A stretch of 64,000 nucleotides of DNA from a bacterium (GTDB lineage Bacteria; Armatimonadota; Abditibacteriia; Abditibacteriales; Abditibacteriaceae), in NCBI GenBank assembly GCA_004172935.1, contig SDZD01000012.1, forward strand, positions 62,001 to 126,000, written 5' to 3'. Position numbers and translations under genes: made by a program. This document shows positions 1 through 64,000 of the stretch, in pieces; position 1 is the first letter of the stretch, and every line of letters begins with the position of its first letter. Below the pieces are notes generated by a model. The model saw nothing but the letters and a program-made list of their open reading frames with translations. It ran no database searches and was not told the DNA's origin.

Positions 1-1714
1 CGTAATGCTGGTGATAATTGCCACTGTTATCGTAGACCAGATTATTCTCCATGACGACACCGACAGTGCCTTCATCGTTATAAAGCCCCCAACCACCGTT
101 GGCAAAACAATAAACGTCGTGAATACGGTTATTGCTAATCGTCGTCCCCTCGGATGGCCCCAGCGTATAAACCCCACCCAAATCGCCCATCACGCCACTC
201 CCGATGTGGTGAATGTGGTTGAAACCGATGGTATTACGTTTCGCCAAGCTGGTATCGTAGCCCCAACGCCAACCGACAGAGACTCCCGTGTAGTAGAAAT
301 CGCCAATATCGTTGTGAGTGATGGCGTTGTCCCCACTCTGCCCTACCCAAACACCGATAGCCCCCCGGTGAATTAGCCCGCCACTCTGAATAATGTTGTT
401 ATCCAGAGTGATGTGGTTGGTACCCTCAGAGTCATTTGCACGAATCTCCGTTTCTCCGACCCGAACACCCCCGGCCCCCAGATCGTGAATGTGATTTCGA
501 ATGAGTTGATCGTTGTGGCAACCACGGCGAAGCCAGACACCGTAAGTCCCGGTGTGCGCGATTTCACAATCTTCCAGCTTAAGACGGCGCGCACCGTCGA
601 TCATGACCGTTGCCGGAATGGAAATCGCGGCCTGTGTATCGCTGAGTCCGTTTGCAGGAAGAATGTACTGACTATGCTGAAAGGATAGGTTTTTGAAGGT
701 TACGTTCTCTACCCAGCGGCCTTTTTCCGGCTCGCCCCGCACAGCCACAGCTGTTTCGAGAACTGGCGCCGTAACCTGCGCTTTGGCCATATCCTCTCCC
801 GGCAACGGTTTGTAGTAGAGAGTTCCACTACGGCTAAGAAACCATTCGCCGGGTTCATCGAGTGCCGCTTTGAAGTTCTCCATCTCGTAGCGCTGAAAGG
901 AGTGGAAACTGAAGAATCCCCATAAAGTGGCGCCAGTCATCGAGACAGTGCTGGTTTTAGGCTCAACCGCCGCAACACGCAGTCGTGCCGCTTCCCACGA
1001 TTGATAGGCGCGCACCGTCACGTCGTTTAACTCGCGCTGTGACAGATGCAGTAAGGGGGCGACATCCGCCGGATTAGCACGGAATGCCCGCTCGTTGATA
1101 GTTGCAGGATCACCGTTCGTCAGGTCATTGGCGGGGCGAGCTTTGCCAGCGGCATACAAGTAAAAGTTGTTCGGTGTGCGCGCCCTCGTGGCGCGCTTTC
1201 CGTTGACCCACAACTGCTCGAAATACCACGCGCCCGCTTTGACATCGGGAATTTGCGCCTCCCAGATTCCATTCAGCCCGCGCTTCCATCCACTGATAAC
1301 GCGACCGCCACTAAAAATGGGACGCGCCCCATCGGCCCCCTGATAGGTGATTGGAGCCGTTGGAGTCCCGCTGTCCTGTGGTTGCAGCACGAAAGTTTGG
1401 TGGCGGCGGTAGATGCCGCTCGCGACAATCACCTTTATGGGTGCGCTCAAGCCGCGTTTCGCTTTCAGAACTCGAATCGCGTTTCGTGCCCCTTCGAGGG
1501 TCGCGAAGGGACCATCAGTGCGCCCCTTGTTGGGCTGCGCCAGCTTACCCGACCAATGATCGTTGCCATTGGTCGCAATGTATAAGGTTTGGGTAGTCGC
1601 CTTTTGTGGCTGTGGTTTAGTGGCTGCGTAGCTCGCGCGATCTATGCCTACAGATGATGACGCGAGGCTCGCACCGATTGTCAGGACGGCTCGCCAGGTG
1701 TTTCCGAGTTTCAT
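1..1714 (-). CDS. secreted right-handed parallel beta-helix protein (C-terminus runs off the left edge)
   Basis: Open minus-strand frame from ATG at 1714 ([30 protein letters not shown]...[42 protein letters not shown]...) still open at position 1. 'ATNGNDxWSG...DGPFATLxxARxAI' is typical of beta-helix polysaccharide-active proteins. Missing from the ORF track because it has no stop inside the window. Confidence 0.85.
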
Positions 1715-1731
1715 GGGTGAAGGAACCGGGC

Positions 1732-2739
1732 CTAAAAATTACCGAGGCGACGAGCGGCGCGGAGGAAATGGCTGTTGTATTCGGGGACTCTTCCAGTAAC
1801 ATCAGGTCCCACATTCAACAGTAAGTTGGCGTTGTTGCTACGTGCCGTATTGTGCCAGTCGCAAATTGTCGCAACGGATGGGTGCATCTCGCCTCCGGTG
1901 CCCTGCCAGAACCACTGCAATGCTAAAGAGGCGCAAAATTCGAGCGGCAGGAATTTCTGCTCTCCATCGTCGTTGGTCCAAATCTCGTTGTAGTTGGGAT
2001 AGCGAATTTCGTCGCGAAAAACGAAATTGAAATGCTCAGCAGTGCGGGCATCAATAGGATGGTAGCGCACGGCTCCAGGACGATCACTACTGGAATTGTT
2101 GAGTACCAAACAATCTGGCTGTAACGAGTGAATCAGTTCATACAACTCTTTCCACCCCCAGCGGTCGCCGGGCGTATAGCCAGAGTTGGGATCGTTCAGC
2201 CATTCTTCTTCCCACCAGCACATCTTCGTGGGATGATCTTTATCCCAACCACCGTCGAACCACATCTCGACGATAGGGCCGTAGTTGGTGAGCAGTTCAG
2301 TGATCTGGTCGCGCATATAATGCGCGTACACCTCGTCGTTTTCATATTGCGGGTAATTGAGGTCCCACAACGAGTAATACAGCCCCGGCTTTAGCCCGGC
2401 TTTGCGGAACTCTTCGATGTACATGCCGACAATATCCTGACGGCGAGGCGAATTGGCCACCGAATATGCGGTATGTTCGCTCGGCCACAAACAAAAGCCA
2501 TCGTGATGCTTGGTTGTCAACACGGCGTACTTCATCCCAGCCTCAGCCGCGACACCTGCCCACTGAGCGACATCGAGCTTTGTCGGCTCGAAACTGGATG
2601 CGGGAAACTTGCCGTCTCCCCATCCCTGATTGGTAAAAGTGTTCGGACCAAAGTGAATGAACATACCATAGCCCAAATCCATCCATGCCTTTTGCGCTGC
2701 GGAGGGGCCGACAAATGTTTGTGTGGTTTCTGCGATCAT
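1732..2739 (-). CDS. alpha-L-fucosidase (GH29-like)
   Basis: [19 protein letters not shown]...[28 protein letters not shown]...[14 protein letters not shown]29 motifs; no obvious signal peptide. Confidence 0.88.
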
Positions 2740-2840
2740 TAGTAAGTTGTTGCTTTTTTGAAGTTTGATTGGTGTGACTAACCAAATAACTACAAGAACG
2801 AGAAGCCCTTCTCGTCCTCGTAGTTACTCGGATTCGATAG

Positions 2841-3566
2841 TTAGTTGCCGCCAGTATCAGGTTTGAGCCAGGGGGTATTGAGGTAGTAGAACTTGGAAAC
2901 GCGCATCGATTTGACGTGACCGTCGAGGAAGCCGACCGTGCAGGTTTCGAGATGCCGCGAGGTTGGTGCCGCCCAGTCGCCGTTATCGCTATAAACGTTT
3001 CCGTTATCAGCAACGGTTAGTAGCGCTGCGGTTGCCTTATTTGGCCAGGTCAACGGATCGGAAGTCGCATTTTGATTGCACTTGCTGCCACCATCGGTCA
3101 TGAAAACTGTTGTCGAAGGTGAATTGGCCTGCGCCAGTGACACGGTATTACCGGCTTCACCAATGTAGTGGTTCATGATGTAACTGGTATGAAAGGCTGG
3201 TTGACCATTGTAAGCCGACCATGTGGCAGAAACTTGGGTTGAAGAGTCGCTGGGACACTGGAATGTCTGGGTGCTTTTCAAGTAAGGCTGGATAAGTTGA
3301 GACCAGTTGTAATATGCCCCCGTTGGCTGGATGTAGATCGGGCAAAATTTCTCATCGTAATCCTGCGTGTACTGGACCAGGCCAAGCAATATCTGTTTCG
3401 AGTTGCTTTGGCAGGAGGCACGGCGAGCATTCTCGCGAGCGCGGGCAAAAACAGGAAACAGAATGGCCGCCAGGATAGCGATGATGGCAATAACTACCAG
3501 CAACTCAATGAGGGTGAATGCCGACTTACATTTCAAAGAATCGGCGGACAGGGTTTTGTTACTCAT
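2841..3566 (-). CDS. DUF1559 / H-X9-DG pseudopilin-like protein
   Basis: [39 protein letters not shown] prepilin signal; C-terminal [17 protein letters not shown] (H-X9-DG). Confidence 0.95.
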
Positions 3567-3609
3567 GCATTTTCCAAGTTACGAAATTTATGGCAAATAG
3601 ATTAGTTTC

Positions 3610-3636
3610 TGCACGATAGCGCCAAAATATCGTGCA
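3610..3636. promoter_or_regulatory. 9-bp inverted repeat TGCACGATA-N9-TATCGTGCA upstream of a pseudopilin gene
   Basis: Perfect arms between the regulator stop (3659) and the pseudopilin start (3566); operator or attenuator. Confidence 0.55.
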
Positions 3637-3658
3637 GCGAGATTAAGTGAGTCCGTAG

Positions 3659-4960
3659 TCAAACTGGACTCAACTGTGGTCGCTTTGGCGTAGGAGAATA
3701 GAGGAAAGGAATTGAATTCCCCTGAGATGCTCCGCAGGTTTGTCGCACGTACAATTCAGCGGGCAATTGAATGTGTTGCAACGGTCGCTTTGGGTCACTC
3801 AGTCGTTGCATAATCAAACGTACCGCTCGTTGTCCCATAGCTTCGAACGGTTGACGGACCGTTGTCAACGAAGATGGGCGCGGAGAATTTCTTTCAATAT
3901 CACCGAAGGAAACGACGGCGACATCCTCAGGCACGTATCGGTCGCGCTCCCGCAGGCCATGAATGAGATCGTAGGCCAGATGGTCGCTCGCCACGAGAAT
4001 TCCAGTGGGTTGTGGGTCTTGAGCTAATAATTCATCAATGGTGTGGTGATTATGAAAATAAAAGCGCTTGCGAAGAGCAGCTGGCAGACTCCCCAAAACC
4101 TCATGACGCGAAGCACTGGACATATCCAATGAAATCGGCCCGAACTCGTCAAAAAGCTCTGGAAAGGCGTGTTGAATCGCCCCAATAAACCCGCCCATAC
4201 GCTCCCGTTCTACTGGTGGCAGGAAATCATCAATTTGGTATCCAAAAAACGCCACTTCCCGGTTCTGTTGCAGCAAATGAGTAGTGGCACGGAAAGAGGC
4301 ACCGTAATCGTCGATTCCGACGGTATCACAATGTAATCCCGCAACGCTATTATCCACGAGAACAATAGGCAGACCTTCTTTTTGAAAATCTTGCATGATG
4401 TCGTAATTCTGTGGACCGAAAACGCTCCACCAAATTACGCCAGCCACCCCATCATGCCTGAGCGACTCCAACACTTGTCGCTCCTTTTTCTGGGCATTTT
4501 CGAAGTTGCTTCTGGTTTGCGTTGAGTTGGGCGTACCGCAGAGTTGAAGCCGAAACCCATGTCGTTGCAGTTCGCTTTCAACACTTCCAACCATTAATCC
4601 CAGAAGGTACTCTTCCAAAGGCATAACCAATGCCACTGTTTTACCGACCTCAGCAGCCTCGAACTGGCTGGATTCGATTTTCGACTCTGCGGCGACAGAT
4701 GCCCCACTGCTACCATTAAGGCCATCGCTAACAACTGTTCCTCGGTATGGTAGTGTTTCAACGAGTCCTTCAGACGATAGCACTTCGAGTGCTTTGCGCA
4801 CCGTTTTCGCTGTAACGCTAAAAAGTTTCTGCAAACTCCGCTCGGATGGCAGGTACTGTCCGACTTCATAACTTGAACCAATCTCTTCGCGCAACTGGCG
4901 CGCGATTTCAAGGTACTTGGGCAAGCGGCCTCCTGTTTGAGATGTGGTTTCAAGTCGCAT
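3659..4960 (-). CDS. GntR-type winged-helix regulator with LacI/PBP1-like sensor domain
   Basis: N-terminal wHTH (YLEIARQLREEIG...LPSERSLQKLFSVTAKTVRKALEVLSSEGLVETLPYRGTVV) followed by a periplasmic-binding-like domain ending LTTVRQPFEAMGQRAVRLIMQRL. Confidence 0.9.
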   Translation of the reverse strand: MRLETTSQTGGRLPKYLEIARQLREEIGSSYEVGQYLPSERSLQKLFSVTAKTVRKALEVLSSEGLVETLPYRGTVVSDGLNGSSGASVAAESKIESSQFEAAEVGKTVALVMPLEEYLLGLMVGSVESELQRHGFRLQLCGTPNSTQTRSNFENAQKKERQVLESLRHDGVAGVIWWSVFGPQNYDIMQDFQKEGLPIVLVDNSVAGLHCDTVGIDDYGASFRATTHLLQQNREVAFFGYQIDDFLPPVERERMGGFIGAIQHAFPELFDEFGPISLDMSSASRHEVLGSLPAALRKRFYFHNHHTIDELLAQDPQPTGILVASDHLAYDLIHGLRERDRYVPEDVAVVSFGDIERNSPRPSSLTTVRQPFEAMGQRAVRLIMQRLSDPKRPLQHIQLPAELYVRQTCGASQGNSIPFLYSPTPKRPQLSPV

Positions 4961-5625
4961 AACATAAGCTTGCCGAGAGAAGCACTAGGGCAGCAGTTGG
5001 CAAGCAGTTGTAATATACCCCAATAAATGTCATTTCAAACATCTATTTCAAACGGGACGCTTCAATTTTCGTAAAACCGAGATTTGCCATATCGGTGAGT
5101 AAGGAACAACTATCTAGAAGGGGTATTGCCCCTTGGCACATATTGTTTAAAGTCGCGCGTTCAGGCTGTTCGTGCCCCATGTTACCGCACGATTCGCCGT
5201 GTGGGGAGATTGTATACCAACTGCGGCGGGAGCCTTTGAAACCCTGAGGCATGGTCAGTAGGCCTTGATTCGGCAGGATGTGCGTGTTAACACCCCAACC
5301 GATTAATACCCTTCTCTGATTCCAGCTTTGTTCGTTTGCGTTGCTTCAGTCAGGGCGCAAACCGCGCCAGACACCTGAGTCGCCAGTGACGGCCTCGGTC
5401 GCCACGTACTTTTACAGGGCGAAACTTTCGCGGGAGCGCCGGTGCCGCCGAAACACCGTTCGTCGGGATGTTCTTCTTTCTCCGGCTCGGTGAGCCGGGG
5501 AAGGAAGGCCCGCTTATTATCAACTCCTACTCTTTCACTACTGGCAGTACAGTCTCCCATTGCGAATAGGTCTCAAATACGCTTTCCAAGCGACCTAAAT
5601 TATTTATGCTCAAGACTCGTTATAA

Positions 5626-7044
5626 CTAGCCAAGAAATTCGCGGAGTTGGGATTTGCAACTGCCACACCCAGTTCCGGCTTTGGTCGAGGCCATCACGAG
5701 CGAGATTTCGTTCGCGCCTTCTTTGATACAGGCGCGGATTTTTCCGGCGCTGACGCCATTGCAGTTACACACGGTTGCATCGTCGGGGAGGGCTTTAGTG
5801 GTGTTGCCAGCGCCTTTACCGATGTCGAAGAAGAGGGACGCGCGTTCTTCGGGAAGCGGCATCTGACGGTCGAAGAACTGGGCGAGGGTCGCCGTTTTGC
5901 GCACGTCGCCGAGCAAGATGGCTCCGGCAAGGCGACCATCGCGAATTACCAGTTTTTTGTAGCGGCCCCGCTGGGCTTCCTGATAGCACACGATTTCGTC
6001 GCCTTCGCGCTCACGCGTGCGACCCATTGAGGCGAGTTCGACGCCCATAACCTTGAGCTTGACGGCCAGTTTGGAGCCGCTGTAAGCGGCAGTTCGGCCT
6101 GTTAACACATCGGCTAAAACGCGCGCCTGTTCCCAGATGGGAGCCACCAAGCCGTAAACCTCACCGCGATGCTGGGCGCATTCGCCAACGGCGTAGATGT
6201 TTTCTTCGACCTGCATTTGGTCATCGACAACGATGGCCTTTTCGATGGCCAGACCCGCTTCGCGCGCGAGTTCGATGTTGGCGGCGATGCCACAGGCGAC
6301 GACAACCATGTCGCAAGGTAACTCGGTGCCATCCGAGAAGGCGAGTCCCGTCGCAGATTCTTCGCCAAGAATAGCTTTGGTGTCTTTATCGAGGTGGACA
6401 GTGATGCCCATCTTTTCGACGGTGTCCTTAAGGAATTTGCCTGAAACCTGATCGAGTTGGGCACTCATCAGACAGTTGGAGCGGTGGACGAGATGGACAG
6501 CGGCGCCATGCTCCATCAGGCCGCGTGCGGCTTCGAGGCCAAGGAGACCTCCGCCAACGACGATAGCGCGTTGCGCTTTTTGGGCGTAACCCGCGATGCC
6601 CGCGCAGTCGCGCAGGGTTCGCATCACGAACACGCCGCTTTTGCGCTCGCCCCACGGGGCCGACAAACCTTCCATCGGGGGAATGAAGGCCCGACTTCCG
6701 GTAGCGAAAACGAGGGTGTCGTAATGCAGTGTTGTGCCCCGGTCGCCTTGGACCAGGCGATTCATGCGGTCTACAGCAATGACTCTTTCGCCCGCGTGCA
6801 ATGTAAGGTGATTGGCCTCGTACCACTCCAGGGGATGGATAACGATGGACTCAGGCATTTTGGAGCCGTTGAGAACATCGGACAGCAGAATGCGGTTGTA
6901 GCTTCCGCCGGGTTCATCGCCGAAGATGGAGATGTCGTAATGTTTGGTGGCGCCGCGCGCCACAAGCTCGGCGGCGAGGCGTCCACCCGCCATACCGTTG
7001 CCAATGACAACGAGTTTCTTCTTTTGCGTAGATTCAGGAATCAC
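5626..7044 (-). CDS. NirB/NasB-like NAD(P)H-dependent FAD oxidoreductase with C-terminal BFD-like [2Fe-2S] domain
   Basis: MIPESTQKKKLVVIGNGMAGGRLAAEL...CNCNGVSAGKIRACIKEG...TKAGTGCGSCKSQLREFLG. GTG start at 7044 with GGAGG six bases upstream; the ORF-track start at 7317 lies inside the upstream reductase gene. Confidence 0.88.
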   Translation of the reverse strand: MIPESTQKKKLVVIGNGMAGGRLAAELVARGATKHYDISIFGDEPGGSYNRILLSDVLNGSKMPESIVIHPLEWYEANHLTLHAGERVIAVDRMNRLVQGDRGTTLHYDTLVFATGSRAFIPPMEGLSAPWGERKSGVFVMRTLRDCAGIAGYAQKAQRAIVVGGGLLGLEAARGLMEHGAAVHLVHRSNCLMSAQLDQVSGKFLKDTVEKMGITVHLDKDTKAILGEESATGLAFSDGTELPCDMVVVACGIAANIELAREAGLAIEKAIVVDDQMQVEENIYAVGECAQHRGEVYGLVAPIWEQARVLADVLTGRTAAYSGSKLAVKLKVMGVELASMGRTREREGDEIVCYQEAQRGRYKKLVIRDGRLAGAILLGDVRKTATLAQFFDRQMPLPEERASLFFDIGKGAGNTTKALPDDATVCNCNGVSAGKIRACIKEGANEISLVMASTKAGTGCGSCKSQLREFLG

Positions 7045-9121
7045 GTTCAACCTCCGTAGCTTTCTCGATTTTGGCGGCGCAAACCTTGAACTCAGGCATT
7101 TTGGAAGTCGGGTCGAGAGCGGGAATAGTGAGCAAGTTGGCGCTATGGTGGCCGCCCCAGTGGAACGGCATAAACAGGGTGTCAGCACGAATGCCGTCGC
7201 TGATTTTGGCGCACCCCGTTGCACTGCCTCGGCGCGAAGTGACACGCACCATGTCGCCTTCGGAAATGCCCATTTCGAGCGCGAGGTCGGGATGGAGTTC
7301 GACGAATGGAGGACCACTCATGGCGTTGAGTTCGGGGATGCGGCGTGTCTGGGTGCCGCTCTGGTATTGGGACATAACGCGCCCCGTGGTGAAGAAGAAT
7401 GGGTATTCGGTGTCAGGCTCTTCGGGCAAGCCAAAGAACTGCACATCATGGAAACGGGCGCGGCCATCGGGGTGAGCAAAGCGGTCGTGGAAGAGGCGCG
7501 GGGTATCGTCGTATCCGGCGCGACAAGGCCAGAAGACACCTTTGTTCTGGGTGATGCGCTCGTAGGTGATGCCAGAGTAATCGGCGAGAGCGCCCTTGGT
7601 AACGCGGCGTAGTTCGTCGAATATGACGCGCGGCTCGGAGGGAATGCGCTCGCCCTGTCCCCATCTTTTTGCGAGAGCGTTCAAAAACTGGGCATCGCTC
7701 CACACACCTTCGGGGGGTGTTTTGGCTTGATTACGGAGCAGAACACGGCCTTCGAGGTTGGTCATGGTGCCCTGCTCTTCGGCCCACTGCGTCGCGGGCA
7801 ACACGACATCGGCGAGTTCGGCGGTTTCGGAAAGGAAAAGGTCGGAGACGACAAGGAGTTCGAGGGCGGCGAGTTTGCGGCGTATTTTTCCGGCGCTTGG
7901 CGACGAGACGGCGACATTAGAACCCATTACGAAGAGGGCGCGCAACCCGTCTGCTTCGCCCATCGAGTCGAGGAGTTCGTAGGCCGATTTTCCGGCGCGT
8001 GGTAGCTCGTCAGGCGAAATCCCCCAATGGGCGGCGACTTCGCGGCGATGAGTTTCGTTTTCGATTTTGCGGTAGCCGGGGAGTTGGTCGGCTTTTTGGC
8101 CGTGTTCGCGTCCTCCCTGACCGTTGCCCTGACCAGTGAGGCAGCCATAGCCGTTATAGAACTTTCCGGCCTTGCCCAGACCTAGCGCCAAATTGATGAA
8201 GCCCAGAACGGTTTCGGTGCCATTGGCGTGTTGCTCGGCGCCGCGCGCGGTAAGAAACATGGAGTTGGCGCGAGCGAGCAAACGGGTCACGTCGCGCAAG
8301 TTGGCTTCATCGACGCCCGTGATGCGCTCGACGCGCGCGGGCCAGTAGGAAGCGACGGCGCGGCGGGCGCACTCGAAATCGGTGGTGCGCGTCGCAATGA
8401 ACGCTTCATCGAGCAAACCTTCCTCGATAGCGATGTGAAGTAAGCCGTTGGCTAAGACGAGATCGGTGCCGGGAGTGATTTGCAGATGGTAGTCGGCGTT
8501 TTGCGCGGTGGGGGTGGCGCGGGGGTCGACGACGATGAGTTTGCCACCGTTTTCGCGCAGTTTCTCGAACCACTGCATGATGGGGGGCATGGTTTCGGCG
8601 ATATTGGAGCCGATGAGTAGCACGGCATCGGCCTGGGCGATGTCTTGCATGGGGAAGGGCAAGCCCCGGTCGATGCCGAAGGCTTTATTGCCCGCCGCCG
8701 CAGCGCTCGCCATGCAGAAGCGCCCGTTGTAGTCGATGTTGGCGGTTTTGAGAACGACGCGGGCGAATTTGCCGAGCAAATAGGCTTTTTCGTTGGTGAG
8801 GCCACCACCGCCAAAGACACCTACGGCGTCGCGGCCCCATTTATCCTGAATTTGCTCGACTTTTCCGACGATGAAATCGAGCGCCTCGTCCCAACTGACG
8901 CTTTGGAGCGGGGCGTCCTTTTCGCGGCGAAGCAAGGGGGAAGTGAGTCGTTGCGGACTTTCGAGAAGGGCCACCGAAGTCCAGCCTTTGCGACACATTC
9001 CGCCCCGGTTGGTGGGAAAGTCGCGCGCTTCGACAACCCAATTCCCCTCGTGTTGGGTCAGGTTCATGCCGCATTGCATGGCGCAATAAGGGCAGTGGGT
9101 CGCGGTTTTAGGCTGGCTCAT
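7034..9121 (-). CDS. nasA: assimilatory nitrate reductase, molybdopterin catalytic subunit
   Basis: HCPYCAMQCGMNL...NRGGMCRKGW Fe-S motif; TNEKAYLLGKFARVVLKTANIDYNGRFCMASAAAAGNKAFG; molybdopterin-binding C-terminus. Confidence 0.93.
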   Translation of the reverse strand: MSQPKTATHCPYCAMQCGMNLTQHEGNWVVEARDFPTNRGGMCRKGWTSVALLESPQRLTSPLLRREKDAPLQSVSWDEALDFIVGKVEQIQDKWGRDAVGVFGGGGLTNEKAYLLGKFARVVLKTANIDYNGRFCMASAAAAGNKAFGIDRGLPFPMQDIAQADAVLLIGSNIAETMPPIMQWFEKLRENGGKLIVVDPRATPTAQNADYHLQITPGTDLVLANGLLHIAIEEGLLDEAFIATRTTDFECARRAVASYWPARVERITGVDEANLRDVTRLLARANSMFLTARGAEQHANGTETVLGFINLALGLGKAGKFYNGYGCLTGQGNGQGGREHGQKADQLPGYRKIENETHRREVAAHWGISPDELPRAGKSAYELLDSMGEADGLRALFVMGSNVAVSSPSAGKIRRKLAALELLVVSDLFLSETAELADVVLPATQWAEEQGTMTNLEGRVLLRNQAKTPPEGVWSDAQFLNALAKRWGQGERIPSEPRVIFDELRRVTKGALADYSGITYERITQNKGVFWPCRAGYDDTPRLFHDRFAHPDGRARFHDVQFFGLPEEPDTEYPFFFTTGRVMSQYQSGTQTRRIPELNAMSGPPFVELHPDLALEMGISEGDMVRVTSRRGSATGCAKISDGIRADTLFMPFHWGGHHSANLLTIPALDPTSKMPEFKVCAAKIEKATEVERDS

Positions 9122-9138
9122 GATGGTTTGAAGGCGCT

Positions 9139-10695
9139 TTAGAAGCGGGTCGTGTATTCGATGAAGCCGAAAGTGGCGTTTTTGTTCTGGGTGAAGGTGT
9201 TGGCGATGGCGCCTTTGCCCAGAGCACGAGCGACGTATAGGCCGACGCTGGAACGGGGGTTGAGCGTGTAGTCGAAGCTGATGTCGAAGACATTGGCAAG
9301 ACCCTTATGTCCACCGCTGGGGCGTCCGGCCATGCCGAAACCGTTGTCCTGAAAAGCGCCGCCGCCGAGATAATACAAGTCGTTGGCGTTGGCGAGTTGC
9401 AGAACGTGGGCTTCGCTACGAATGTTGAGTTTGGGAGTGGGACGCAGGATGAACTGAGCGAACAGGTCTTTCGAGTTCATCTGGTTGTAGAACGGAAAGC
9501 GGGAGTACAAACGCGGAGTGGGTAGCGGGGTGAAAAAGGTGCCGTGCTTGCCATCGGTGGCGTCGCCATCGCCCGAAGCGTAGTAGTAACCCGCTCGTAG
9601 CCAGGGGCGCCATTTGACGCCTTTGGGCTGATAGCCACCTTCGAGGGCGAAGGCGGCGCCGCGATGATCGAGCGTGCCCCAGCTTCCGGTTTGCAGTGCG
9701 CCCCAGCCTAGCACGTCGAATTCGCCCACAGTGCGCACATAGTCGGCGCCAAGGGTGTAAACGCGGATGTTGTCGTTATCGGCTTGACGCGCGGCGAGAG
9801 GGCGATTGTCGGTTTTCACCGACTTGCTGGCGTTGCGTCCGTCCTCATAGGCGAGGGCGAACACGCGGGCATCGGCGGTTTTGTCCGACTTGGTGTAAGC
9901 ACCGTAGAGGAAGTTGACGGCGTCGATGTTGTCGTTGGCGTTGAGCTGAAATACGCCCTCGGTGGGACGGGCACCGACGAACGTGAGGTTGCCATTGGCA
10001 ACGGGAGCCGAAATCTGCGCTCCGTCGAAGGCGCGGCCAACGTGAGTAAAGCTGAAAGTCCCGATCAGGCGCTGAGAGAGGCGTTGGACCTTAAGGAAGT
10101 TGAGCGTCGGGTTGGGGTTGACGGTTTCGGTGCCGTCGTTGAACTCGAATCGCCCGACGCGAATCGCGCTGCCTTTGCCAAGATTATTCTTGAAGCGCAC
10201 AAAGGCTTGCTTGATGTTAAGAGTGCCATCCTGATTACCATTGGCGAGGAAGTAGTTGCCGCCCTGCCCTAACGGAACTGCCGTTGTCGGGTTGGGCCGA
10301 AATACCGCGCTATCGGGAAGATTGGTGAACAGTTGATGTTGCAGATCGAGTTGAACATCAAGGTTGGGCGTGGTCTTAACGCCGGAGATGCGCAATTGAT
10401 GTCCGGTGAAACCGTAGCGGCTCGTGCCATTGGCAGCATCGAAGTAGTCGTAGCCTTCGCCGCGAGAACGCAAGTATCCAGAGAAGGAGAAACCGCCAAG
10501 AGTGGCGAATGGTTTGAGTGCGGGTTGCGGGCGGCCCGGTGCAGCGGGAGTGCCGCCCGTCGCCGTTGCAGATGGTGTCGTTGTGGTTGTTCCGGGTGTT
10601 GCGGGTGGTGCAGGAGCAGTGGTTTGCGCGCAAATTGGTGCAGTGATGCCTGCGACGAGGCACACCATGCCCGCCAAAGAGTGTGTAGAGTTCAT
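9139..10695 (-). CDS. outer-membrane porin-like beta-barrel (alginate-export-like), candidate nitrate porin
   Basis: MNSTHSLAGMVCLVAGITAPICAQ signal peptide; FSFSGYLRSRGEGYDYF...RVGRFEFNDGTET; C-terminal TFGFIEYTTRF ending in an aromatic residue. Confidence 0.75.
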   Translation of the reverse strand: MNSTHSLAGMVCLVAGITAPICAQTTAPAPPATPGTTTTTPSATATGGTPAAPGRPQPALKPFATLGGFSFSGYLRSRGEGYDYFDAANGTSRYGFTGHQLRISGVKTTPNLDVQLDLQHQLFTNLPDSAVFRPNPTTAVPLGQGGNYFLANGNQDGTLNIKQAFVRFKNNLGKGSAIRVGRFEFNDGTETVNPNPTLNFLKVQRLSQRLIGTFSFTHVGRAFDGAQISAPVANGNLTFVGARPTEGVFQLNANDNIDAVNFLYGAYTKSDKTADARVFALAYEDGRNASKSVKTDNRPLAARQADNDNIRVYTLGADYVRTVGEFDVLGWGALQTGSWGTLDHRGAAFALEGGYQPKGVKWRPWLRAGYYYASGDGDATDGKHGTFFTPLPTPRLYSRFPFYNQMNSKDLFAQFILRPTPKLNIRSEAHVLQLANANDLYYLGGGAFQDNGFGMAGRPSGGHKGLANVFDISFDYTLNPRSSVGLYVARALGKGAIANTFTQNKNATFGFIEYTTRF

Positions 10696-10735
10696 TTTTG
10701 AGAGTTCCTGGGTTACGCTAAGGGAAAAGGGGGGC

Positions 10736-12649
10736 TTACACAGATACGGCAGAAAGGGGCAATATGGGAGCAGAGGCAACGGTGGGCGAGGCGATTTCGA
10801 CGCCCGCCTCTTGCAGTTCAGCGACGACTTCGGCGTACAGGTCGGTTAAGAGCAGTGACTGAGCGAGCTGTTCGGGCGAGGAATCGCCTGTGTTGTAACC
10901 GACCTGGGCCAATTGCTCGACGAACCATTGGCCATAGGAGAGTTGAGGCGCGTTGAGAGCGCCACCTTCGGAGAACGCGACTTTGGTGGTGTAGTCGCGC
11001 GTGCCCGCTTCGCCGCCGAGATTGTAATGGCCTTTCAAGCGTTCGAGGATGATCTCATAGGCGACACCGACGTATTCGGGTTTGGCGAGTTTTTGCGCGG
11101 CGCGTTCGAGATTTTTGGGGTCATCGAGCCACAGGCAGGCTTCGAGCAAGGCTTTCATTAGCGCCTTGAGCTTGTCGCGCTGTTCGCCAGCAAAGGTGGG
11201 GTTACAAACAAGGGCTTTTTCGGGATGATTGGCCCAGATGTCTTGCGAGGTGAGAAAAGTCCAACCTGCGCCGCGATTGGCAGCGAGAGCGTTCCAGGGT
11301 TCGCCCGCCGAAAATCCGTCGATTTGCCCCGACTGGAGGTTGAGAACCATCTGTGGTGGCGGGATAGTGATGACTTTATAGTCTTCGGGGGCGATGTCGG
11401 CGGCATCGAGCATGGTACGCAACCACAGGTCGTGGGTGCCGCCGGGGAATGTGGCCGCAAAGGTGAGAGGTTCACCCTTTTGCTCGCGCAGTAGACCAAC
11501 GGCATTTTTGAAGGCCGTTAAGTCGCCGAACGGGATGGGGAATTTGTCATTAGCAAGGGTGATGCCCTGCCCGTTAGCCGACAGCGTCATGGCAATGGGA
11601 AGTTGGGCGCCTTTAGGTTCGGTGACCCCAGCAGCCAAAGCGAAAGGCAAGCTCCACAGGCAGTGAGCGGCATCGAGTTCGCCTGTAACGAGCTTATCGC
11701 GCACGCTCATCCAACTCGAATCTTTGGCGACTTCGAGTTTGAAGCCATGCTTGTGATCGAGTTCGAGTTCTTTGGCGATAGCAAGGGGCGCACAATCGGT
11801 GAGCGGCATGAAGCCAACGCGCACGGTTTTCGCATCGCGCGGGACAGCTTTATGGCCGAGGCTACCGACTGTCAACAGGTCTATTAAGCGTGATTTGATT
11901 TCGCCATAGGCAGTCAACGTTGAAATGAGACGCTTATCGCGGGGGCGAGGGATGGGTACTTCGATGATTTCGCCGATGGTTGCGGCGGGGCCATTGGTGA
12001 AGACCACTATGCGGTCGCACAGGTAGATGGCCTCGTCGATGTCGTGCGTGACCATGAAGATGGTTTGCTTGCGCCCGTTTTGCGCCGACTCGTTCCAGAT
12101 GGCAAGCAACTCGTCATGAAGGGCGCCTTTGGTGAGTGCGTCGAGCGCGCCGAAGGGTTCGTCCAGCAACAATACCTCCGGCTTAGTGGCGAAAGCGCGG
12201 GCGATGGCGGCGCGCTGCTTCATGCCTCCCGAAAGCTGACCGGGCAATTTATCGCGGTGCTTGCCCAACCCCACCATGTCGATGAATTTGTTGGAGAGTT
12301 GGCGCTTTTCGGCTCCGGTCATGTTCTTTTCGTACACCGAATCGACAGCCTGAAAGACGTTTTCGGAAACCGACAGCCAGGGCAAAAGCGCGTAGTTCTG
12401 GAACACCATCGCGCGGTCGCTGCCGGGGCCTTTGATTTCGCGGCCTTCGACGGTGACTTTACCGCTGGAAGGCGGATAAAGCCCCGCGATGATGTTGAGC
12501 AAGGTGGATTTGCCGCAACCAGAGTGACCTATAAAGGCGACGAACTCGCCCTGCGAAACCGACAGGTTGATGTCGCGTAGCGCTGTGTAGGTGCCTTTGC
12601 CAGTCTGAAAAGATTTTTGGACGTTTTGGATTTGAACGAACGGAGTCAT
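10736..12649 (-). CDS. nrtC: nitrate ABC transporter ATPase fused to NrtA-like solute-binding domain (NrtC type)
   Basis: Walker A GHSGCGKST, signature LSGGMKQRAAIARA, Walker B EVLLLDEP; C-terminal half VRVGFMPLTDCAPLAIAKELELDHKHG resembles the NrtA encoded at 13684-14997. Confidence 0.93.
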   Translation of the reverse strand: MTPFVQIQNVQKSFQTGKGTYTALRDINLSVSQGEFVAFIGHSGCGKSTLLNIIAGLYPPSSGKVTVEGREIKGPGSDRAMVFQNYALLPWLSVSENVFQAVDSVYEKNMTGAEKRQLSNKFIDMVGLGKHRDKLPGQLSGGMKQRAAIARAFATKPEVLLLDEPFGALDALTKGALHDELLAIWNESAQNGRKQTIFMVTHDIDEAIYLCDRIVVFTNGPAATIGEIIEVPIPRPRDKRLISTLTAYGEIKSRLIDLLTVGSLGHKAVPRDAKTVRVGFMPLTDCAPLAIAKELELDHKHGFKLEVAKDSSWMSVRDKLVTGELDAAHCLWSLPFALAAGVTEPKGAQLPIAMTLSANGQGITLANDKFPIPFGDLTAFKNAVGLLREQKGEPLTFAATFPGGTHDLWLRTMLDAADIAPEDYKVITIPPPQMVLNLQSGQIDGFSAGEPWNALAANRGAGWTFLTSQDIWANHPEKALVCNPTFAGEQRDKLKALMKALLEACLWLDDPKNLERAAQKLAKPEYVGVAYEIILERLKGHYNLGGEAGTRDYTTKVAFSEGGALNAPQLSYGQWFVEQLAQVGYNTGDSSPEQLAQSLLLTDLYAEVVAELQEAGVEIASPTVASAPILPLSAVSV

Positions 12650-12730
12650 GAGTTTTCCCTTCGCCCGCGCTAACGGACGGTGCGCACTCGCTAAAGTGCG
12701 GCGGGTCGTGGACTAACAGCAGGTCGCGAA

Positions 12731-13609
12731 CTATTTGCTTTCGTAGGAGAATTTGTTTTGGAGGAAGTCAAAGATACGGTCGATTACAAGACCGACTCCA
12801 CCAATAACAATAATGGTGGCAACCATTTCATCGAGGCGCCCATTGTTGTAGGCGTCGTAGGCGCTGAAACCGATTCCCGAACTGCCCGACAGCATTTCGG
12901 CTGCGACGATAACCAACCACGCGATGCCGATGCTGAGACGCAAGCCCGTCAGAATATGCGGCAGCGAATAAGGCAGCAGCACTTTAGTCAGGTAACGGGT
13001 GGTCGAGAATTGGAAAACGCGCGAGACGGTTTTATAGTCTTCTGGCAGGTTGGAAACACCAAACGCGGTGTTCATGAGCGTGGGCCACAGCGAGCAAACC
13101 GCGATGGTGGCGATGATGGCCATTGGCGTTGTGTTATCGCCCATAGAGCGAAAGACGACCTGCGAGAGCGGAAACCAGGCGAGAGGCGACACCGGACGCA
13201 TCAAAGAGGCGATGGGATCGACGATGCGCTTGATGGTGGGCACCGAGCCAACAAGGATTCCCAGTGGAATCGCGATGATGGAGGCGACGCCAAAGCCCAT
13301 AAAGACGCGGCCCAGCGAGGCGATGACAAGGTTGCCAACTCCCATCGTGCCATCATCGTTTTTGTAGAACGGGTGCGCCAGCATCGCCCACAGTGCCTTG
13401 AAGGTGATGAGAGGCGTTGGCAAGTCTTTGGCGAGCGTAGAGCAGAGCAGCATCCAGAAGGCCAGCATCAGCAGAATGGAGAGTGCAAAAAATGCACTCG
13501 ACTTCAGCAAAGACTCGATGTTGCGGGCGGCCTTATCGGACAAAGCACGCTTAGAGCGGGCGGACGGGGCGACGGGCGAGGCCGAAAGAGCGGAAGCGTC
13601 TTGAACCAT
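12731..13609 (-). CDS. nrtB: nitrate ABC transporter permease
   Basis: Inner-membrane permease; PVSPLAWFPLSQVVF...GIAWLVIVAAEML, between nrtC and nrtA. Confidence 0.92.
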   Translation of the reverse strand: MVQDASALSASPVAPSARSKRALSDKAARNIESLLKSSAFFALSILLMLAFWMLLCSTLAKDLPTPLITFKALWAMLAHPFYKNDDGTMGVGNLVIASLGRVFMGFGVASIIAIPLGILVGSVPTIKRIVDPIASLMRPVSPLAWFPLSQVVFRSMGDNTTPMAIIATIAVCSLWPTLMNTAFGVSNLPEDYKTVSRVFQFSTTRYLTKVLLPYSLPHILTGLRLSIGIAWLVIVAAEMLSGSSGIGFSAYDAYNNGRLDEMVATIIVIGGVGLVIDRIFDFLQNKFSYESK

Positions 13610-13683
13610 GAGAAAAACCTCGATTGAAGGTGTGGTTGGTGCGCGCCAACAATGGGCGCGCTCAGGGGGGAGGCAAGTAGCTC

Positions 13684-14997
13684 TTAGGCCAATTGGTTTT
13701 TGAGGAAGTTGGTGCGCGCGGTGTAGGTTTTGAGCGCGTCAAGTGGCTTGGCCGGGTCGAAGGCCACTTTATCGACAGCCACTGTAATGGGCTTCATGTC
13801 GTCGTCGGGAACGGCGATTTTCATTTCGCCCGCGACTTCCTTATAGAGGTCTTGCAACAGGATGCTCTCGACCAACTTTTCGTGATCGGCGGGTAGCGCG
13901 TCCAATTTGCCGAAACGCACGTACTGAGTCAGGAACCAGATGCCATAGGATTTGCGAGGGAAGTTGGTGAGGCCGCCGTTGTGGAACAGCATGTAGTCCT
14001 TGGCCGAGGTGAAATCCTTGGTGCCATTGCCGCCGCCGAGGTCGTACTTGCCAGCGAGACGGTCGCGAATGACGTCGGGTTCGGCCCCGGTGTAGGCTTT
14101 GGTGCCGATGATTTCGGCGACCTTGTCGCGGTTCTTCATGTCGTCGATGAACTGCGAGGCTTCGAGGATTGCCGTCATCATTTTCTTGAGGTCGTCGCGG
14201 CGCTCGTCGGCAAATTTGCCGTTAACGACGAGAGCTTTTTCGGGGTGGTCTTTCCATAAATCCTGGGTGGCGATGAAGGTAAAACCAACTTTGTCGGCCA
14301 CTGCTTTGGCGCCCCAGGGTTCGCCGACATTGTAGCCATCCATGTTACCAGCGGTCATGTTCGCGACCATTTGCGGGGGCGGGATGACTTTGACTTGAAC
14401 GGATTTGGGGTCGATGCCAGCCCCTGCCAAAGTGAGGTGCATCCACATATCGTGGGTGCCACCGGGGAAGGTCATGGCGAAAGTGGGCTGTTTGCCCGAA
14501 GCGCGCAGTTTGTCGGTGGCGGATTTGAGTCCGGCGAAATCGGCGTATTTGACACCCGCAAAGTTCTTGCTGGAAAGCGTCGTCGCCTGACCGTTGTTAT
14601 TGAGGATCATGGCGATTTTGAGCGGGTCGCCCTGCGCTTTGGAGACGCCAGCGGCAACCGAGAACGGCATTCCGAACAAACAGTGGGCAGCGGACAGTTC
14701 GCCAGAGGAGAGCTTGTCGCGCACTGCCAGCCAGTTGGCTTGCTTCACAACCTGAACATCGACGCCGTGCTTTTTAAAGAGGCCCATTTCCTGGGCAACA
14801 ACAACCGAAGCGCAATCGGTGAGCGGAATAAAGCCAATTTGGATGGGGCCGCCTTTGCTGGTGGAAGCCCCTGTCGATGATTGAGCAGTGTTAGAAGAAG
14901 GTGAACCGCAGCCGGACAAAACGGCGGCAGCAGCAGACATCGAAAGCCCTGCGGCCAGGAGTTCTCGGAGCAATTCGCGGCGAGTAAGTTTGGACAT
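13684..14997 (-). CDS. nrtA: nitrate-binding protein, Tat-like lipoprotein
   Basis: TRRELLRELLAAGLSMSAAAAVLSGCG (twin-Arg plus lipobox); IQIGFIPLTDCASVVVAQEMGLFKKHGVDV. Confidence 0.92.
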   Translation of the reverse strand: MSKLTRRELLRELLAAGLSMSAAAAVLSGCGSPSSNTAQSSTGASTSKGGPIQIGFIPLTDCASVVVAQEMGLFKKHGVDVQVVKQANWLAVRDKLSSGELSAAHCLFGMPFSVAAGVSKAQGDPLKIAMILNNNGQATTLSSKNFAGVKYADFAGLKSATDKLRASGKQPTFAMTFPGGTHDMWMHLTLAGAGIDPKSVQVKVIPPPQMVANMTAGNMDGYNVGEPWGAKAVADKVGFTFIATQDLWKDHPEKALVVNGKFADERRDDLKKMMTAILEASQFIDDMKNRDKVAEIIGTKAYTGAEPDVIRDRLAGKYDLGGGNGTKDFTSAKDYMLFHNGGLTNFPRKSYGIWFLTQYVRFGKLDALPADHEKLVESILLQDLYKEVAGEMKIAVPDDDMKPITVAVDKVAFDPAKPLDALKTYTARTNFLKNQLA

Positions 14998-15201
14998 GGA
15001 AAAGAAAAGCCTTGGAGAAATGGGCGCGGAACGACTTTGCGCTTTGAATAAAAAATGGCGTTTTCCTTTCGCGATGGTCTAAGGAATAAAATGTTTTTTG
15101 AGTGAAGTTCGAGTTAAGGTTATGTTTCAGAAAAGCCTTAAATCGAGCAGTCGCGAGGTGAAATTTTCATGAGGTTTCAATCAGGTTCACAACTTGCTTA
15201 A

Positions 15202-16794
15202 TTAGTACACATCGCGTCCGTAGCGTCCGGCACGACTCATCTGAGCGATGTAGTCGCGGGCGCCATCGTCGCCCAGATTTCCATGCGTGGCGACGATGGT
15301 ATGAAGGGCGTTATCGACATCTTTAGCCATGCGGGAGGCATCACCGCAAACGGTGAAGTGCCCGCCTTCATCCAACCACTTCCAGATTTCGGCGCCGTTT
15401 TGGAGCATCTTGTCCTGCACGTAAATTTTCTCGGCCTGATCGCGCGAGAAGGCGAGGTCGAGGCGAGATAAGTGACCGTTACTCAGGTAGTTCTCGATCT
15501 CGCTTTGATACAGATAATCGGTTTCGCGGTGCGGCGCTCCGAAGAACAGCCAGTTTTTACCACTATGTCCTAAAGCAACGCGCTCTTCAAGAAAGGCGCG
15601 GAAAGGCGCGATACCCGTTCCGGGGCCAACCATCATCAGCGGGGTTTGCGGGTCGAGGGGCGGGCGAAAACCGTGGCTAGGCTGCACGAAGACGCCGACT
15701 TTTTGCCCGGTGAGACACCTATCACCTAAGAAGGTGGAGGCAACACCTTTACGGGCACGTTCGCTACCGTTGCGGGCGTAGCGCACCATTCCGACGGTGA
15801 GATGGACTTCATCGGGGTGGGCTTTGAGGCTGCTGGAAATGGAGTAAAGGCGGGGGCGTAGTGGCGCGAGTTTGCTGATAAGAAAACCGACATGGGAGGC
15901 GCTACGTGGGCGGGCCGAGGGAAAATCTTGCAAGACATCGAGAATGTCGCGGGTGTGGAGATAATTTCCGGCGTCGGTTTGGGCGAGTTCGAGCAGCTTT
16001 TCGCGATCATCGTCGCGCGCAGCCAGGCCGGAGAGCGCTTCGAGAAATTCTTCTGAGACTTGATTGATAACGTAGGCCGCTTGCAGAGCGACACGAGCGG
16101 GAATGACACGGCCTTCGGGCGAGTGAGTCGGCTCGTCTCCTGTGGCATCCAGTTCGGTCAGAATATCTTCGACCAACTCGCTGCAATTTTCGGGATAGAC
16201 CCCCAGAGCATCGCCGACTTCGTAGCTTAGCCCGCTTCCCTTGAGGCCAAATGAAACGAATCGCACGTCTTTTTGCGAGTCTTTGCGCGTGAGCGGAAGG
16301 ATTTGAAGAATGGGCGAAGGAAAGGGGTTGTCGCGATTGAAGGAAGGCGTGCCATCGCCGCTCGAAGGCTTAGGCGCCGCAGGAGTGGCAACTTCGGCAT
16401 CAGCGGGGCGCTTGGCGACCAATTCTTTGAGCTTGTTTTTGGTTTCCTTGCCACCGGGAGAGCATTTGGTGAGGTCTTTATCGGCACCTGAGGCGATGGC
16501 TTCGGCGTAGGTCTGGCATAGATAGCCGCAACTGCCGCAGTCGAGTTGCGCCATCGCCGCCATTAAAACGCGCGGGAACGGTTTCTCCTGAGCGAGAACA
16601 AGACGCTCATCGAGAGCGAGAGCGGGGTCGTGCCAGGGGAACTCTTCGTCTTCGGCGCTGGCTTCGGTTTGCGCGGGCGCGACCGAAGCCTTGCCGCTAT
16701 CGTTGAGGTGCAGCAATCCAGCGAGAAAACCGTTCAGGTAGGCGCGTTGAGCCGCCGAAAAAGGTGCGCTTTCGGGAAGCAAGGGTACGGACAT
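15202..16794 (-). CDS. CysJ-like FAD/NADPH reductase with N-terminal 4Fe-4S domain (PF04060-like), candidate nitrite reductase electron donor
   Basis: N-term LDCGSCGYLCQTYAEAIASGADKDLTKCSPGGKETK; FAD/NADPH part RLYSISSSLKAHPDEVHLTVGMVRY...MMVGPGTGIAPFRAFLEER...YIAQMSRAGRYGRDVY; no flavodoxin domain seen. Confidence 0.85.
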   Translation of the reverse strand: MSVPLLPESAPFSAAQRAYLNGFLAGLLHLNDSGKASVAPAQTEASAEDEEFPWHDPALALDERLVLAQEKPFPRVLMAAMAQLDCGSCGYLCQTYAEAIASGADKDLTKCSPGGKETKNKLKELVAKRPADAEVATPAAPKPSSGDGTPSFNRDNPFPSPILQILPLTRKDSQKDVRFVSFGLKGSGLSYEVGDALGVYPENCSELVEDILTELDATGDEPTHSPEGRVIPARVALQAAYVINQVSEEFLEALSGLAARDDDREKLLELAQTDAGNYLHTRDILDVLQDFPSARPRSASHVGFLISKLAPLRPRLYSISSSLKAHPDEVHLTVGMVRYARNGSERARKGVASTFLGDRCLTGQKVGVFVQPSHGFRPPLDPQTPLMMVGPGTGIAPFRAFLEERVALGHSGKNWLFFGAPHRETDYLYQSEIENYLSNGHLSRLDLAFSRDQAEKIYVQDKMLQNGAEIWKWLDEGGHFTVCGDASRMAKDVDNALHTIVATHGNLGDDGARDYIAQMSRAGRYGRDVY

Positions 16795-16835
16795 GATGAT
16801 TGGATAAATTGTCGAATGAGAAGTCGAGGCGCGGT

Positions 16836-18647
16836 TTACGAAGCGCAGAAGGCGTTCAACTGTTCGGTGCTGTGGCGCTTCGTCCAGTCGTGGAAGCTTT
16901 CGAGGACATCGGTGCGCGTCGCGAGGTAGGATTTGAGTAACTGTCCGGTGACGCTTGAAAGGTCTTCCGCAGCAATGGAACGAACCACTTCACGCCCGAT
17001 GTTTTGCTGGTCGCCATATCCCCCTCCGACAAAGAGGTGAAAGCCATCGACCATATCGTCGCCCTGCTCGACCTTGGTGCCCAAAAACCCGATGTCGCCG
17101 ATGTAGTGCTGGGCGCACGAGTTAGGGCAACCCGTCAAATGGATATTGATGTTTTGGTCGATAGGCACTGATGCTTCGAGTTCGTCGGCAAGGCGAAGCG
17201 CGTTCTTTTTGGTTTCGGCATTGGCATATTTGCAGCCCGCCGAGCCAGTGCAGGCAATGAGGCCGCTGCGCACACCCGAAGCGCGGTATTCCAATCCCAA
17301 CCGGAGGATTTCGGCTTCGACGAGGACTTTTTTATCGTCGGGGATGTCGCAGATGAGCAGGTTTTGCCAGACGGTGAGGCGTATGTCGCCCGAACCGAAC
17401 TCATCGGCGATGTAGGCGAGGCCGCGCATCTGAGTGCTGCTTATGCGCCCCACGGGGAGAACAACGCCAAGGTAATTCAGCCCAGCTTGTTTTTGCGAAT
17501 GCCAACCGATGTGGGCATCGCGACCAATGGGCGGGCGCATCTCGCATTGCGAAAGCGGCAAAGACAGCGCTTCCTGTCCCCATTCTTTGAGAGTTTCGGC
17601 AACGAATTTTTCGTGGCCCCAATCATCGAGGACATATTTGAGGCGGGCTTTTTTGCGGTCGGTGCGATTGCCGTGTTTGATGAAGAGGCGAACAACCGCC
17701 ACTGCGAACGACACGCACTGATCGGGCCGAAGCAACAGTCCCTCGTCGATAGCGAAGTCTTTGTGTCCGGTAATGCCGCCAAAAGCGACTCGGAAGTAAA
17801 CACCCGCAGGAACAGCTTTGCCTTCGCCCACTAATACGGCACTAAAGCCGATGTCGTTGGTGTCTTCGAGGCTGGAAATGGCACCGCCACCATCGAAAGC
17901 GATATTGAACTTGCGAGGCAAACCATACATCTCGCGATGGTTGAGGATGGTGTGGTGCATCTGCCGCGATAGGTCGCGGGTGTCGTACAACTCGTTGGGG
18001 TCAATGCCCGCTGTGGCGCTGCCCGTCACGTTGCGAATGTTGTCGGCGCCCGAACCGCGCGCCACGATGCCCGATTCTTGCAGGGATTCGAGGAAATCGG
18101 CGGCATATTCCGCTTTGATTTCGCGGATTTGCAGATTGGCGCGCGTAGTCGTGTCGGTGTAGCCACCGCCGAACTTTTGGGCGATACGCGCGGTGGCGCG
18201 CATCTGGTCGCTGGAAATGAGGCCGCCGTAAAAGCGAAGGCGGCACATGAACGAATCTTGCGCAGGAGCCACATAGAAAAGGCCATGATACTTCCACATA
18301 AACGCATCAGTGCCTTTGGGGAACTGAGCGTTTTGTGCGTGCGAAACTATCTGGTCCCAGCGGTCGAAGGGGTGTTGTTCGCGCTTGGCGACCTCCTCCG
18401 GCACCAGCTTTTTACCGGCTTTTTCCTGGGCGGCCTGGGCTTCGAGTTGCAGTTTGTCGGGGCCTTCGTATTTAGCCACTGCCCCGCTTTGGGCCAGAAG
18501 GGTTTCGGCGAAAGTGGGCAGATTCAGTAGCGCCCGCGCGGTGTCGGCACCAGCCGTGAAACCGGAAAGGTACTCCTTTTGTTCAACCGAGAACTCTTCG
18601 CCCGAAACCGAGTTACCATTGAGAAGCTGTGCGTCGCTCATTGTCAA
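16836..18647 (-). CDS. nirA: assimilatory nitrite reductase (siroheme/4Fe-4S)
   Basis: NVTGSATAGIDPNELYDT; C-terminal TGCPNSCAQHYIGDIGFLGTKV and CxxxxxC/CxxxC siroheme/Fe-S motifs. Confidence 0.92.
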   Translation of the reverse strand: MTMSDAQLLNGNSVSGEEFSVEQKEYLSGFTAGADTARALLNLPTFAETLLAQSGAVAKYEGPDKLQLEAQAAQEKAGKKLVPEEVAKREQHPFDRWDQIVSHAQNAQFPKGTDAFMWKYHGLFYVAPAQDSFMCRLRFYGGLISSDQMRATARIAQKFGGGYTDTTTRANLQIREIKAEYAADFLESLQESGIVARGSGADNIRNVTGSATAGIDPNELYDTRDLSRQMHHTILNHREMYGLPRKFNIAFDGGGAISSLEDTNDIGFSAVLVGEGKAVPAGVYFRVAFGGITGHKDFAIDEGLLLRPDQCVSFAVAVVRLFIKHGNRTDRKKARLKYVLDDWGHEKFVAETLKEWGQEALSLPLSQCEMRPPIGRDAHIGWHSQKQAGLNYLGVVLPVGRISSTQMRGLAYIADEFGSGDIRLTVWQNLLICDIPDDKKVLVEAEILRLGLEYRASGVRSGLIACTGSAGCKYANAETKKNALRLADELEASVPIDQNINIHLTGCPNSCAQHYIGDIGFLGTKVEQGDDMVDGFHLFVGGGYGDQQNIGREVVRSIAAEDLSSVTGQLLKSYLATRTDVLESFHDWTKRHSTEQLNAFCAS

Positions 18648-18719
18648 ACAAAATGACGCGGCGATTAGTAACAGTCCCAGGGAAGAAGTTTTACTTGAAT
18701 GAACTTTCGATTAACGGCG

Positions 18720-18740
18720 TGTTTCGTAAACAACGAAACA
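18720..18740. promoter_or_regulatory. inverted repeat TGTTTCGT-aaaca-ACGAAACA between sigma factor and nirA
   Basis: Perfect 8-bp arms about 75-95 bp upstream of the nirA start. Confidence 0.45.
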
Positions 18741-18747
18741 GTTCAAA

Positions 18748-19833
18748 TCAGGCGGGCATTTGAAGGCAACCACAGTCGATGATGGCGGTGCCAGCGTGAC
18801 TGGAAGCGATGTAGATTTCGATTTGGGAACCGGGAAGAATGGGATCGACGATGGCGAAAGGAACGTGAATCGCGTCATTGGCGGCACAGGGAACGATGCG
18901 ATGTGGCAAGCCATTGACGATGGTGGAAACAACGACCATACCATCGGAGACATTGCCAACGCGCAAGTAACGTATGCCTAACACATGGCCGATGGGCACG
19001 GTGTAAACCAGCTTTTTGGAGAGTAGTTCTGGCGTCTTAATTCCCGTTACCGGAAAATCGAAGGTGCCTTGTAACAGGATGGGGCGACCTGCGCCCACGC
19101 CGACTAAGTCGGGCCTTTTTTCGTCTTTGACCATAGTGTTTATGAACTCCCAGAACTCTTCGCGCGGGTCGGAGAGTCGGGGCTTTTTAGAGGCGCGTCC
19201 GGTGCGCGTTGTCCCCTCTGCTTCCTCAAAGAACTCGCGCATTTTGAGAATGGCGGCTTCGAGACGATTACGAACTGTGCTACGGGGCAAGCCTAATTCT
19301 CTGGCCGCCGCCATTTCGGTGCGTCCTAAAACACAACAGCGCCAAACGACCTCGCGCTGAGGTAGAGAAAGGGTTTCGAGCGCGGCATTCAAGGCCAAAT
19401 TGCGCTCGACTTCCGCCGATTCCTGCGCCCCTACTCCCTCAAACAACCATTCCGAAGGCTCCGCATTTTCGTCATTGGAGTCGATGTTCGTCAATTGCGA
19501 AAACGGGATGGCGTTGCTCCTTCTTTGTTGACGCAGCCAACTCCGAAGGTCTAAGTCGAGCATTTTCTCGATGTAATAGGGGAAATAAACACCCGCATCA
19601 GCACGGAAGCTGTGCAAGCGACTCAGGAACAGGAAGGTAATTTGCGCTTCGATGTCAGCAAATTCGAGTGTAGAGAAGCTTTCGCGGACGGCGCCCCACA
19701 GGTAATGCATCCGCGACCGTAACAAAGGGCGGAACTGTTCCAGTAATGCTTCAGTCGCGAGTTCATCGCCAGATTGAGCCGCACAAATGCGGCTTTCTAA
19801 ATCAATGATGGGGAGGAATGGCGCGACTGTCAC
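18748..19833 (-). CDS. sigma-70 family (ECF-like) factor with ~130-aa beta-rich C-terminal extension
   Basis: Sigma2-like segment LEFADIEAQITFLFLSRLHSF...; Sigma4-like LSLPQREVVWRCCVLGRTEMAAARELGLPRSTVRNRLEAAILKMREFF; then GTFDFPVTGIKTPELLSKKLVYTVPIGHVLGIRYLRVGN... Confidence 0.82.
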   Translation of the reverse strand: MTVAPFLPIIDLESRICAAQSGDELATEALLEQFRPLLRSRMHYLWGAVRESFSTLEFADIEAQITFLFLSRLHSFRADAGVYFPYYIEKMLDLDLRSWLRQQRRSNAIPFSQLTNIDSNDENAEPSEWLFEGVGAQESAEVERNLALNAALETLSLPQREVVWRCCVLGRTEMAAARELGLPRSTVRNRLEAAILKMREFFEEAEGTTRTGRASKKPRLSDPREEFWEFINTMVKDEKRPDLVGVGAGRPILLQGTFDFPVTGIKTPELLSKKLVYTVPIGHVLGIRYLRVGNVSDGMVVVSTIVNGLPHRIVPCAANDAIHVPFAIVDPILPGSQIEIYIASSHAGTAIIDCGCLQMPA

Positions 19834-20059
19834 GGGCTACATATTATGCAGCCGCAATCACATTCGCGTCTCTCGACGGTTAATTTTGGGTTTCACGATT
19901 GGCATTGGCACTCTCTCAATACACCTTGAGGGCTGCTCTCGCGGTTTCTTTTTCAGCCAAATAGTTTTCTATCGAACACGCAGTAGTTGATTGCTTTGGC
20001 GACCACGATGTGGCGTAGGGCGTGCATGGGCTTCAGGCGAAAAAATTTAGATTAGTTCT

Positions 20060-20088
20060 GTTTAAAACCAGATTGGTTTGGGTATAAT
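20060..20088 (+). promoter_or_regulatory. putative sigma-70 promoter GTTTAA-N17-TATAAT
   Basis: -35 at 20060-20065 and -10 at 20083-20088 upstream of a pseudopilin; same architecture at 58151-58179. Confidence 0.65.
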
Positions 20089-20123
20089 CAGTGGGTAACA
20101 AGCTGGTTGTGTTGCAAATTCAG

Positions 20124-20147
20124 CTTTTTGTTAACGTAAACAAAAAG
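20124..20147. promoter_or_regulatory. LacI-family operator candidate CTTTTTGTTAACGTAAACAAAAAG
   Basis: 24-bp near-perfect palindrome (one mismatched pair). Confidence 0.65.
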
Positions 20148-20227
20148 CCTATTTAGCTCCTTTCTAAATCCCATAAAGAGAGAATTTTGAAAGGCTTCAA
20201 TATCGAGTGTTGAAGGCAATACGGCAC

Positions 20228-20245
20228 TTTGTTAACGTTAACAAA
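20228..20245. promoter_or_regulatory. LacI-family operator candidate TTTGTTAACGTTAACAAA
   Basis: 18-bp perfect palindrome 15 bp upstream of the pseudopilin ATG. Confidence 0.75.
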
Positions 20246-20260
20246 TCAATAAACTAAAGC

Positions 20261-21070
20261 ATGAGAAATTTTCTACTTCCTCAGGAGATCACTCCCATCA
20301 AAAATCGCTCGAATGGTTTCACACTCATCGAGCTTCTTGTTGTCATTGCCATCATTGCCATTCTGGCCGCCATTCTCTTTCCCGTCTTCGCGAGGGCACG
20401 CGAAAACGCCCGCCGCTCCTCTTGCCAGTCCAACCTGAAGCAGATTGGTCTTGGACTGCTCCAATACACGCAAGACTATGACGAAACGTTGACCCCCAAA
20501 TATACCGGGCTAAATGGTTATGGCTTGTCGAACGTCGCCGCAGGGCGTCTCAAATGGATGGATTTGGTGCAACCCTACGTCAAAAGCGAGCAGATTTTCA
20601 ATTGCCCAAGCGACACGTGGGGAAGGACAGTGCAGATTTATGATGGTGGTGGCAACCAGACCCGCACCACTGCTCCTTATGCATTGAACGGTCCTGCATC
20701 GGGGGCAAACTATGGCTCTTACGGAATGAATACCTACTACGCGGAAGCGGGAGCACCGAGTCCCCCCAGCGGCAACCCCGACGCGCTGGTCAAACTCGCT
20801 CAAATCGAAGCCCCCGCGACCACAGTTTGGGTCATGGACACCGATGATATAGACGGGTATTCCTGGGGAGCTGGCGAAGACGCAAACAGCTACAATGTAC
20901 CGGCACCCTCTGGAAACCCGCAGGTCACAGGTCGATTGATTTCACGCCACCTCGATACCATTAGCGTCATGTATACCGATGGGCATGTTAAGTCATTGAA
21001 AATGGATGCGCTCTTGAAGAGGACCAGCAATGGTGTGACCGTTTCCGCCTTCACCTGCGAGGATGACTAA
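20261..21070 (+). CDS. DUF1559 / H-X9-DG pseudopilin-like protein
   Basis: [59 protein letters not shown]. Confidence 0.95.
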
Positions 21071-21164
21071 ACCTCGCACAATAAATCCCCCTTTCCTCAC
21101 CCTTATGCGAATACAAACCAGTACAGTTGATTCTAATGCTGTCGGTTCTAAATCGGGCGATTAT

Positions 21165-23315
21165 ATGAAAGCCAGACCGCACTCTCACACGCCAAACTCG
21201 GTGCGGAAGATGTTGCAGCGTCAGTGCGTTGTGGGCGGATTTTTGGCGCTGGTTGTGGTTGCTATGCCGTTGACTTCGACTGCCGTTTCTGCGGCACAAG
21301 CTCCCAAATCTCTTAGCGCCGAAGCGTTCAAGCCATTTATCGACGAGTTCAATACCGATGACAGGGAGCTTGTTGCGACTGGTATTTCCAATGCGAAGGC
21401 ATGGGATTACCTACGCCAGAACATTCCATTTTTTGAGTGCCCGGACAAGGAACTCGAAAAAACTTACTATTTTCGTTGGTGGACCTTTCGCAAACACATA
21501 CGTTCTATTCCCGGCGGGCGCTCAATCATCACTGAGTTCCTGCCGGATGTGCCGTGGGCAGGAAAGTACAACTCGATCTCGTGTGCGGCGGCCCATCATA
21601 TTGCCGAGGGCCGCTGGCTGCACGACTTAAAACTGCTCGATGACTATTCGAGTTTCTGGTTTCAAGAGGGCGAACCGCGCCGCTATTCGTTCCCTGTGGC
21701 CGATGCCCTGTGGGGGCGCTACCTTGTGACGGGACAAAAAGAGCCGATGGTGTCGCTGCTGCCCGATCTGGTACGCAATTACGCGGCGTGGACTCAGGAG
21801 AAACAAGACCCGAACGGACTGTACTGGCAGAGCGATGACCGCGATGGGATGGAGGTTTCGGTTGGCGGCAGCGGCTATCGCCCCACCATTAACTCCTATC
21901 AATATGGCGATGCGCGCGCTATCTCCGCAATTGCCGGTGTGGCCGGAAATCAGAATTTGGCAGGGGAGTTCAAGGCGAAAGCCGACGCGACACGCAAGGA
22001 AACCCTGAAGAATCTCTGGAACGAGCAGGGGCAATTTTTTGAAACCGTCGCACGCAATTCCGATGGCACATTGGGGAAGAGTGTGGGTGTTCGCGAACAG
22101 CTCGGCTACGTCCCCTGGGTTTATGGATTACCGGAAGCGAAGCACCTGGTAGCCTGGAAACAACTGACGGATGCGCAGGGATTCGCTGCCCCCTATGGGC
22201 CAACGAGCACTGAGCGGCGCCATCCCGGTTTTCGGCTTTCTTACGAAGGTCACGAATGCCAGTGGAATGGGCCTAGCTGGCCGTTTGCCACTTCCCAGAC
22301 CTTGACCGCTCTCGCCAATGTTTTAAACGGGCCTGGAACGGAGGTAATTTCAAAGAACGATTACTTTTCGATTCTAAGGGGCTATGCGCTTTCTCACCGT
22401 CTCAAGCGCGCGGATGGCAAAACCGTGTTCTGGATTGATGAGAACCTCAACCCCGACACAGGCGACTGGATTTCGCGCACCATACTTCAGAGAAACGCAG
22501 GTGGAGACGTTCAAAACCTGCCCGAACGCGGCAAAGATTATAACCATTCGACGTTTTGCGACCTGGTTATCAGCGGATTGATGGGACTGCGTCCTCGCGC
22601 CGACAACACCTTCGAAGTGAACCCTTTATTCCCTGCCAGTTGGAAATATGCGGCTCTGGATAATTTGCAGTATCATGGTCAGAAAGTCGCGATTTTCTGG
22701 GATTCAGAAGGCACTGTTTATGGGTGGGGGCGCGGATTAACCGTCGTCGTAAATGGGCGTAAAGCCGCGCACAGCGCAACGCTCACTCGGTTGACGGCCA
22801 CAATCCCCCCGGCTGTGCAGGTCAAGCCATCGCCAGTCACCAAGCCATCGCCGACAAATAATCTGGCGCTACACGTTGCAAGCGCCCCCAGCACATTTCC
22901 GCGTGTCACCGCTTCTTTCACTTCGCCGTACGATCAGGTTGAACAGGCCAACGATGGTATCATCAACCAGACCGACAATCCGCGCAGTCGTTGGACGGCG
23001 TATGGCTCTCCCAATCCTACCGATTGGCTGCAAGTCGAGTTCGAGCGTCCGCAAAGCTTCAACACTGTGGCGCTGGATATATTCGAGGACTCAGGAGCTG
23101 TCCGCGCCCCTCAAAGTATTCGAGTTCAGTTTTGGAACGGCACTGCATGGAATGATGTTGAAATCGAATCTCCGACGCCCATTCATGCGGGGCGAAACAC
23201 TCTGCGATTGCCAGCGCTAACGACCTCGAAAATTCGTGTCACTTTCACGCACACTCCAGGCTTTTTTACTGGCGTGAGCGAGTTGCAAGTTTTCAAGGAT
23301 TCGTCCAAAAATTAA
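21165..23315 (+). CDS. secreted (alpha/alpha)6-type glycoside hydrolase (MGH1/GH63-like) with C-terminal F5/8 type C domain
   Basis: Signal peptide QRQCVVGGFLALVVVAMPLTSTAVSAA; YYFRWWTFRKHI...EGHECQWNGPSWPFATSQTLTALANVL; discoidin-like NDGIINQTDNPRSRWTAYGSPNPTDWLQVEFERPQSFNTVALDIF. Track start 21063 overlaps the previous stop; the start at 21165 fits the signal peptide better. Confidence 0.82.
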   Translation: MKARPHSHTPNSVRKMLQRQCVVGGFLALVVVAMPLTSTAVSAAQAPKSLSAEAFKPFIDEFNTDDRELVATGISNAKAWDYLRQNIPFFECPDKELEKTYYFRWWTFRKHIRSIPGGRSIITEFLPDVPWAGKYNSISCAAAHHIAEGRWLHDLKLLDDYSSFWFQEGEPRRYSFPVADALWGRYLVTGQKEPMVSLLPDLVRNYAAWTQEKQDPNGLYWQSDDRDGMEVSVGGSGYRPTINSYQYGDARAISAIAGVAGNQNLAGEFKAKADATRKETLKNLWNEQGQFFETVARNSDGTLGKSVGVREQLGYVPWVYGLPEAKHLVAWKQLTDAQGFAAPYGPTSTERRHPGFRLSYEGHECQWNGPSWPFATSQTLTALANVLNGPGTEVISKNDYFSILRGYALSHRLKRADGKTVFWIDENLNPDTGDWISRTILQRNAGGDVQNLPERGKDYNHSTFCDLVISGLMGLRPRADNTFEVNPLFPASWKYAALDNLQYHGQKVAIFWDSEGTVYGWGRGLTVVVNGRKAAHSATLTRLTATIPPAVQVKPSPVTKPSPTNNLALHVASAPSTFPRVTASFTSPYDQVEQANDGIINQTDNPRSRWTAYGSPNPTDWLQVEFERPQSFNTVALDIFEDSGAVRAPQSIRVQFWNGTAWNDVEIESPTPIHAGRNTLRLPALTTSKIRVTFTHTPGFFTGVSELQVFKDSSKN

Positions 23316-23360
23316 TCTGTTTCGCGGAGACCGGAGTCCCCAACACGAAATTGCCAGCCT

Positions 23361-24401
23361 ATGCGACCTCATCAAAAAGAAGACAGTCGGTTGAAAAATG
23401 TGACCATCGTGGATGTCGCTGAAGCAGCGGGCGTAACGGCGATGACGGTATCCAGAGTGATGAAGGGCTACAAACACGTATCGCCCAAAACCAGGGAAAA
23501 AGTTCTTCGCGTTGCGGGAGAAATGAACTACACAGTGAATATGACGGCCAGGGCGCTTGTCACCGGCCAGACGGGTATCATCGCCGTCATCACTGAACAC
23601 TTGAATCATCCTTATTTTGCCAACCTTATTCATCATTTGGAGCTACAACTGGCCTCTCAGGGTTATGTGATGCGGCTATTGTACACCGATGAGGAACTAG
23701 ATTCTTTAGTGCATTCGACCAAATCATCTGCAGTCGATGGCATTATTGTCGCGGGGCTTCATGGGCGTGTCCAGGAGTATTTGAGACGGAGAACAGATGA
23801 GTCTCAGCCTTGTGTGTTCATCAGTCCAGAGAGTTTCTCCGAAGCCGACTATATTCGAATCGACTTTCGCCCAGCGCTTACTGAGGCCATCCAATTGATG
23901 ATAACAGCAGGGCGCAAACGCATCGCCTATGTGGGAATCGGCACACTCGACTTCCCACATCAAATGCTCCACTGGGAGGGCCGTCCCTCGACCTATCGCG
24001 ATGAAATGGAAAAGGCGGGCCGCCGTGTCGAGCTTATCGGTGTCAACCCCAGCATAGAGATAGATTCACCGGCACGGATTGAAGCGCTCAAAGATTACTT
24101 TCAGACGAATGGCTGTCCAGACGGTCTGGTTTGCTTTCACGATGAAATCGCGCTCCATGTTTTCCGTGCCTTGACCGATTTGGGGTATCGCATCCCCGAT
24201 GAAGTCATGCTAGTTGGATGCGACGATTTGCCCTTCATGAAGTTTATTGAACCCCCGCTCAGTTCTATTGCTGAACCGATGGCAGAAATCTGCGCCCTGG
24301 CCTGGAAGTTTCTTCAAATGCGTATTGCCGCCCCTGACCTCCCCCTGCAATGCGCCACCATTACACCCCAATTAATGGTCCGCAAATCTCTATTAGCGTA
24401 A
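23361..24401 (+). CDS. LacI family transcriptional regulator
   Basis: VTIVDVAEAAGVTAMTVSRVMKGYKHVSPKTREKVLRVAGEMNYTVNMTARALVTGQTGIIAVI. Confidence 0.95.
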   Translation: MRPHQKEDSRLKNVTIVDVAEAAGVTAMTVSRVMKGYKHVSPKTREKVLRVAGEMNYTVNMTARALVTGQTGIIAVITEHLNHPYFANLIHHLELQLASQGYVMRLLYTDEELDSLVHSTKSSAVDGIIVAGLHGRVQEYLRRRTDESQPCVFISPESFSEADYIRIDFRPALTEAIQLMITAGRKRIAYVGIGTLDFPHQMLHWEGRPSTYRDEMEKAGRRVELIGVNPSIEIDSPARIEALKDYFQTNGCPDGLVCFHDEIALHVFRALTDLGYRIPDEVMLVGCDDLPFMKFIEPPLSSIAEPMAEICALAWKFLQMRIAAPDLPLQCATITPQLMVRKSLLA

Positions 24402-24501
24402 CTGCATATGTATTGGAGTAAAAATCTCCCTAATATAGTCCTCCCCTCAAAACTCCAACGGAAGTTGAAGCAGTGACTCTAAAGAAAAGAGACACGATGC
24501 T

Positions 24502-24640
24502 CTACTCTCTTTTGTAAACGACCTCAACACCGATGGCTTCGAGTTCGGGCCACGGTTGGTCGCTGACAACTAAATCCAGATTTTCGGGCGCCAGTACCAG
24601 ATGAGATACGCCTGAATTCTGACCTGCTCCGCTTCCATCA
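24502..24640 (-). pseudogene. possible C-terminal gene remnant
   Basis: Minus-frame ...NSGVSHLVLAPENLDLVVSDQPWPELEAIGVEVVYKRE*: protein-like but no start codon or upstream body. Confidence 0.3.
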
Positions 24641-24961
24641 GTTTATTAGCCCACCACATATCCATCCGTATGGCACTGTGGGTCGTGGTCATTCCCGGCC
24701 TAATCATCGCTTTCTTAGCCTCCCGCCTACTGCGTTCAAGCGGAACCGCCGCTCAGGTAACTTGTACCTCATGAATAGGTAGGCATATCATCGGCCGGAC
24801 GACTCGCTAAGCTCAAAACATGAAACTTCAACTCATTCTTGAGCGGAGCAGGCCAATTGTGAGCGCCTGATTTCACGCAGAGAGTGCGTCATCATAAGTC
24901 CTCCTGTTGCGTGTTTCAAATAAAATGAAGCCATAACTCTGGATAAAGGAGTTCTTCACTG

Positions 24962-25966
24962 ATGTCTCTCATTTTCGGATGCTTTTTTGGCTTCATCGCG
25001 TGGTTCCTGGTTCGCTATTTGATGGCTGGTCTTTATACGGTCAACCAAAACGAGCGGGCCGTCAAAACCATTTTTGGCAGGGCCGAACGAATACCTGGAG
25101 TCTCAACGCTCGACACTCCCATCGCCGACCATCTGCGCCCTGAGGAAAGGGAACGTTACCATTACCCTCAAGTGCGCGTCATCATGCCGGGTGGACCCTA
25201 TTTTCGCTGGCCGTGGGAGCGCATTTACAAAGTGTCAATCGCAACCCAGACAGTCAACATGGCCTATGACCCCGAAGACCCACTCGCCAACAGCGCGGGT
25301 CAATTGCTCGAAGCAGTCACCAAAGATCAACTCAACACCGGACTCAACGGCCAGATTCGCTACCGTGTTTCCGAGCAGAATCTGTATGCCTATCTCTTCG
25401 GCGTCAAGCAGCCCCTCGTTCACGTCATGGGCTACTTTATCTCCGTGCTACGCGAACGAATCGCGAACTTTGAAGCCCCCGACCATCCAGAGGGAGTGGC
25501 GCTGGGTTCCCAACCTCTCGATGCCAGCATCGTGACGGGCGTCTCCATCAACGATTTGCGTAAGAACTTGCGCGACCTCAACGAGCATATGGAGCGGGAG
25601 TGCCAATCTTCCGTGGCGCGCTACGGTATTACTCTCGACGCCTCTTTAATCACCGGAATCGACCCGCCATCGGAAGTGGAATCGGCCCTTGCTGCCATCA
25701 ACACCGCGCATAACCACGTTTCTTCCGACATCAGCCTCGCGCAAGCCGCAGCCGACCAGAAAATCGTGCAGTCGAAGCGCGCCGTGGAAATCGAAACCCT
25801 CAACGCTCAGGCCGAAGTCGAACCGCTCAATGCACTGGCGGCGCAGCTCAGCGAACTCAAGCAAAGCGGCCCGAACGCCTTGCCAGCCTATCTGCGCAAC
25901 GTGCGCTTAAAACTCTACTCGCGCGCGGGACAGGCGATTCTAGAAACCAACGGAGCCAAACAATGA
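24962..25966 (+). CDS. SPFH/Band 7 domain protein
   Basis: N-terminal TM then LYTVNQNERAVKTIFGRAERI...; C-terminal Ala/Glu-rich coiled coil. Confidence 0.82.
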   Translation: MSLIFGCFFGFIAWFLVRYLMAGLYTVNQNERAVKTIFGRAERIPGVSTLDTPIADHLRPEERERYHYPQVRVIMPGGPYFRWPWERIYKVSIATQTVNMAYDPEDPLANSAGQLLEAVTKDQLNTGLNGQIRYRVSEQNLYAYLFGVKQPLVHVMGYFISVLRERIANFEAPDHPEGVALGSQPLDASIVTGVSINDLRKNLRDLNEHMERECQSSVARYGITLDASLITGIDPPSEVESALAAINTAHNHVSSDISLAQAAADQKIVQSKRAVEIETLNAQAEVEPLNALAAQLSELKQSGPNALPAYLRNVRLKLYSRAGQAILETNGAKQ

Positions 25967-26892
25967 ACAGCCTTTTTACCGTGATGCTGCTGACATTCGT
26001 CAGTCTGTTTATTCTGGTGCCGCTCATGTCGGCAATTGTTCGCTCCTTTGGCCTCTACACCATCGTCGAGGAAGGCCGCTGCCATGTTTACGTTCTCTTC
26101 GGCAAAGTCATCGCGATTCTCGATGAACCCGGCCCCTACTTTTTGCTGGCGAAATTGGGCGCGAACGGCCTGATAGTCAACTGGCTGGGCAAATGCCATG
26201 TGCTCGACATGCGCCTCGACCAACAATATCTGCGCAGTCAAGCCGTCAACTCGGAAGAAGGCGCGCCGATGGGAATTGGTATCTGGTACGAAATGTATAT
26301 CAGCGACCCCGTCTCCTACCTTTTCAAAAACGCCGACCCGCGCGGCTCTCTTGCCGCCAACGTCAGCAATACCACCGTGCGCTGCCTCAGTAACATGCCG
26401 CTCGCGGAGATGCTCGAAACGCGCCACACCATGAGTCAGGTCGTGCGCGACGAGGTATCGCCCAAGTCCCACGAGTGGGGTTATCGACTAGGCTCCGTCT
26501 ACATCCGCAAAGTCCATTTCCGCGATGCCGGAATGATACGTCAAATCGAAGAGAAGGTCGTCAACCGCTTGCGTCAGGTCACCTCGGCCATCAAGCAAGA
26601 TGGCGCCAACCAGGTCAGCATCATCACCAGCACAGCCGACCGACAAGCCTCGGTCGAATTTGCGCGCGCTCAAGCCATGCGCCCCCTTATTGTTGGTGCC
26701 GCTCTCCATAAGCTCTCCGCAGACCCCGAAGTCGTCAACACCATGTTCGAGATTCTCGAAACTCAGCGACTGCTTGAAAGCCAAGCCCGCATCACATTGA
26801 TTCCAGAAAAAAACGAACTGCTCACCCAACTTCTGGTTTCGAACTCAGCGCCAACACTGCCACCACCGACGCCTATTAATCCGAAGAAATAG
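25963..26892 (+). CDS. SPFH/stomatin-like protein
   Basis: N-terminal TM; FGLYTIVEEGRCHVYVLFGKVIAILDEPGPYFLLAKLG; RLRQVTSAIKQDGANQVSIITSTADRQASVEFARAQAMRP; ATGA overlap with the preceding SPFH gene. Confidence 0.82.
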   Translation: MNSLFTVMLLTFVSLFILVPLMSAIVRSFGLYTIVEEGRCHVYVLFGKVIAILDEPGPYFLLAKLGANGLIVNWLGKCHVLDMRLDQQYLRSQAVNSEEGAPMGIGIWYEMYISDPVSYLFKNADPRGSLAANVSNTTVRCLSNMPLAEMLETRHTMSQVVRDEVSPKSHEWGYRLGSVYIRKVHFRDAGMIRQIEEKVVNRLRQVTSAIKQDGANQVSIITSTADRQASVEFARAQAMRPLIVGAALHKLSADPEVVNTMFEILETQRLLESQARITLIPEKNELLTQLLVSNSAPTLPPPTPINPKK

Positions 26893-26933
26893 CTTTTGAA
26901 CAAGCAGGAGGAGTACGCAAAATTATCCCCCCC

Positions 26934-27371
26934 TCAAATCCTCAAGTTCCACGATTCGATCTCCTCGCTGGAAAAACCCACTACCCACTCCGCCTTCTCA
27001 TGGGCACTGGCATCAACCAAACATCCACTTAACCAACATCCACGCCGAAAAAAGGCTATCCACTTCTCAATGAACCGCTGCTGCTTTTCAGGTTCAATCA
27101 TCCATTCCATGTCCAGTTCTTCGCGATATTCTTCCGAGGAATAGCACATGAATCCCCCATGAAGGTCATTTTCCATTTGCTGAAGTAGCGAGTAACGAAT
27201 TCCCCCCAATTCACATTGAACATATAGAACCACAGAATCGCTCACGCTGATTTCCAAACAAGGATTGCTATCGTAGTCCCGCCCCCATTTTGGTTGCTCA
27301 CCTGATTTCTGCTCCGGCGCCCATATCCGCATTAGCCGCCCCGCCAACTCCTTCACCTCCTGCTCGGTCAT
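26934..27371 (-). CDS. small cytosolic protein, paralogue of 27469-27906
   Basis: 145 aa; C-term RRGCWLSGCLVDASAHEKAEWVVGFSSEEIESWNLRI shared with its neighbour. Confidence 0.65.
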   Translation of the reverse strand: MTEQEVKELAGRLMRIWAPEQKSGEQPKWGRDYDSNPCLEISVSDSVVLYVQCELGGIRYSLLQQMENDLHGGFMCYSSEEYREELDMEWMIEPEKQQRFIEKWIAFFRRGCWLSGCLVDASAHEKAEWVVGFSSEEIESWNLRI

Positions 27372-27468
27372 AGCCGCTCAAGTGTGAGGCTCTGCTCATG
27401 CGTCCATACCGACAGTACCAATTCGGAACCCGCGAAATGCACCAGTGATTTCAATCCTATCTTTTCTC

Positions 27469-27906
27469 TCAAATCTTCAAGTCCCACGCTTCTATCTCTT
27501 CGCGGCTTAAGCCATGCATCCACGCCTCTTTCTCATGAGCAGTCGCTTCAATGGGAAGATTACAAAGCCAACAGGCACGACGAAGAATAGGCCACCAAGG
27601 GGCGGCGCGGGGGTCGTCCCGAAGAAGCCTCACATCAAGAGGTGGTGCATTGTTATCAAGGACAAACAAACCATCCTCCCAATAAACGCTGATATCAGGG
27701 GTATGCAGCATCATGATACCAATGCTGTCTACGAAAGCGAAAATCTGCACGTTCACATCATCGTGACCGGGATAAGGAAAGTGAAATAGGTGTAGAGTCC
27801 GTGTATCATCCAGCTCAAGCAAATCGGGGCTAAAAACCTCGACGCCCCAGATTCTCTTCACGCGCGCTTCCCACGCCATAAACGCTCTGGTTTCTTCTTC
27901 TCCCAT
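27469..27906 (-). CDS. small cytosolic protein, paralogue of 26934-27371
   Basis: 145 aa; C-term RRACWLCNLPIEATAHEKEAWMHGLSREEIEAWDLKI. Confidence 0.65.
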   Translation of the reverse strand: MGEEETRAFMAWEARVKRIWGVEVFSPDLLELDDTRTLHLFHFPYPGHDDVNVQIFAFVDSIGIMMLHTPDISVYWEDGLFVLDNNAPPLDVRLLRDDPRAAPWWPILRRACWLCNLPIEATAHEKEAWMHGLSREEIEAWDLKI

Positions 27907-27962
27907 AACATCCCCTTCACCAATTAATTACAACGATAGTAACAGGGAACGACAAAATCGAC

Positions 27963-29453
27963 TCAAAGCGCTGGATAAAGTTGGTACTGGCCCCAGGTAT
28001 CCTCAAAACGCAACACGTCGGTCTTTTTCGTCGGGGCTTTGATGGTGTTGTTCGCTCCTTTGTCGAGGACGGGCGCATTCGATTCAACGGTGCTATTGTT
28101 GGCTTTGGTGCCCAGCACCACACCTATTCCCGTCTTGTTATCAAGTACAAGCCCCGTCGTAGGCAGAACACCTTTATCGCTGTCGATATTCGTCGCGGTA
28201 CGATGGCGCCATTCGCGCCACGCCTGCGAAACCATGATGAAAGCGTTGTCGGGATACTTCGACTTGCCGCTGCGCGTCAGGGTCACCTTGTTATTGGTGC
28301 CGCTGATAATAGCAATGGGCCACAACCCAACCGGGGCCTCGTCGCCCGTCAGTTCGATCTGTGCCGAAACGTTGTTGCCGCCACGCCTGAAGAACAACAG
28401 TGGGCCATTCAACGCATCGCCCTTGCAACCAACGATGCTGGTGTTCCCCACTCTGGCGGGCGTGAATCCGGTTTCGCAGTTCCATGCCTCGCAATTTTTG
28501 ATTTCGAGCGTGCCCTCCACATCGACCATCGCATAGGCATCGCGCATACGCAACACACGGCAATTCTCGATGCGAATGTTTTTGACTGCCCCATAAACAC
28601 CCGTTGGGCCATAAACGCGGATACCATCCTCCGATTTCGATAGGCGAATATCGGGGTTAATCTTCTGGCCATAGGTCGTCTTCCCGTACTGTTGATAAAG
28701 CGGGTCGGCGATAACGTCGTTACTCGAAGCCAGGGGGCCAGCTTCGACGGTGCAGTTTCTGACCGTTATATCGTGCGAGCCTTCCTGAAAAAAGATGCCA
28801 TGACCAAAAGCGCGCACATGAAGCGTGACGCCTTCAATCGTGACGTTGCCCGCGCCTTTGCCCACGCGAACGCCGCAGTTTTTCGAGTGCTCGAAGAAGG
28901 GCGTCCCATCGGGTTGGTTGCCATTGGCGGGTCGAGCGCCCTTGCCAAAAGCATCGCCCGAACCATAGGGCCGCGAACCGCGCGTCGTGATTTCGCAGTT
29001 GCGCAACACATCGCCCGACCCGATGATCTCGACCGTGTTGGTTGACATATCGGCGACGCTTTCCTCGCCATCCACGACCTCCACCGATAGCTTCAACCCA
29101 TCCACCGTCACGTTCTCACCGCTCATTTGCAAGATGCGCGCGGTGTTCTCATGCCCGCGCCCAAACCCCTTCAACTGGCGCGAATCGACCCGAATATGGC
29201 AGTTCGCGAAGTTGAACGACGAATTGGCCCCACTCAAATCGAGGAAAGGATTGCTGCCGTTCGATTCGAGCCAGTAATCGCCCGCTTTCAGCGTCACCCG
29301 TTGGTTCGGCTTGCTGGCAACGGCGCGCAACTCGGCCAAACTCGAAACAGTAACCGGAGTCGCCGCAGTCTGCGAATGACACGAAGAAACCGCGCTCGAA
29401 AACATCAGCAGCCCGAAACAATAGCTAAGGCGACTCTGCGATTGATTGAACAT
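27963..29453 (-). CDS. secreted parallel beta-helix protein, PL6/chondroitinase-B-like
   Basis: MFNQSQSRLSYCFGLLMFSSAVSSCHS signal; VSSLAELRAVASKPNQRVTLKAGDYWL; repeated beta-helix turns. Confidence 0.8.
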   Translation of the reverse strand: MFNQSQSRLSYCFGLLMFSSAVSSCHSQTAATPVTVSSLAELRAVASKPNQRVTLKAGDYWLESNGSNPFLDLSGANSSFNFANCHIRVDSRQLKGFGRGHENTARILQMSGENVTVDGLKLSVEVVDGEESVADMSTNTVEIIGSGDVLRNCEITTRGSRPYGSGDAFGKGARPANGNQPDGTPFFEHSKNCGVRVGKGAGNVTIEGVTLHVRAFGHGIFFQEGSHDITVRNCTVEAGPLASSNDVIADPLYQQYGKTTYGQKINPDIRLSKSEDGIRVYGPTGVYGAVKNIRIENCRVLRMRDAYAMVDVEGTLEIKNCEAWNCETGFTPARVGNTSIVGCKGDALNGPLLFFRRGGNNVSAQIELTGDEAPVGLWPIAIISGTNNKVTLTRSGKSKYPDNAFIMVSQAWREWRHRTATNIDSDKGVLPTTGLVLDNKTGIGVVLGTKANNSTVESNAPVLDKGANNTIKAPTKKTDVLRFEDTWGQYQLYPAL

Positions 29454-29478
29454 AGAGTGGTATCTGGAATAAATTCCC

Positions 29479-30258
29479 TCAGGCTCCAGCCGTTGTCGCG
29501 TTGCTGACACGAAAAGTCGGGGTGCTGTTTCCTGCGCCGTTTTTGGTGATTCGCTCCGGCTTGAACCATTTCACGTGCCCATCGGCGAAGGCATAGTTGC
29601 TTCCTTCGAGGTGGCGCAACGGGTAATCGAGCGCCGCCGGATTCCAACGCCCGTTGCTCTGCGCCAATCCGCCTCCGGCGCAGGTGGCCCGACCATTCGC
29701 CCAGTTATCGGCCATATGCCCCTGCCCATCGCCCAGCAGGATGGTTTCGGTTGGCGCCTCGAACTGGCTCAGGTTGCGCCCGCCCACTCCCGCCGGATTA
29801 TCGAAGCTCCCGCTACAAGCACCCGAACCATCGGAGCCGATGTTCGCATTGTAGAAGTAATCGACGAACCCAACCACACTAGGCGCCGCAGTCACGGTGG
29901 TTGCGCTCTCGCTGGGGCACTGCAAGATTTGGCGGCTCTTGATGTAAGACGTTACAGGCGAAGGAAACGAGGCGCTGCGGTCTGTCGCCCAACCACAGTC
30001 GCCGTTGTTAGCGCACCCCGTCGCTCTCCACATCGGATAGCGCTCATCGTAGTCCTGCGTGTACTGGGCAAAGGCTAACCCTAACTGCTTCAAGTTGCTC
30101 AAACAGGACGATTTGCGCGCGTTTTCCCGCGCTCTGGCGAATACCGGAAACAAGATGGCGGCCAGAATAGCGATGATGGCAATAACAACTAAAAGCTCGA
30201 TAAGTGTGAATGCGCGATCAACCAAAGCATTATTGGCGCGAGAGTGAAACTGTTTCAT
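29479..30258 (-). CDS. DUF1559 / H-X9-DG pseudopilin-like protein
   Basis: [59 protein letters not shown]. Confidence 0.95.
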
Positions 30259-30303
30259 TTTGGAATCGAAATTGATCTGGGTAAACGAGAAGCCTTGGCT
30301 TCT

Positions 30304-31455
30304 TTAGATAGCTGCCTGGTCTTCGAGGGGCGCCGAAGAATCGCGGCGCAAAAGCGATGGCAGCACAATAACCGTATGGTTAGGCGAGGGCGACTCAGGC
30401 TGCAACAGCAACCGGAGCGCCGCATGAAGTTGGCGCTCGATGGCGCTATCGACAGTAGTAAGAGCGGGGTGAGTCAAAACACTCTGTGGCAAATTATCGT
30501 AGCCCACCAGCGAGACATCTTCGGGCACACGAAGCCCCACCTTATTAAGTAGGGTCAGCAGGTTGATGGCTTTTTCGTCGTTCCAAGCCACCACAGCGGT
30601 CGGCGCGTCGGGGCGGTCAAAAAACTCGCGAACCAACTGCGGGCTTTTTGACCAGCGCGCATACATCTCGTCACTCAAAAGTTCGTGACTGGTCGCCAGA
30701 CCACACTGTTCGAGAGTGTGTTTGGCGCTTTTCCAGCGGCGGGTCTGACGGAACAAACCGCTGTCCTGAAACAACAGTCGCCGATGCCCCAAATCCAATA
30801 GATGCCGAACCACCAGTGCGCCGCCTTCGGTGTGGTCGCCATACACATTGGGCACTCCCGCGCCCTGATCGTTGGAAGGCTGGCCCACCAAAACCACGCG
30901 ATGCCCGGCCTCTTGCAACCTGAGCGCAAGCGGCTCGAACAGATGGCGAAACAGCAAAAAGCCCAGAGGCTTATTCTGCGCCGAAGGCAACTCGAACCTG
31001 TCGATGTTGGTGTGCGCCATCAAACGGGAGTTGATAGCCAGTTCAGCTGCTTCGGGGTGGCGCACCAATAACTGCAAAGCGCGGTCGAAAATCGAGCCAT
31101 CCGGTTCGCTAATCGCCACAATGGTACGGCTTTGAACGGGCAACTCCGAAACGTTGTCATCTATCCCGCTCGAACCGCTGTCAACCGGCGTATCCGAAAC
31201 GAAAGTCCCGCCGCGCCCTACTCGCTTCACGATTTTGCCCTGTCGCGCCAACTCATCCAAAGCCCACGCCACCGCGCGCTCCGAAGCATCAAGGCGTCGC
31301 ACCAGTTCGCGCTGCGAAGGAAACTGCTCGCCCGGTTGCAACGACGAACGCAATAACTCCAACTCGCCCAAAACCGCCGCCCCATTGAGGCCGCGACGCG
31401 CACGAGACGCACCACCACCGGAAGCGGGGTTAGAGGGAATCAAAGCACTGGGCAT
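30304..31455 (-). CDS. GntR-type wHTH / LacI-sensor hybrid regulator
   Basis: N-term PGEQFPSQRELVRRLDASERAVAWALDELARQGKIVKRVGRGGTFV; C-term PBP1-like RVPEDVSLVGYDNLPQSVLTHPALTTVD. Confidence 0.9.
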   Translation of the reverse strand: MPSALIPSNPASGGGASRARRGLNGAAVLGELELLRSSLQPGEQFPSQRELVRRLDASERAVAWALDELARQGKIVKRVGRGGTFVSDTPVDSGSSGIDDNVSELPVQSRTIVAISEPDGSIFDRALQLLVRHPEAAELAINSRLMAHTNIDRFELPSAQNKPLGFLLFRHLFEPLALRLQEAGHRVVLVGQPSNDQGAGVPNVYGDHTEGGALVVRHLLDLGHRRLLFQDSGLFRQTRRWKSAKHTLEQCGLATSHELLSDEMYARWSKSPQLVREFFDRPDAPTAVVAWNDEKAINLLTLLNKVGLRVPEDVSLVGYDNLPQSVLTHPALTTVDSAIERQLHAALRLLLQPESPSPNHTVIVLPSLLRRDSSAPLEDQAAI

Positions 31456-31476
31456 GAAACTAGTATGCCCAATGAT

Positions 31477-31499
31477 GTCAACATTTAAACATTGTTGAC
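31477..31499. promoter_or_regulatory. inverted repeat GTCAACA-N9-TGTTGAC upstream of the GntR/LacI hybrid
   Basis: Perfect 7-bp arms 22 bp upstream of the start codon; autoregulatory operator candidate. Confidence 0.55.
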
Positions 31500-31668
31500 G
31501 TTATTTTTTCTTTAAATACTCAACTCCCCTCACTTCACGCTCACCTTCCCCTTTTCTGCGCTCCACTAAATGTTGGCATCAATAAAACAAATGCTATCAA
31601 TAACCGCTCCACGCCCCCTATTATCCTCACTGTAGCCATCTGGCTCCTCATACCCTATACCTCTGCCT

Positions 31669-32151
31669 ATGCACTCCCGACATGAGTTATTAAAAGCGCG
31701 TTTTAACATGGTGCGCCAAGATTTAGACCCCATCGTGGTCCGCCTCAAACCGGAATTACTCAATTGGGCACCCGCTTCGGGAATGCGCACATTAGGGGGC
31801 CAAATCGTGGAGATCGTAGCGACCGAAATACAACTGATAGAGCGCCTTCACACCAATCGCGAACTCTCGGACGCCGAGGCACAAGTTATGATTGGCGATA
31901 CAAACGACTTGGACATCCTACGCGCAGCCTTAGTGAGCGTCCGAGGTCAAACACTGGAATATTTAGATTCCCTCACTCCCCAGCAACTGGCCGAAGAGAT
32001 TCAATTCGAGGGCGGCTGGTTCGGCTCCCTGATGCTCCCCACCGTCCCACGAGCCGAAGTCTTCCTCAATATCGCCGACCACGAGTGGTATCACGTCGGC
32101 CAACTCACCTCCTATCTGTGGGCACTTGGCGAAGACCCTTATGAGTGGTAG
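31669..32151 (+). CDS. DinB family protein
   Basis: LKARFNMVRQDLDPIV...MRTLGGQIVEIVATEIQLIERL...NIADHEWYHVGQLTSYLWALGEDPYEW. Confidence 0.78.
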   Translation: MHSRHELLKARFNMVRQDLDPIVVRLKPELLNWAPASGMRTLGGQIVEIVATEIQLIERLHTNRELSDAEAQVMIGDTNDLDILRAALVSVRGQTLEYLDSLTPQQLAEEIQFEGGWFGSLMLPTVPRAEVFLNIADHEWYHVGQLTSYLWALGEDPYEW

Positions 32152-32169
32152 TCACGTCCCATATCTCCA

Positions 32170-32988
32170 ATGCATCACCAAGAATTTCTTCCTCCCGAAC
32201 AGTTACGCAAGGCCATAAAATGCTTCTGGTACAACTGCCGGGACTATGGCGAAACCGAATCGAGTTTCGAGGTCATGCCTGACGGCTACGCCGAAATCAT
32301 CTTCCACTTTGGAAGTTCCTGCCTCGTCTCAACGGATGCGGGCCTACAACCACTCCCTTCGCCTTTCATGATGGGGCTGCTCAACCATCCCATCGTTTTC
32401 AATGCGAAAGGACGCCTCGAAATCATCGCCATTCGCTGCTATCCGTGGACAGTGTTCGACTTACTTGGCCTACCCTCTAGCAAAGACAGTGTGCGCACCT
32501 TTGAACACCCCATTGCCCAACTCCAACCCAAATTAGAAAAGTGGCTCCAAGCCAATAACCAGGAGGATGCCATCGCCGAAATAGCACGCTATTTCATGAG
32601 CGCAGAATCGAATAGCCCGCTGGACAGCACCCTGCTCAAAGCCGGAGATGCCATGCGCAAAACCAATGGCGCCCTGCCCGTTAGTCAGGTAGCAGCAACA
32701 GCCCACGCGACAGTTCGTACCCTCGAACGCAAATTCAAGCAATCCTCCGGCTTCACGATGAAAGATGTGTCGGGCTTGATGCGCTTCGAGCAGGTACGCA
32801 ACCAACTGTGGCTCAATCCCGACTCCAATCTGGCGGGCTTAGCCTACGAAGTGGGCTACACCGATCAAGCCCATCTTAGCCGCGAGTTCAAGCGCTACAG
32901 CGGCACCACACCAGCCGCCTTCGCTCGCAAAGCCAAACGCGAGAAGCAAACCGCCAACCGCGATTTTGTCGCATTTATACAAGCCTGA
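32170..32988 (+). CDS. AraC family transcriptional regulator (DUF6597-like N-terminus)
   Basis: FWYNCRDYGE...MPDGYAEIIFHFG; C-term LAGLAYEVGYTDQAHLSREFKRYSGTTPAAFA. Confidence 0.9.
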   Translation: MHHQEFLPPEQLRKAIKCFWYNCRDYGETESSFEVMPDGYAEIIFHFGSSCLVSTDAGLQPLPSPFMMGLLNHPIVFNAKGRLEIIAIRCYPWTVFDLLGLPSSKDSVRTFEHPIAQLQPKLEKWLQANNQEDAIAEIARYFMSAESNSPLDSTLLKAGDAMRKTNGALPVSQVAATAHATVRTLERKFKQSSGFTMKDVSGLMRFEQVRNQLWLNPDSNLAGLAYEVGYTDQAHLSREFKRYSGTTPAAFARKAKREKQTANRDFVAFIQA

Positions 32989-33017
32989 CGCCAAATTTCC
33001 TGTTTCAATCTCTCTGT

Positions 33018-34571
33018 ATGAACGAGACAGTCGAAATCAATCACCCCAATCGCCCCCCTTCTCCTTACGATGTCATCATCTCCGGTGCCGGGCCAGTCGG
33101 CCTATTTCTGGCCTGCGAGTTAGCCCTCGCCAAATGCTCCGTCCTCGTACTCGAAAAGGCTCCCAATCCCCACTCGCCCCTCAAACAACTTCCCTTCGGC
33201 ATTCGCGGACTCTCGGCCCCTACCATCGAAGCACTCCATCGTCGCGACCTGTTTGGCGACCTCGAAATCCATAAGCGCCTCAAAAACCCGCACACCAACA
33301 CCGGACAAGGCGCTAACCGTCAGGTCGGACACTTCGCGGGCATCCCATTCCGCGAAGGCGACATCGACACCTCACGGTGGCACAATCGCCTTCCCAGTTC
33401 GCCCGAAACTAGTCTGATGTCCGAAATGCAGGAGATGGAGACGCTTCTAAGCCACCGCGCCGAATCACGCGACGTCGAAATTAAACGCGGCTTCCCCGTC
33501 ACTAGCTTCGAGCAAAGCGCCGAAGGTGTCACAGTTCAGTCGGGCGACCACACCTTCCAGTCGAAGTGGCTGGTCGGCTGCGATGGTAGCCGCAGTGTGG
33601 TTCGCAAAGCGGGCGGCTTCGAGTTCGCGGGCACCGAGCCAGACTTCACTGGCTACACCACCAGACTAGAACTCGCCGATCCCGAAAAACTCGGTTCAGG
33701 CCGCAACCTCACTGCGCATGGCATGTATCTTCAATCGCAGCCCGGCTACGTGATAATTCAAGATTTCGATGGTGGTGCCTTCCACGATTCCGGCCAACCC
33801 ATCACCCTCGAACATTTGCAGGAAGTGTTGCGCCGCATTTCCGAGACCGATGTCACCGTCACCGCCCTCCACATCGCCACCACATGGACAGACCGAGCGC
33901 GTCAAGCCACCACCTACCGCAACGGGCGAGTGCTTTTAGCGGGCGACGCCGCCCACATCCACTCGCCACTGGGTGGTCAGGGCCTCAACCTCGGCATCGG
34001 CGACGCCATGAATCTGGGCTGGAAACTCGCTGCTACTATCAAAGGCATAGCTCCCGAAGGCTTGCTGGATAGTTACCAAACCGAGCGCCACCCCATCGGC
34101 GCCCAAGTTCTCGACTGGTCGCGCGCGCAAGTCGCCATCATGAAACCCGACCCAGCCGCCCGCGCCCTCAACGCCATCCTCCGCGATATTCTCGAAACCC
34201 GCGACGGCGCCACCTACTTCGCCGCCAGAGTGTGGGGCATCTCCACCCACTACAATCTGGGCGGCACTCATCCACTACGCGGCCACAGCGCCCCCAACTT
34301 CGAATTCGAAGACGGCACCACCCTCGCCGAAAAAATGCACGACGGGCGCGGCATCCTCCTCGACTTCGAGGGCGCCTCCGCCCTCAAAACTCTGGCAAGC
34401 CAATACCCCCAACTCACCTGCATCTCAGGCACTCCCAAACAAAGCCTCGGCCTAAGCGCTGCCCTCATCCGTCCCGACGGCATCATCGCCTACGCCACCG
34501 ATAACTCCCCTGATATTCAGGAGTTCCACGAAGCCCTCACCCAATGGTTTGTTCCTGTCACCCGTCACTAA
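33018..34571 (+). CDS. FAD-dependent aromatic hydroxylase-type monooxygenase
   Basis: DVIISGAGPVGLFLACELALAKCSVLVLEKA; GDAAHIHSPLGGQGLNLGIGDAMNLGWKLA. Confidence 0.92.
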   Translation: MNETVEINHPNRPPSPYDVIISGAGPVGLFLACELALAKCSVLVLEKAPNPHSPLKQLPFGIRGLSAPTIEALHRRDLFGDLEIHKRLKNPHTNTGQGANRQVGHFAGIPFREGDIDTSRWHNRLPSSPETSLMSEMQEMETLLSHRAESRDVEIKRGFPVTSFEQSAEGVTVQSGDHTFQSKWLVGCDGSRSVVRKAGGFEFAGTEPDFTGYTTRLELADPEKLGSGRNLTAHGMYLQSQPGYVIIQDFDGGAFHDSGQPITLEHLQEVLRRISETDVTVTALHIATTWTDRARQATTYRNGRVLLAGDAAHIHSPLGGQGLNLGIGDAMNLGWKLAATIKGIAPEGLLDSYQTERHPIGAQVLDWSRAQVAIMKPDPAARALNAILRDILETRDGATYFAARVWGISTHYNLGGTHPLRGHSAPNFEFEDGTTLAEKMHDGRGILLDFEGASALKTLASQYPQLTCISGTPKQSLGLSAALIRPDGIIAYATDNSPDIQEFHEALTQWFVPVTRH

Positions 34572-34615
34572 AGGATTAAAAAAGAGGCGCGCATGAGATA
34601 AACCTTGCTCATTCA

Positions 34616-35608
34616 ATGCTATCACGCACAATATCCCCTCGTTCCAACCGCTGGCTATTCGCCAGCCTCACCTTCTTCACAACCTCGACTCTGAGCCTCC
34701 CCACTTGTCAGGCTCAGCAGACTCTCCCCGGCAAGCCACAATTAGTCGATGCAAAAGGGAAGAAGACCGAGAACAACGATGCTATCGTCTACGATTTCGG
34801 AAAGGTCAGCCAGTTAGACCCAAAGTGGCGAAGTGCCGATATGCTGAAACGCATTAAGTTCGAGCATGTGCTACCGGGTATCAAGCATGTTTTCACCCTC
34901 AAGAACGCTGGTAAAACCGCGCTAACCATCTCCGACATCAGAGGCGAAAGCATCAACATTCAAGCAGAGGTAGTGAAAAACAATCAGGTCAAAGATGTCC
35001 CCTTCCCCTATAAGGTGAAGCCCGGCGAGAACGTCGCTATCAACGTCGCATTCGATCCATATATCGCTCTACCTGGCACAACACAGGCGAAAGTCGAACT
35101 CTTTCAACCCAATTCTCGTATTCCCATCGCCACCTTGATAATGAAGGGAGAAGTTCACAGCGGAATCCGTTTCATCGAGAAAGAGCTTGATTTCGGCACT
35201 CTCCCGTCAACAAGTACAGAGCGCTTCAAGGACTTTTCGTTAGTCCTCGATCCCCGCGTCCCCGAACAATATTTACCGGGGCCGCTCAAGTTGATTTGTC
35301 AGAATCCCCACATCACCATCGAGAATTTGGACAAACCCGAAAACCTGATGGGCACAACATGGAAGGACAATTTCATTACATTCCCCCTTGGAGAGTTTAT
35401 GCATGAAAGTACGGCGTATCCTGAGGAAAAGGTATATGCAGCAAGCAAACCATTTCCCCATGAACTGCAACTCCATTTTCGAGCAGTTCTCAGCGACTCA
35501 GCCCCACTTGGTAACATCGTTGGGCGAATCGCTGTAGTAGTCGCAGGAGCGCCTTACGCCATCATTGCCCGGAATGCCATTATCCCCATCAAAGGCGAGC
35601 TGAAATAG
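34616..35608 (+). CDS. DUF1573-like secreted protein
   Basis: FEHVLPGIKHVFTLKNAGKTALTISDIRGE...YKVKPGENVAINVAFDP. Confidence 0.7.
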   Translation: MLSRTISPRSNRWLFASLTFFTTSTLSLPTCQAQQTLPGKPQLVDAKGKKTENNDAIVYDFGKVSQLDPKWRSADMLKRIKFEHVLPGIKHVFTLKNAGKTALTISDIRGESINIQAEVVKNNQVKDVPFPYKVKPGENVAINVAFDPYIALPGTTQAKVELFQPNSRIPIATLIMKGEVHSGIRFIEKELDFGTLPSTSTERFKDFSLVLDPRVPEQYLPGPLKLICQNPHITIENLDKPENLMGTTWKDNFITFPLGEFMHESTAYPEEKVYAASKPFPHELQLHFRAVLSDSAPLGNIVGRIAVVVAGAPYAIIARNAIIPIKGELK

Positions 35609-35831
35609 CATCTACACACCACTCAAGCAATAGTCCATGCTCAGGCAACGTGCAGCGGCGCTCATGCCCACCACCGCCTTCGTCTTCCTGTGGAGTAGTC
35701 GGTCTGGTTCTCGCGTTCCGCCAAAAGTAGACACGGGAGCTGACCGATATTTATAGAACCTTTCCTTTCTACTGATATTCCTGATCACGCCTGCAACATC
35801 CCCCTAAACTTTTCCTCTAATCCACAATCAC

Positions 35832-38486
35832 ATGAAAACAACACGATGCCTTGCGAGGCACCTGGTGGTCTTCGGTTGCCTCATGGCTCCCGTTGCACTA
35901 TCGTTAGCGCACGCCTACGCTCAAAACCGAACCATCTCCGCAGAAGGATTGCCGCCGCTCCGCCCGCCCTCGGTGCCTCTGGTTGCACACGACCCCTATT
36001 TCTCGATTTGGTCGAACAGCAACAAGCTGTACAGCGACCGAACACGCCACTGGACGGGTCGCGAGAACCAACTCAGCGCGATGGTGCGCGTCGATGGTGA
36101 AACCTTCCGTCTCATGGGCAAAGACCCCGAAGAATCGGCCTCGCTTCCGCAAACCAATCTGTCGGTATTGCCCACTCGCACTATTTACACCTTTGCCAAC
36201 GAGAAGATCGAGGTGCAGCTGACTTTTTTGACGCCCGCTATTCCCAGTGATTTTGAGGTCTTGGCGCGACCAGTTACCTACGTTACCTATCAGGTGCGTT
36301 CGCTCGACCGCAAAAAGCACAAAGTCGAACTGTACGCGGATGCGGGCGCTGACATCGCCGTCACCGAAGCCGACCGTCAACAAGTGAGCTGGAATCGCGA
36401 CTCGGCCAACAACATCACCGCCCTTCGCATCGGTTCCGTTGTTCAGCCAGTGTTGGCGAAGCGTGGCGACGATTTGCGCATCGACTGGGGCTATCTCTAC
36501 CTGGCCGCTCCCAACGCCAAAGACTTGCAAAGCGTTTTGACCAGCCGCTCGAATGCGCAAGCAGCATGGGGGCGCACAGGCAAACTGCCCAACACGGATG
36601 AGCCTTCAACACCACGCGCCGCCAATGATAACTCGCCCGTAGCCGCACTGTCCTTCAACATCGGTTCTGTTGGAGTCGAGCCTGTCAAGCGCACCGTGAT
36701 GGTGGCTTACGACGATGAGTATTCGATCAACTGGATGGGCAAGCGCTTGCGTCCCTACTGGCGTCGCAATGGCATGGACGCCCTGGGCTTGTTGCAAGTC
36801 GCTGCCCGCGACTACGAGAGCCTCAACACCCGCTCCGCAGCATTCGACACCGAGTTGATGGCTGATTTGCGCGCCGTCGGTGGCGAGAAATACGCCCGCA
36901 TCGTGGCATTGTCCCACCGCGAGGCATTGGCCGCCCAGAAAATTGTCGCCGACGCCAATGGCGCTCCGTTGTCGTTCTCCAAGGAGAATAACTCCAACGG
37001 CTCGATTGGCACCGTTGACTTGATGTATCCCGCATCGCCGCAGATGATGTTGCTGTCGCCAACATTGCTCAAGGCGACGATGGAACCCATCATGCTCTAT
37101 TCATCGGGTTCCCGCTGGAAGTTCGATTTTGCCCCGCACGATATGGGTGTCTACCCACAAGCGACCGGAATGCTATACGGTGGCGGCGAAAGCGTCCCTG
37201 CCAACGGCGATGTCAGCGGCAAAATGCCGGTCGAAGAATCGGGCAACATGCTGCTCTTGCTGGCGGGCCTGTCTAAAATCGAGGGCAACACCAAATACGC
37301 CGACCGTCACTGGCCCACCATCGTCAAATGGGCGAACTACCTGATCAGCAAAGGCTACGACCTCGACAACCAGCTTTCCACCGACGACTTCGCGGGCCAC
37401 TTGGCGCACAACGTCAACCTGTCCGGCAAGTCCATCGAAGCGCTCGGTGCTTACGCGCAGATGTGCGAAATGCGTGGCGAAACCGCCGAAGCCAAGCGTG
37501 TTCGTGGCATCGCCGAAGGCATGACCCAGCAGTGGATTGCTGCCGCCAAGGATGGCGACCACTACAAACTGGCCTTCGACAAGCCCGGCACATGGAGCCA
37601 GAAATACAACCTCGTGTGGGACAACATTTTGGGTATCAATCTGTTCCCCGATAGCGTCACCGATGCCGAGGTCGCCTACTACAAAACCAAAATCAACCGT
37701 TACGGAGTGCCGCTCGATTCGCGCGAAACCTACACCAAACTCGACTGGACACTCTGGAGTGCCGCGCTCACTGGGCGCAAAGCCGATGTCATGGCCTTTA
37801 CCGACCCGATTTACGACTTCGCCAACGAGTCGTCTTCGCGTGTGCCGCTGACCGACTGGTATCGCACCATTCAGGGCACGCAGGTCAACTTCAAAGCGCG
37901 TTCAGCTATCGGCGGCGTCTTCATGCCCGTCTTAAATGACCGCACCATCTGGACGAAGTGGGCTGCGCGCGACCTGACCGCTTCCAAGAACATCAACCTC
38001 AACTGGGCGCCATTGCCACCTCCACAACAGATTACGCCCGTCCTGCCAACATCGGCTGGGGGCGGCGTGATTTGGAGCTACACCACCTCGACTCCTTCGG
38101 GCGGCTGGTACGGCTCGGAATACAACGATGCCAACTGGCAACGTGGCGAAGGCGGACTGGGGACTCAAGGGCCACCCGATGCGGTCATTCGCACCCGCTG
38201 GAACACCCCGGACATTTGGGCGCGGCGCGAGTTCACTCTCACACAACAGCAACTCGCCAACCGCGACGAGTTGCAACTCTCGCTGTACCACGACGAAGAT
38301 GCCGAGGTCTACATCAACGGCGTCGAAGCGGTCAGCGTATCCGGCTATACCAGCGCCTACGAGCCATTCCAAATCTCCAAAGCGGCACTGGCCACTCTCA
38401 AACCCGGCAAAAACGTGTTCGCCGTTCATGTCCACCAAACCGGAGGCGGACAGTTCATCGACATGGGCTTAGTCACAGTCAAATAA
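35832..38486 (+). CDS. secreted glutaminase-domain (GtaA/DUF4965-like) protein with C-terminal galactose-binding-like domain
   Basis: PPSVPLVAHDPYFSIWSNSNKLYSDRTRHWTGRENQLSAMVRVDGETFRLMG; C-term YNDANWQRGEGGLG...REFTLTQQQLANRDELQLSLYHDEDAEVYINGVEA. Confidence 0.83.
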   Translation: MKTTRCLARHLVVFGCLMAPVALSLAHAYAQNRTISAEGLPPLRPPSVPLVAHDPYFSIWSNSNKLYSDRTRHWTGRENQLSAMVRVDGETFRLMGKDPEESASLPQTNLSVLPTRTIYTFANEKIEVQLTFLTPAIPSDFEVLARPVTYVTYQVRSLDRKKHKVELYADAGADIAVTEADRQQVSWNRDSANNITALRIGSVVQPVLAKRGDDLRIDWGYLYLAAPNAKDLQSVLTSRSNAQAAWGRTGKLPNTDEPSTPRAANDNSPVAALSFNIGSVGVEPVKRTVMVAYDDEYSINWMGKRLRPYWRRNGMDALGLLQVAARDYESLNTRSAAFDTELMADLRAVGGEKYARIVALSHREALAAQKIVADANGAPLSFSKENNSNGSIGTVDLMYPASPQMMLLSPTLLKATMEPIMLYSSGSRWKFDFAPHDMGVYPQATGMLYGGGESVPANGDVSGKMPVEESGNMLLLLAGLSKIEGNTKYADRHWPTIVKWANYLISKGYDLDNQLSTDDFAGHLAHNVNLSGKSIEALGAYAQMCEMRGETAEAKRVRGIAEGMTQQWIAAAKDGDHYKLAFDKPGTWSQKYNLVWDNILGINLFPDSVTDAEVAYYKTKINRYGVPLDSRETYTKLDWTLWSAALTGRKADVMAFTDPIYDFANESSSRVPLTDWYRTIQGTQVNFKARSAIGGVFMPVLNDRTIWTKWAARDLTASKNINLNWAPLPPPQQITPVLPTSAGGGVIWSYTTSTPSGGWYGSEYNDANWQRGEGGLGTQGPPDAVIRTRWNTPDIWARREFTLTQQQLANRDELQLSLYHDEDAEVYINGVEAVSVSGYTSAYEPFQISKAALATLKPGKNVFAVHVHQTGGGQFIDMGLVTVK

Positions 38487-38502
38487 CTTCCCTCAACCAA
38501 AG

Positions 38503-38537
38503 AACAGGGCGCACACTTTTTTGTGTGCGCCCTGTTT
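38503..38537 (+). terminator. Rho-independent-like terminator
   Basis: AACAGGGCGCACAC-tttttt-GTGTGCGCCCTGTT, 14-bp perfect arms downstream of 38486. Confidence 0.75.
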
Positions 38538-38787
38538 CAATATCTCCCCGATCCTCTCACATCGAATGCCGATATAGCCCAGCCCTCCAGGCACCATAAT
38601 CCGCAATCCGCATGTGAGATAGCCAACACAAAGGACGTTATGCGAGGAATATTTTTTTAAGAGCACACCTTCCCATACCTTGAATCATTTTTCGGGGCTG
38701 CAATGATAGTCACCATAACAAGCCCAGCCCAGGCGAGCGGTTTTTCCACTCTTGTTCAGAGACAAGTTGATGCTGAACGCACCGTTA

Positions 38788-39345
38788 TCAACGCACAGGA
38801 GGACGCAGTCCATCCATGAGGAGGTTCAATAGACGGTTGGCAAGAATTTCTCGTTGGTTTTTAGGGGCCACCGTGAAGATGCCGATAAGACTCGCGGCGA
38901 TGTCTTCGGCGGTAACGTCCTGGCGGAAGTCATCCACCGCGCAGCCAGCATCAAGGATTGTGGTGATTGCCGTGAGCAACTCAGTTCGAGTCTGGCCGTG
39001 AGCGATCTCATCCGTCTCGACCATCGCCAGTAGTGTGTCGAGCATTCCGTTCTTGGTAGCGATCCAGTCGCCGAACAGGTCCATCCAGCGCCGCAGTGCC
39101 ACAGGCGGTGGCAGTTGGTTAAGCAGTTCGCGTGCCCCGGTCGTTAGCCGCACGACCTGGCTTTGGTAGACCGCCTCGACCAGCGACTCTTTGGTTGGAA
39201 AATGCCGATAGAGTGTGGCGATGCCAACCTCGGCCTCGCGTGCGATTGCACGCATCGACGGCTCGGTGTCAGCCGATGCAAAAACGCGGGTGGCCACCGC
39301 GATCAGTTGCTCGCGGTTACGGGCTGCGTCTACTCGTGGCGTCAA
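38788..39345 (-). CDS. TetR family regulator
   Basis: REQLIAVATRVFASADTEPSMRAIAREAEVGIATLYRHFPTKESLVEAVY. Confidence 0.93.
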   Translation of the reverse strand: MTPRVDAARNREQLIAVATRVFASADTEPSMRAIAREAEVGIATLYRHFPTKESLVEAVYQSQVVRLTTGARELLNQLPPPVALRRWMDLFGDWIATKNGMLDTLLAMVETDEIAHGQTRTELLTAITTILDAGCAVDDFRQDVTAEDIAASLIGIFTVAPKNQREILANRLLNLLMDGLRPPVR

Positions 39346-39364
39346 AACGGAACACGCTCCGTTT
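39345..39364. promoter_or_regulatory. TetR operator candidate AAACGGAACACGCTCCGTTT
   Basis: Inverted repeat overlapping the TetR start codon; second copy at 39384-39403. Confidence 0.75.
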
Positions 39365-39383
39365 GTGTTACAATCATCTGTGT

Positions 39384-39403
39384 AAACGGAGCATATTCCG
39401 TTT
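39384..39403. promoter_or_regulatory. TetR operator candidate AAACGGAGCATATTCCGTTT
   Basis: Inverted repeat matching the site at 39345, 39 bp between centres. Confidence 0.78.
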
Positions 39404-39439
39404 TAGTGCGTTCCTCAAGTATTAAGGAGACAAAAATGT

Positions 39440-40399
39440 ATGCAGAACCTAAGCGATAAATCTCTGGCGAGCAGAAGCCGGGCAGTACAACTCGATTCAT
39501 TTGGTGGCACTGAAGTCCTAAATCTCCGTGAAGTACCTGTGCCGCAGGCTGGCATGGGACAGCTCCGCGTGCGAGTCACCGCAGCTGGATTAAACCCAAT
39601 GGACTGGTTCATGACCTCCGACGCAGAAACCGCAGCCCGGTTCGGCCTGAGCCTGCCGACAGGGTTCGGAACCGATTATGCGGGAGTGGTGGATCAAATA
39701 GCTGACGGGGTAACAGAGTTCGCTGTCGGTGACAGGGTGTACGGCGGCGCATTTTCCCGCGCGGTCGCCGACTTCATAATCGTAGAAACCGCAGGAACTA
39801 TCGTGCAGGGTGGCACAGTCCACCACACCCCTGACAGCATCGACGACCGCACCGCCGCCACCCTCACAATAGCGGGGTGTACAGCCGCCGCAGCCCTCGC
39901 GATTATCAATCCTAGACCGGGCGACACGGTACTCATTGGTGGTGCAGCTGGTGGGGTTGGGGTGTTCGCCGTCCAGCTGGCGCGCCTCGCTGGGGCGCGA
40001 GTGATAGGAACGGGTTCGACAGCATCGTCCGACTTCCTGCGTAGCCTTGGGGCTGAGCCGGTCGCCTACGGTGACGGCCTGGCTGGTCGTGTCCGTAGCC
40101 TCGCTCCCGGCGGCGTCACCGCAGCAGTGGACCTGCATGGGACGGAGACAGCGCAGGCCGCCCGCGAACTCGGCGTCGCGGACGCGCGCATCACCACTAT
40201 TGCCGCCCAAATCGACGGAATCACGCCAGCGAACGGCGCCGACGCGGCCCCCGCCGATTTGGAAAAAATAGCCCGTCTAGTCGCAACAAATGAACTCCGA
40301 GTGCCAGTCGCTGCAAGCTTTCCGGTCGAGCAAATCCGTGCCGCCGTCGAACTTCAGGCTGGCCGACATGTGAAAGGCAAGGTCGTCATCGACCTCTAA
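39440..40399 (+). CDS. NADP-dependent zinc-type alcohol dehydrogenase/quinone oxidoreductase
   Basis: VQLDSFGGTEVLNLREVPVPQAGMGQLRVRVTAAGLNPMDW...VLIGGAAGGVGVFAVQLARLAGARVIGT. Confidence 0.92.
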   Translation: MQNLSDKSLASRSRAVQLDSFGGTEVLNLREVPVPQAGMGQLRVRVTAAGLNPMDWFMTSDAETAARFGLSLPTGFGTDYAGVVDQIADGVTEFAVGDRVYGGAFSRAVADFIIVETAGTIVQGGTVHHTPDSIDDRTAATLTIAGCTAAAALAIINPRPGDTVLIGGAAGGVGVFAVQLARLAGARVIGTGSTASSDFLRSLGAEPVAYGDGLAGRVRSLAPGGVTAAVDLHGTETAQAARELGVADARITTIAAQIDGITPANGADAAPADLEKIARLVATNELRVPVAASFPVEQIRAAVELQAGRHVKGKVVIDL

Positions 40400-40495
40400 G
40401 AAAACGCTCTAAAGATCTCACCCGTCGCCTCAACCGCGTGTGAAAATGTGCTCCTTTTCTCGTCCGTCTGACGAGCCAAGAAATTCAGCAAGTAA

Positions 40496-40526
40496 GAGGC
40501 GGGCACTATCAAATAGTGCCCGCCTC
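40496..40526. terminator. bidirectional terminator-like hairpin between convergent genes
   Basis: GAGGCGGGCACTA-tcaaa-TAGTGCCCGCCTC, 13-bp perfect arms. Confidence 0.6.
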
Positions 40527-40581
40527 GCCAAATTGGAAGCTAATCCCCCAATTTAGATTTTCTCGCCGCTTAAACGCCTCC

Positions 40582-41166
40582 TTATTCCAATGGACGCGAA
40601 CCCAGAATAAGGATGTCAACCAACCTTCTGGCGCTTTGCTGCCAGTCTGGGCTGGATGCGATGTTAGCGACGCCGATGAGCGCCCGAAGCAAATCAATCG
40701 CATCTAGGTCTTCCCGCAAATCGCCGCTTTCGACGCCCCGTTTCACCAGAGCGCGAACAGCCCCCCAGATATGAACGGACGAAGCCTCGTATAGTTTTTG
40801 AGGCTCCTCAATCAGCGCATTCAGCGCGGGCGCGATCAGTTGCTTCTCGGCGATAAAATCGACGAACAACATCATCCAGGCCCGCAATGCTTCGATGGGC
40901 GGCAGCGTTTCCTCGAAGCCCTGCGCCGTCGCCGCCAGCTTTTCTGCTCCGGCCTGATACACCGCTCTCAAAAGCTCTTCCCGCGAAGGAAAATGGCGAT
41001 AAAGAGTTCCAGGGCCAACCCCGGCCTGTTTCGCGATGTCGTCGAGGGAAGCATTCGCCCCTGACTGGGTGAACGCCTCCCTCGCCGCAACCAAAATACG
41101 CTCGCGGTTTTGCTGTGCATCGGCACGGGGCTTACGCCCATCGGATGGTATCTGTGATTTAGCCAC
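40582..41166 (-). CDS. TetR family regulator
   Basis: RERILVAAREAFTQSGANASLDDIAKQAGVGPGTLYRHFPSREELLRAVY; GTG start. Confidence 0.93.
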   Translation of the reverse strand: MAKSQIPSDGRKPRADAQQNRERILVAAREAFTQSGANASLDDIAKQAGVGPGTLYRHFPSREELLRAVYQAGAEKLAATAQGFEETLPPIEALRAWMMLFVDFIAEKQLIAPALNALIEEPQKLYEASSVHIWGAVRALVKRGVESGDLREDLDAIDLLRALIGVANIASSPDWQQSARRLVDILILGSRPLE

Positions 41167-41184
41167 TCAAAAACCCCTTGCAAA

Positions 41185-41199
41185 CGGAGACAGTCTCCG
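41185..41199. promoter_or_regulatory. TetR operator candidate CGGAGACAGTCTCCG
   Basis: 15-bp odd palindrome in the divergent promoter; second copy at 41211. Confidence 0.75.
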
Positions 41200-41210
41200 C
41201 TATTATTAAA

Positions 41211-41225
41211 TGGAGGCTGTCTCCA
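41211..41225. promoter_or_regulatory. TetR operator candidate TGGAGGCTGTCTCCA
   Basis: Near-palindrome, 26 bp centre-to-centre from the first site. Confidence 0.72.
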
Positions 41226-41291
41226 CTTTAGCAAACCCTTCAAGTTTCTACAAATCGAGCCAGTCTTCAATCGGATAAAGGAGAAACAATC

Positions 41292-42173
41292 ATGCGTGTT
41301 TTCATCACAGGAGCGACCGGATTCGTAGGAAGTCAAGTTGTCAAAGAACTCATCGGTGCGGGCCATCAGGTCCTGGGGTTGGCGCGTTCCGATGCGAACG
41401 CTCAATGGCTCGACTCGGTGGGTGCCGATGTGCAACGCGGCTCACTGGAAGATATTGAAATCCTGAAAAGCGGGGCCACAGCTTCGGATGCGGCCATTCA
41501 TCTGGGCTTCAACCATAGCGCTGCCACCTTCTTGCAGAACTTCGAGATCGACCGCAACGCGATTGAGGCCATTGGCTCGGCATTCGCTGGATCTGACCGC
41601 CCCTTTATAGTCACAACGGGTCTGGCAGGATTGGCCGGGAATGGCGTGCTTGCCACCGAAGAAATGGGTGTCCCAACCAATTACCCCTTCCCTCGCGTTT
41701 CGGAACAAACCGCCATCGACCTTGTGCCTAAGGGCGTTCGCGCTTCGGTCATGCGCCTTCCTCAAGTCCACGATACCCAGAAGCAAGGACTCATCAGCTT
41801 CGCCATCGAGACAGCGCGCGAAAAAGGCGTCTCCGCCTACGTTGGCGAAGGCACCAACCGCTGGGCCGCCTCGCACGTGAGCGACACAGCCCGCCTGTAT
41901 CGGCTCGCCCTCGAAAACAACGAAACCGGCGCCCGCTACCACGCCGTTGACGAAGAAGGCGTCCCTATGCGCGATATTGCCGAAGCCATCGGTCGCGGCT
42001 TGAATGTGCCAGTGAAATCAATAACTGCCGAAGCAGCTCTGGCCCATTTCGGCTGGTGGGGCGCATTCGCTGGCGAAGACCTTCTGGCTTCCAGCGCCAT
42101 AACCAAAGAAAAACTCGGCTGGAACCCCACAGGCCCCGGCCTACTCGCCGACCTCGAACAAATGCAGTATTAA
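41292..42173 (+). CDS. NAD-dependent epimerase/SDR family oxidoreductase (atypical extended SDR)
   Basis: MRVFITGATGFVGSQVVKELIGAGHQVLGLARSDANAQWL. Confidence 0.9.
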   Translation: MRVFITGATGFVGSQVVKELIGAGHQVLGLARSDANAQWLDSVGADVQRGSLEDIEILKSGATASDAAIHLGFNHSAATFLQNFEIDRNAIEAIGSAFAGSDRPFIVTTGLAGLAGNGVLATEEMGVPTNYPFPRVSEQTAIDLVPKGVRASVMRLPQVHDTQKQGLISFAIETAREKGVSAYVGEGTNRWAASHVSDTARLYRLALENNETGARYHAVDEEGVPMRDIAEAIGRGLNVPVKSITAEAALAHFGWWGAFAGEDLLASSAITKEKLGWNPTGPGLLADLEQMQY

Positions 42174-42422
42174 ACGGACAACGCTCACACACTCCCCCAC
42201 CCAACAGACCAGCGACTCATCATTACCGCCGATGCCAATGTAGAGCGAGACAAATCCACAAAGGCGCGTTGCCTCATGCGCTCATCATATGTCGCCACAA
42301 TTAGTGGCGCATATGATGAGATGGTCTTCGCGATATTTGGAGAAAGGCCCCAATGAATCATATGTAGGCGAAGGTGTTTTATCCATCCCTAGCGACAACG
42401 CCTAAAACATACACTCATCCTA

Positions 42423-42592
42423 TCACTCACTATGCTCCCACATCGTGTTCCGAAAGCGTACCACGGCACAAACCCCATGTTCATTTGCATTTAATGTGAT
42501 TTTCCAGCCGTTGGATGCGCAAATCGCCTGGCAAATTGCTAAGCCTAATCCGTTACCGCTGATTTGTGAGTTACGCGAATCATCAAGTTGGC
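42423..42592 (-). pseudogene. histidine kinase C-terminal remnant (G2 box of HATPase domain)
   Basis: Minus-strand translation QLDDSRNSQISGNGLGLAICQAICASNGWKITLNANEHGVCAVVRFRNTMWEHSE*; rest of the kinase is absent. Confidence 0.75.
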
Positions 42593-42785
42593 TTTCGTCT
42601 TAACCCGTCCCTTTGGGGCCACCTTTGGTGACTTACTGACCAAACCCATCACTCAGGGGGGCCTCAATCTGGGTACTGCTGGTTCTTCGCTTGTATTGGC
42701 AGTGATTTTAGTCGCACTGGTCATCTACACAATGTTCAAAGATAGCCGGCCTATTCAGGGACAAAGTGCAAGCGCAGGGACATAA
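42588..42785 (+). pseudogene. C-terminal remnant of a DUF347/COG4705-like membrane protein
   Basis: AFVLTRPFGATFGDLLTKPITQGGLNLGTAGSSLVLAVILVALVIYTMFKD; abuts the kinase remnant with no upstream coding body. Confidence 0.65.
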
Positions 42786-42803
42786 CCAAATCAAGTTCGT
42801 TTC

Positions 42804-42837
42804 AAGCACCTCTGAAATAATTCAGAGGTGCTTTTTT
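42804..42837 (+). terminator. Rho-independent terminator
   Basis: AAGCACCTCTGAA-ataa-TTCAGAGGTGCTT followed by a T tract. Confidence 0.85.
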
Positions 42838-43373
42838 GTATGCCAAGTGGGCACTTCGCTTCCAGAATAGCTCTTTGACGCAGAGCATTTTCGCAGCACA
42901 GAGGTAACAAAGAATTTGAATTGAGACAGTTGGAGTTGGTTGCGGTGCCCGGATAAAGAGCACTATGAACAGGAAGCGTTAGCAACAGTTTTATTCCACG
43001 CTCATGGAAATTGTGAGTAAGAAATCTCCCAGAAGTTTCCTATGTATTTCCCATGTGCGGCTTGTCGCTGCAATCCACTCTTTTATGTGAATTTTGAGCG
43101 CAAAATGCCAGTTCCAGGCTAGTTTCATTTTGCGTTTTCACCGGACGGAGGAATTGTTATCGACTTCAAATTTCAAATGCCAGCGGCCCTCAGTACCTCA
43201 TGGAGGCGCACTGGTGAGAATCAAAGAAAATGGGCCGCTCACGGGCTGTCACTGGCCAGTCTGCTACTACTGGCGCCGATAACCAAATACGCCTCATCAC
43301 AAAGTAGCGTTCTTAAAATAGGCCACTTTTTGAGTGGAGTTGGTTACGACATTTACATCATCATCAGCCTATA

Positions 43374-44238
43374 TAACCAGTGTTGCGGGTTTAGAGCTTG
43401 AAATCCGCGAAGTTGAAACGCACCTTGCCAGTCCAATTCATGCACAAGTTAAGTGCTGCGGCTGTGTAGTGGAGGCGTGTTTGTAGCGAGTGCTTGAGAC
43501 GATAGTCCATCTTCTTCATATTGAACACGCCTTCACAGGCGGAAAAGAGGGTTTCAATAAGCATCCGTTCATTCCATTGGCCCTTCTCACAGATTTTCAG
43601 GTTCATCGGGTCACCCTGCTGAGCGTGAAAGCCTTTATCCGCCAAGACAATCATCTTTTCCTCAAAGCTTTCGATCACGCACCCAAATAGGGTAGCGTGG
43701 CAGTTGGCACTACAACAACCGATACGCACAATAAGTCCTTGCTGATTGATGAGCACAAACCACTTCGCCCCCACAATACAGCGACCATTGCTTTTGCCTT
43801 TGCGGTCCATGTGCCATTCACACCGACCTTCACGACGAGGATGCATCAACTCAATACCAAAAGTATCACAGACACCTAACGCAGTGGGTTGAGCTAAAAA
43901 GCGTTTCCCCAAATGTTGGTACTTGCGCCACAAGCGGAACAAGCGTGATTGTTCGGGCAGATGAGGAAACAGGCTCTTCAACTCCTTGGACAACCAGCGG
44001 TAGAACGCGCGCCAGCCTTGACCACGCAGCACTTGGAGCACGCCCACCGTCACCACTTCGCTGCGATGAAGGCGCGCAAGCGCGGGCTTCTTCGCTTCTT
44101 TGAGTTCGTCGTCTACCCGACAGAACAATGCCAGAGTAAAATCTTGAGCAGACAGAGGTTGAGCAGTCTCGGTGTGTTTGGTCACTCACCTAGTTCTACT
44201 CGCCTTTGTCTGTCCTATCAAACCCGCAACACTGGTTA
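43374..44238 (-). mobile_element. intact insertion sequence with 19-bp perfect terminal inverted repeats
   Basis: TAACCAGTGTTGCGGGTTT at 43374-43392 and its exact reverse complement at 44220-44238 flank the transposase. Confidence 0.88.
43391..44185 (-). CDS. DDE transposase (IS982-like)
   Basis: CDTFGIELMHPRREGRCEW...MIVLADKGFHAQQGDP...NERMLIETLFSACEGVFNMKKMDYR; exact IS family uncertain. Confidence 0.75.
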   Translation of the reverse strand: MTKHTETAQPLSAQDFTLALFCRVDDELKEAKKPALARLHRSEVVTVGVLQVLRGQGWRAFYRWLSKELKSLFPHLPEQSRLFRLWRKYQHLGKRFLAQPTALGVCDTFGIELMHPRREGRCEWHMDRKGKSNGRCIVGAKWFVLINQQGLIVRIGCCSANCHATLFGCVIESFEEKMIVLADKGFHAQQGDPMNLKICEKGQWNERMLIETLFSACEGVFNMKKMDYRLKHSLQTRLHYTAAALNLCMNWTGKVRFNFADFKL

Positions 44239-44426
44239 GTAATCATTTTCTTCTCGATTTCTCGCTCCAAGTTACCTTCGTATATTCAGCCCGCAGTACC
44301 CGCCTTGTGCCTATTGACAGCAGTACGTCTCGACGCATTAAGGTGGAGGGAGAACCCAATGCGCTATCCACCTTCGACAGTTTCCAATTGCGCACGCAAT
44401 ATCAAGTTGCCTTCTGAATACGGCAA

Positions 44427-44588
44427 TTATTGGCGCTGAGAAGGCGCCGCAGGGGCAATCCAATCCTCACCAAACAGGTCGGGGCGCAGTTTTGCCATTA
44501 ATTCATTGACTTCGCCGCCGGAAAGCACCAGGCAAACTACACCATTATCAGCACCAAACGGAGGGCGACGTGGAAATACCGATAATCA
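44427..44588 (-). pseudogene. possible C-terminal gene remnant
   Basis: Minus frame VFPRRPPFGADNGVVCLVLSGGEVNELMAKLRPDLFGEDWIAPAAPSQRQ* with upstream stop and no start. Confidence 0.35.
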
Positions 44589-44860
44589 AAGAACACAAAC
44601 GAGCGAGTGCGTTTTTAGCTTGCCTTTCCATCCGCTCCAATAACTAATCTTTGGCCCTTAGGCGCCAAGCGTTTAAGCGCACCTCTTCGCGCAATCCATT
44701 TATGCCATGAAAGAGAAGTTGATGTGGCCTTTGGTTTAATCCTATCGTTGGGTAGAATTATTGCTAGGTCAGGTGATGGTAATTGGAGAAAGTAGAAATC
44801 ATGTCTGCGTTAATCCCTTCAGGTCTGGAAATGACCTCAATGTATTGAACATAAATATCT

Positions 44861-45730
44861 ATGTTGATTCAGAGTCTTCTTCATTTGCGGGGCGCCGAAA
44901 TGTTTTCGATGACGGGGGTTCCTCTCCACGTCTTTCGGTTATCGGGCTGCGAATCACTACAACACAGCCACGATTTCCACGAGTTATTTCTAGTTACCAA
45001 GGGAGAAGGACGACACCAATTGTTCTCACCAGGTGGCGATTTGCACGAAGCGATTGAACTCCATCCCGGTGCTCTCATTTCAGTTCCTCTTGGTTGGTCG
45101 CATTCCTATCAGCCATCAACCGATTTAGAGATATTTAACGTGGCGTTTGCTCAACAAATGCTCGAAAATTGGCCGCGTATCGCGGAACGTTTTCAGCTCT
45201 TTTCTTGTTCACCAAAAGTTCCTACCCGGTGGTTGCTTCGGCGTGGCGCACTGGAGCAAATTGAAACCCAGCTTCAAAATATCGCCAGAGAACTTGTGGG
45301 GCGAAGTATCGGGTACGAATATGCGGCCCAGGCGAAACTTCTCGATATTTTAGTGTGGATTGAGCGCCTGAACCTACAAACCAAGCAAAAAATTAAGCCG
45401 GAGTTGGCCGCAATGGTTTCGCAAACCATTGTTTTCATGGAACAACATTTGTCGACCTCGATTCGTCTTGAGGACATGGCGAACACCGTTCACCTCAACG
45501 AAACCTATTTTTGCGAGGCCTTCAAACAAGTAACTGGAATATCGCCGGGACGCTATTTGATGCGGCTTCGTTTGGAGCACGCTCACTACCTGCTACTCTC
45601 CACCGCAATGCCCGTTACAAATGTGGCGAGAGAGTCAGGTTTCACAGACCCCAGCCATTTTGCAAGAGCTTTCAAAAGAGCTTTCGGCACCTCTCCAACT
45701 CGACTCCGCTATAGCCGAGAACAATCCTAG
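44861..45730 (+). CDS. AraC family regulator with N-terminal cupin
   Basis: SCESLQHSHDFHELFLVTKGEGRHQLFSPGG; MPVTNVARESGFTDPSHFARAFKRAFGTSPTRLR. Confidence 0.92.
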   Translation: MLIQSLLHLRGAEMFSMTGVPLHVFRLSGCESLQHSHDFHELFLVTKGEGRHQLFSPGGDLHEAIELHPGALISVPLGWSHSYQPSTDLEIFNVAFAQQMLENWPRIAERFQLFSCSPKVPTRWLLRRGALEQIETQLQNIARELVGRSIGYEYAAQAKLLDILVWIERLNLQTKQKIKPELAAMVSQTIVFMEQHLSTSIRLEDMANTVHLNETYFCEAFKQVTGISPGRYLMRLRLEHAHYLLLSTAMPVTNVARESGFTDPSHFARAFKRAFGTSPTRLRYSREQS

Positions 45731-45805
45731 TTTTTCCGAAGCATATCACGGAATCCGTTGGGACATGGCGAAATACTAATTCCATCCTCCAATCCGTGAG
45801 GACGA

Positions 45806-45821
45806 CGCTGCCCTGGCAGCG
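45806..45821. promoter_or_regulatory. short hairpin CGCTGCC-ct-GGCAGCG just upstream of the GH78 ATG
   Basis: Perfect 7-bp arms ending 17 nt before the start codon at 45839. Confidence 0.35.
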
Positions 45822-45838
45822 CACGTCACGAGAGCGCC

Positions 45839-48529
45839 ATGAGAAATATATTTCTTCTCGTCATTTTTTTAGGATTCACAACAAAAATGTCTTTCAGTGC
45901 CAGTGTGCCAACAAAAGCCGATTCCCTTCGCTGTGAACAACTCATTGATCCCAACGCCATCGACAATGGACATCCGCTGTTAAGCTGGCAAATGACTTCG
46001 ACGCAACAGAGCAAAAGTCAAAAAGCGTACCGCGTTATCGTGGCCAGCAGCATAAAAGGATTGAACCAAAATAAAGGGGATTACTGGGACAGCAGTAAAG
46101 TGGATTCTCCCAACAGTACGATGGTCCAGTATTCGGGACAGCCCCTTATGTCGCGTACCCAGGTCTTCTGGAAGGTGATGATTTGGGACGAAAAGGGCAA
46201 ACCAACCCCTTGGAGTCGTCCGGCTTCCTGGACAATGGGCCTATTACACGCGAACGACTGGAATGCCAGGTGGATTGGTGCCATATCGGAAGACCCATCG
46301 CCTGACTCAACGACCACCGGGCCAGCGCCCTATTTTCGCAAGGAATTCAGCTGCACGAAGACGATCAAGAAAGCAACAGTCCATGTCAGTGGTCTCGGCT
46401 TCTACGAACTTTCCATTAACGGTCAGAAAATTGGCGACCAGGTGTTAGCACCCGCTGTCACCAATTATGACAAGAGGCCGCTCAAGGGATTGCTTTACCC
46501 TTACGACGATCAATCAACACAACGGGTGTTTTACAATGTCTTTGATGTTAGCAAGCAAGTAACTCAAGGAACGAATTGCGTTGGAGTCCTGCTTGGCAAC
46601 GGATGGTATAACCAACGTGATCGAACGGTTGAAGGCAAGATGTGGTACGACCTGCCACGGATGATTCTCCAGTTAGAAATCACCTACTCAGATGGCAGCA
46701 CACAGCAAGTCGTTTCCGATGGCTCCTGGAAAACCAACACAGGCCCCCTGCAGCACGATGGGATATTTAGCGGCGAAAAATATGATGCGAGATTAGAACT
46801 TGGAGCATGGCAAAAGGCGAGTTATAAAGACGACGATTGGAAACCCGCTCTTCTGGTGCGCAGCCCGACAGGAAAACTGGAAGCACAAAATGCTCCTTTC
46901 GATAAAGTAGTGAGGACTTTGCACCCAGTTCTCGATGAAAAAAAGGACCTGGTGTATAAATTCCACCTTGAGGAAACGGTTTCTGGTTGGGCCTCGATTC
47001 GCGTCAGAGGAAAAAGTGGAAGCCAGGTCAAAATTCGCTATGTCAGCGAAGAAGGGCACGATTACGGGCAAATTGACACCTATATTCTCAAAGGCAAAGG
47101 AATAGAGACGTGGAAACCGCGATTTACCTGGCACGCTTTTCGGGATTTAGAGGTCACCGTTAGCGATCAGTCAGTTGAATTGGACAGCCTCCTCGTCGAA
47201 GATGTCCATACCGCAGTAGCTGGTAACGGGACGTTCGAATGCTCCAATCCGCTATTCAATAAAATCAGCGCGGCTTACATCAAAACGCAGCGAGCGAACT
47301 TTCATGGTAGCATCAGCAGTGACTGCCCGCACCGCGAAAGACTGGGATATACCGGTGATGGGCAAGTAGCAATGGAAAGTGCCCTCGACTCCTTCGACAT
47401 GTTTCAGTTCTACTGCAAGTGGTTCCAGGACATGGACGACGCCAGAAACAAAAAGACGGGCTTCGTTACCCATACCGCTCCTTTTGGTGGCGGCGGTGGT
47501 GGCCCCGCCTGGGGGTCTGCGTATGTGATCATGCCCTGGCTTCATTACGGTCGTTACGGCGATAAAACCGTGATCAGACAGCATTATGTCGGTATGAAGC
47601 AGTGGGTCGATTATCTCCAAACCAGAACCGATGAAAAGGGACTTGTAACCAGGGAAGAACCCAACGGCTGGTGCCTGGGAGACTGGTGTACGCCCTCTGC
47701 CACGGAAATCCCCGAACCGCTCGTCAACACCGCGTACTTCTATCATGTCACCGATATTATGTCGAAAGTCGCCAAGGTTCTAGGGGAAGAGGATGACTAT
47801 GTGCGGTTTTCGAAACTCGCGGCGGGAATCAAGGTGAATTTCAACCGAGCCTATTTCGACGCTTCGAAAGATTCGTACTGGCAAGGAAGGCAAGGCTCCG
47901 ATGTTTTCGCTCTGGCTTTCGGGCTAGTTCCCGATGATAAGCGCGATTTGGTATTCAATTCCCTTCTCAAGCAACTCCAGAAACTGAATTACCATTTTGA
48001 TACCGGAATTCTGGCGACTCCATTGTTGCTGGAAGTCCTTTCAAATGCGGGCCGTGATGACATTGCTTATAAGGTTATGAACCAAAGGGATTTCCCCAGT
48101 TTCGGCTATCTGCTCGACGACAAAAACAGCACATTATGGGAGTCCTGGGATGGTCATGACTCTCACTGTCATCCTATGTTTGGAGGCGTTGTTGCCTGGT
48201 TTTACAACGGACTGGGGGGCATCAAAGCGGAACCCAATTCCGCTGGAATGAAGCATTTCATCATTGAGCCGAAAACTGTCGCCGATTTGGACTATTGCAA
48301 GTCTTCTTACAACAGCCTCTATGGTGTGATTCGTTCGGAGTGGAAGAAGATGCCGAATGGCAAGCACCAATTTTCCATTGAGGTTCCCGCAAACACCTCT
48401 GCAACATTCATTCTGCCGAATCTAAAAGACAGGGCGACAACCGAGACGGGAGAGAATATTCCCGTCCAAAAATCACAGGGAAAATGGGCAGTCGAGTTTA
48501 AATCGGGCGTTTACAAATTTGAATCCTGA
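45839..48529 (+). CDS. secreted alpha-L-rhamnosidase (GH78)
   Basis: LRCEQLIDPNAIDNGHPLLSWQM...FEC..PLFNKISAAYIKTQRANFHGSISSDCPHRERLGYTGDGQVAMES. Confidence 0.94.
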   Translation: MRNIFLLVIFLGFTTKMSFSASVPTKADSLRCEQLIDPNAIDNGHPLLSWQMTSTQQSKSQKAYRVIVASSIKGLNQNKGDYWDSSKVDSPNSTMVQYSGQPLMSRTQVFWKVMIWDEKGKPTPWSRPASWTMGLLHANDWNARWIGAISEDPSPDSTTTGPAPYFRKEFSCTKTIKKATVHVSGLGFYELSINGQKIGDQVLAPAVTNYDKRPLKGLLYPYDDQSTQRVFYNVFDVSKQVTQGTNCVGVLLGNGWYNQRDRTVEGKMWYDLPRMILQLEITYSDGSTQQVVSDGSWKTNTGPLQHDGIFSGEKYDARLELGAWQKASYKDDDWKPALLVRSPTGKLEAQNAPFDKVVRTLHPVLDEKKDLVYKFHLEETVSGWASIRVRGKSGSQVKIRYVSEEGHDYGQIDTYILKGKGIETWKPRFTWHAFRDLEVTVSDQSVELDSLLVEDVHTAVAGNGTFECSNPLFNKISAAYIKTQRANFHGSISSDCPHRERLGYTGDGQVAMESALDSFDMFQFYCKWFQDMDDARNKKTGFVTHTAPFGGGGGGPAWGSAYVIMPWLHYGRYGDKTVIRQHYVGMKQWVDYLQTRTDEKGLVTREEPNGWCLGDWCTPSATEIPEPLVNTAYFYHVTDIMSKVAKVLGEEDDYVRFSKLAAGIKVNFNRAYFDASKDSYWQGRQGSDVFALAFGLVPDDKRDLVFNSLLKQLQKLNYHFDTGILATPLLLEVLSNAGRDDIAYKVMNQRDFPSFGYLLDDKNSTLWESWDGHDSHCHPMFGGVVAWFYNGLGGIKAEPNSAGMKHFIIEPKTVADLDYCKSSYNSLYGVIRSEWKKMPNGKHQFSIEVPANTSATFILPNLKDRATTETGENIPVQKSQGKWAVEFKSGVYKFES

Positions 48530-48584
48530 TGTGTATCGGTTCATTTCTCTCCTAACGCCAAAAGCTGACAACACACTCTTTAAT

Positions 48585-51425
48585 ATGAAAAATACACTGC
48601 TCACCTCTTCGCGCTTGCTCGCGTTTGGAGCGACGTTCTTGTGCATGGGATCATCCATTGTGATGGCCCAAACCGATGTAACTTCCAACAACAAAGTCAT
48701 TTCGCCCGCTGAAAGCGTCAACACCTTTCTGGGCACGGCGGAGCATGGACATACCTTCCCCGGCGCCGCCGTGCCATTCGGCATGGTGCAACTTAGCCCC
48801 GACACACCTCAGGGCGGCTGGGATAGCGCCTCTGGCTATCATTATTCGCAAAGCACCATCCGTGGTTTCAGCCACACCCACTTTTTAGGCACGGGTATCA
48901 GTGGCCTGGGTGACATTCTGGTGATGCCCACCGTTGGACAGGTGGATTTAAATTCCGAAGGGGGGCGCTCTTACTGGTCGCCATTCTCTCACTCTAATGA
49001 GACGGGCAATGCTGGCTACTACAGCGTGTTCCTCGACAAACCCCGTGTCAAGGCCGAATTAACCGCCACTAAGCGCGCCGGTTTCCACAAGTACACCTTT
49101 CCACAAACCGACAATGCTCACATCGTTCTCGACCTGGTTTCTCGCGTAGATGGTAGCCCCCAGGATTTGAGGGATGCCGAACTCAAAGTAGAGAACAGCA
49201 CCACTGTAAGCGGTTATCGTGTCGTGGGCGACTGGGGTGGAGATCGCAACGTTTACTTTGTGCTGCAGTTCTCCAAGCCATTCGATTCTTTCGACATTCA
49301 AACCGATGGAAAGGCCCAGCCAGCTGGGACAACCACTGCCAAAGCCCGCTTAATCAAGGCAATGGCCAACTTCAAAACAACCGCAAACGAAGCGGTTTTG
49401 GTCAAAGTTGGCATTTCCAGCACCGGTGTCGAAGGCGCTCGTAAAAACCTGACGGCGGAAATTCCCGCATGGGATTTCGACGGCGCCCATGCCGCCGCGA
49501 AGAAGGTTTGGAACGACACCCTCAACTCGATCAGCATTGAGACACCCGATCCGAAAATCCGCCGCACCTTCTATAGCAACATGTACTTCTCGTTGCTAAC
49601 TCCAACTCTGTTCAACGACGTTGACCGTACCTATACCGGTGCCGACCGCAAGAATCACGTTGGAACTAACGACTATTACACCCTTTTCTCGTTGTGGGAT
49701 ACCTTCCGTGCGCAGATGCCACTGCTCAACCTCATCGAGCCACAAAAATCGGGGGCAATGGTTGACTCGATCACCAAACACTACGAGCAATTCGGAAGGA
49801 AGAGCACACCGGTCTGGACGAACTGGGGCAATGAAGCCTGGGTTATGATCGGTTACCACTCAGCGCCAGTCGTGGTCGATGCCTATTTGAAGGGAGTTGG
49901 GGGTTTCGACCCCGAAAAAGCCTATCAAGCTCTCAAGGGCACCGCACTTTCAACCACAGGCCGCCCTGACAGCTTCGCCTTCGGTGAATATGTCAAGCAG
50001 GGATATATCAACTCCTCAACCGGCGCCCCAGACACGAACAAACAATCAGTTTCGCGGACTCTGGAGTACGCTTATGATGACTGGTGTATCGCCAAAATGG
50101 CAGAGAAACTTGGGCACAAGGAAGATGCCGCGATGTTTTATGCTCGTGCCGCCAACTATCGCAATGTCTTCGACACCACTGTTGGTTTCATGCGCGGGCG
50201 CAAGGCGGATGGTTCATGGCGTCGGCCTTTTAATCCCAAGCAGTTGGTTCACGCTGATTACACCGAGGCCAATGCCTGGCAGTCCAACTGGACCGTCATG
50301 CAAGACGTGCCCGGTCTAATCAATATTACTGGCGGCGACAAAGCGTTCATCAGCAAGATGGACGCAATGTTCAATGAGAAGGACGACGTAATGGCCAACA
50401 TCCCGGATATTACGGGCCTGATAGGCCAATATGCTCATGGCAATGAACCAGTTCACCACGTCGCTTACCTTTATAACTATGCTGGCGCTCCTTACAAAAC
50501 GGCAGAGCGGGTTCGCGAAGTTATGCGTAAGTTCTACGACGACACCCCCGCAGGACAGCCCGGCAATAACGATGCGGGGCAAACCTCTGCCTGGTATGTC
50601 TTCAGCGCCATCGGTTTCTACCCAGTCAACTCATCGGGGGGCACTTACGAAATCGGCAGCCCACTGGTAAACCGCGCTGTTCTGAACTTACCCAACGGTA
50701 AAAAGTTCACCATTCTGGCGCAAAATAACTCGGCGCAGAATATGTACGTGCAGTCGGCCCGTCTCAATGGCAAGAGTTATAACAAGTCATTCCTCAGCTA
50801 CTCCGATATAGTGAAGGGCGGCGAGTTCGTGCTTAACATGGGCGCCAAACCCAACCTCAAATGGGGTCGGGCCAAGGCTGACCGTCCTGTTTCGGGGATG
50901 CCCAAAGGGTTTAAATATGCAGCGTTGCCGACGCCTTCAACTACTGGTTACATCAAATTAAACCTGCCTATTAAAGTCGCGGCTGGTAGCGACGATCCCA
51001 TCGGCGACTTTGTGGCGGACCCGAATATGACTGAGGGTTCAGTCGCTGGAGATGGCAACGTTACTATTGATGTCAGTGCTCCCGATGCAGGCCCAGCCGG
51101 AATTTACCAGTTCGAGCGCTACGGCCAAGACTTCTCCTATATTTATCCCGTTCCTGCGGGCAAGTATCAAATCAAGTTGCATTTTGCGGAAGTCGCCGAC
51201 GAAGAACCGGGAATGCGCTTCTTTAACGTGACCATAAACGGTCAACCTGCTCTGACGAACTTCGAGGTTTACGCAGCAGCTGGTGGCATCAACAAGGCTG
51301 TCGTCAAAACGTTCCCCAACATCACACCAGATGCCAAAGGCAACATCGTCATCCGTACTTTCGCGACGCCGAGTAGCCCCGACCAAAACGCCAAGATCAA
51401 CGGCATTGAGATTAAGGCCCAATAA
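48585..51425 (+). CDS. secreted GH92 alpha-mannosidase-like protein with C-terminal malectin domain
   Basis: VNTFLGTAEHGHTFPGAAVPFGMVQLSPDTPQGGWDSASGYHYSQSTIRGFSHTHFLGTG; C-term YPVPAGKYQIKLHFAEVADEEPGMRFFNVTINGQPALTNFEVYAAAGG. Confidence 0.94.
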   Translation: MKNTLLTSSRLLAFGATFLCMGSSIVMAQTDVTSNNKVISPAESVNTFLGTAEHGHTFPGAAVPFGMVQLSPDTPQGGWDSASGYHYSQSTIRGFSHTHFLGTGISGLGDILVMPTVGQVDLNSEGGRSYWSPFSHSNETGNAGYYSVFLDKPRVKAELTATKRAGFHKYTFPQTDNAHIVLDLVSRVDGSPQDLRDAELKVENSTTVSGYRVVGDWGGDRNVYFVLQFSKPFDSFDIQTDGKAQPAGTTTAKARLIKAMANFKTTANEAVLVKVGISSTGVEGARKNLTAEIPAWDFDGAHAAAKKVWNDTLNSISIETPDPKIRRTFYSNMYFSLLTPTLFNDVDRTYTGADRKNHVGTNDYYTLFSLWDTFRAQMPLLNLIEPQKSGAMVDSITKHYEQFGRKSTPVWTNWGNEAWVMIGYHSAPVVVDAYLKGVGGFDPEKAYQALKGTALSTTGRPDSFAFGEYVKQGYINSSTGAPDTNKQSVSRTLEYAYDDWCIAKMAEKLGHKEDAAMFYARAANYRNVFDTTVGFMRGRKADGSWRRPFNPKQLVHADYTEANAWQSNWTVMQDVPGLINITGGDKAFISKMDAMFNEKDDVMANIPDITGLIGQYAHGNEPVHHVAYLYNYAGAPYKTAERVREVMRKFYDDTPAGQPGNNDAGQTSAWYVFSAIGFYPVNSSGGTYEIGSPLVNRAVLNLPNGKKFTILAQNNSAQNMYVQSARLNGKSYNKSFLSYSDIVKGGEFVLNMGAKPNLKWGRAKADRPVSGMPKGFKYAALPTPSTTGYIKLNLPIKVAAGSDDPIGDFVADPNMTEGSVAGDGNVTIDVSAPDAGPAGIYQFERYGQDFSYIYPVPAGKYQIKLHFAEVADEEPGMRFFNVTINGQPALTNFEVYAAAGGINKAVVKTFPNITPDAKGNIVIRTFATPSSPDQNAKINGIEIKAQ

Positions 51426-51440
51426 GCCAGCCTTGGTGTC

Positions 51441-51530
51441 GCAAAACTCCCCTACAGCCTTCAGGTCTGTTCAACCCGCTCAAGAGTTACCGGGCCAAGC
51501 AGCCCTGAAGGCTGTAGCGGGGAGTTTTGC
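51441..51530. repeat. ~25-bp inverted repeat at the convergent GH92/GH106 junction
   Basis: GCAAAACTCCCCTACAGCCTTCAGG (51441-51465) vs CCTGAAGGCTGTAGCGGGGAGTTTTGC (51504-51530), differing by a 2-nt indel; one arm lies inside the GH106 3' end. Confidence 0.85.
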
Positions 51531-54500
51531 CGATAGGGACGCAGGGTTGTCTGGGTTTGACGCTGCGAATCGGGCAGAAATTCGTCGCCGATAAGACGAT
51601 TTACCCACAGGTTGGCGACAGTCACTTCAAGCCGATTGTCAGTCGGTTTCAAGATGCCAGCGGGGGCGCTGGCCCGCCAGGGATCGCACCACACCACTCC
51701 CAAATCTTTGCCGTTCAACTTCACCGAAGCCATATTTTTGACTGTGCCCAGATTGATAGCAACTTTGGTGGTGCTGGCAATGGTGGATGGCAGGTCGAAG
51801 GTCGTCGTATAAACGGCTTTGCCAGAATAATATTTGATGGCTGGTTCGCTGCGCGTGCTCCAATCTTCCAGCGTCGGGAAAGTGATGCTGGCGGGCGCGC
51901 CCCATTTGGGGTCAAACGCGACATTCCAGGGCTTAGTCAAGGCTTGAATGGGTTTGAAACTCTCGAAGTTAGGAGACGACACCACTTTGGCAGCGAGTGG
52001 TTTGCGAAAAATGACGAAGCCACTCTCGTAGGGAGCCAGTTTCAGTGGGATGGTGGTCGAGGCGCCGCTCACTTTGAAATCGGTCAGGTCGCGGCTTTCG
52101 CCGCTTACCGGATTCCACCACTCCGGTTGCAATCCAACGACTCGGAATGTGGCACGGGGAGCAGAGGTAGTGCCGCTGGAGTTAGCCACGAAATAGAGAT
52201 CGCCTTTTTGCAAGCGGCGATGGATGAACCGCATCGGCGCAGTGGCCGAAAAGTCGGGGGACGTGCCGAGGCTTTGCAGCAGATTGGCAGTGACGGCGTA
52301 ATCGGGATAGATGGCGGCTGGCTTATCGGCGATGTTCCACGGGGCAGAGTTGGCGGCGGCGAATGCCTCGACAGCAGTGCGAGTTCCGTTTGGTTTGGTT
52401 GCAACCGACCAATCGGCGCCAGTAACGAAACGCCTTTGTTTGCCATCAACGAATGTCAGTGTGACGGCCCCAAGAACTCCCGCCGGATTGGGCTTTCCTC
52501 CCATGCCGTCGCCCGTGTTGGTGGCTTTGATGGTGACTTCATTGTGCCCGGCGCGCAGCAAAGAGGCGATGTCGTAATCGGGAGCAGTGTGGAAGTCGCT
52601 GCCCTGCCCCACTTTTTGGCCGTTGACAGTGAGTTCGTAATCGTTATCGACGTGGAAAGTGGCGACGGCCGAAGCGAGAGGCGTTTTGGAATCGAGTTCA
52701 AAATCCTTGCTGAAGTAAAGGGTTTCGAGCGGAGCTTCTTTGATGGCGTTCGAGCTTTGCGACCAAATCCATTGAGCACCTTGCAGTGGAGGTGTGGCTT
52801 TGAAGGCATTGTAAACCACGAGGCCCTTCCCCACTTTGCGGCGCGACGCATATGGTGCTTTGCCCCACAATCGGGAGGCAAGCGTCGCAATCTGGTCATC
52901 GCAAGCAGGATAGCCAACCAAACTGGGCGACTTGAGCGGTGGCGCCCCTATAACTGTCGCTCCGGCTTCGACGAGGGCGGTAATTTTTTGCAGCAGTTGC
53001 GGCGTCATGGTGTCCCAGGACGGAAGCACCAGTAGCCGATAAGTTGCGCCGCCGGGAAAGACGATGCGCCCGCTCTCGACTTTCGCTTTCGCCATCAAAG
53101 TTTTCGGCGAGCAACCATCGAAGTTGTAGCCCTTGTGGTCGGGGTACTCTCCCGTCAGCGCTGAAGGTGGCGGGGTGAATACCTGTGGCGCGCCTTCGGG
53201 CGTCAGGTAAAGCACATCGGCGACCGATGCGCCTTTGCGCAGCAAATTGCTGGAACGCGAGATGTATTGATGAAAAGCGGGCACCATATCCCACCATGTT
53301 TGCGTGGCTTCCCAATGCACGCCAAATGGCCCCATCGTCATACCCGGCAGTTGGCCGGGGTTGGGCTGGTTAGCGTAGCGATGAAAGACGATTTTGTTGA
53401 TGCCAGTACACAGCGCCCAGTCGAGTTGGTTTTTCATCGAGCCGGGATACTGCTTCCAATCTTCTCCCCATAATGCGGTGAACGATTCGGCTCCTACTGT
53501 GCTGCGGCCATTCACATGGGCAATCGAAGCCGCCTCAAAGCAACTGAACTCGGTCGGGAAACTCCAGGGGTGCGACCAAAACTCGGCGCTGGGTACGTCG
53601 GCGTAGGCTCCAAGGTCAAGGTCGGAAGACGGGTTGAGATCGTAAGGTTCGACCGAAAAAGTAAGGCCCTTGTTGTGGGCGTACTTCGCCATGACAGCAG
53701 CGTGCTTTTCGAGCACCAGTTCATTGGCGGTCTGGCGTAAATCCCACAGGAAGCGCTCGGAGCGCTCAGGGGAGCCGATAACATAGCCGATCATGGTTGG
53801 CAGATAGGCAGTAGGATCGTAACCACGCCGTTTGATGAACTCTGTTTTGAAGCCCTGAGTCCAGTTCTGCGCACCCATTTCCCAACTATCGAAGTGCAGC
53901 ATCGTGAGGCCGCTATCGCCTTTGCGATAATCGGGGCCGATTTTGTTCAGAATGGCTCCAACATAGGCATCGAGATGCTTTTCGAGTGCTGTTTCGCTGA
54001 ACTTATCGGACTCGAAGCCAAGACCGGGGGCCGGGGCCGGAGCGGTGGTGCGCCCTGCCGTGGTACGACCGAAGCGCAGGATGGTCCAATTTCCGGCAGG
54101 AACCTCCCATTTGAGATGACCATCGGGACCGAGTTTGCTGGTCAAATCGACGATGCCCGCCAGTGGAACGCCATCGCCCAGAGGGAAAGAGGCGGGGGCA
54201 GGAATGCGGGGCGGCACCCCCGGCACCGACGAGTAAGGGGCGCGGTAGTAGAGCGCCTTATGGTCGGTGTCGTCGATGCGAGTTCCTTTCGCCGGAGTTG
54301 GGAAGGCCAACACCACTTCGTCGCGGTAATAGCCCTCCCATTGCTGGCGCAAAGATGCGGTCAGATCATTGAGGCCCGACCAGGGTTCGCGCGGTTTGGG
54401 TCGGGGCAACACGGCATCGAAATTTGAGGGGCCGGAGACGCTGGTTTCACTACCGACCAGATGCTGCATGGACTGTTCGGGCGTAATCCAGGGGCCTCCG

Positions 54501-54889
54501 CTTCCAGTCCATCCCGGCGCGCTGGCGAGGCCAAGTTGCAAGCCAAGGCGCTGTGATTCCCGGACACCATACGCGAAATTATCGAGCCACTCAGGCGACA
54601 TGAACTGCACCGGGCCGCGCGCGATGCCCTGACCGATCTCGAAGAAAATGCCGCCGCCGAGGCCGGCTTTTTTCATGGCCTCCAGGTCGCCCTTCATACC
54701 GACCTTGTTCACCCAGCCGTCATTAAAATACCAGTAAACCCAGGGCTTGGAGCTGTTAGGAGGAGAAACGAACTCGCTTTTGAGCGCGTCCGTTGGGGCG
54801 GCGCTCGCTGCCCCAACTAGAAACGTGAGGGCTGTAAACAGGTGGAGATGAGAAGAAGCCCTTTTCAGAGGGCCGTGGCTTGGCTTCAT
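51461..54889 (-). CDS. secreted GH106-like alpha-L-rhamnosidase
   Basis: PPNSSKPWVYWYFNDGWVNKVGMKGDLEAMKKAGLGGGIFFEIGQG...LQLGLASAPGWTGSGGPWITPEQSMQ. Confidence 0.9.
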   Translation of the reverse strand: MKPSHGPLKRASSHLHLFTALTFLVGAASAAPTDALKSEFVSPPNSSKPWVYWYFNDGWVNKVGMKGDLEAMKKAGLGGGIFFEIGQGIARGPVQFMSPEWLDNFAYGVRESQRLGLQLGLASAPGWTGSGGPWITPEQSMQHLVGSETSVSGPSNFDAVLPRPKPREPWSGLNDLTASLRQQWEGYYRDEVVLAFPTPAKGTRIDDTDHKALYYRAPYSSVPGVPPRIPAPASFPLGDGVPLAGIVDLTSKLGPDGHLKWEVPAGNWTILRFGRTTAGRTTAPAPAPGLGFESDKFSETALEKHLDAYVGAILNKIGPDYRKGDSGLTMLHFDSWEMGAQNWTQGFKTEFIKRRGYDPTAYLPTMIGYVIGSPERSERFLWDLRQTANELVLEKHAAVMAKYAHNKGLTFSVEPYDLNPSSDLDLGAYADVPSAEFWSHPWSFPTEFSCFEAASIAHVNGRSTVGAESFTALWGEDWKQYPGSMKNQLDWALCTGINKIVFHRYANQPNPGQLPGMTMGPFGVHWEATQTWWDMVPAFHQYISRSSNLLRKGASVADVLYLTPEGAPQVFTPPPSALTGEYPDHKGYNFDGCSPKTLMAKAKVESGRIVFPGGATYRLLVLPSWDTMTPQLLQKITALVEAGATVIGAPPLKSPSLVGYPACDDQIATLASRLWGKAPYASRRKVGKGLVVYNAFKATPPLQGAQWIWSQSSNAIKEAPLETLYFSKDFELDSKTPLASAVATFHVDNDYELTVNGQKVGQGSDFHTAPDYDIASLLRAGHNEVTIKATNTGDGMGGKPNPAGVLGAVTLTFVDGKQRRFVTGADWSVATKPNGTRTAVEAFAAANSAPWNIADKPAAIYPDYAVTANLLQSLGTSPDFSATAPMRFIHRRLQKGDLYFVANSSGTTSAPRATFRVVGLQPEWWNPVSGESRDLTDFKVSGASTTIPLKLAPYESGFVIFRKPLAAKVVSSPNFESFKPIQALTKPWNVAFDPKWGAPASITFPTLEDWSTRSEPAIKYYSGKAVYTTTFDLPSTIASTTKVAINLGTVKNMASVKLNGKDLGVVWCDPWRASAPAGILKPTDNRLEVTVANLWVNRLIGDEFLPDSQRQTQTTLRPYRQNSPLQPSGLLGPVTLERVEQT

Positions 54890-54920
54890 AGATGTGCTGT
54901 GGTTGTGGGTCTAAATGAAC

Positions 54921-54956
54921 ACCAAGATGCCCGACTAGTAATTAGGGCATCTTGGT
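54921..54956. terminator. hairpin between GH99-like and GH106 genes
   Basis: ACCAAGATGCCC-N12-GGGCATCTTGGT, 12-bp perfect arms. Confidence 0.6.
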
Positions 54957-54994
54957 CAACTTCAATATTCAGGTATCTTCGGCGCGAAGGCGAT

Positions 54995-56212
54995 TTATTT
55001 CCCGAAGACATCGCGAATAGCATCGAGATAAGCGAACTTATGAACGGTGTCGGGTTCGAGGTAACTGCCTTCTGTCCACTCGTTCCAGCAGTTGATGTTC
55101 ATGATGCGCGGCCCCTTCTCCTGAGCCAACAGGCGGTCTTTGACCAATTGCAGTGCCTCTTTGAACCGCTGCGGAGTGTTGCCTTTGATGGTGTTCATAA
55201 AGGGGTAACCGAAGCTGCCGAACTGTTGGTCTTGCGCAGCGCGCGGGCTGGGGTCCCACCCCATAGTAACATTGGGGAAGTAAGGTAAATCTGGTTCTTT
55301 CGCGATTCTATCGTAGTATTTGAGGTACTGGTCGCGCACGTAGTTATAGTCAGTCGCCTGCTCCGGCAATCCGGCGTGGTGAATCCAGACATAAGAGGAA
55401 ACCGAGTCGTAACCTGCAATCTTTGCAGCGCGGGTGTAAGGTGTGGGCGCAGTTTCTCCTGGGATTGGAAAAGGATTCCAGATAACAACGTTCAGGTGGA
55501 TACCCGGCAACCCAGCTGCAACAGCTTTGGCGCGAAAGCCATCGAGAGCGACCTTGGCAGCTTCGACCGAACCGAAACTTTCAATAAATTTAGCGGGGTC
55601 GTAAATCGAGAAATAAGGTTTACCGTCGATTTTCCAGTAGTTGGGCTGTAGGAAATAATCCTTGATGACGTGATCGCAAATGCGGTCGAAGGCTTTCTGG
55701 TCCACCTTACCGGGATAAAGCAGCTTTTGGGTGTTCTCGCGTCTGGCGGGCTGAATATCGAGCCAGTCGTGGTTGGCCCACATAAGGGCGAACTTGATTT
55801 TGTTGCGGTTCTTGGCCTTGAGGAACCCCTTATTGATGGTGCTTTCCAGGAAGGGGCCATTGTAGTCGTACCAGTCAAAGATGAAGGCATCAATGCCGTG
55901 CTTGGAAGCGGCGTCGATTTTCTTGGCCATCACCTTTGGGTCGCTTTCATCCTCATAACCCCACAGCGGGACATGCGGTTGCTGGTGGCCGGGAAAACGT
56001 GGCTTGGCGTTCTTAACCAGTTCCCACTCGCTCCAGCCTTTGCCGTGAACGACCTCGTTGCGAGGCTCATTGAGGTGGTAGTTGCCAAAGTAGTAACTGG
56101 CAACCTGAATGGGCTTTTCGGTTTTCTTGGCAGAAGCGGGTTGAGCAAAGGCCGTGAGCATCAAAGACAAAAGTGAAAGGCCAGTAAGAACTGGAGCGAT
56201 TTTGAACATCAT
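54995..56212 (-). CDS. secreted GH99-like / WbsX-type domain protein
   Basis: VASYYFGNYHLNEPRNEVVHGKGWSEWELVKNAKPRFPGHQQPHVPLWGYEDESDP...NINCWNEWTEGSYLEPD; signal-like N-terminus MMFKIAPVLTGLSLLSLMLTAFAQPASA. Confidence 0.85.
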   Translation of the reverse strand: MMFKIAPVLTGLSLLSLMLTAFAQPASAKKTEKPIQVASYYFGNYHLNEPRNEVVHGKGWSEWELVKNAKPRFPGHQQPHVPLWGYEDESDPKVMAKKIDAASKHGIDAFIFDWYDYNGPFLESTINKGFLKAKNRNKIKFALMWANHDWLDIQPARRENTQKLLYPGKVDQKAFDRICDHVIKDYFLQPNYWKIDGKPYFSIYDPAKFIESFGSVEAAKVALDGFRAKAVAAGLPGIHLNVVIWNPFPIPGETAPTPYTRAAKIAGYDSVSSYVWIHHAGLPEQATDYNYVRDQYLKYYDRIAKEPDLPYFPNVTMGWDPSPRAAQDQQFGSFGYPFMNTIKGNTPQRFKEALQLVKDRLLAQEKGPRIMNINCWNEWTEGSYLEPDTVHKFAYLDAIRDVFGK

Positions 56213-56662
56213 AGATTGAAATGATCTGATTTGAGATTTTGAGATGGAAATTGAAAACGGAGTTTCGAGACTCAAATTAAGTGCGCGATGGGTGCGAGAT
56301 AGTGGAAGTAGATAGACACCTCATATCGGGCGAAAGGTAGCCCCGTGACCAGAGGATTCGGCCCCTTCGGCCTTACCGCATAATAGCCCTCGCTAACAAA
56401 AGCTCAATTAAAGCAAAAATATGTTTTTAGGGCAGGAGCGCGTTGTCATAACAGAGATGGATAATTAAGAAAGTAGGTCAACCTCATTTAATTTACCCTT
56501 TCGGTTTGCTCAAAAAAACAGCCATTTGAACTTTAAATCTGACATTTTAGACTCAATGTATCTCTCAACCTCTTTCCACTTTTCTATTAGGACCGAACGA
56601 AGAGATAGACCTGACATAAAAACTACTGTGCCTATAGTTCCATTTGTCGGATACCATGAATT

Positions 56663-58012
56663 ATGTCCAGGCGTAGAAAAAGTGCAGATCAGTCGGAACA
56701 TAAAACCGCTGTGACTCTGGAAGATGTGGCTAAAGCCGCTGGGGTCACCCCCATGACGGTTTCGAGAGCAATCAAGGGAGCAGGCCATGTCTCGCCCGCG
56801 ACGCGCAAAAAGGTATTACGTGTTGTCGAAGAATTCAACTACACGGTAAACACGGCAGCACGAACACTCGCGACTGGACAGACGGGAGTCATTGCCGTGC
56901 TTTGCGGAAGTTCGGAGCCAATTTACTACTCGAACATGGTGCGCCTGTTGGACGCTCAACTCACGGCCAGTGGCTATCAGATGCGGCTTTTGCAAACAAA
57001 AAGCGAGTTGCAGGACTTAATCAACGCCACAAAATCCTCGGCGGTAGATGGAGTAATCGCCAGTTGGATGCACAGCCTATCGGAAGAACCCGATTTTCGC
57101 GCTTCTCAATTTTTCCATCGCTGTGTGTTTCTGGATACAACCGAACACCCAAATACAGATTATGTGCGTATCGACCTGAGAGGGGCGGTGCAAGATGCAT
57201 TCGAACACATGATAGCTGTGGGCCGAAAGCGCATCGCCTATGTGGGCACCTCTGAACCCACCGTATTCGATCCCTCCTCTGCGATTGGAGACCGTCTGCT
57301 CACCTACATCGCAGTCATGGAAAAATCTGGGATGGCTCTAGAATACATCAGCTCTCCCGCCAGATTAAACCAGACCGAACGAATTCAGCGATTGAGAGAG
57401 TATTTTGAAGCCAATGGTTGTCCCGATGGGATTTTCTGTTTACGCGATGAGATAGCGATCCTCGTTTACCGGGCACTGCGAGATTGTGGCTACAAAATTC
57501 CCGAAGATGTCTTGCTGACGGGTTGCGACGGCCTACCTATTATGGAGTGTTTCGACCCGCCATTGAGCGCTGTCGTTCAGCCGTTAGAAGAAGCGTGCGC
57601 TTTAGCATGGAATTTTCTGAAGGCACGAATCACCATTCCAGAGACGCCACTGCAACAGGCGACATTACAAGCAAAACTTGCGCTGCGAGGCTCGATGCTG
57701 CCTGAAGGTTGGGAGCCGCAAACGCTCAGTGAGAGCGAAGGCGTGCACAAAGAGGGAGCGTTTGAAAGTGACATTAGCGACGCGCAGTGGCTGCGTGTCG
57801 AGCCACTGCTGCGTTTGAGCACAGGACGTAAAGCTCAAATAGATAGGCGCAGCGTTGTAAACGCCATCCTCTATGTCGCACACACGGGCTGCCAGTGGCG
57901 ACAACTCCCTCCCGAATTTCCGAATTGGAGCACCGTGTACTCCTGCTATCATCGTTGGTTGGCGAGCGGTGTACTCCACTCTATCTACGCGATAACAGGT
58001 GTTACGAATTGA
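56663..58012 (+). CDS. LacI family regulator with in-frame C-terminal fusion to an IS5-type transposase fragment
   Basis: VTLEDVAKAAGVTPMTVSRAIKGAGHVSPATRKKVLRVV...; from codon ~371 ISDAQWLRVEPLLRLSTGRKAQIDRRSVVNAILYVAHTGCQWRQLPPEFPNWSTVYSCYHRW. Confidence 0.9.
   Translation: MSRRRKSADQSEHKTAVTLEDVAKAAGVTPMTVSRAIKGAGHVSPATRKKVLRVVEEFNYTVNTAARTLATGQTGVIAVLCGSSEPIYYSNMVRLLDAQLTASGYQMRLLQTKSELQDLINATKSSAVDGVIASWMHSLSEEPDFRASQFFHRCVFLDTTEHPNTDYVRIDLRGAVQDAFEHMIAVGRKRIAYVGTSEPTVFDPSSAIGDRLLTYIAVMEKSGMALEYISSPARLNQTERIQRLREYFEANGCPDGIFCLRDEIAILVYRALRDCGYKIPEDVLLTGCDGLPIMECFDPPLSAVVQPLEEACALAWNFLKARITIPETPLQQATLQAKLALRGSMLPEGWEPQTLSESEGVHKEGAFESDISDAQWLRVEPLLRLSTGRKAQIDRRSVVNAILYVAHTGCQWRQLPPEFPNWSTVYSCYHRWLASGVLHSIYAITGVTN
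57773..57990 (+). mobile_element. truncated IS5-family transposase N-terminal remnant
   Basis: SDAQWLRVEPLL...GRKAQIDRRSVVNAILYVAHTGCQWRQLP..FPNWSTVY..YHRW, then stops with no catalytic domain. Confidence 0.85.
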
Positions 58013-58053
58013 GTTCGACTTTTCCCAATACAAAATATCGTTCCGCTGAATTA

Positions 58054-58105
58054 GTTTGAGCACAAAATTTCGGTTCCAAACCACTTTCGACCTGTTTGAG
58101 CACAA
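58054..58105 (+). repeat. 12-bp direct repeat GTTTGAGCACAA, two copies 40 bp apart
   Basis: Copies at 58054-58065 and 58094-58105, directly downstream of the IS5 remnant. Confidence 0.6.
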
Positions 58106-58150
58106 CAGGCGCGCTTATATGTGTTCCTAAAGTAAAAAATACTAACTTTT

Positions 58151-58179
58151 GTTTAAGAAGCGGCGTAGATGGGTATAAT
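58151..58179 (+). promoter_or_regulatory. putative sigma-70 promoter GTTTAA-N17-TATAAT
   Basis: -35 at 58151-58156, -10 at 58174-58179; same architecture and TGGGTATAATCA context as 20060-20088. Confidence 0.65.
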
Positions 58180-58182
58180 CAT

Positions 58183-58203
58183 TGGGATAGCGCTAACAAA
58201 TCA
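58183..58203. promoter_or_regulatory. LacI-type operator half-site TAGCGCTAACAAATCA
   Basis: CGCTAACAAATCA matches CGTTAACAAATCA in the palindrome region at 20228-20249. Confidence 0.5.
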
Positions 58204-58394
58204 CTTACCGACAATGAGTGGCGTGATGGAAGAGACACCACATTTCCAACGGATTTCGTGTGGTGCTTGCCCACAAGCTCAATCAGAATCGACGCGATCC
58301 ATTACGCTCGCTAAACGCATGGTTCCTCGCAAAGGAACTCGCGCATAAACAACACACTTTCGTCCCTATTTTGGAACGAAAATATTTAGAAATC

Positions 58395-59153
58395 ATGCAG
58401 TCATTTAAATCTCGCAAAGCTTTCACATTGATAGAATTGTTGGTAGTTATCGCTATCATCGCTATCTTGGCCGCCATTTTGTTCCCAGTTTTTGCCCGCG
58501 CTCGCGAAAATGCGCGCAAAGCTTCCTGCATGAGCAACATGAAGCAAATCGGTCTGGGCATCATGCAGTACACCCAGGACTACGACGAAAGGTTTCCGCA
58601 GCGCTATTATGGCGACGCAGGGGTTAGGCAACAGGCCAACACATGGCGTCGCAACATTTTCCCCTACGTCAAAAGCACCCAGTTGTTTTCCTGCCCTTCT
58701 AATACCAACAACACAATCGTCGCAGACGACAGCACTCCCGCTAACTTAGCGGCGGCAGGTTTACCCGCCGATTCGCCGATCTTCTATCGTTCCTACGCGA
58801 TTAACGGCGCCAACACCTTCGGTGGAACCCCGCCCTCGGAATACATCGTTGGGGCATCGCTTTCTCAGATTCCCATGACCTCGGAAACCATCCTGGTTGC
58901 CGAGCATTCCCAGGGTCGTGCTTACACTGGAGACATGGCCAATGACACAAGTTGGGGCGACCCAGCTTATGTGTTCAAAGGTCACCTGAACTTTTGTAAC
59001 TTCCTGTTCTGCGACGGTCACGTCAAAGCGATGAAGCCCTTGGCGACAGCCACTCCCAAGAATCTGTGGAGTGGTGAAGATGATGGTGCAATTACCACCA
59101 ATCCTGCTTTGCTCCGGATCAACTACTGGCAAGGATTGGTCGACAAATCATAA
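58395..59153 (+). CDS. DUF1559 / H-X9-DG pseudopilin-like protein
   Basis: [71 protein letters not shown] at 58395 preferred over track start 58260. Confidence 0.94.
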
Positions 59154-59198
59154 GTCCAAAACGGTGACGGCCTAAACGGCTCAACCAGACACCGCAAC

Positions 59199-59236
59199 CA
59201 AATACGCAAGTTCTACTGATAGAACTTGCGTATTTG
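59199..59236. terminator. long hairpin downstream of pseudopilin
   Basis: CAAATACGCAAGTTCT-actgat-AGAACTTGCGTATTTG, 16-bp perfect arms. Confidence 0.7.
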
Positions 59237-59452
59237 CGTTTGTGACAGTAACGTTCTTCACCAGAAAATATTTTTCCGGAGCCATTTCTTCTTCAGGGCG
59301 TTTGACGAGCGTAAGCAGGGACAGGTAAGAGCCTTCGTGGAAGTCGAAATTGGCGAGTTGGTTGTCCAAGTCTTCAAGAGCAAGCCGAATCCAAGAAGTC
59401 CACATTCAGAGTAAGACTGGCATAGACCTTGGTTCTCCTCTGGTTACGTATC

Positions 59453-61057
59453 ATGCCCGCTACTCGTCATCCACTCCACCTCGCCACCTTTCGCAATTCC
59501 TTCGTTGAAGAACTACCGGGGGAAATCGCGCCTCATAATCGCCCACGTCAAGTGCCGGGTTGTTGCTATTCCCGAATCGAACCCACTCCCGTATCTTCTT
59601 CTCAGTTACTCGCATGGTCGGATGATCTGGCCGACTTTTTAGCGTTGGAGCAACCGCAAGAGCGAGACGAAACCGTGGACGCACTGGGCGGCAACCTCAT
59701 TACATCCACCATGAAGCCGTTTGCTGCCCGCTACGGGGGGCACCAGTTTGGAAGTTGGGCCGGGCAACTGGGCGATGGCCGCGCCATCACTCTGGGCGAA
59801 CTGGAAGCCAGCGATGGATCGTGGTGGGAGCTTCAGTTGAAGGGAGCCGGACCCACTCCCTATTCGCGCCGCGCCGATGGGCGAGCTGTACTGCGCTCAT
59901 CGCTTCGCGAGTTCCTGTGCAGCGAAGCCATGCACGCTCTGGGCGTGCCAACTACGCGGGCGCTCAGTCTCGTGGGAACAGCTGATATGGTTGTGCGCGA
60001 CATGTTCTACGACGGCAATGCACGTCCCGAAAAAGGCGCTATAGTCGCTCGTGTCGCCCCTTCTTTTATCCGCTTCGGCAATTTCGAGATGATGGCAGCA
60101 GCCGGAGAAGATCGCAATCTGCGCGCTCTGGCCGATTACACCATCCGCCACCTCTACCCGGAACTGGGCGAGCCTTCCAACGCGGTCTATGTGCAATGGT
60201 TCGAAGAGGTTTGTCGGCGCACTGCGGTTATGATCGCGCACTGGATGACGGTGGGCTTCGTTCATGGCGTGATGAACACCGATAACATGTCTATTTTGGG
60301 ACTGACCATCGACTACGGCCCCTACGGGTGGCTCGAACCCTACGAACCGCAGTGGACGCCCAACACCACCGACTTTGGTCAGAGACGCTATGCCTTCGGG
60401 CAGCAACCGCGCGTGGCGCTATGGAATCTGGCGATGTTGGGAAGCGCGCTTATCCCCCTCGTCTCGAAGAAGGAGGAGTTGGAAGGCGCCCTCGAACTTT
60501 ACCGGAGTACCTATTTTGAGGCTTACCACGCGATGATGCTGCAAAAGTTGGGATTAACTCCTCTTCACCAAGAGGGCGATGCAAGTCTCATCGAAGACCT
60601 TACCCAAAGCCTCGTCGAGTCGGAGATGGACATGACGCGCTTCTTTCGGAAGTTGAGTTCCCTAACGCCTGAGTTGGCCGAGGGCCAAGGCGGCGAGAAT
60701 TTGCTGCTGCAACAATTGATCGAGGACGCCTCTTACGCAGAGTTATCAGCGGAAGCCCACCCCCATCTACAACAGTGGTTTGGCAACTATGCCCTCAGGC
60801 TGCGAAAGGAAGCAGCCAATCCCGAACTGATTCAACAGGGGATGTTTGGTGTGAATCCCAAATATGTGCTGCGCAATTATCTGGCACAGCAAGCCATTGA
60901 CGGGGTGGAAACGGGTGATCTATCGCTCTTGGAAACTCTGATGCGGGTACTCCGAACGCCCTTCACCGAACATCCAGAGCAGGAGTCGCTGGCCGCCAAA
61001 AGACCAGAGTGGGCACGCAACAAGCCGGGATGTGCCACGCTTTCATGCAGTTCCTGA
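59453..61057 (+). CDS. selO: SelO/YdiU family protein adenylyltransferase
   Basis: FAARYGGHQFGSWAGQLGDGRAITLGE...LQLKGAGPTPYSRRADGRAVLRSSLREFLCSEAMHALGVPTTRAL; C-term CATLSCSS. ATG at 59453 fits the family N-terminus. Confidence 0.95.
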   Translation: MPATRHPLHLATFRNSFVEELPGEIAPHNRPRQVPGCCYSRIEPTPVSSSQLLAWSDDLADFLALEQPQERDETVDALGGNLITSTMKPFAARYGGHQFGSWAGQLGDGRAITLGELEASDGSWWELQLKGAGPTPYSRRADGRAVLRSSLREFLCSEAMHALGVPTTRALSLVGTADMVVRDMFYDGNARPEKGAIVARVAPSFIRFGNFEMMAAAGEDRNLRALADYTIRHLYPELGEPSNAVYVQWFEEVCRRTAVMIAHWMTVGFVHGVMNTDNMSILGLTIDYGPYGWLEPYEPQWTPNTTDFGQRRYAFGQQPRVALWNLAMLGSALIPLVSKKEELEGALELYRSTYFEAYHAMMLQKLGLTPLHQEGDASLIEDLTQSLVESEMDMTRFFRKLSSLTPELAEGQGGENLLLQQLIEDASYAELSAEAHPHLQQWFGNYALRLRKEAANPELIQQGMFGVNPKYVLRNYLAQQAIDGVETGDLSLLETLMRVLRTPFTEHPEQESLAAKRPEWARNKPGCATLSCSS

Positions 61058-61251
61058 AACCAGCATAGTATCAATGTGTGAGCATGTGTCTACTCGGCCC
61101 GGCAGCAAACCCATAAACAAGACTGTGCCAGCGCTCCACTCCCATTGAGTACAAACTTACTTTCTGACGAACATTTGGGGCGCTACCTCAACCTAGGTTT
61201 GAAAAATGTTGAGCTGTTGCTCTTTTACGTGTTCAACACATCTACGAAAGT

Positions 61252-62388
61252 ATGGACAAAAAAATCAATTATATTGCTCCCAAAAACCATTACGAGATTT
61301 TGGATGGTCTACGCGGTGTTGCCGCCATTATGGTAGTAGCCTTTCATGTTTTTGAGAGTCTTAATGGTGGCGACCGTTTCAAACAGATCATCAATCATGG
61401 CTATCTAGCAGTTGATTTTTTCTTTCTTCTGTCGGGCTTTGTGGTTGCTTATGCCTATGATGACCGTTGGCAGAAGATGACTGTTTCCCAATTCTTCAAG
61501 CGCCGTTTGATCCGTCTACAACCTATGGTTGTGATGGGTTCGATTATTGGCGCCATCTTTTTCTACTTTCAGACATGCAGCGTTTTTCCACTCATCAATC
61601 AAACACCAGTTTGGAAAATGCTGATGATGATGGTGATTGGTTTCACTTTAATCCCCGTCCCAATTTCGATGGACATTCGCGGCTGGCAGGAAATGCATCC
61701 GCTGAATGGGCCGGCATGGTCGCTCCTTTTCGAGTATCTAGCCAATATTCTCTATGCCCTTTTTGTGCGCAAGTTTTCTAAACCCGTTTTAGCGGCTTTA
61801 GTTTTTTTGTTTGCCTGCCTACTCACTCAGTATCTGGTTATGGGGCCACAGGGTGATATGATCGGCGGCTGGAGCATCGACCCCGTTCAATTGCGAATCG
61901 GTTTTACGCGGATGCTGTTTCCGTTTTTTGCCGGCGTGTTGCTTTCGCGCTATGGCAAATTAATCAAGGTACAGGGAGCCTTCTGGATTTGTAGTTTGCT
62001 CCTGATCGCCAGCTTTTCTGCTCCGAGGTTTGGCGGTCACGAACATCTCTGGATCAATGGTTTGTATGAGGCATTTTGCATCGTTATTCTCTTTCCCATC
62101 ATCGTTTCAATCGGCGCTGGCAATGATTTGAATGGAAAATACTCGGCAAAGACAAATAAGTTTCTAGGGGAACTTTCCTACCCTCTCTACATCACACACT
62201 ATCCACTTATTTATATGTATTTTGCCTGGGTAACCAACAACAAAATCACTCTTTCGAATGGCCTGGGGGTTGGGCTTATGCTGTTAGTTGTTGCCATTAT
62301 CATCGCCTACATCTGCCTTGAATTCTATGATAAGCCTGTGCGTAATTGGCTGACAAAAAGGTATTTGATGAGATACAGTAAAGGCTGA
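61252..62388 (+). CDS. acyltransferase family 3 (OafA-like) membrane protein
   Basis: HYEILDGLRGVAAIMVVAFHVFESLNG...GYLAVDFFFLLSGFVVAYAYDDRW; multi-TM. Confidence 0.92.
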   Translation: MDKKINYIAPKNHYEILDGLRGVAAIMVVAFHVFESLNGGDRFKQIINHGYLAVDFFFLLSGFVVAYAYDDRWQKMTVSQFFKRRLIRLQPMVVMGSIIGAIFFYFQTCSVFPLINQTPVWKMLMMMVIGFTLIPVPISMDIRGWQEMHPLNGPAWSLLFEYLANILYALFVRKFSKPVLAALVFLFACLLTQYLVMGPQGDMIGGWSIDPVQLRIGFTRMLFPFFAGVLLSRYGKLIKVQGAFWICSLLLIASFSAPRFGGHEHLWINGLYEAFCIVILFPIIVSIGAGNDLNGKYSAKTNKFLGELSYPLYITHYPLIYMYFAWVTNNKITLSNGLGVGLMLLVVAIIIAYICLEFYDKPVRNWLTKRYLMRYSKG

Positions 62389-62553
62389 TTGATTTTGCAA
62401 CCAATATTAGCCTTATTCACCTGAGTCCGTTTGAAAAGTGGTTAGGATTAACATGGCTCCAGTCGATTGAGCATCAGGGGCGCTGTGCGCGCTGGATGAC
62501 GAGTTTTTTACTTCTGGGATCTTTTATATACCGACTCCAAGGAAAATAGGTGG

Positions 62554-63879
62554 GTGGAAATTCAACTAACCCGCGAGGCTCGCGGGCATATTCTCACTAA
62601 TGCGAACGTGTGGTCGCCCGATAGTCAGTGGATTGTTTATGATGTGCGCTCGGATACGGAAGGCGTTAATTTCGATAGCGACAGCATCGAGATGGTGAAT
62701 GTTAGTAGTGGCGAAGTGCGGCGGTTGTACACAGCGCGCAATGGGGCGAAATGCGGGGTGGTGACTTTTAATCCTCGCCGATTCCGGGTGGCTTTTATTC
62801 TGGGGCCGGAGAATCCGACGAAAGATTGGTCGTATGGGCCATCGCATCGGCAGGGGGTAATGGTGGATGTAGCGCGACCTGAATTAGCGGTCAATTTGGA
62901 TGCTCGTGATTTGACGCCTCCACTAACTGCGGGGGCATTGCGTGGCGGGTCGCATGTGCATGTTTGGAGTCCCGATGGGCGTTGGTTGAGTTTCACCTAC
63001 AACGATGCCCTACTCGACCAATTCGTGGAAGAAACGGAGGGGCATGATTGCGATTTGCGCAATGTCGGGGTGAGCGCGGCTCAGAAGAAAGTTCGGGTTT
63101 CGGAGGAACATGGGCGCAACCATGATGGGGCACTATTTTCGGTGTTGGCAACGCGCACGACTGCGCGGCCCAAACCGGGTTCGGACGAGATAAAGCGGGC
63201 TTTTGAGGAGAGTTGGGTTGGAAATGAGGGGTATGTGAAGCGCGATGGCACACGGCAAAAACGGGCATTGGCTTTTCAGGGGGAAGTGGTCACCAGCGCA
63301 GGTAAAACCATTTCGGAAGTGTTCATCGTTGATTTGCCGGATGATTTAACTCGCGCCTCGGCAGATGGGCCATTACAGGGCACACCAACTAAACGGCCAC
63401 TTCCGCCGTTGGGGACGCAGCAACGCCGCCTGACTTATAGCGAGAATCGGGTGTTTCCCGGCATTCAGGGCGCGCGTCACTGGTTGCGGTCTTCGCCTGA
63501 TGGCGAACAGATCGGCTTTTTGATGCGTGATGATACGGGAACTGTGCAGTTGTGGACGGTTTCGCCCAATGGGGGAATGCCACGGCAAATCACGCGCGAT
63601 GTATGGGATGTGGCGTCGGCATTTAGCTGGGATTACAGTGGTCACGTTGTGAGTTATGTCGCCGACAATAGTGTGTTCATGGTTGAAGTTGCAACAGGGG
63701 AAAGCACTCGCCTGACGGAGCGCTCGTCGGATAGTGAGGCGCCGTTGGCATTGGCTTGCGTGTTCTCACCGGATGGAAAACGCATCGCGTTCTTGCGACG
63801 TGTGGCACATTCAACTGAAGAGGGGGCAGCGTACTTCAATCAGATTTTCGTGGTCGATTTGCCAGAGTCGTTGTTTTAG
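62554..63879 (+). CDS. DUF3748/TolB-like beta-propeller protein
   Basis: GHILTNANVWSPDSQWIVYDVRSD...GGSHVHVWSPDGRWLSFTYNDALL; GTG start. Confidence 0.82.
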   Translation: MEIQLTREARGHILTNANVWSPDSQWIVYDVRSDTEGVNFDSDSIEMVNVSSGEVRRLYTARNGAKCGVVTFNPRRFRVAFILGPENPTKDWSYGPSHRQGVMVDVARPELAVNLDARDLTPPLTAGALRGGSHVHVWSPDGRWLSFTYNDALLDQFVEETEGHDCDLRNVGVSAAQKKVRVSEEHGRNHDGALFSVLATRTTARPKPGSDEIKRAFEESWVGNEGYVKRDGTRQKRALAFQGEVVTSAGKTISEVFIVDLPDDLTRASADGPLQGTPTKRPLPPLGTQQRRLTYSENRVFPGIQGARHWLRSSPDGEQIGFLMRDDTGTVQLWTVSPNGGMPRQITRDVWDVASAFSWDYSGHVVSYVADNSVFMVEVATGESTRLTERSSDSEAPLALACVFSPDGKRIAFLRRVAHSTEEGAAYFNQIFVVDLPESLF

Positions 63880-64000
63880 CCGCGAATTTGTTGGAGGCGG
63901 GCGTTTAGTTGCGCGACTTTTTCGGGATTGGCTTCGGCGACATCATTTTTTTCGGCGGGGTCAGCAGTAAGGTCATACAGTTGGGGCTTAGCGTTATTGG
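63876..64000 (-). CDS. C-terminal end of a sulfatase (truncated at right edge)
   Basis: Minus-strand NNAKPQLYDLTADPAEKNDVAEANPEKVAQLNARLQQIRG* matches the arylsulfatase C-terminal 'LYDLxxDPxExxNxA' signature. Confidence 0.75.
   Translation of the reverse strand, partial: NNAKPQLYDLTADPAEKNDVAEANPEKVAQLNARLQQIRG

Follow-up and report, generated by a model that had tools for sequence, protein, structure and literature searches.

The 530-residue protein encoded directly downstream of nirA is, in our assessment, likely to be a dedicated NADPH-dependent electron donor of the nitrite reductase NirA, a reading that draws on its domains, its family and its linkage across genomes. Both genes lie on the minus strand of the window, the whole 64,000-nucleotide stretch of DNA analysed here, which comes from a draft genome of 92% completeness, and 41 bp separate the nirA stop from the start of the donor open reading frame. 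An earlier note on this DNA had described a CysJ-type FAD/NADPH gene immediately downstream of nirA, without a flavodoxin domain and with a PF04060-like 4Fe-4S motif, all of which was borne out by the searches reported below. The curated family of the protein, the unusual spacing of its cysteines and the N-terminal motif that it has in common with NirA are points that were missing from that note.

Domain architecture of the proposed donor

The donor and its proposed partner comprise the following features:

15202..16794, minus strand: Fe-S/FAD/NADP reductase of 530 residues, proposed NADPH donor to NirA (open reading frame, Pfam, NF004859 and linkage)
16714..16785, minus strand: donor N-terminal motif, residues 4-27 (PLLPESAPFSAAQRAYLNGFLAGL), common to NirA (alignment and HMM)
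16456..16548, minus strand: PF04060-like 4Fe-4S domain, residues 83-113, with C86, C89, C93 and C111
15730..16344, minus strand: CysJ-type FAD-binding domain PF00667, residues 151-355 (Pfam and match to 1ddg)
15313..15633, minus strand: NADP-binding domain PF00175, residues 388-494; the CysJ-like C-terminus after it ends in RYGRDVY
16836..18647, minus strand: nirA, siroheme/4Fe-4S nitrite reductase of NF007126
18549..18596, minus strand: NirA N-terminal motif (EFSVEQKEYLSGFTAG), related to the donor motif

Similar to CysJ (SiRFP), with which residues 148-530 align (1ddg and 6efv; E 4.5e-91 to 6e-91), including SRDQ.EK.YVQ and the C-terminus, the donor contains FAD- and NADP-binding domains (123.8 bits for PF00667 and 60.8 bits for PF00175 in Pfam) and is paired with a siroheme/4Fe-4S reductase. 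In contrast with CysJ, however, which has an FMN flavodoxin domain and CysI as its partner, the donor has a PF04060-like 4Fe-4S domain and lies beside NirA. No Pfam match to the flavodoxin domain PF00258 was found in the 530 residues.

The match to PF04060 exceeds the Pfam gathering cut-off by a small margin (24.4 bits against 23). It is judged not to be a chance match, since residues 1-135, searched alone, matched RnfB families (E down to 3e-11) and positions 10-143 of the NCBIfam model NF004859 (179 bits), and the four presumed cysteine ligands are conserved without exception in a set of 18 relatives that extends to approximately 42% identity. The CG.CG and C.PGG signature and the four cysteines are common to the donor, RnfB and the corrinoid iron-sulfur protein. 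The spacing in RnfB is C-x2-C-x4-C, whereas the donor has C-x2-C-x3-C-x17-C, and this arrangement, one residue shorter, is invariant in all 18 proteins; the Fe-S domain of the donor, unlike RnfB, is part of a soluble protein that also contains an FNR module. The Fe-S part matched the solved RnfB 7zc6 weakly (E 0.067). AlphaFold was confident for the FAD/NADP part only of the whole donor, with pLDDT below 50 at residues 30-149; the N-terminal part modelled alone (pLDDT 59) gave no confident Fe-S fold, and a fold search with it returned no match.

The protein belongs to NF004859 (PRK06214), scoring 630 bits against a cut-off of 432 over residues 3-530 (model positions 10-539), and the Fe-S/FAD/NADP architecture is already represented by this curated model. 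It falls outside the CysJ models TIGR01931 and NF008197, reaching 413 bits (cut-off 668) and 355 bits (cut-off 838), respectively. The database name of NF004859 is ‘sulfite reductase subunit alpha'. As ordinary CysJ proteins, those of E. coli and B. subtilis, also pass its cut-off, through their FAD/NADP part, the name is weak evidence on the substrate, and it is probably misleading, given that the genomic context described below points to nitrite.

Linkage to nirA and the nature of the probable partner

A nirA gene adjoins every one of the 18 Fe-S-type donor genes found. These are located in the window, in Gemmataceae (L002 and L004), in ten other planctomycetes (L137-L146), on Methylocystis and Methylobacterium plasmids (L100 and L101) and in relatives within the window's phylum (G004, G019 and G017). 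In that phylum 4 of the 151 genomes sampled contain NirA, with the donor adjacent in all 4; the G017 contig ends within the locus, and at its end nirA stands together with the Fe-S domain and the first part of the FAD domain. Among 392 planctomycete genomes NirA occurred in 13, with an adjacent Fe-S donor in 11 and an adjacent flavodoxin donor in 2 (G396 and G510); none of the 13 was without a donor and none had both types. The probability of this co-occurrence by chance is 1e-19 if genomes are treated as independent, a figure that ignores kinship and thus overstates the strength of the association. The three plasmid records that carry NirA at 44% identity or above all carry a Fe-S or flavodoxin donor as well. 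Collectively, the genomic evidence ties the NF004859-type donor to NirA.

The partner itself is a member of NF007126 (853 bits; cut-off 523), retains the cysteine ligands (GCPNSC) and has asparagine in the sequence LPRKFN. We take this site to be asparagine in nitrite reductases and lysine in sulfite reductases, as in the plant and E. coli enzymes. The sequence LPRKFN or IPRKFN was found in 57 of the 57 NirA sequences that cover the site, and lysine occupied the same position in 22 of 22 sulfite-type sequences. The listed start of nirA is a TTG at 18647; the ATG two codons on, at 18641, is more natural.

It could be argued that the donor really is the alpha subunit of a sulfite reductase, and that either its position beside nirA is incidental or NirA reduces sulfite. 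The NCBIfam name and the CysJ-like FAD/NADP module would accord with such a role, and NirA of M. tuberculosis is a sulfite reductase. The name, however, carries little weight for the reason given above, linkage and co-occurrence are with NirA, the cluster is of the nrt/nas type, and the neighbouring enzyme has the nitrite-type asparagine, while the two other siroheme proteins of the source genome, encoded elsewhere (C12 and C163), have the sulfite-type lysine. We therefore consider a sulfite reductase function very unlikely, and the linkage and co-occurrence likewise disfavour the alternative, raised in the earlier note, that the protein partners only with sulfite reductase.

A shared N-terminal motif and the exchange of Fe-S and flavodoxin modules

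Donors begin with APFSxxQRxWLNGFLAGL and NirA proteins with FSxEQKxYLxGFxAG. When all open reading frames of the loci were searched with an HMM built from NirA N-termini, the donor N-termini were matched with E down to 2e-8 and no CysI protein was matched; the few other frames at E below 1 were donor fragments or a further CysJ-like protein. The reciprocal HMM, built from donors, matched NirA at E 4e-5 to approximately 0.1 in most flavodoxin-type loci, the match being weaker in some Fe-S-type loci. The motif was not seen in any NasC reading frame of the loci searched, and it had no match among PDB sequences. It is probably an assembly tag that holds NirA and its donor together. The CysJ of E. 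coli oligomerises through its N-terminus.

In verrucomicrobial nirA clusters the donors carry PF00258 where the Fe-S type carries PF04060 (10 of 10 tested; A2) and keep the same first 30 residues as the Fe-S donors. More generally, the flavodoxin donors of Verrucomicrobia, Sulfitobacter and two planctomycetes have the same position at the side of nirA, the same N-terminal motif and a homologous FAD/NADP module, but differ from the Fe-S donors in the exchanged domain and fall in separate clades. In a tree of the FAD/NADP module, made with a quick method, the Fe-S type forms a single clade (SH-aLRT 99), which implies that it arose once or spread from one source, and the flavodoxin donors of NirA are spread over several other clades.

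In two relatives of the source organism, G019 from its own genus and G004 from its own family, a separate Fe-S gene lies between nirA and the FAD/NADP gene, and each of the two separate proteins has the N-terminal motif. More than any other observation, this split form suggests that the Fe-S domain is a working electron-transfer unit and no remnant. The G019 locus (L133) contains the nirA, Fe-S and FAD/NADP genes with no homologues of nasC, nrt or the porin in the 17 kb read, which may mean that this organism uses nitrite independently of nitrate.

Could the donor instead be an NADPH:ferredoxin reductase, in which the Fe-S domain relays electrons to a free ferredoxin that in turn feeds NirA? 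Reduced ferredoxin does serve as a donor to other NirA enzymes (PMC8092218), and the route to the plant sulfite reductase runs from NADPH through FNR and ferredoxin to the siroheme enzyme (PMC9687028). We consider this unlikely, however. The other type of donor found at this position has a built-in flavodoxin domain, the part of CysJ that passes electrons on directly. In addition, the split form retains the Fe-S protein as a dedicated member of the operon, and the common N-terminal motif suggests a complex.

Two further CysJ-like arrangements were observed. A second CysJ-like FAD/NADP protein of 384 residues, with neither a flavodoxin nor a Fe-S domain (G000:C202:143760-144875; L136:6725-7876, plus strand), falls into one clade with stand-alone verrucomicrobial proteins; no sulfur genes were among the scanned neighbours of this lone FAD/NADP protein or of C12 and C163. 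On Shinella and Ketogulonicigenium plasmids (L130:868-8113 and L131:949-8086) the place after the large subunit of glutamate synthase is taken by a flavodoxin-CysJ-type reductase instead of GltD, and the reductase carries the same N-terminal motif as the NirA donors. This is possibly a second case in which a CysJ module has been recruited to supply a different enzyme with electrons from NADPH.

The nitrate-assimilation cluster and the proposed electron route

The donor and nirA sit in a nrt/nas cluster whose genes are all on the minus strand:

13684..14997, minus strand: NrtA-like nitrate-binding protein (NMT1_2; Pfam)
12731..13609, minus strand: NrtB-like permease
10736..12649, minus strand: NrtC-like ATPase with a fused binding domain
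9139..10779, minus strand: outer-membrane porin of the alginate_exp family
7034..9121, minus strand: NasC-like assimilatory nitrate reductase
5626..7317, minus strand: NAD(P)H-FAD oxidoreductase (Pyr_redox_2) with a BFD [2Fe-2S] domain

The oxidoreductase at 5626-7317 is the probable donor to NasC. Its listed GTG start overlaps nasC and homology begins at about residue 96, placing the true start inside the open reading frame. The cluster is headed by a gene for a sigma-70-like protein that is much extended at its C-terminus (18748-19833, minus strand) and may regulate it, because a homologue (54%) also lies just before nasC in G004 (L132:14099-15259, minus strand). No Rfam RNA element was found within window positions 5000-20500.

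This setting raises the main rival reading, in which the donor would be a general NADPH donor of the cluster, feeding NasC as well as NirA. In most planctomycete clusters nasC directly adjoins nirA and the donor, and the region read contains no separate Pyr_redox/BFD donor; CysJ-like modules fused to nitrate reductases have been described (PMC4013037), and in Paracoccus the ferredoxin NasG is thought to serve both enzymes. Nevertheless, a separate FAD/BFD oxidoreductase, or a BFD domain on NasC, is present in the window, in Gemmataceae, in G004 and in two alphaproteobacterial loci, the neighbour of the donor is always nirA, and it is NirA, rather than any NasC of the loci searched, that has the donor motif. 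A shared role of this kind thus seems rather doubtful to us.

The siroheme/4Fe-4S NirA enzymes reported from Pseudomonas aeruginosa (PMC8092218) and Bradyrhizobium japonicum (PMC4724949), which are set beside the window NirA by description and may belong to another NirA family, have no NAD(P)H module of their own; ferredoxin is described or assumed as their donor, and neither report describes a Fe-S/CysJ donor beside nirA. The P. aeruginosa enzyme was active with ferredoxin and inactive with NADPH plus flavin (PMC8092218), while that of B. japonicum is taken to be ferredoxin-dependent, the flavoprotein Flp of its operon serving NasC and not NirA (PMC4724949). The premise of the earlier note, in so far as it concerns ferredoxin as the usual donor of NirA, holds for other NirA groups. 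Within the open-licence PMC literature, subscription journals being outside its scope, we found no paper on the nirA/donor pair.

In the route that we favour, electrons would pass from NADPH to FAD, then to the [4Fe-4S] cluster and on to NirA, the Fe-S domain doing the job that falls to the FMN flavodoxin domain in CysJ and in flavodoxin-type donors, and the common N-terminal motif would keep NirA and the donor in a complex. We infer the type of cluster, the direction and path of the electrons, complex formation and exclusivity for NirA from comparative evidence. The central proposal of the earlier note, that the Fe-S domain replaces flavodoxin in an NADPH donor to NirA, is nonetheless supported by the linkage in 18 of 18 cases and the co-occurrence in two phyla, by the flavodoxin versions in the same nirA-linked position and the split three-gene form, and by the nitrite-type residue of the adjacent enzyme together with the two sulfite-reductase-type proteins that the genome encodes away from the cluster. 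Against the proposed route, clusters of the RnfB/CFeSP type can have potentials too low for efficient reduction by NADPH, and in this light the one-residue-shorter cysteine spacing of the donor may bear on the potential of its own cluster; the lack of a confident AlphaFold model of the Fe-S fold also counts against it.

More tentatively, the data could reflect a third way, beside NirBD and the ferredoxin-dependent NirA, in which bacteria reduce nitrite for assimilation, here with NADPH. In it, a NirA holoenzyme would be held together by an N-terminal tag on all of its subunits and would have an exchangeable one-electron module, either a 4Fe-4S domain or a flavodoxin, fused or encoded by its own gene; this seems to us possible, although somewhat short of probable. 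If the proposed role of the donor is correct, the missing electron donor would be named for a NirA family found in several phyla, and a misleading database name would be corrected from sulfite to nitrite. It would also provide a natural experiment in which a Fe-S domain and a flavodoxin have been exchanged for each other while the FAD donor on one side and the siroheme acceptor on the other stay of the same kind, making the second-cofactor needs of a diflavin-type reductase directly testable.
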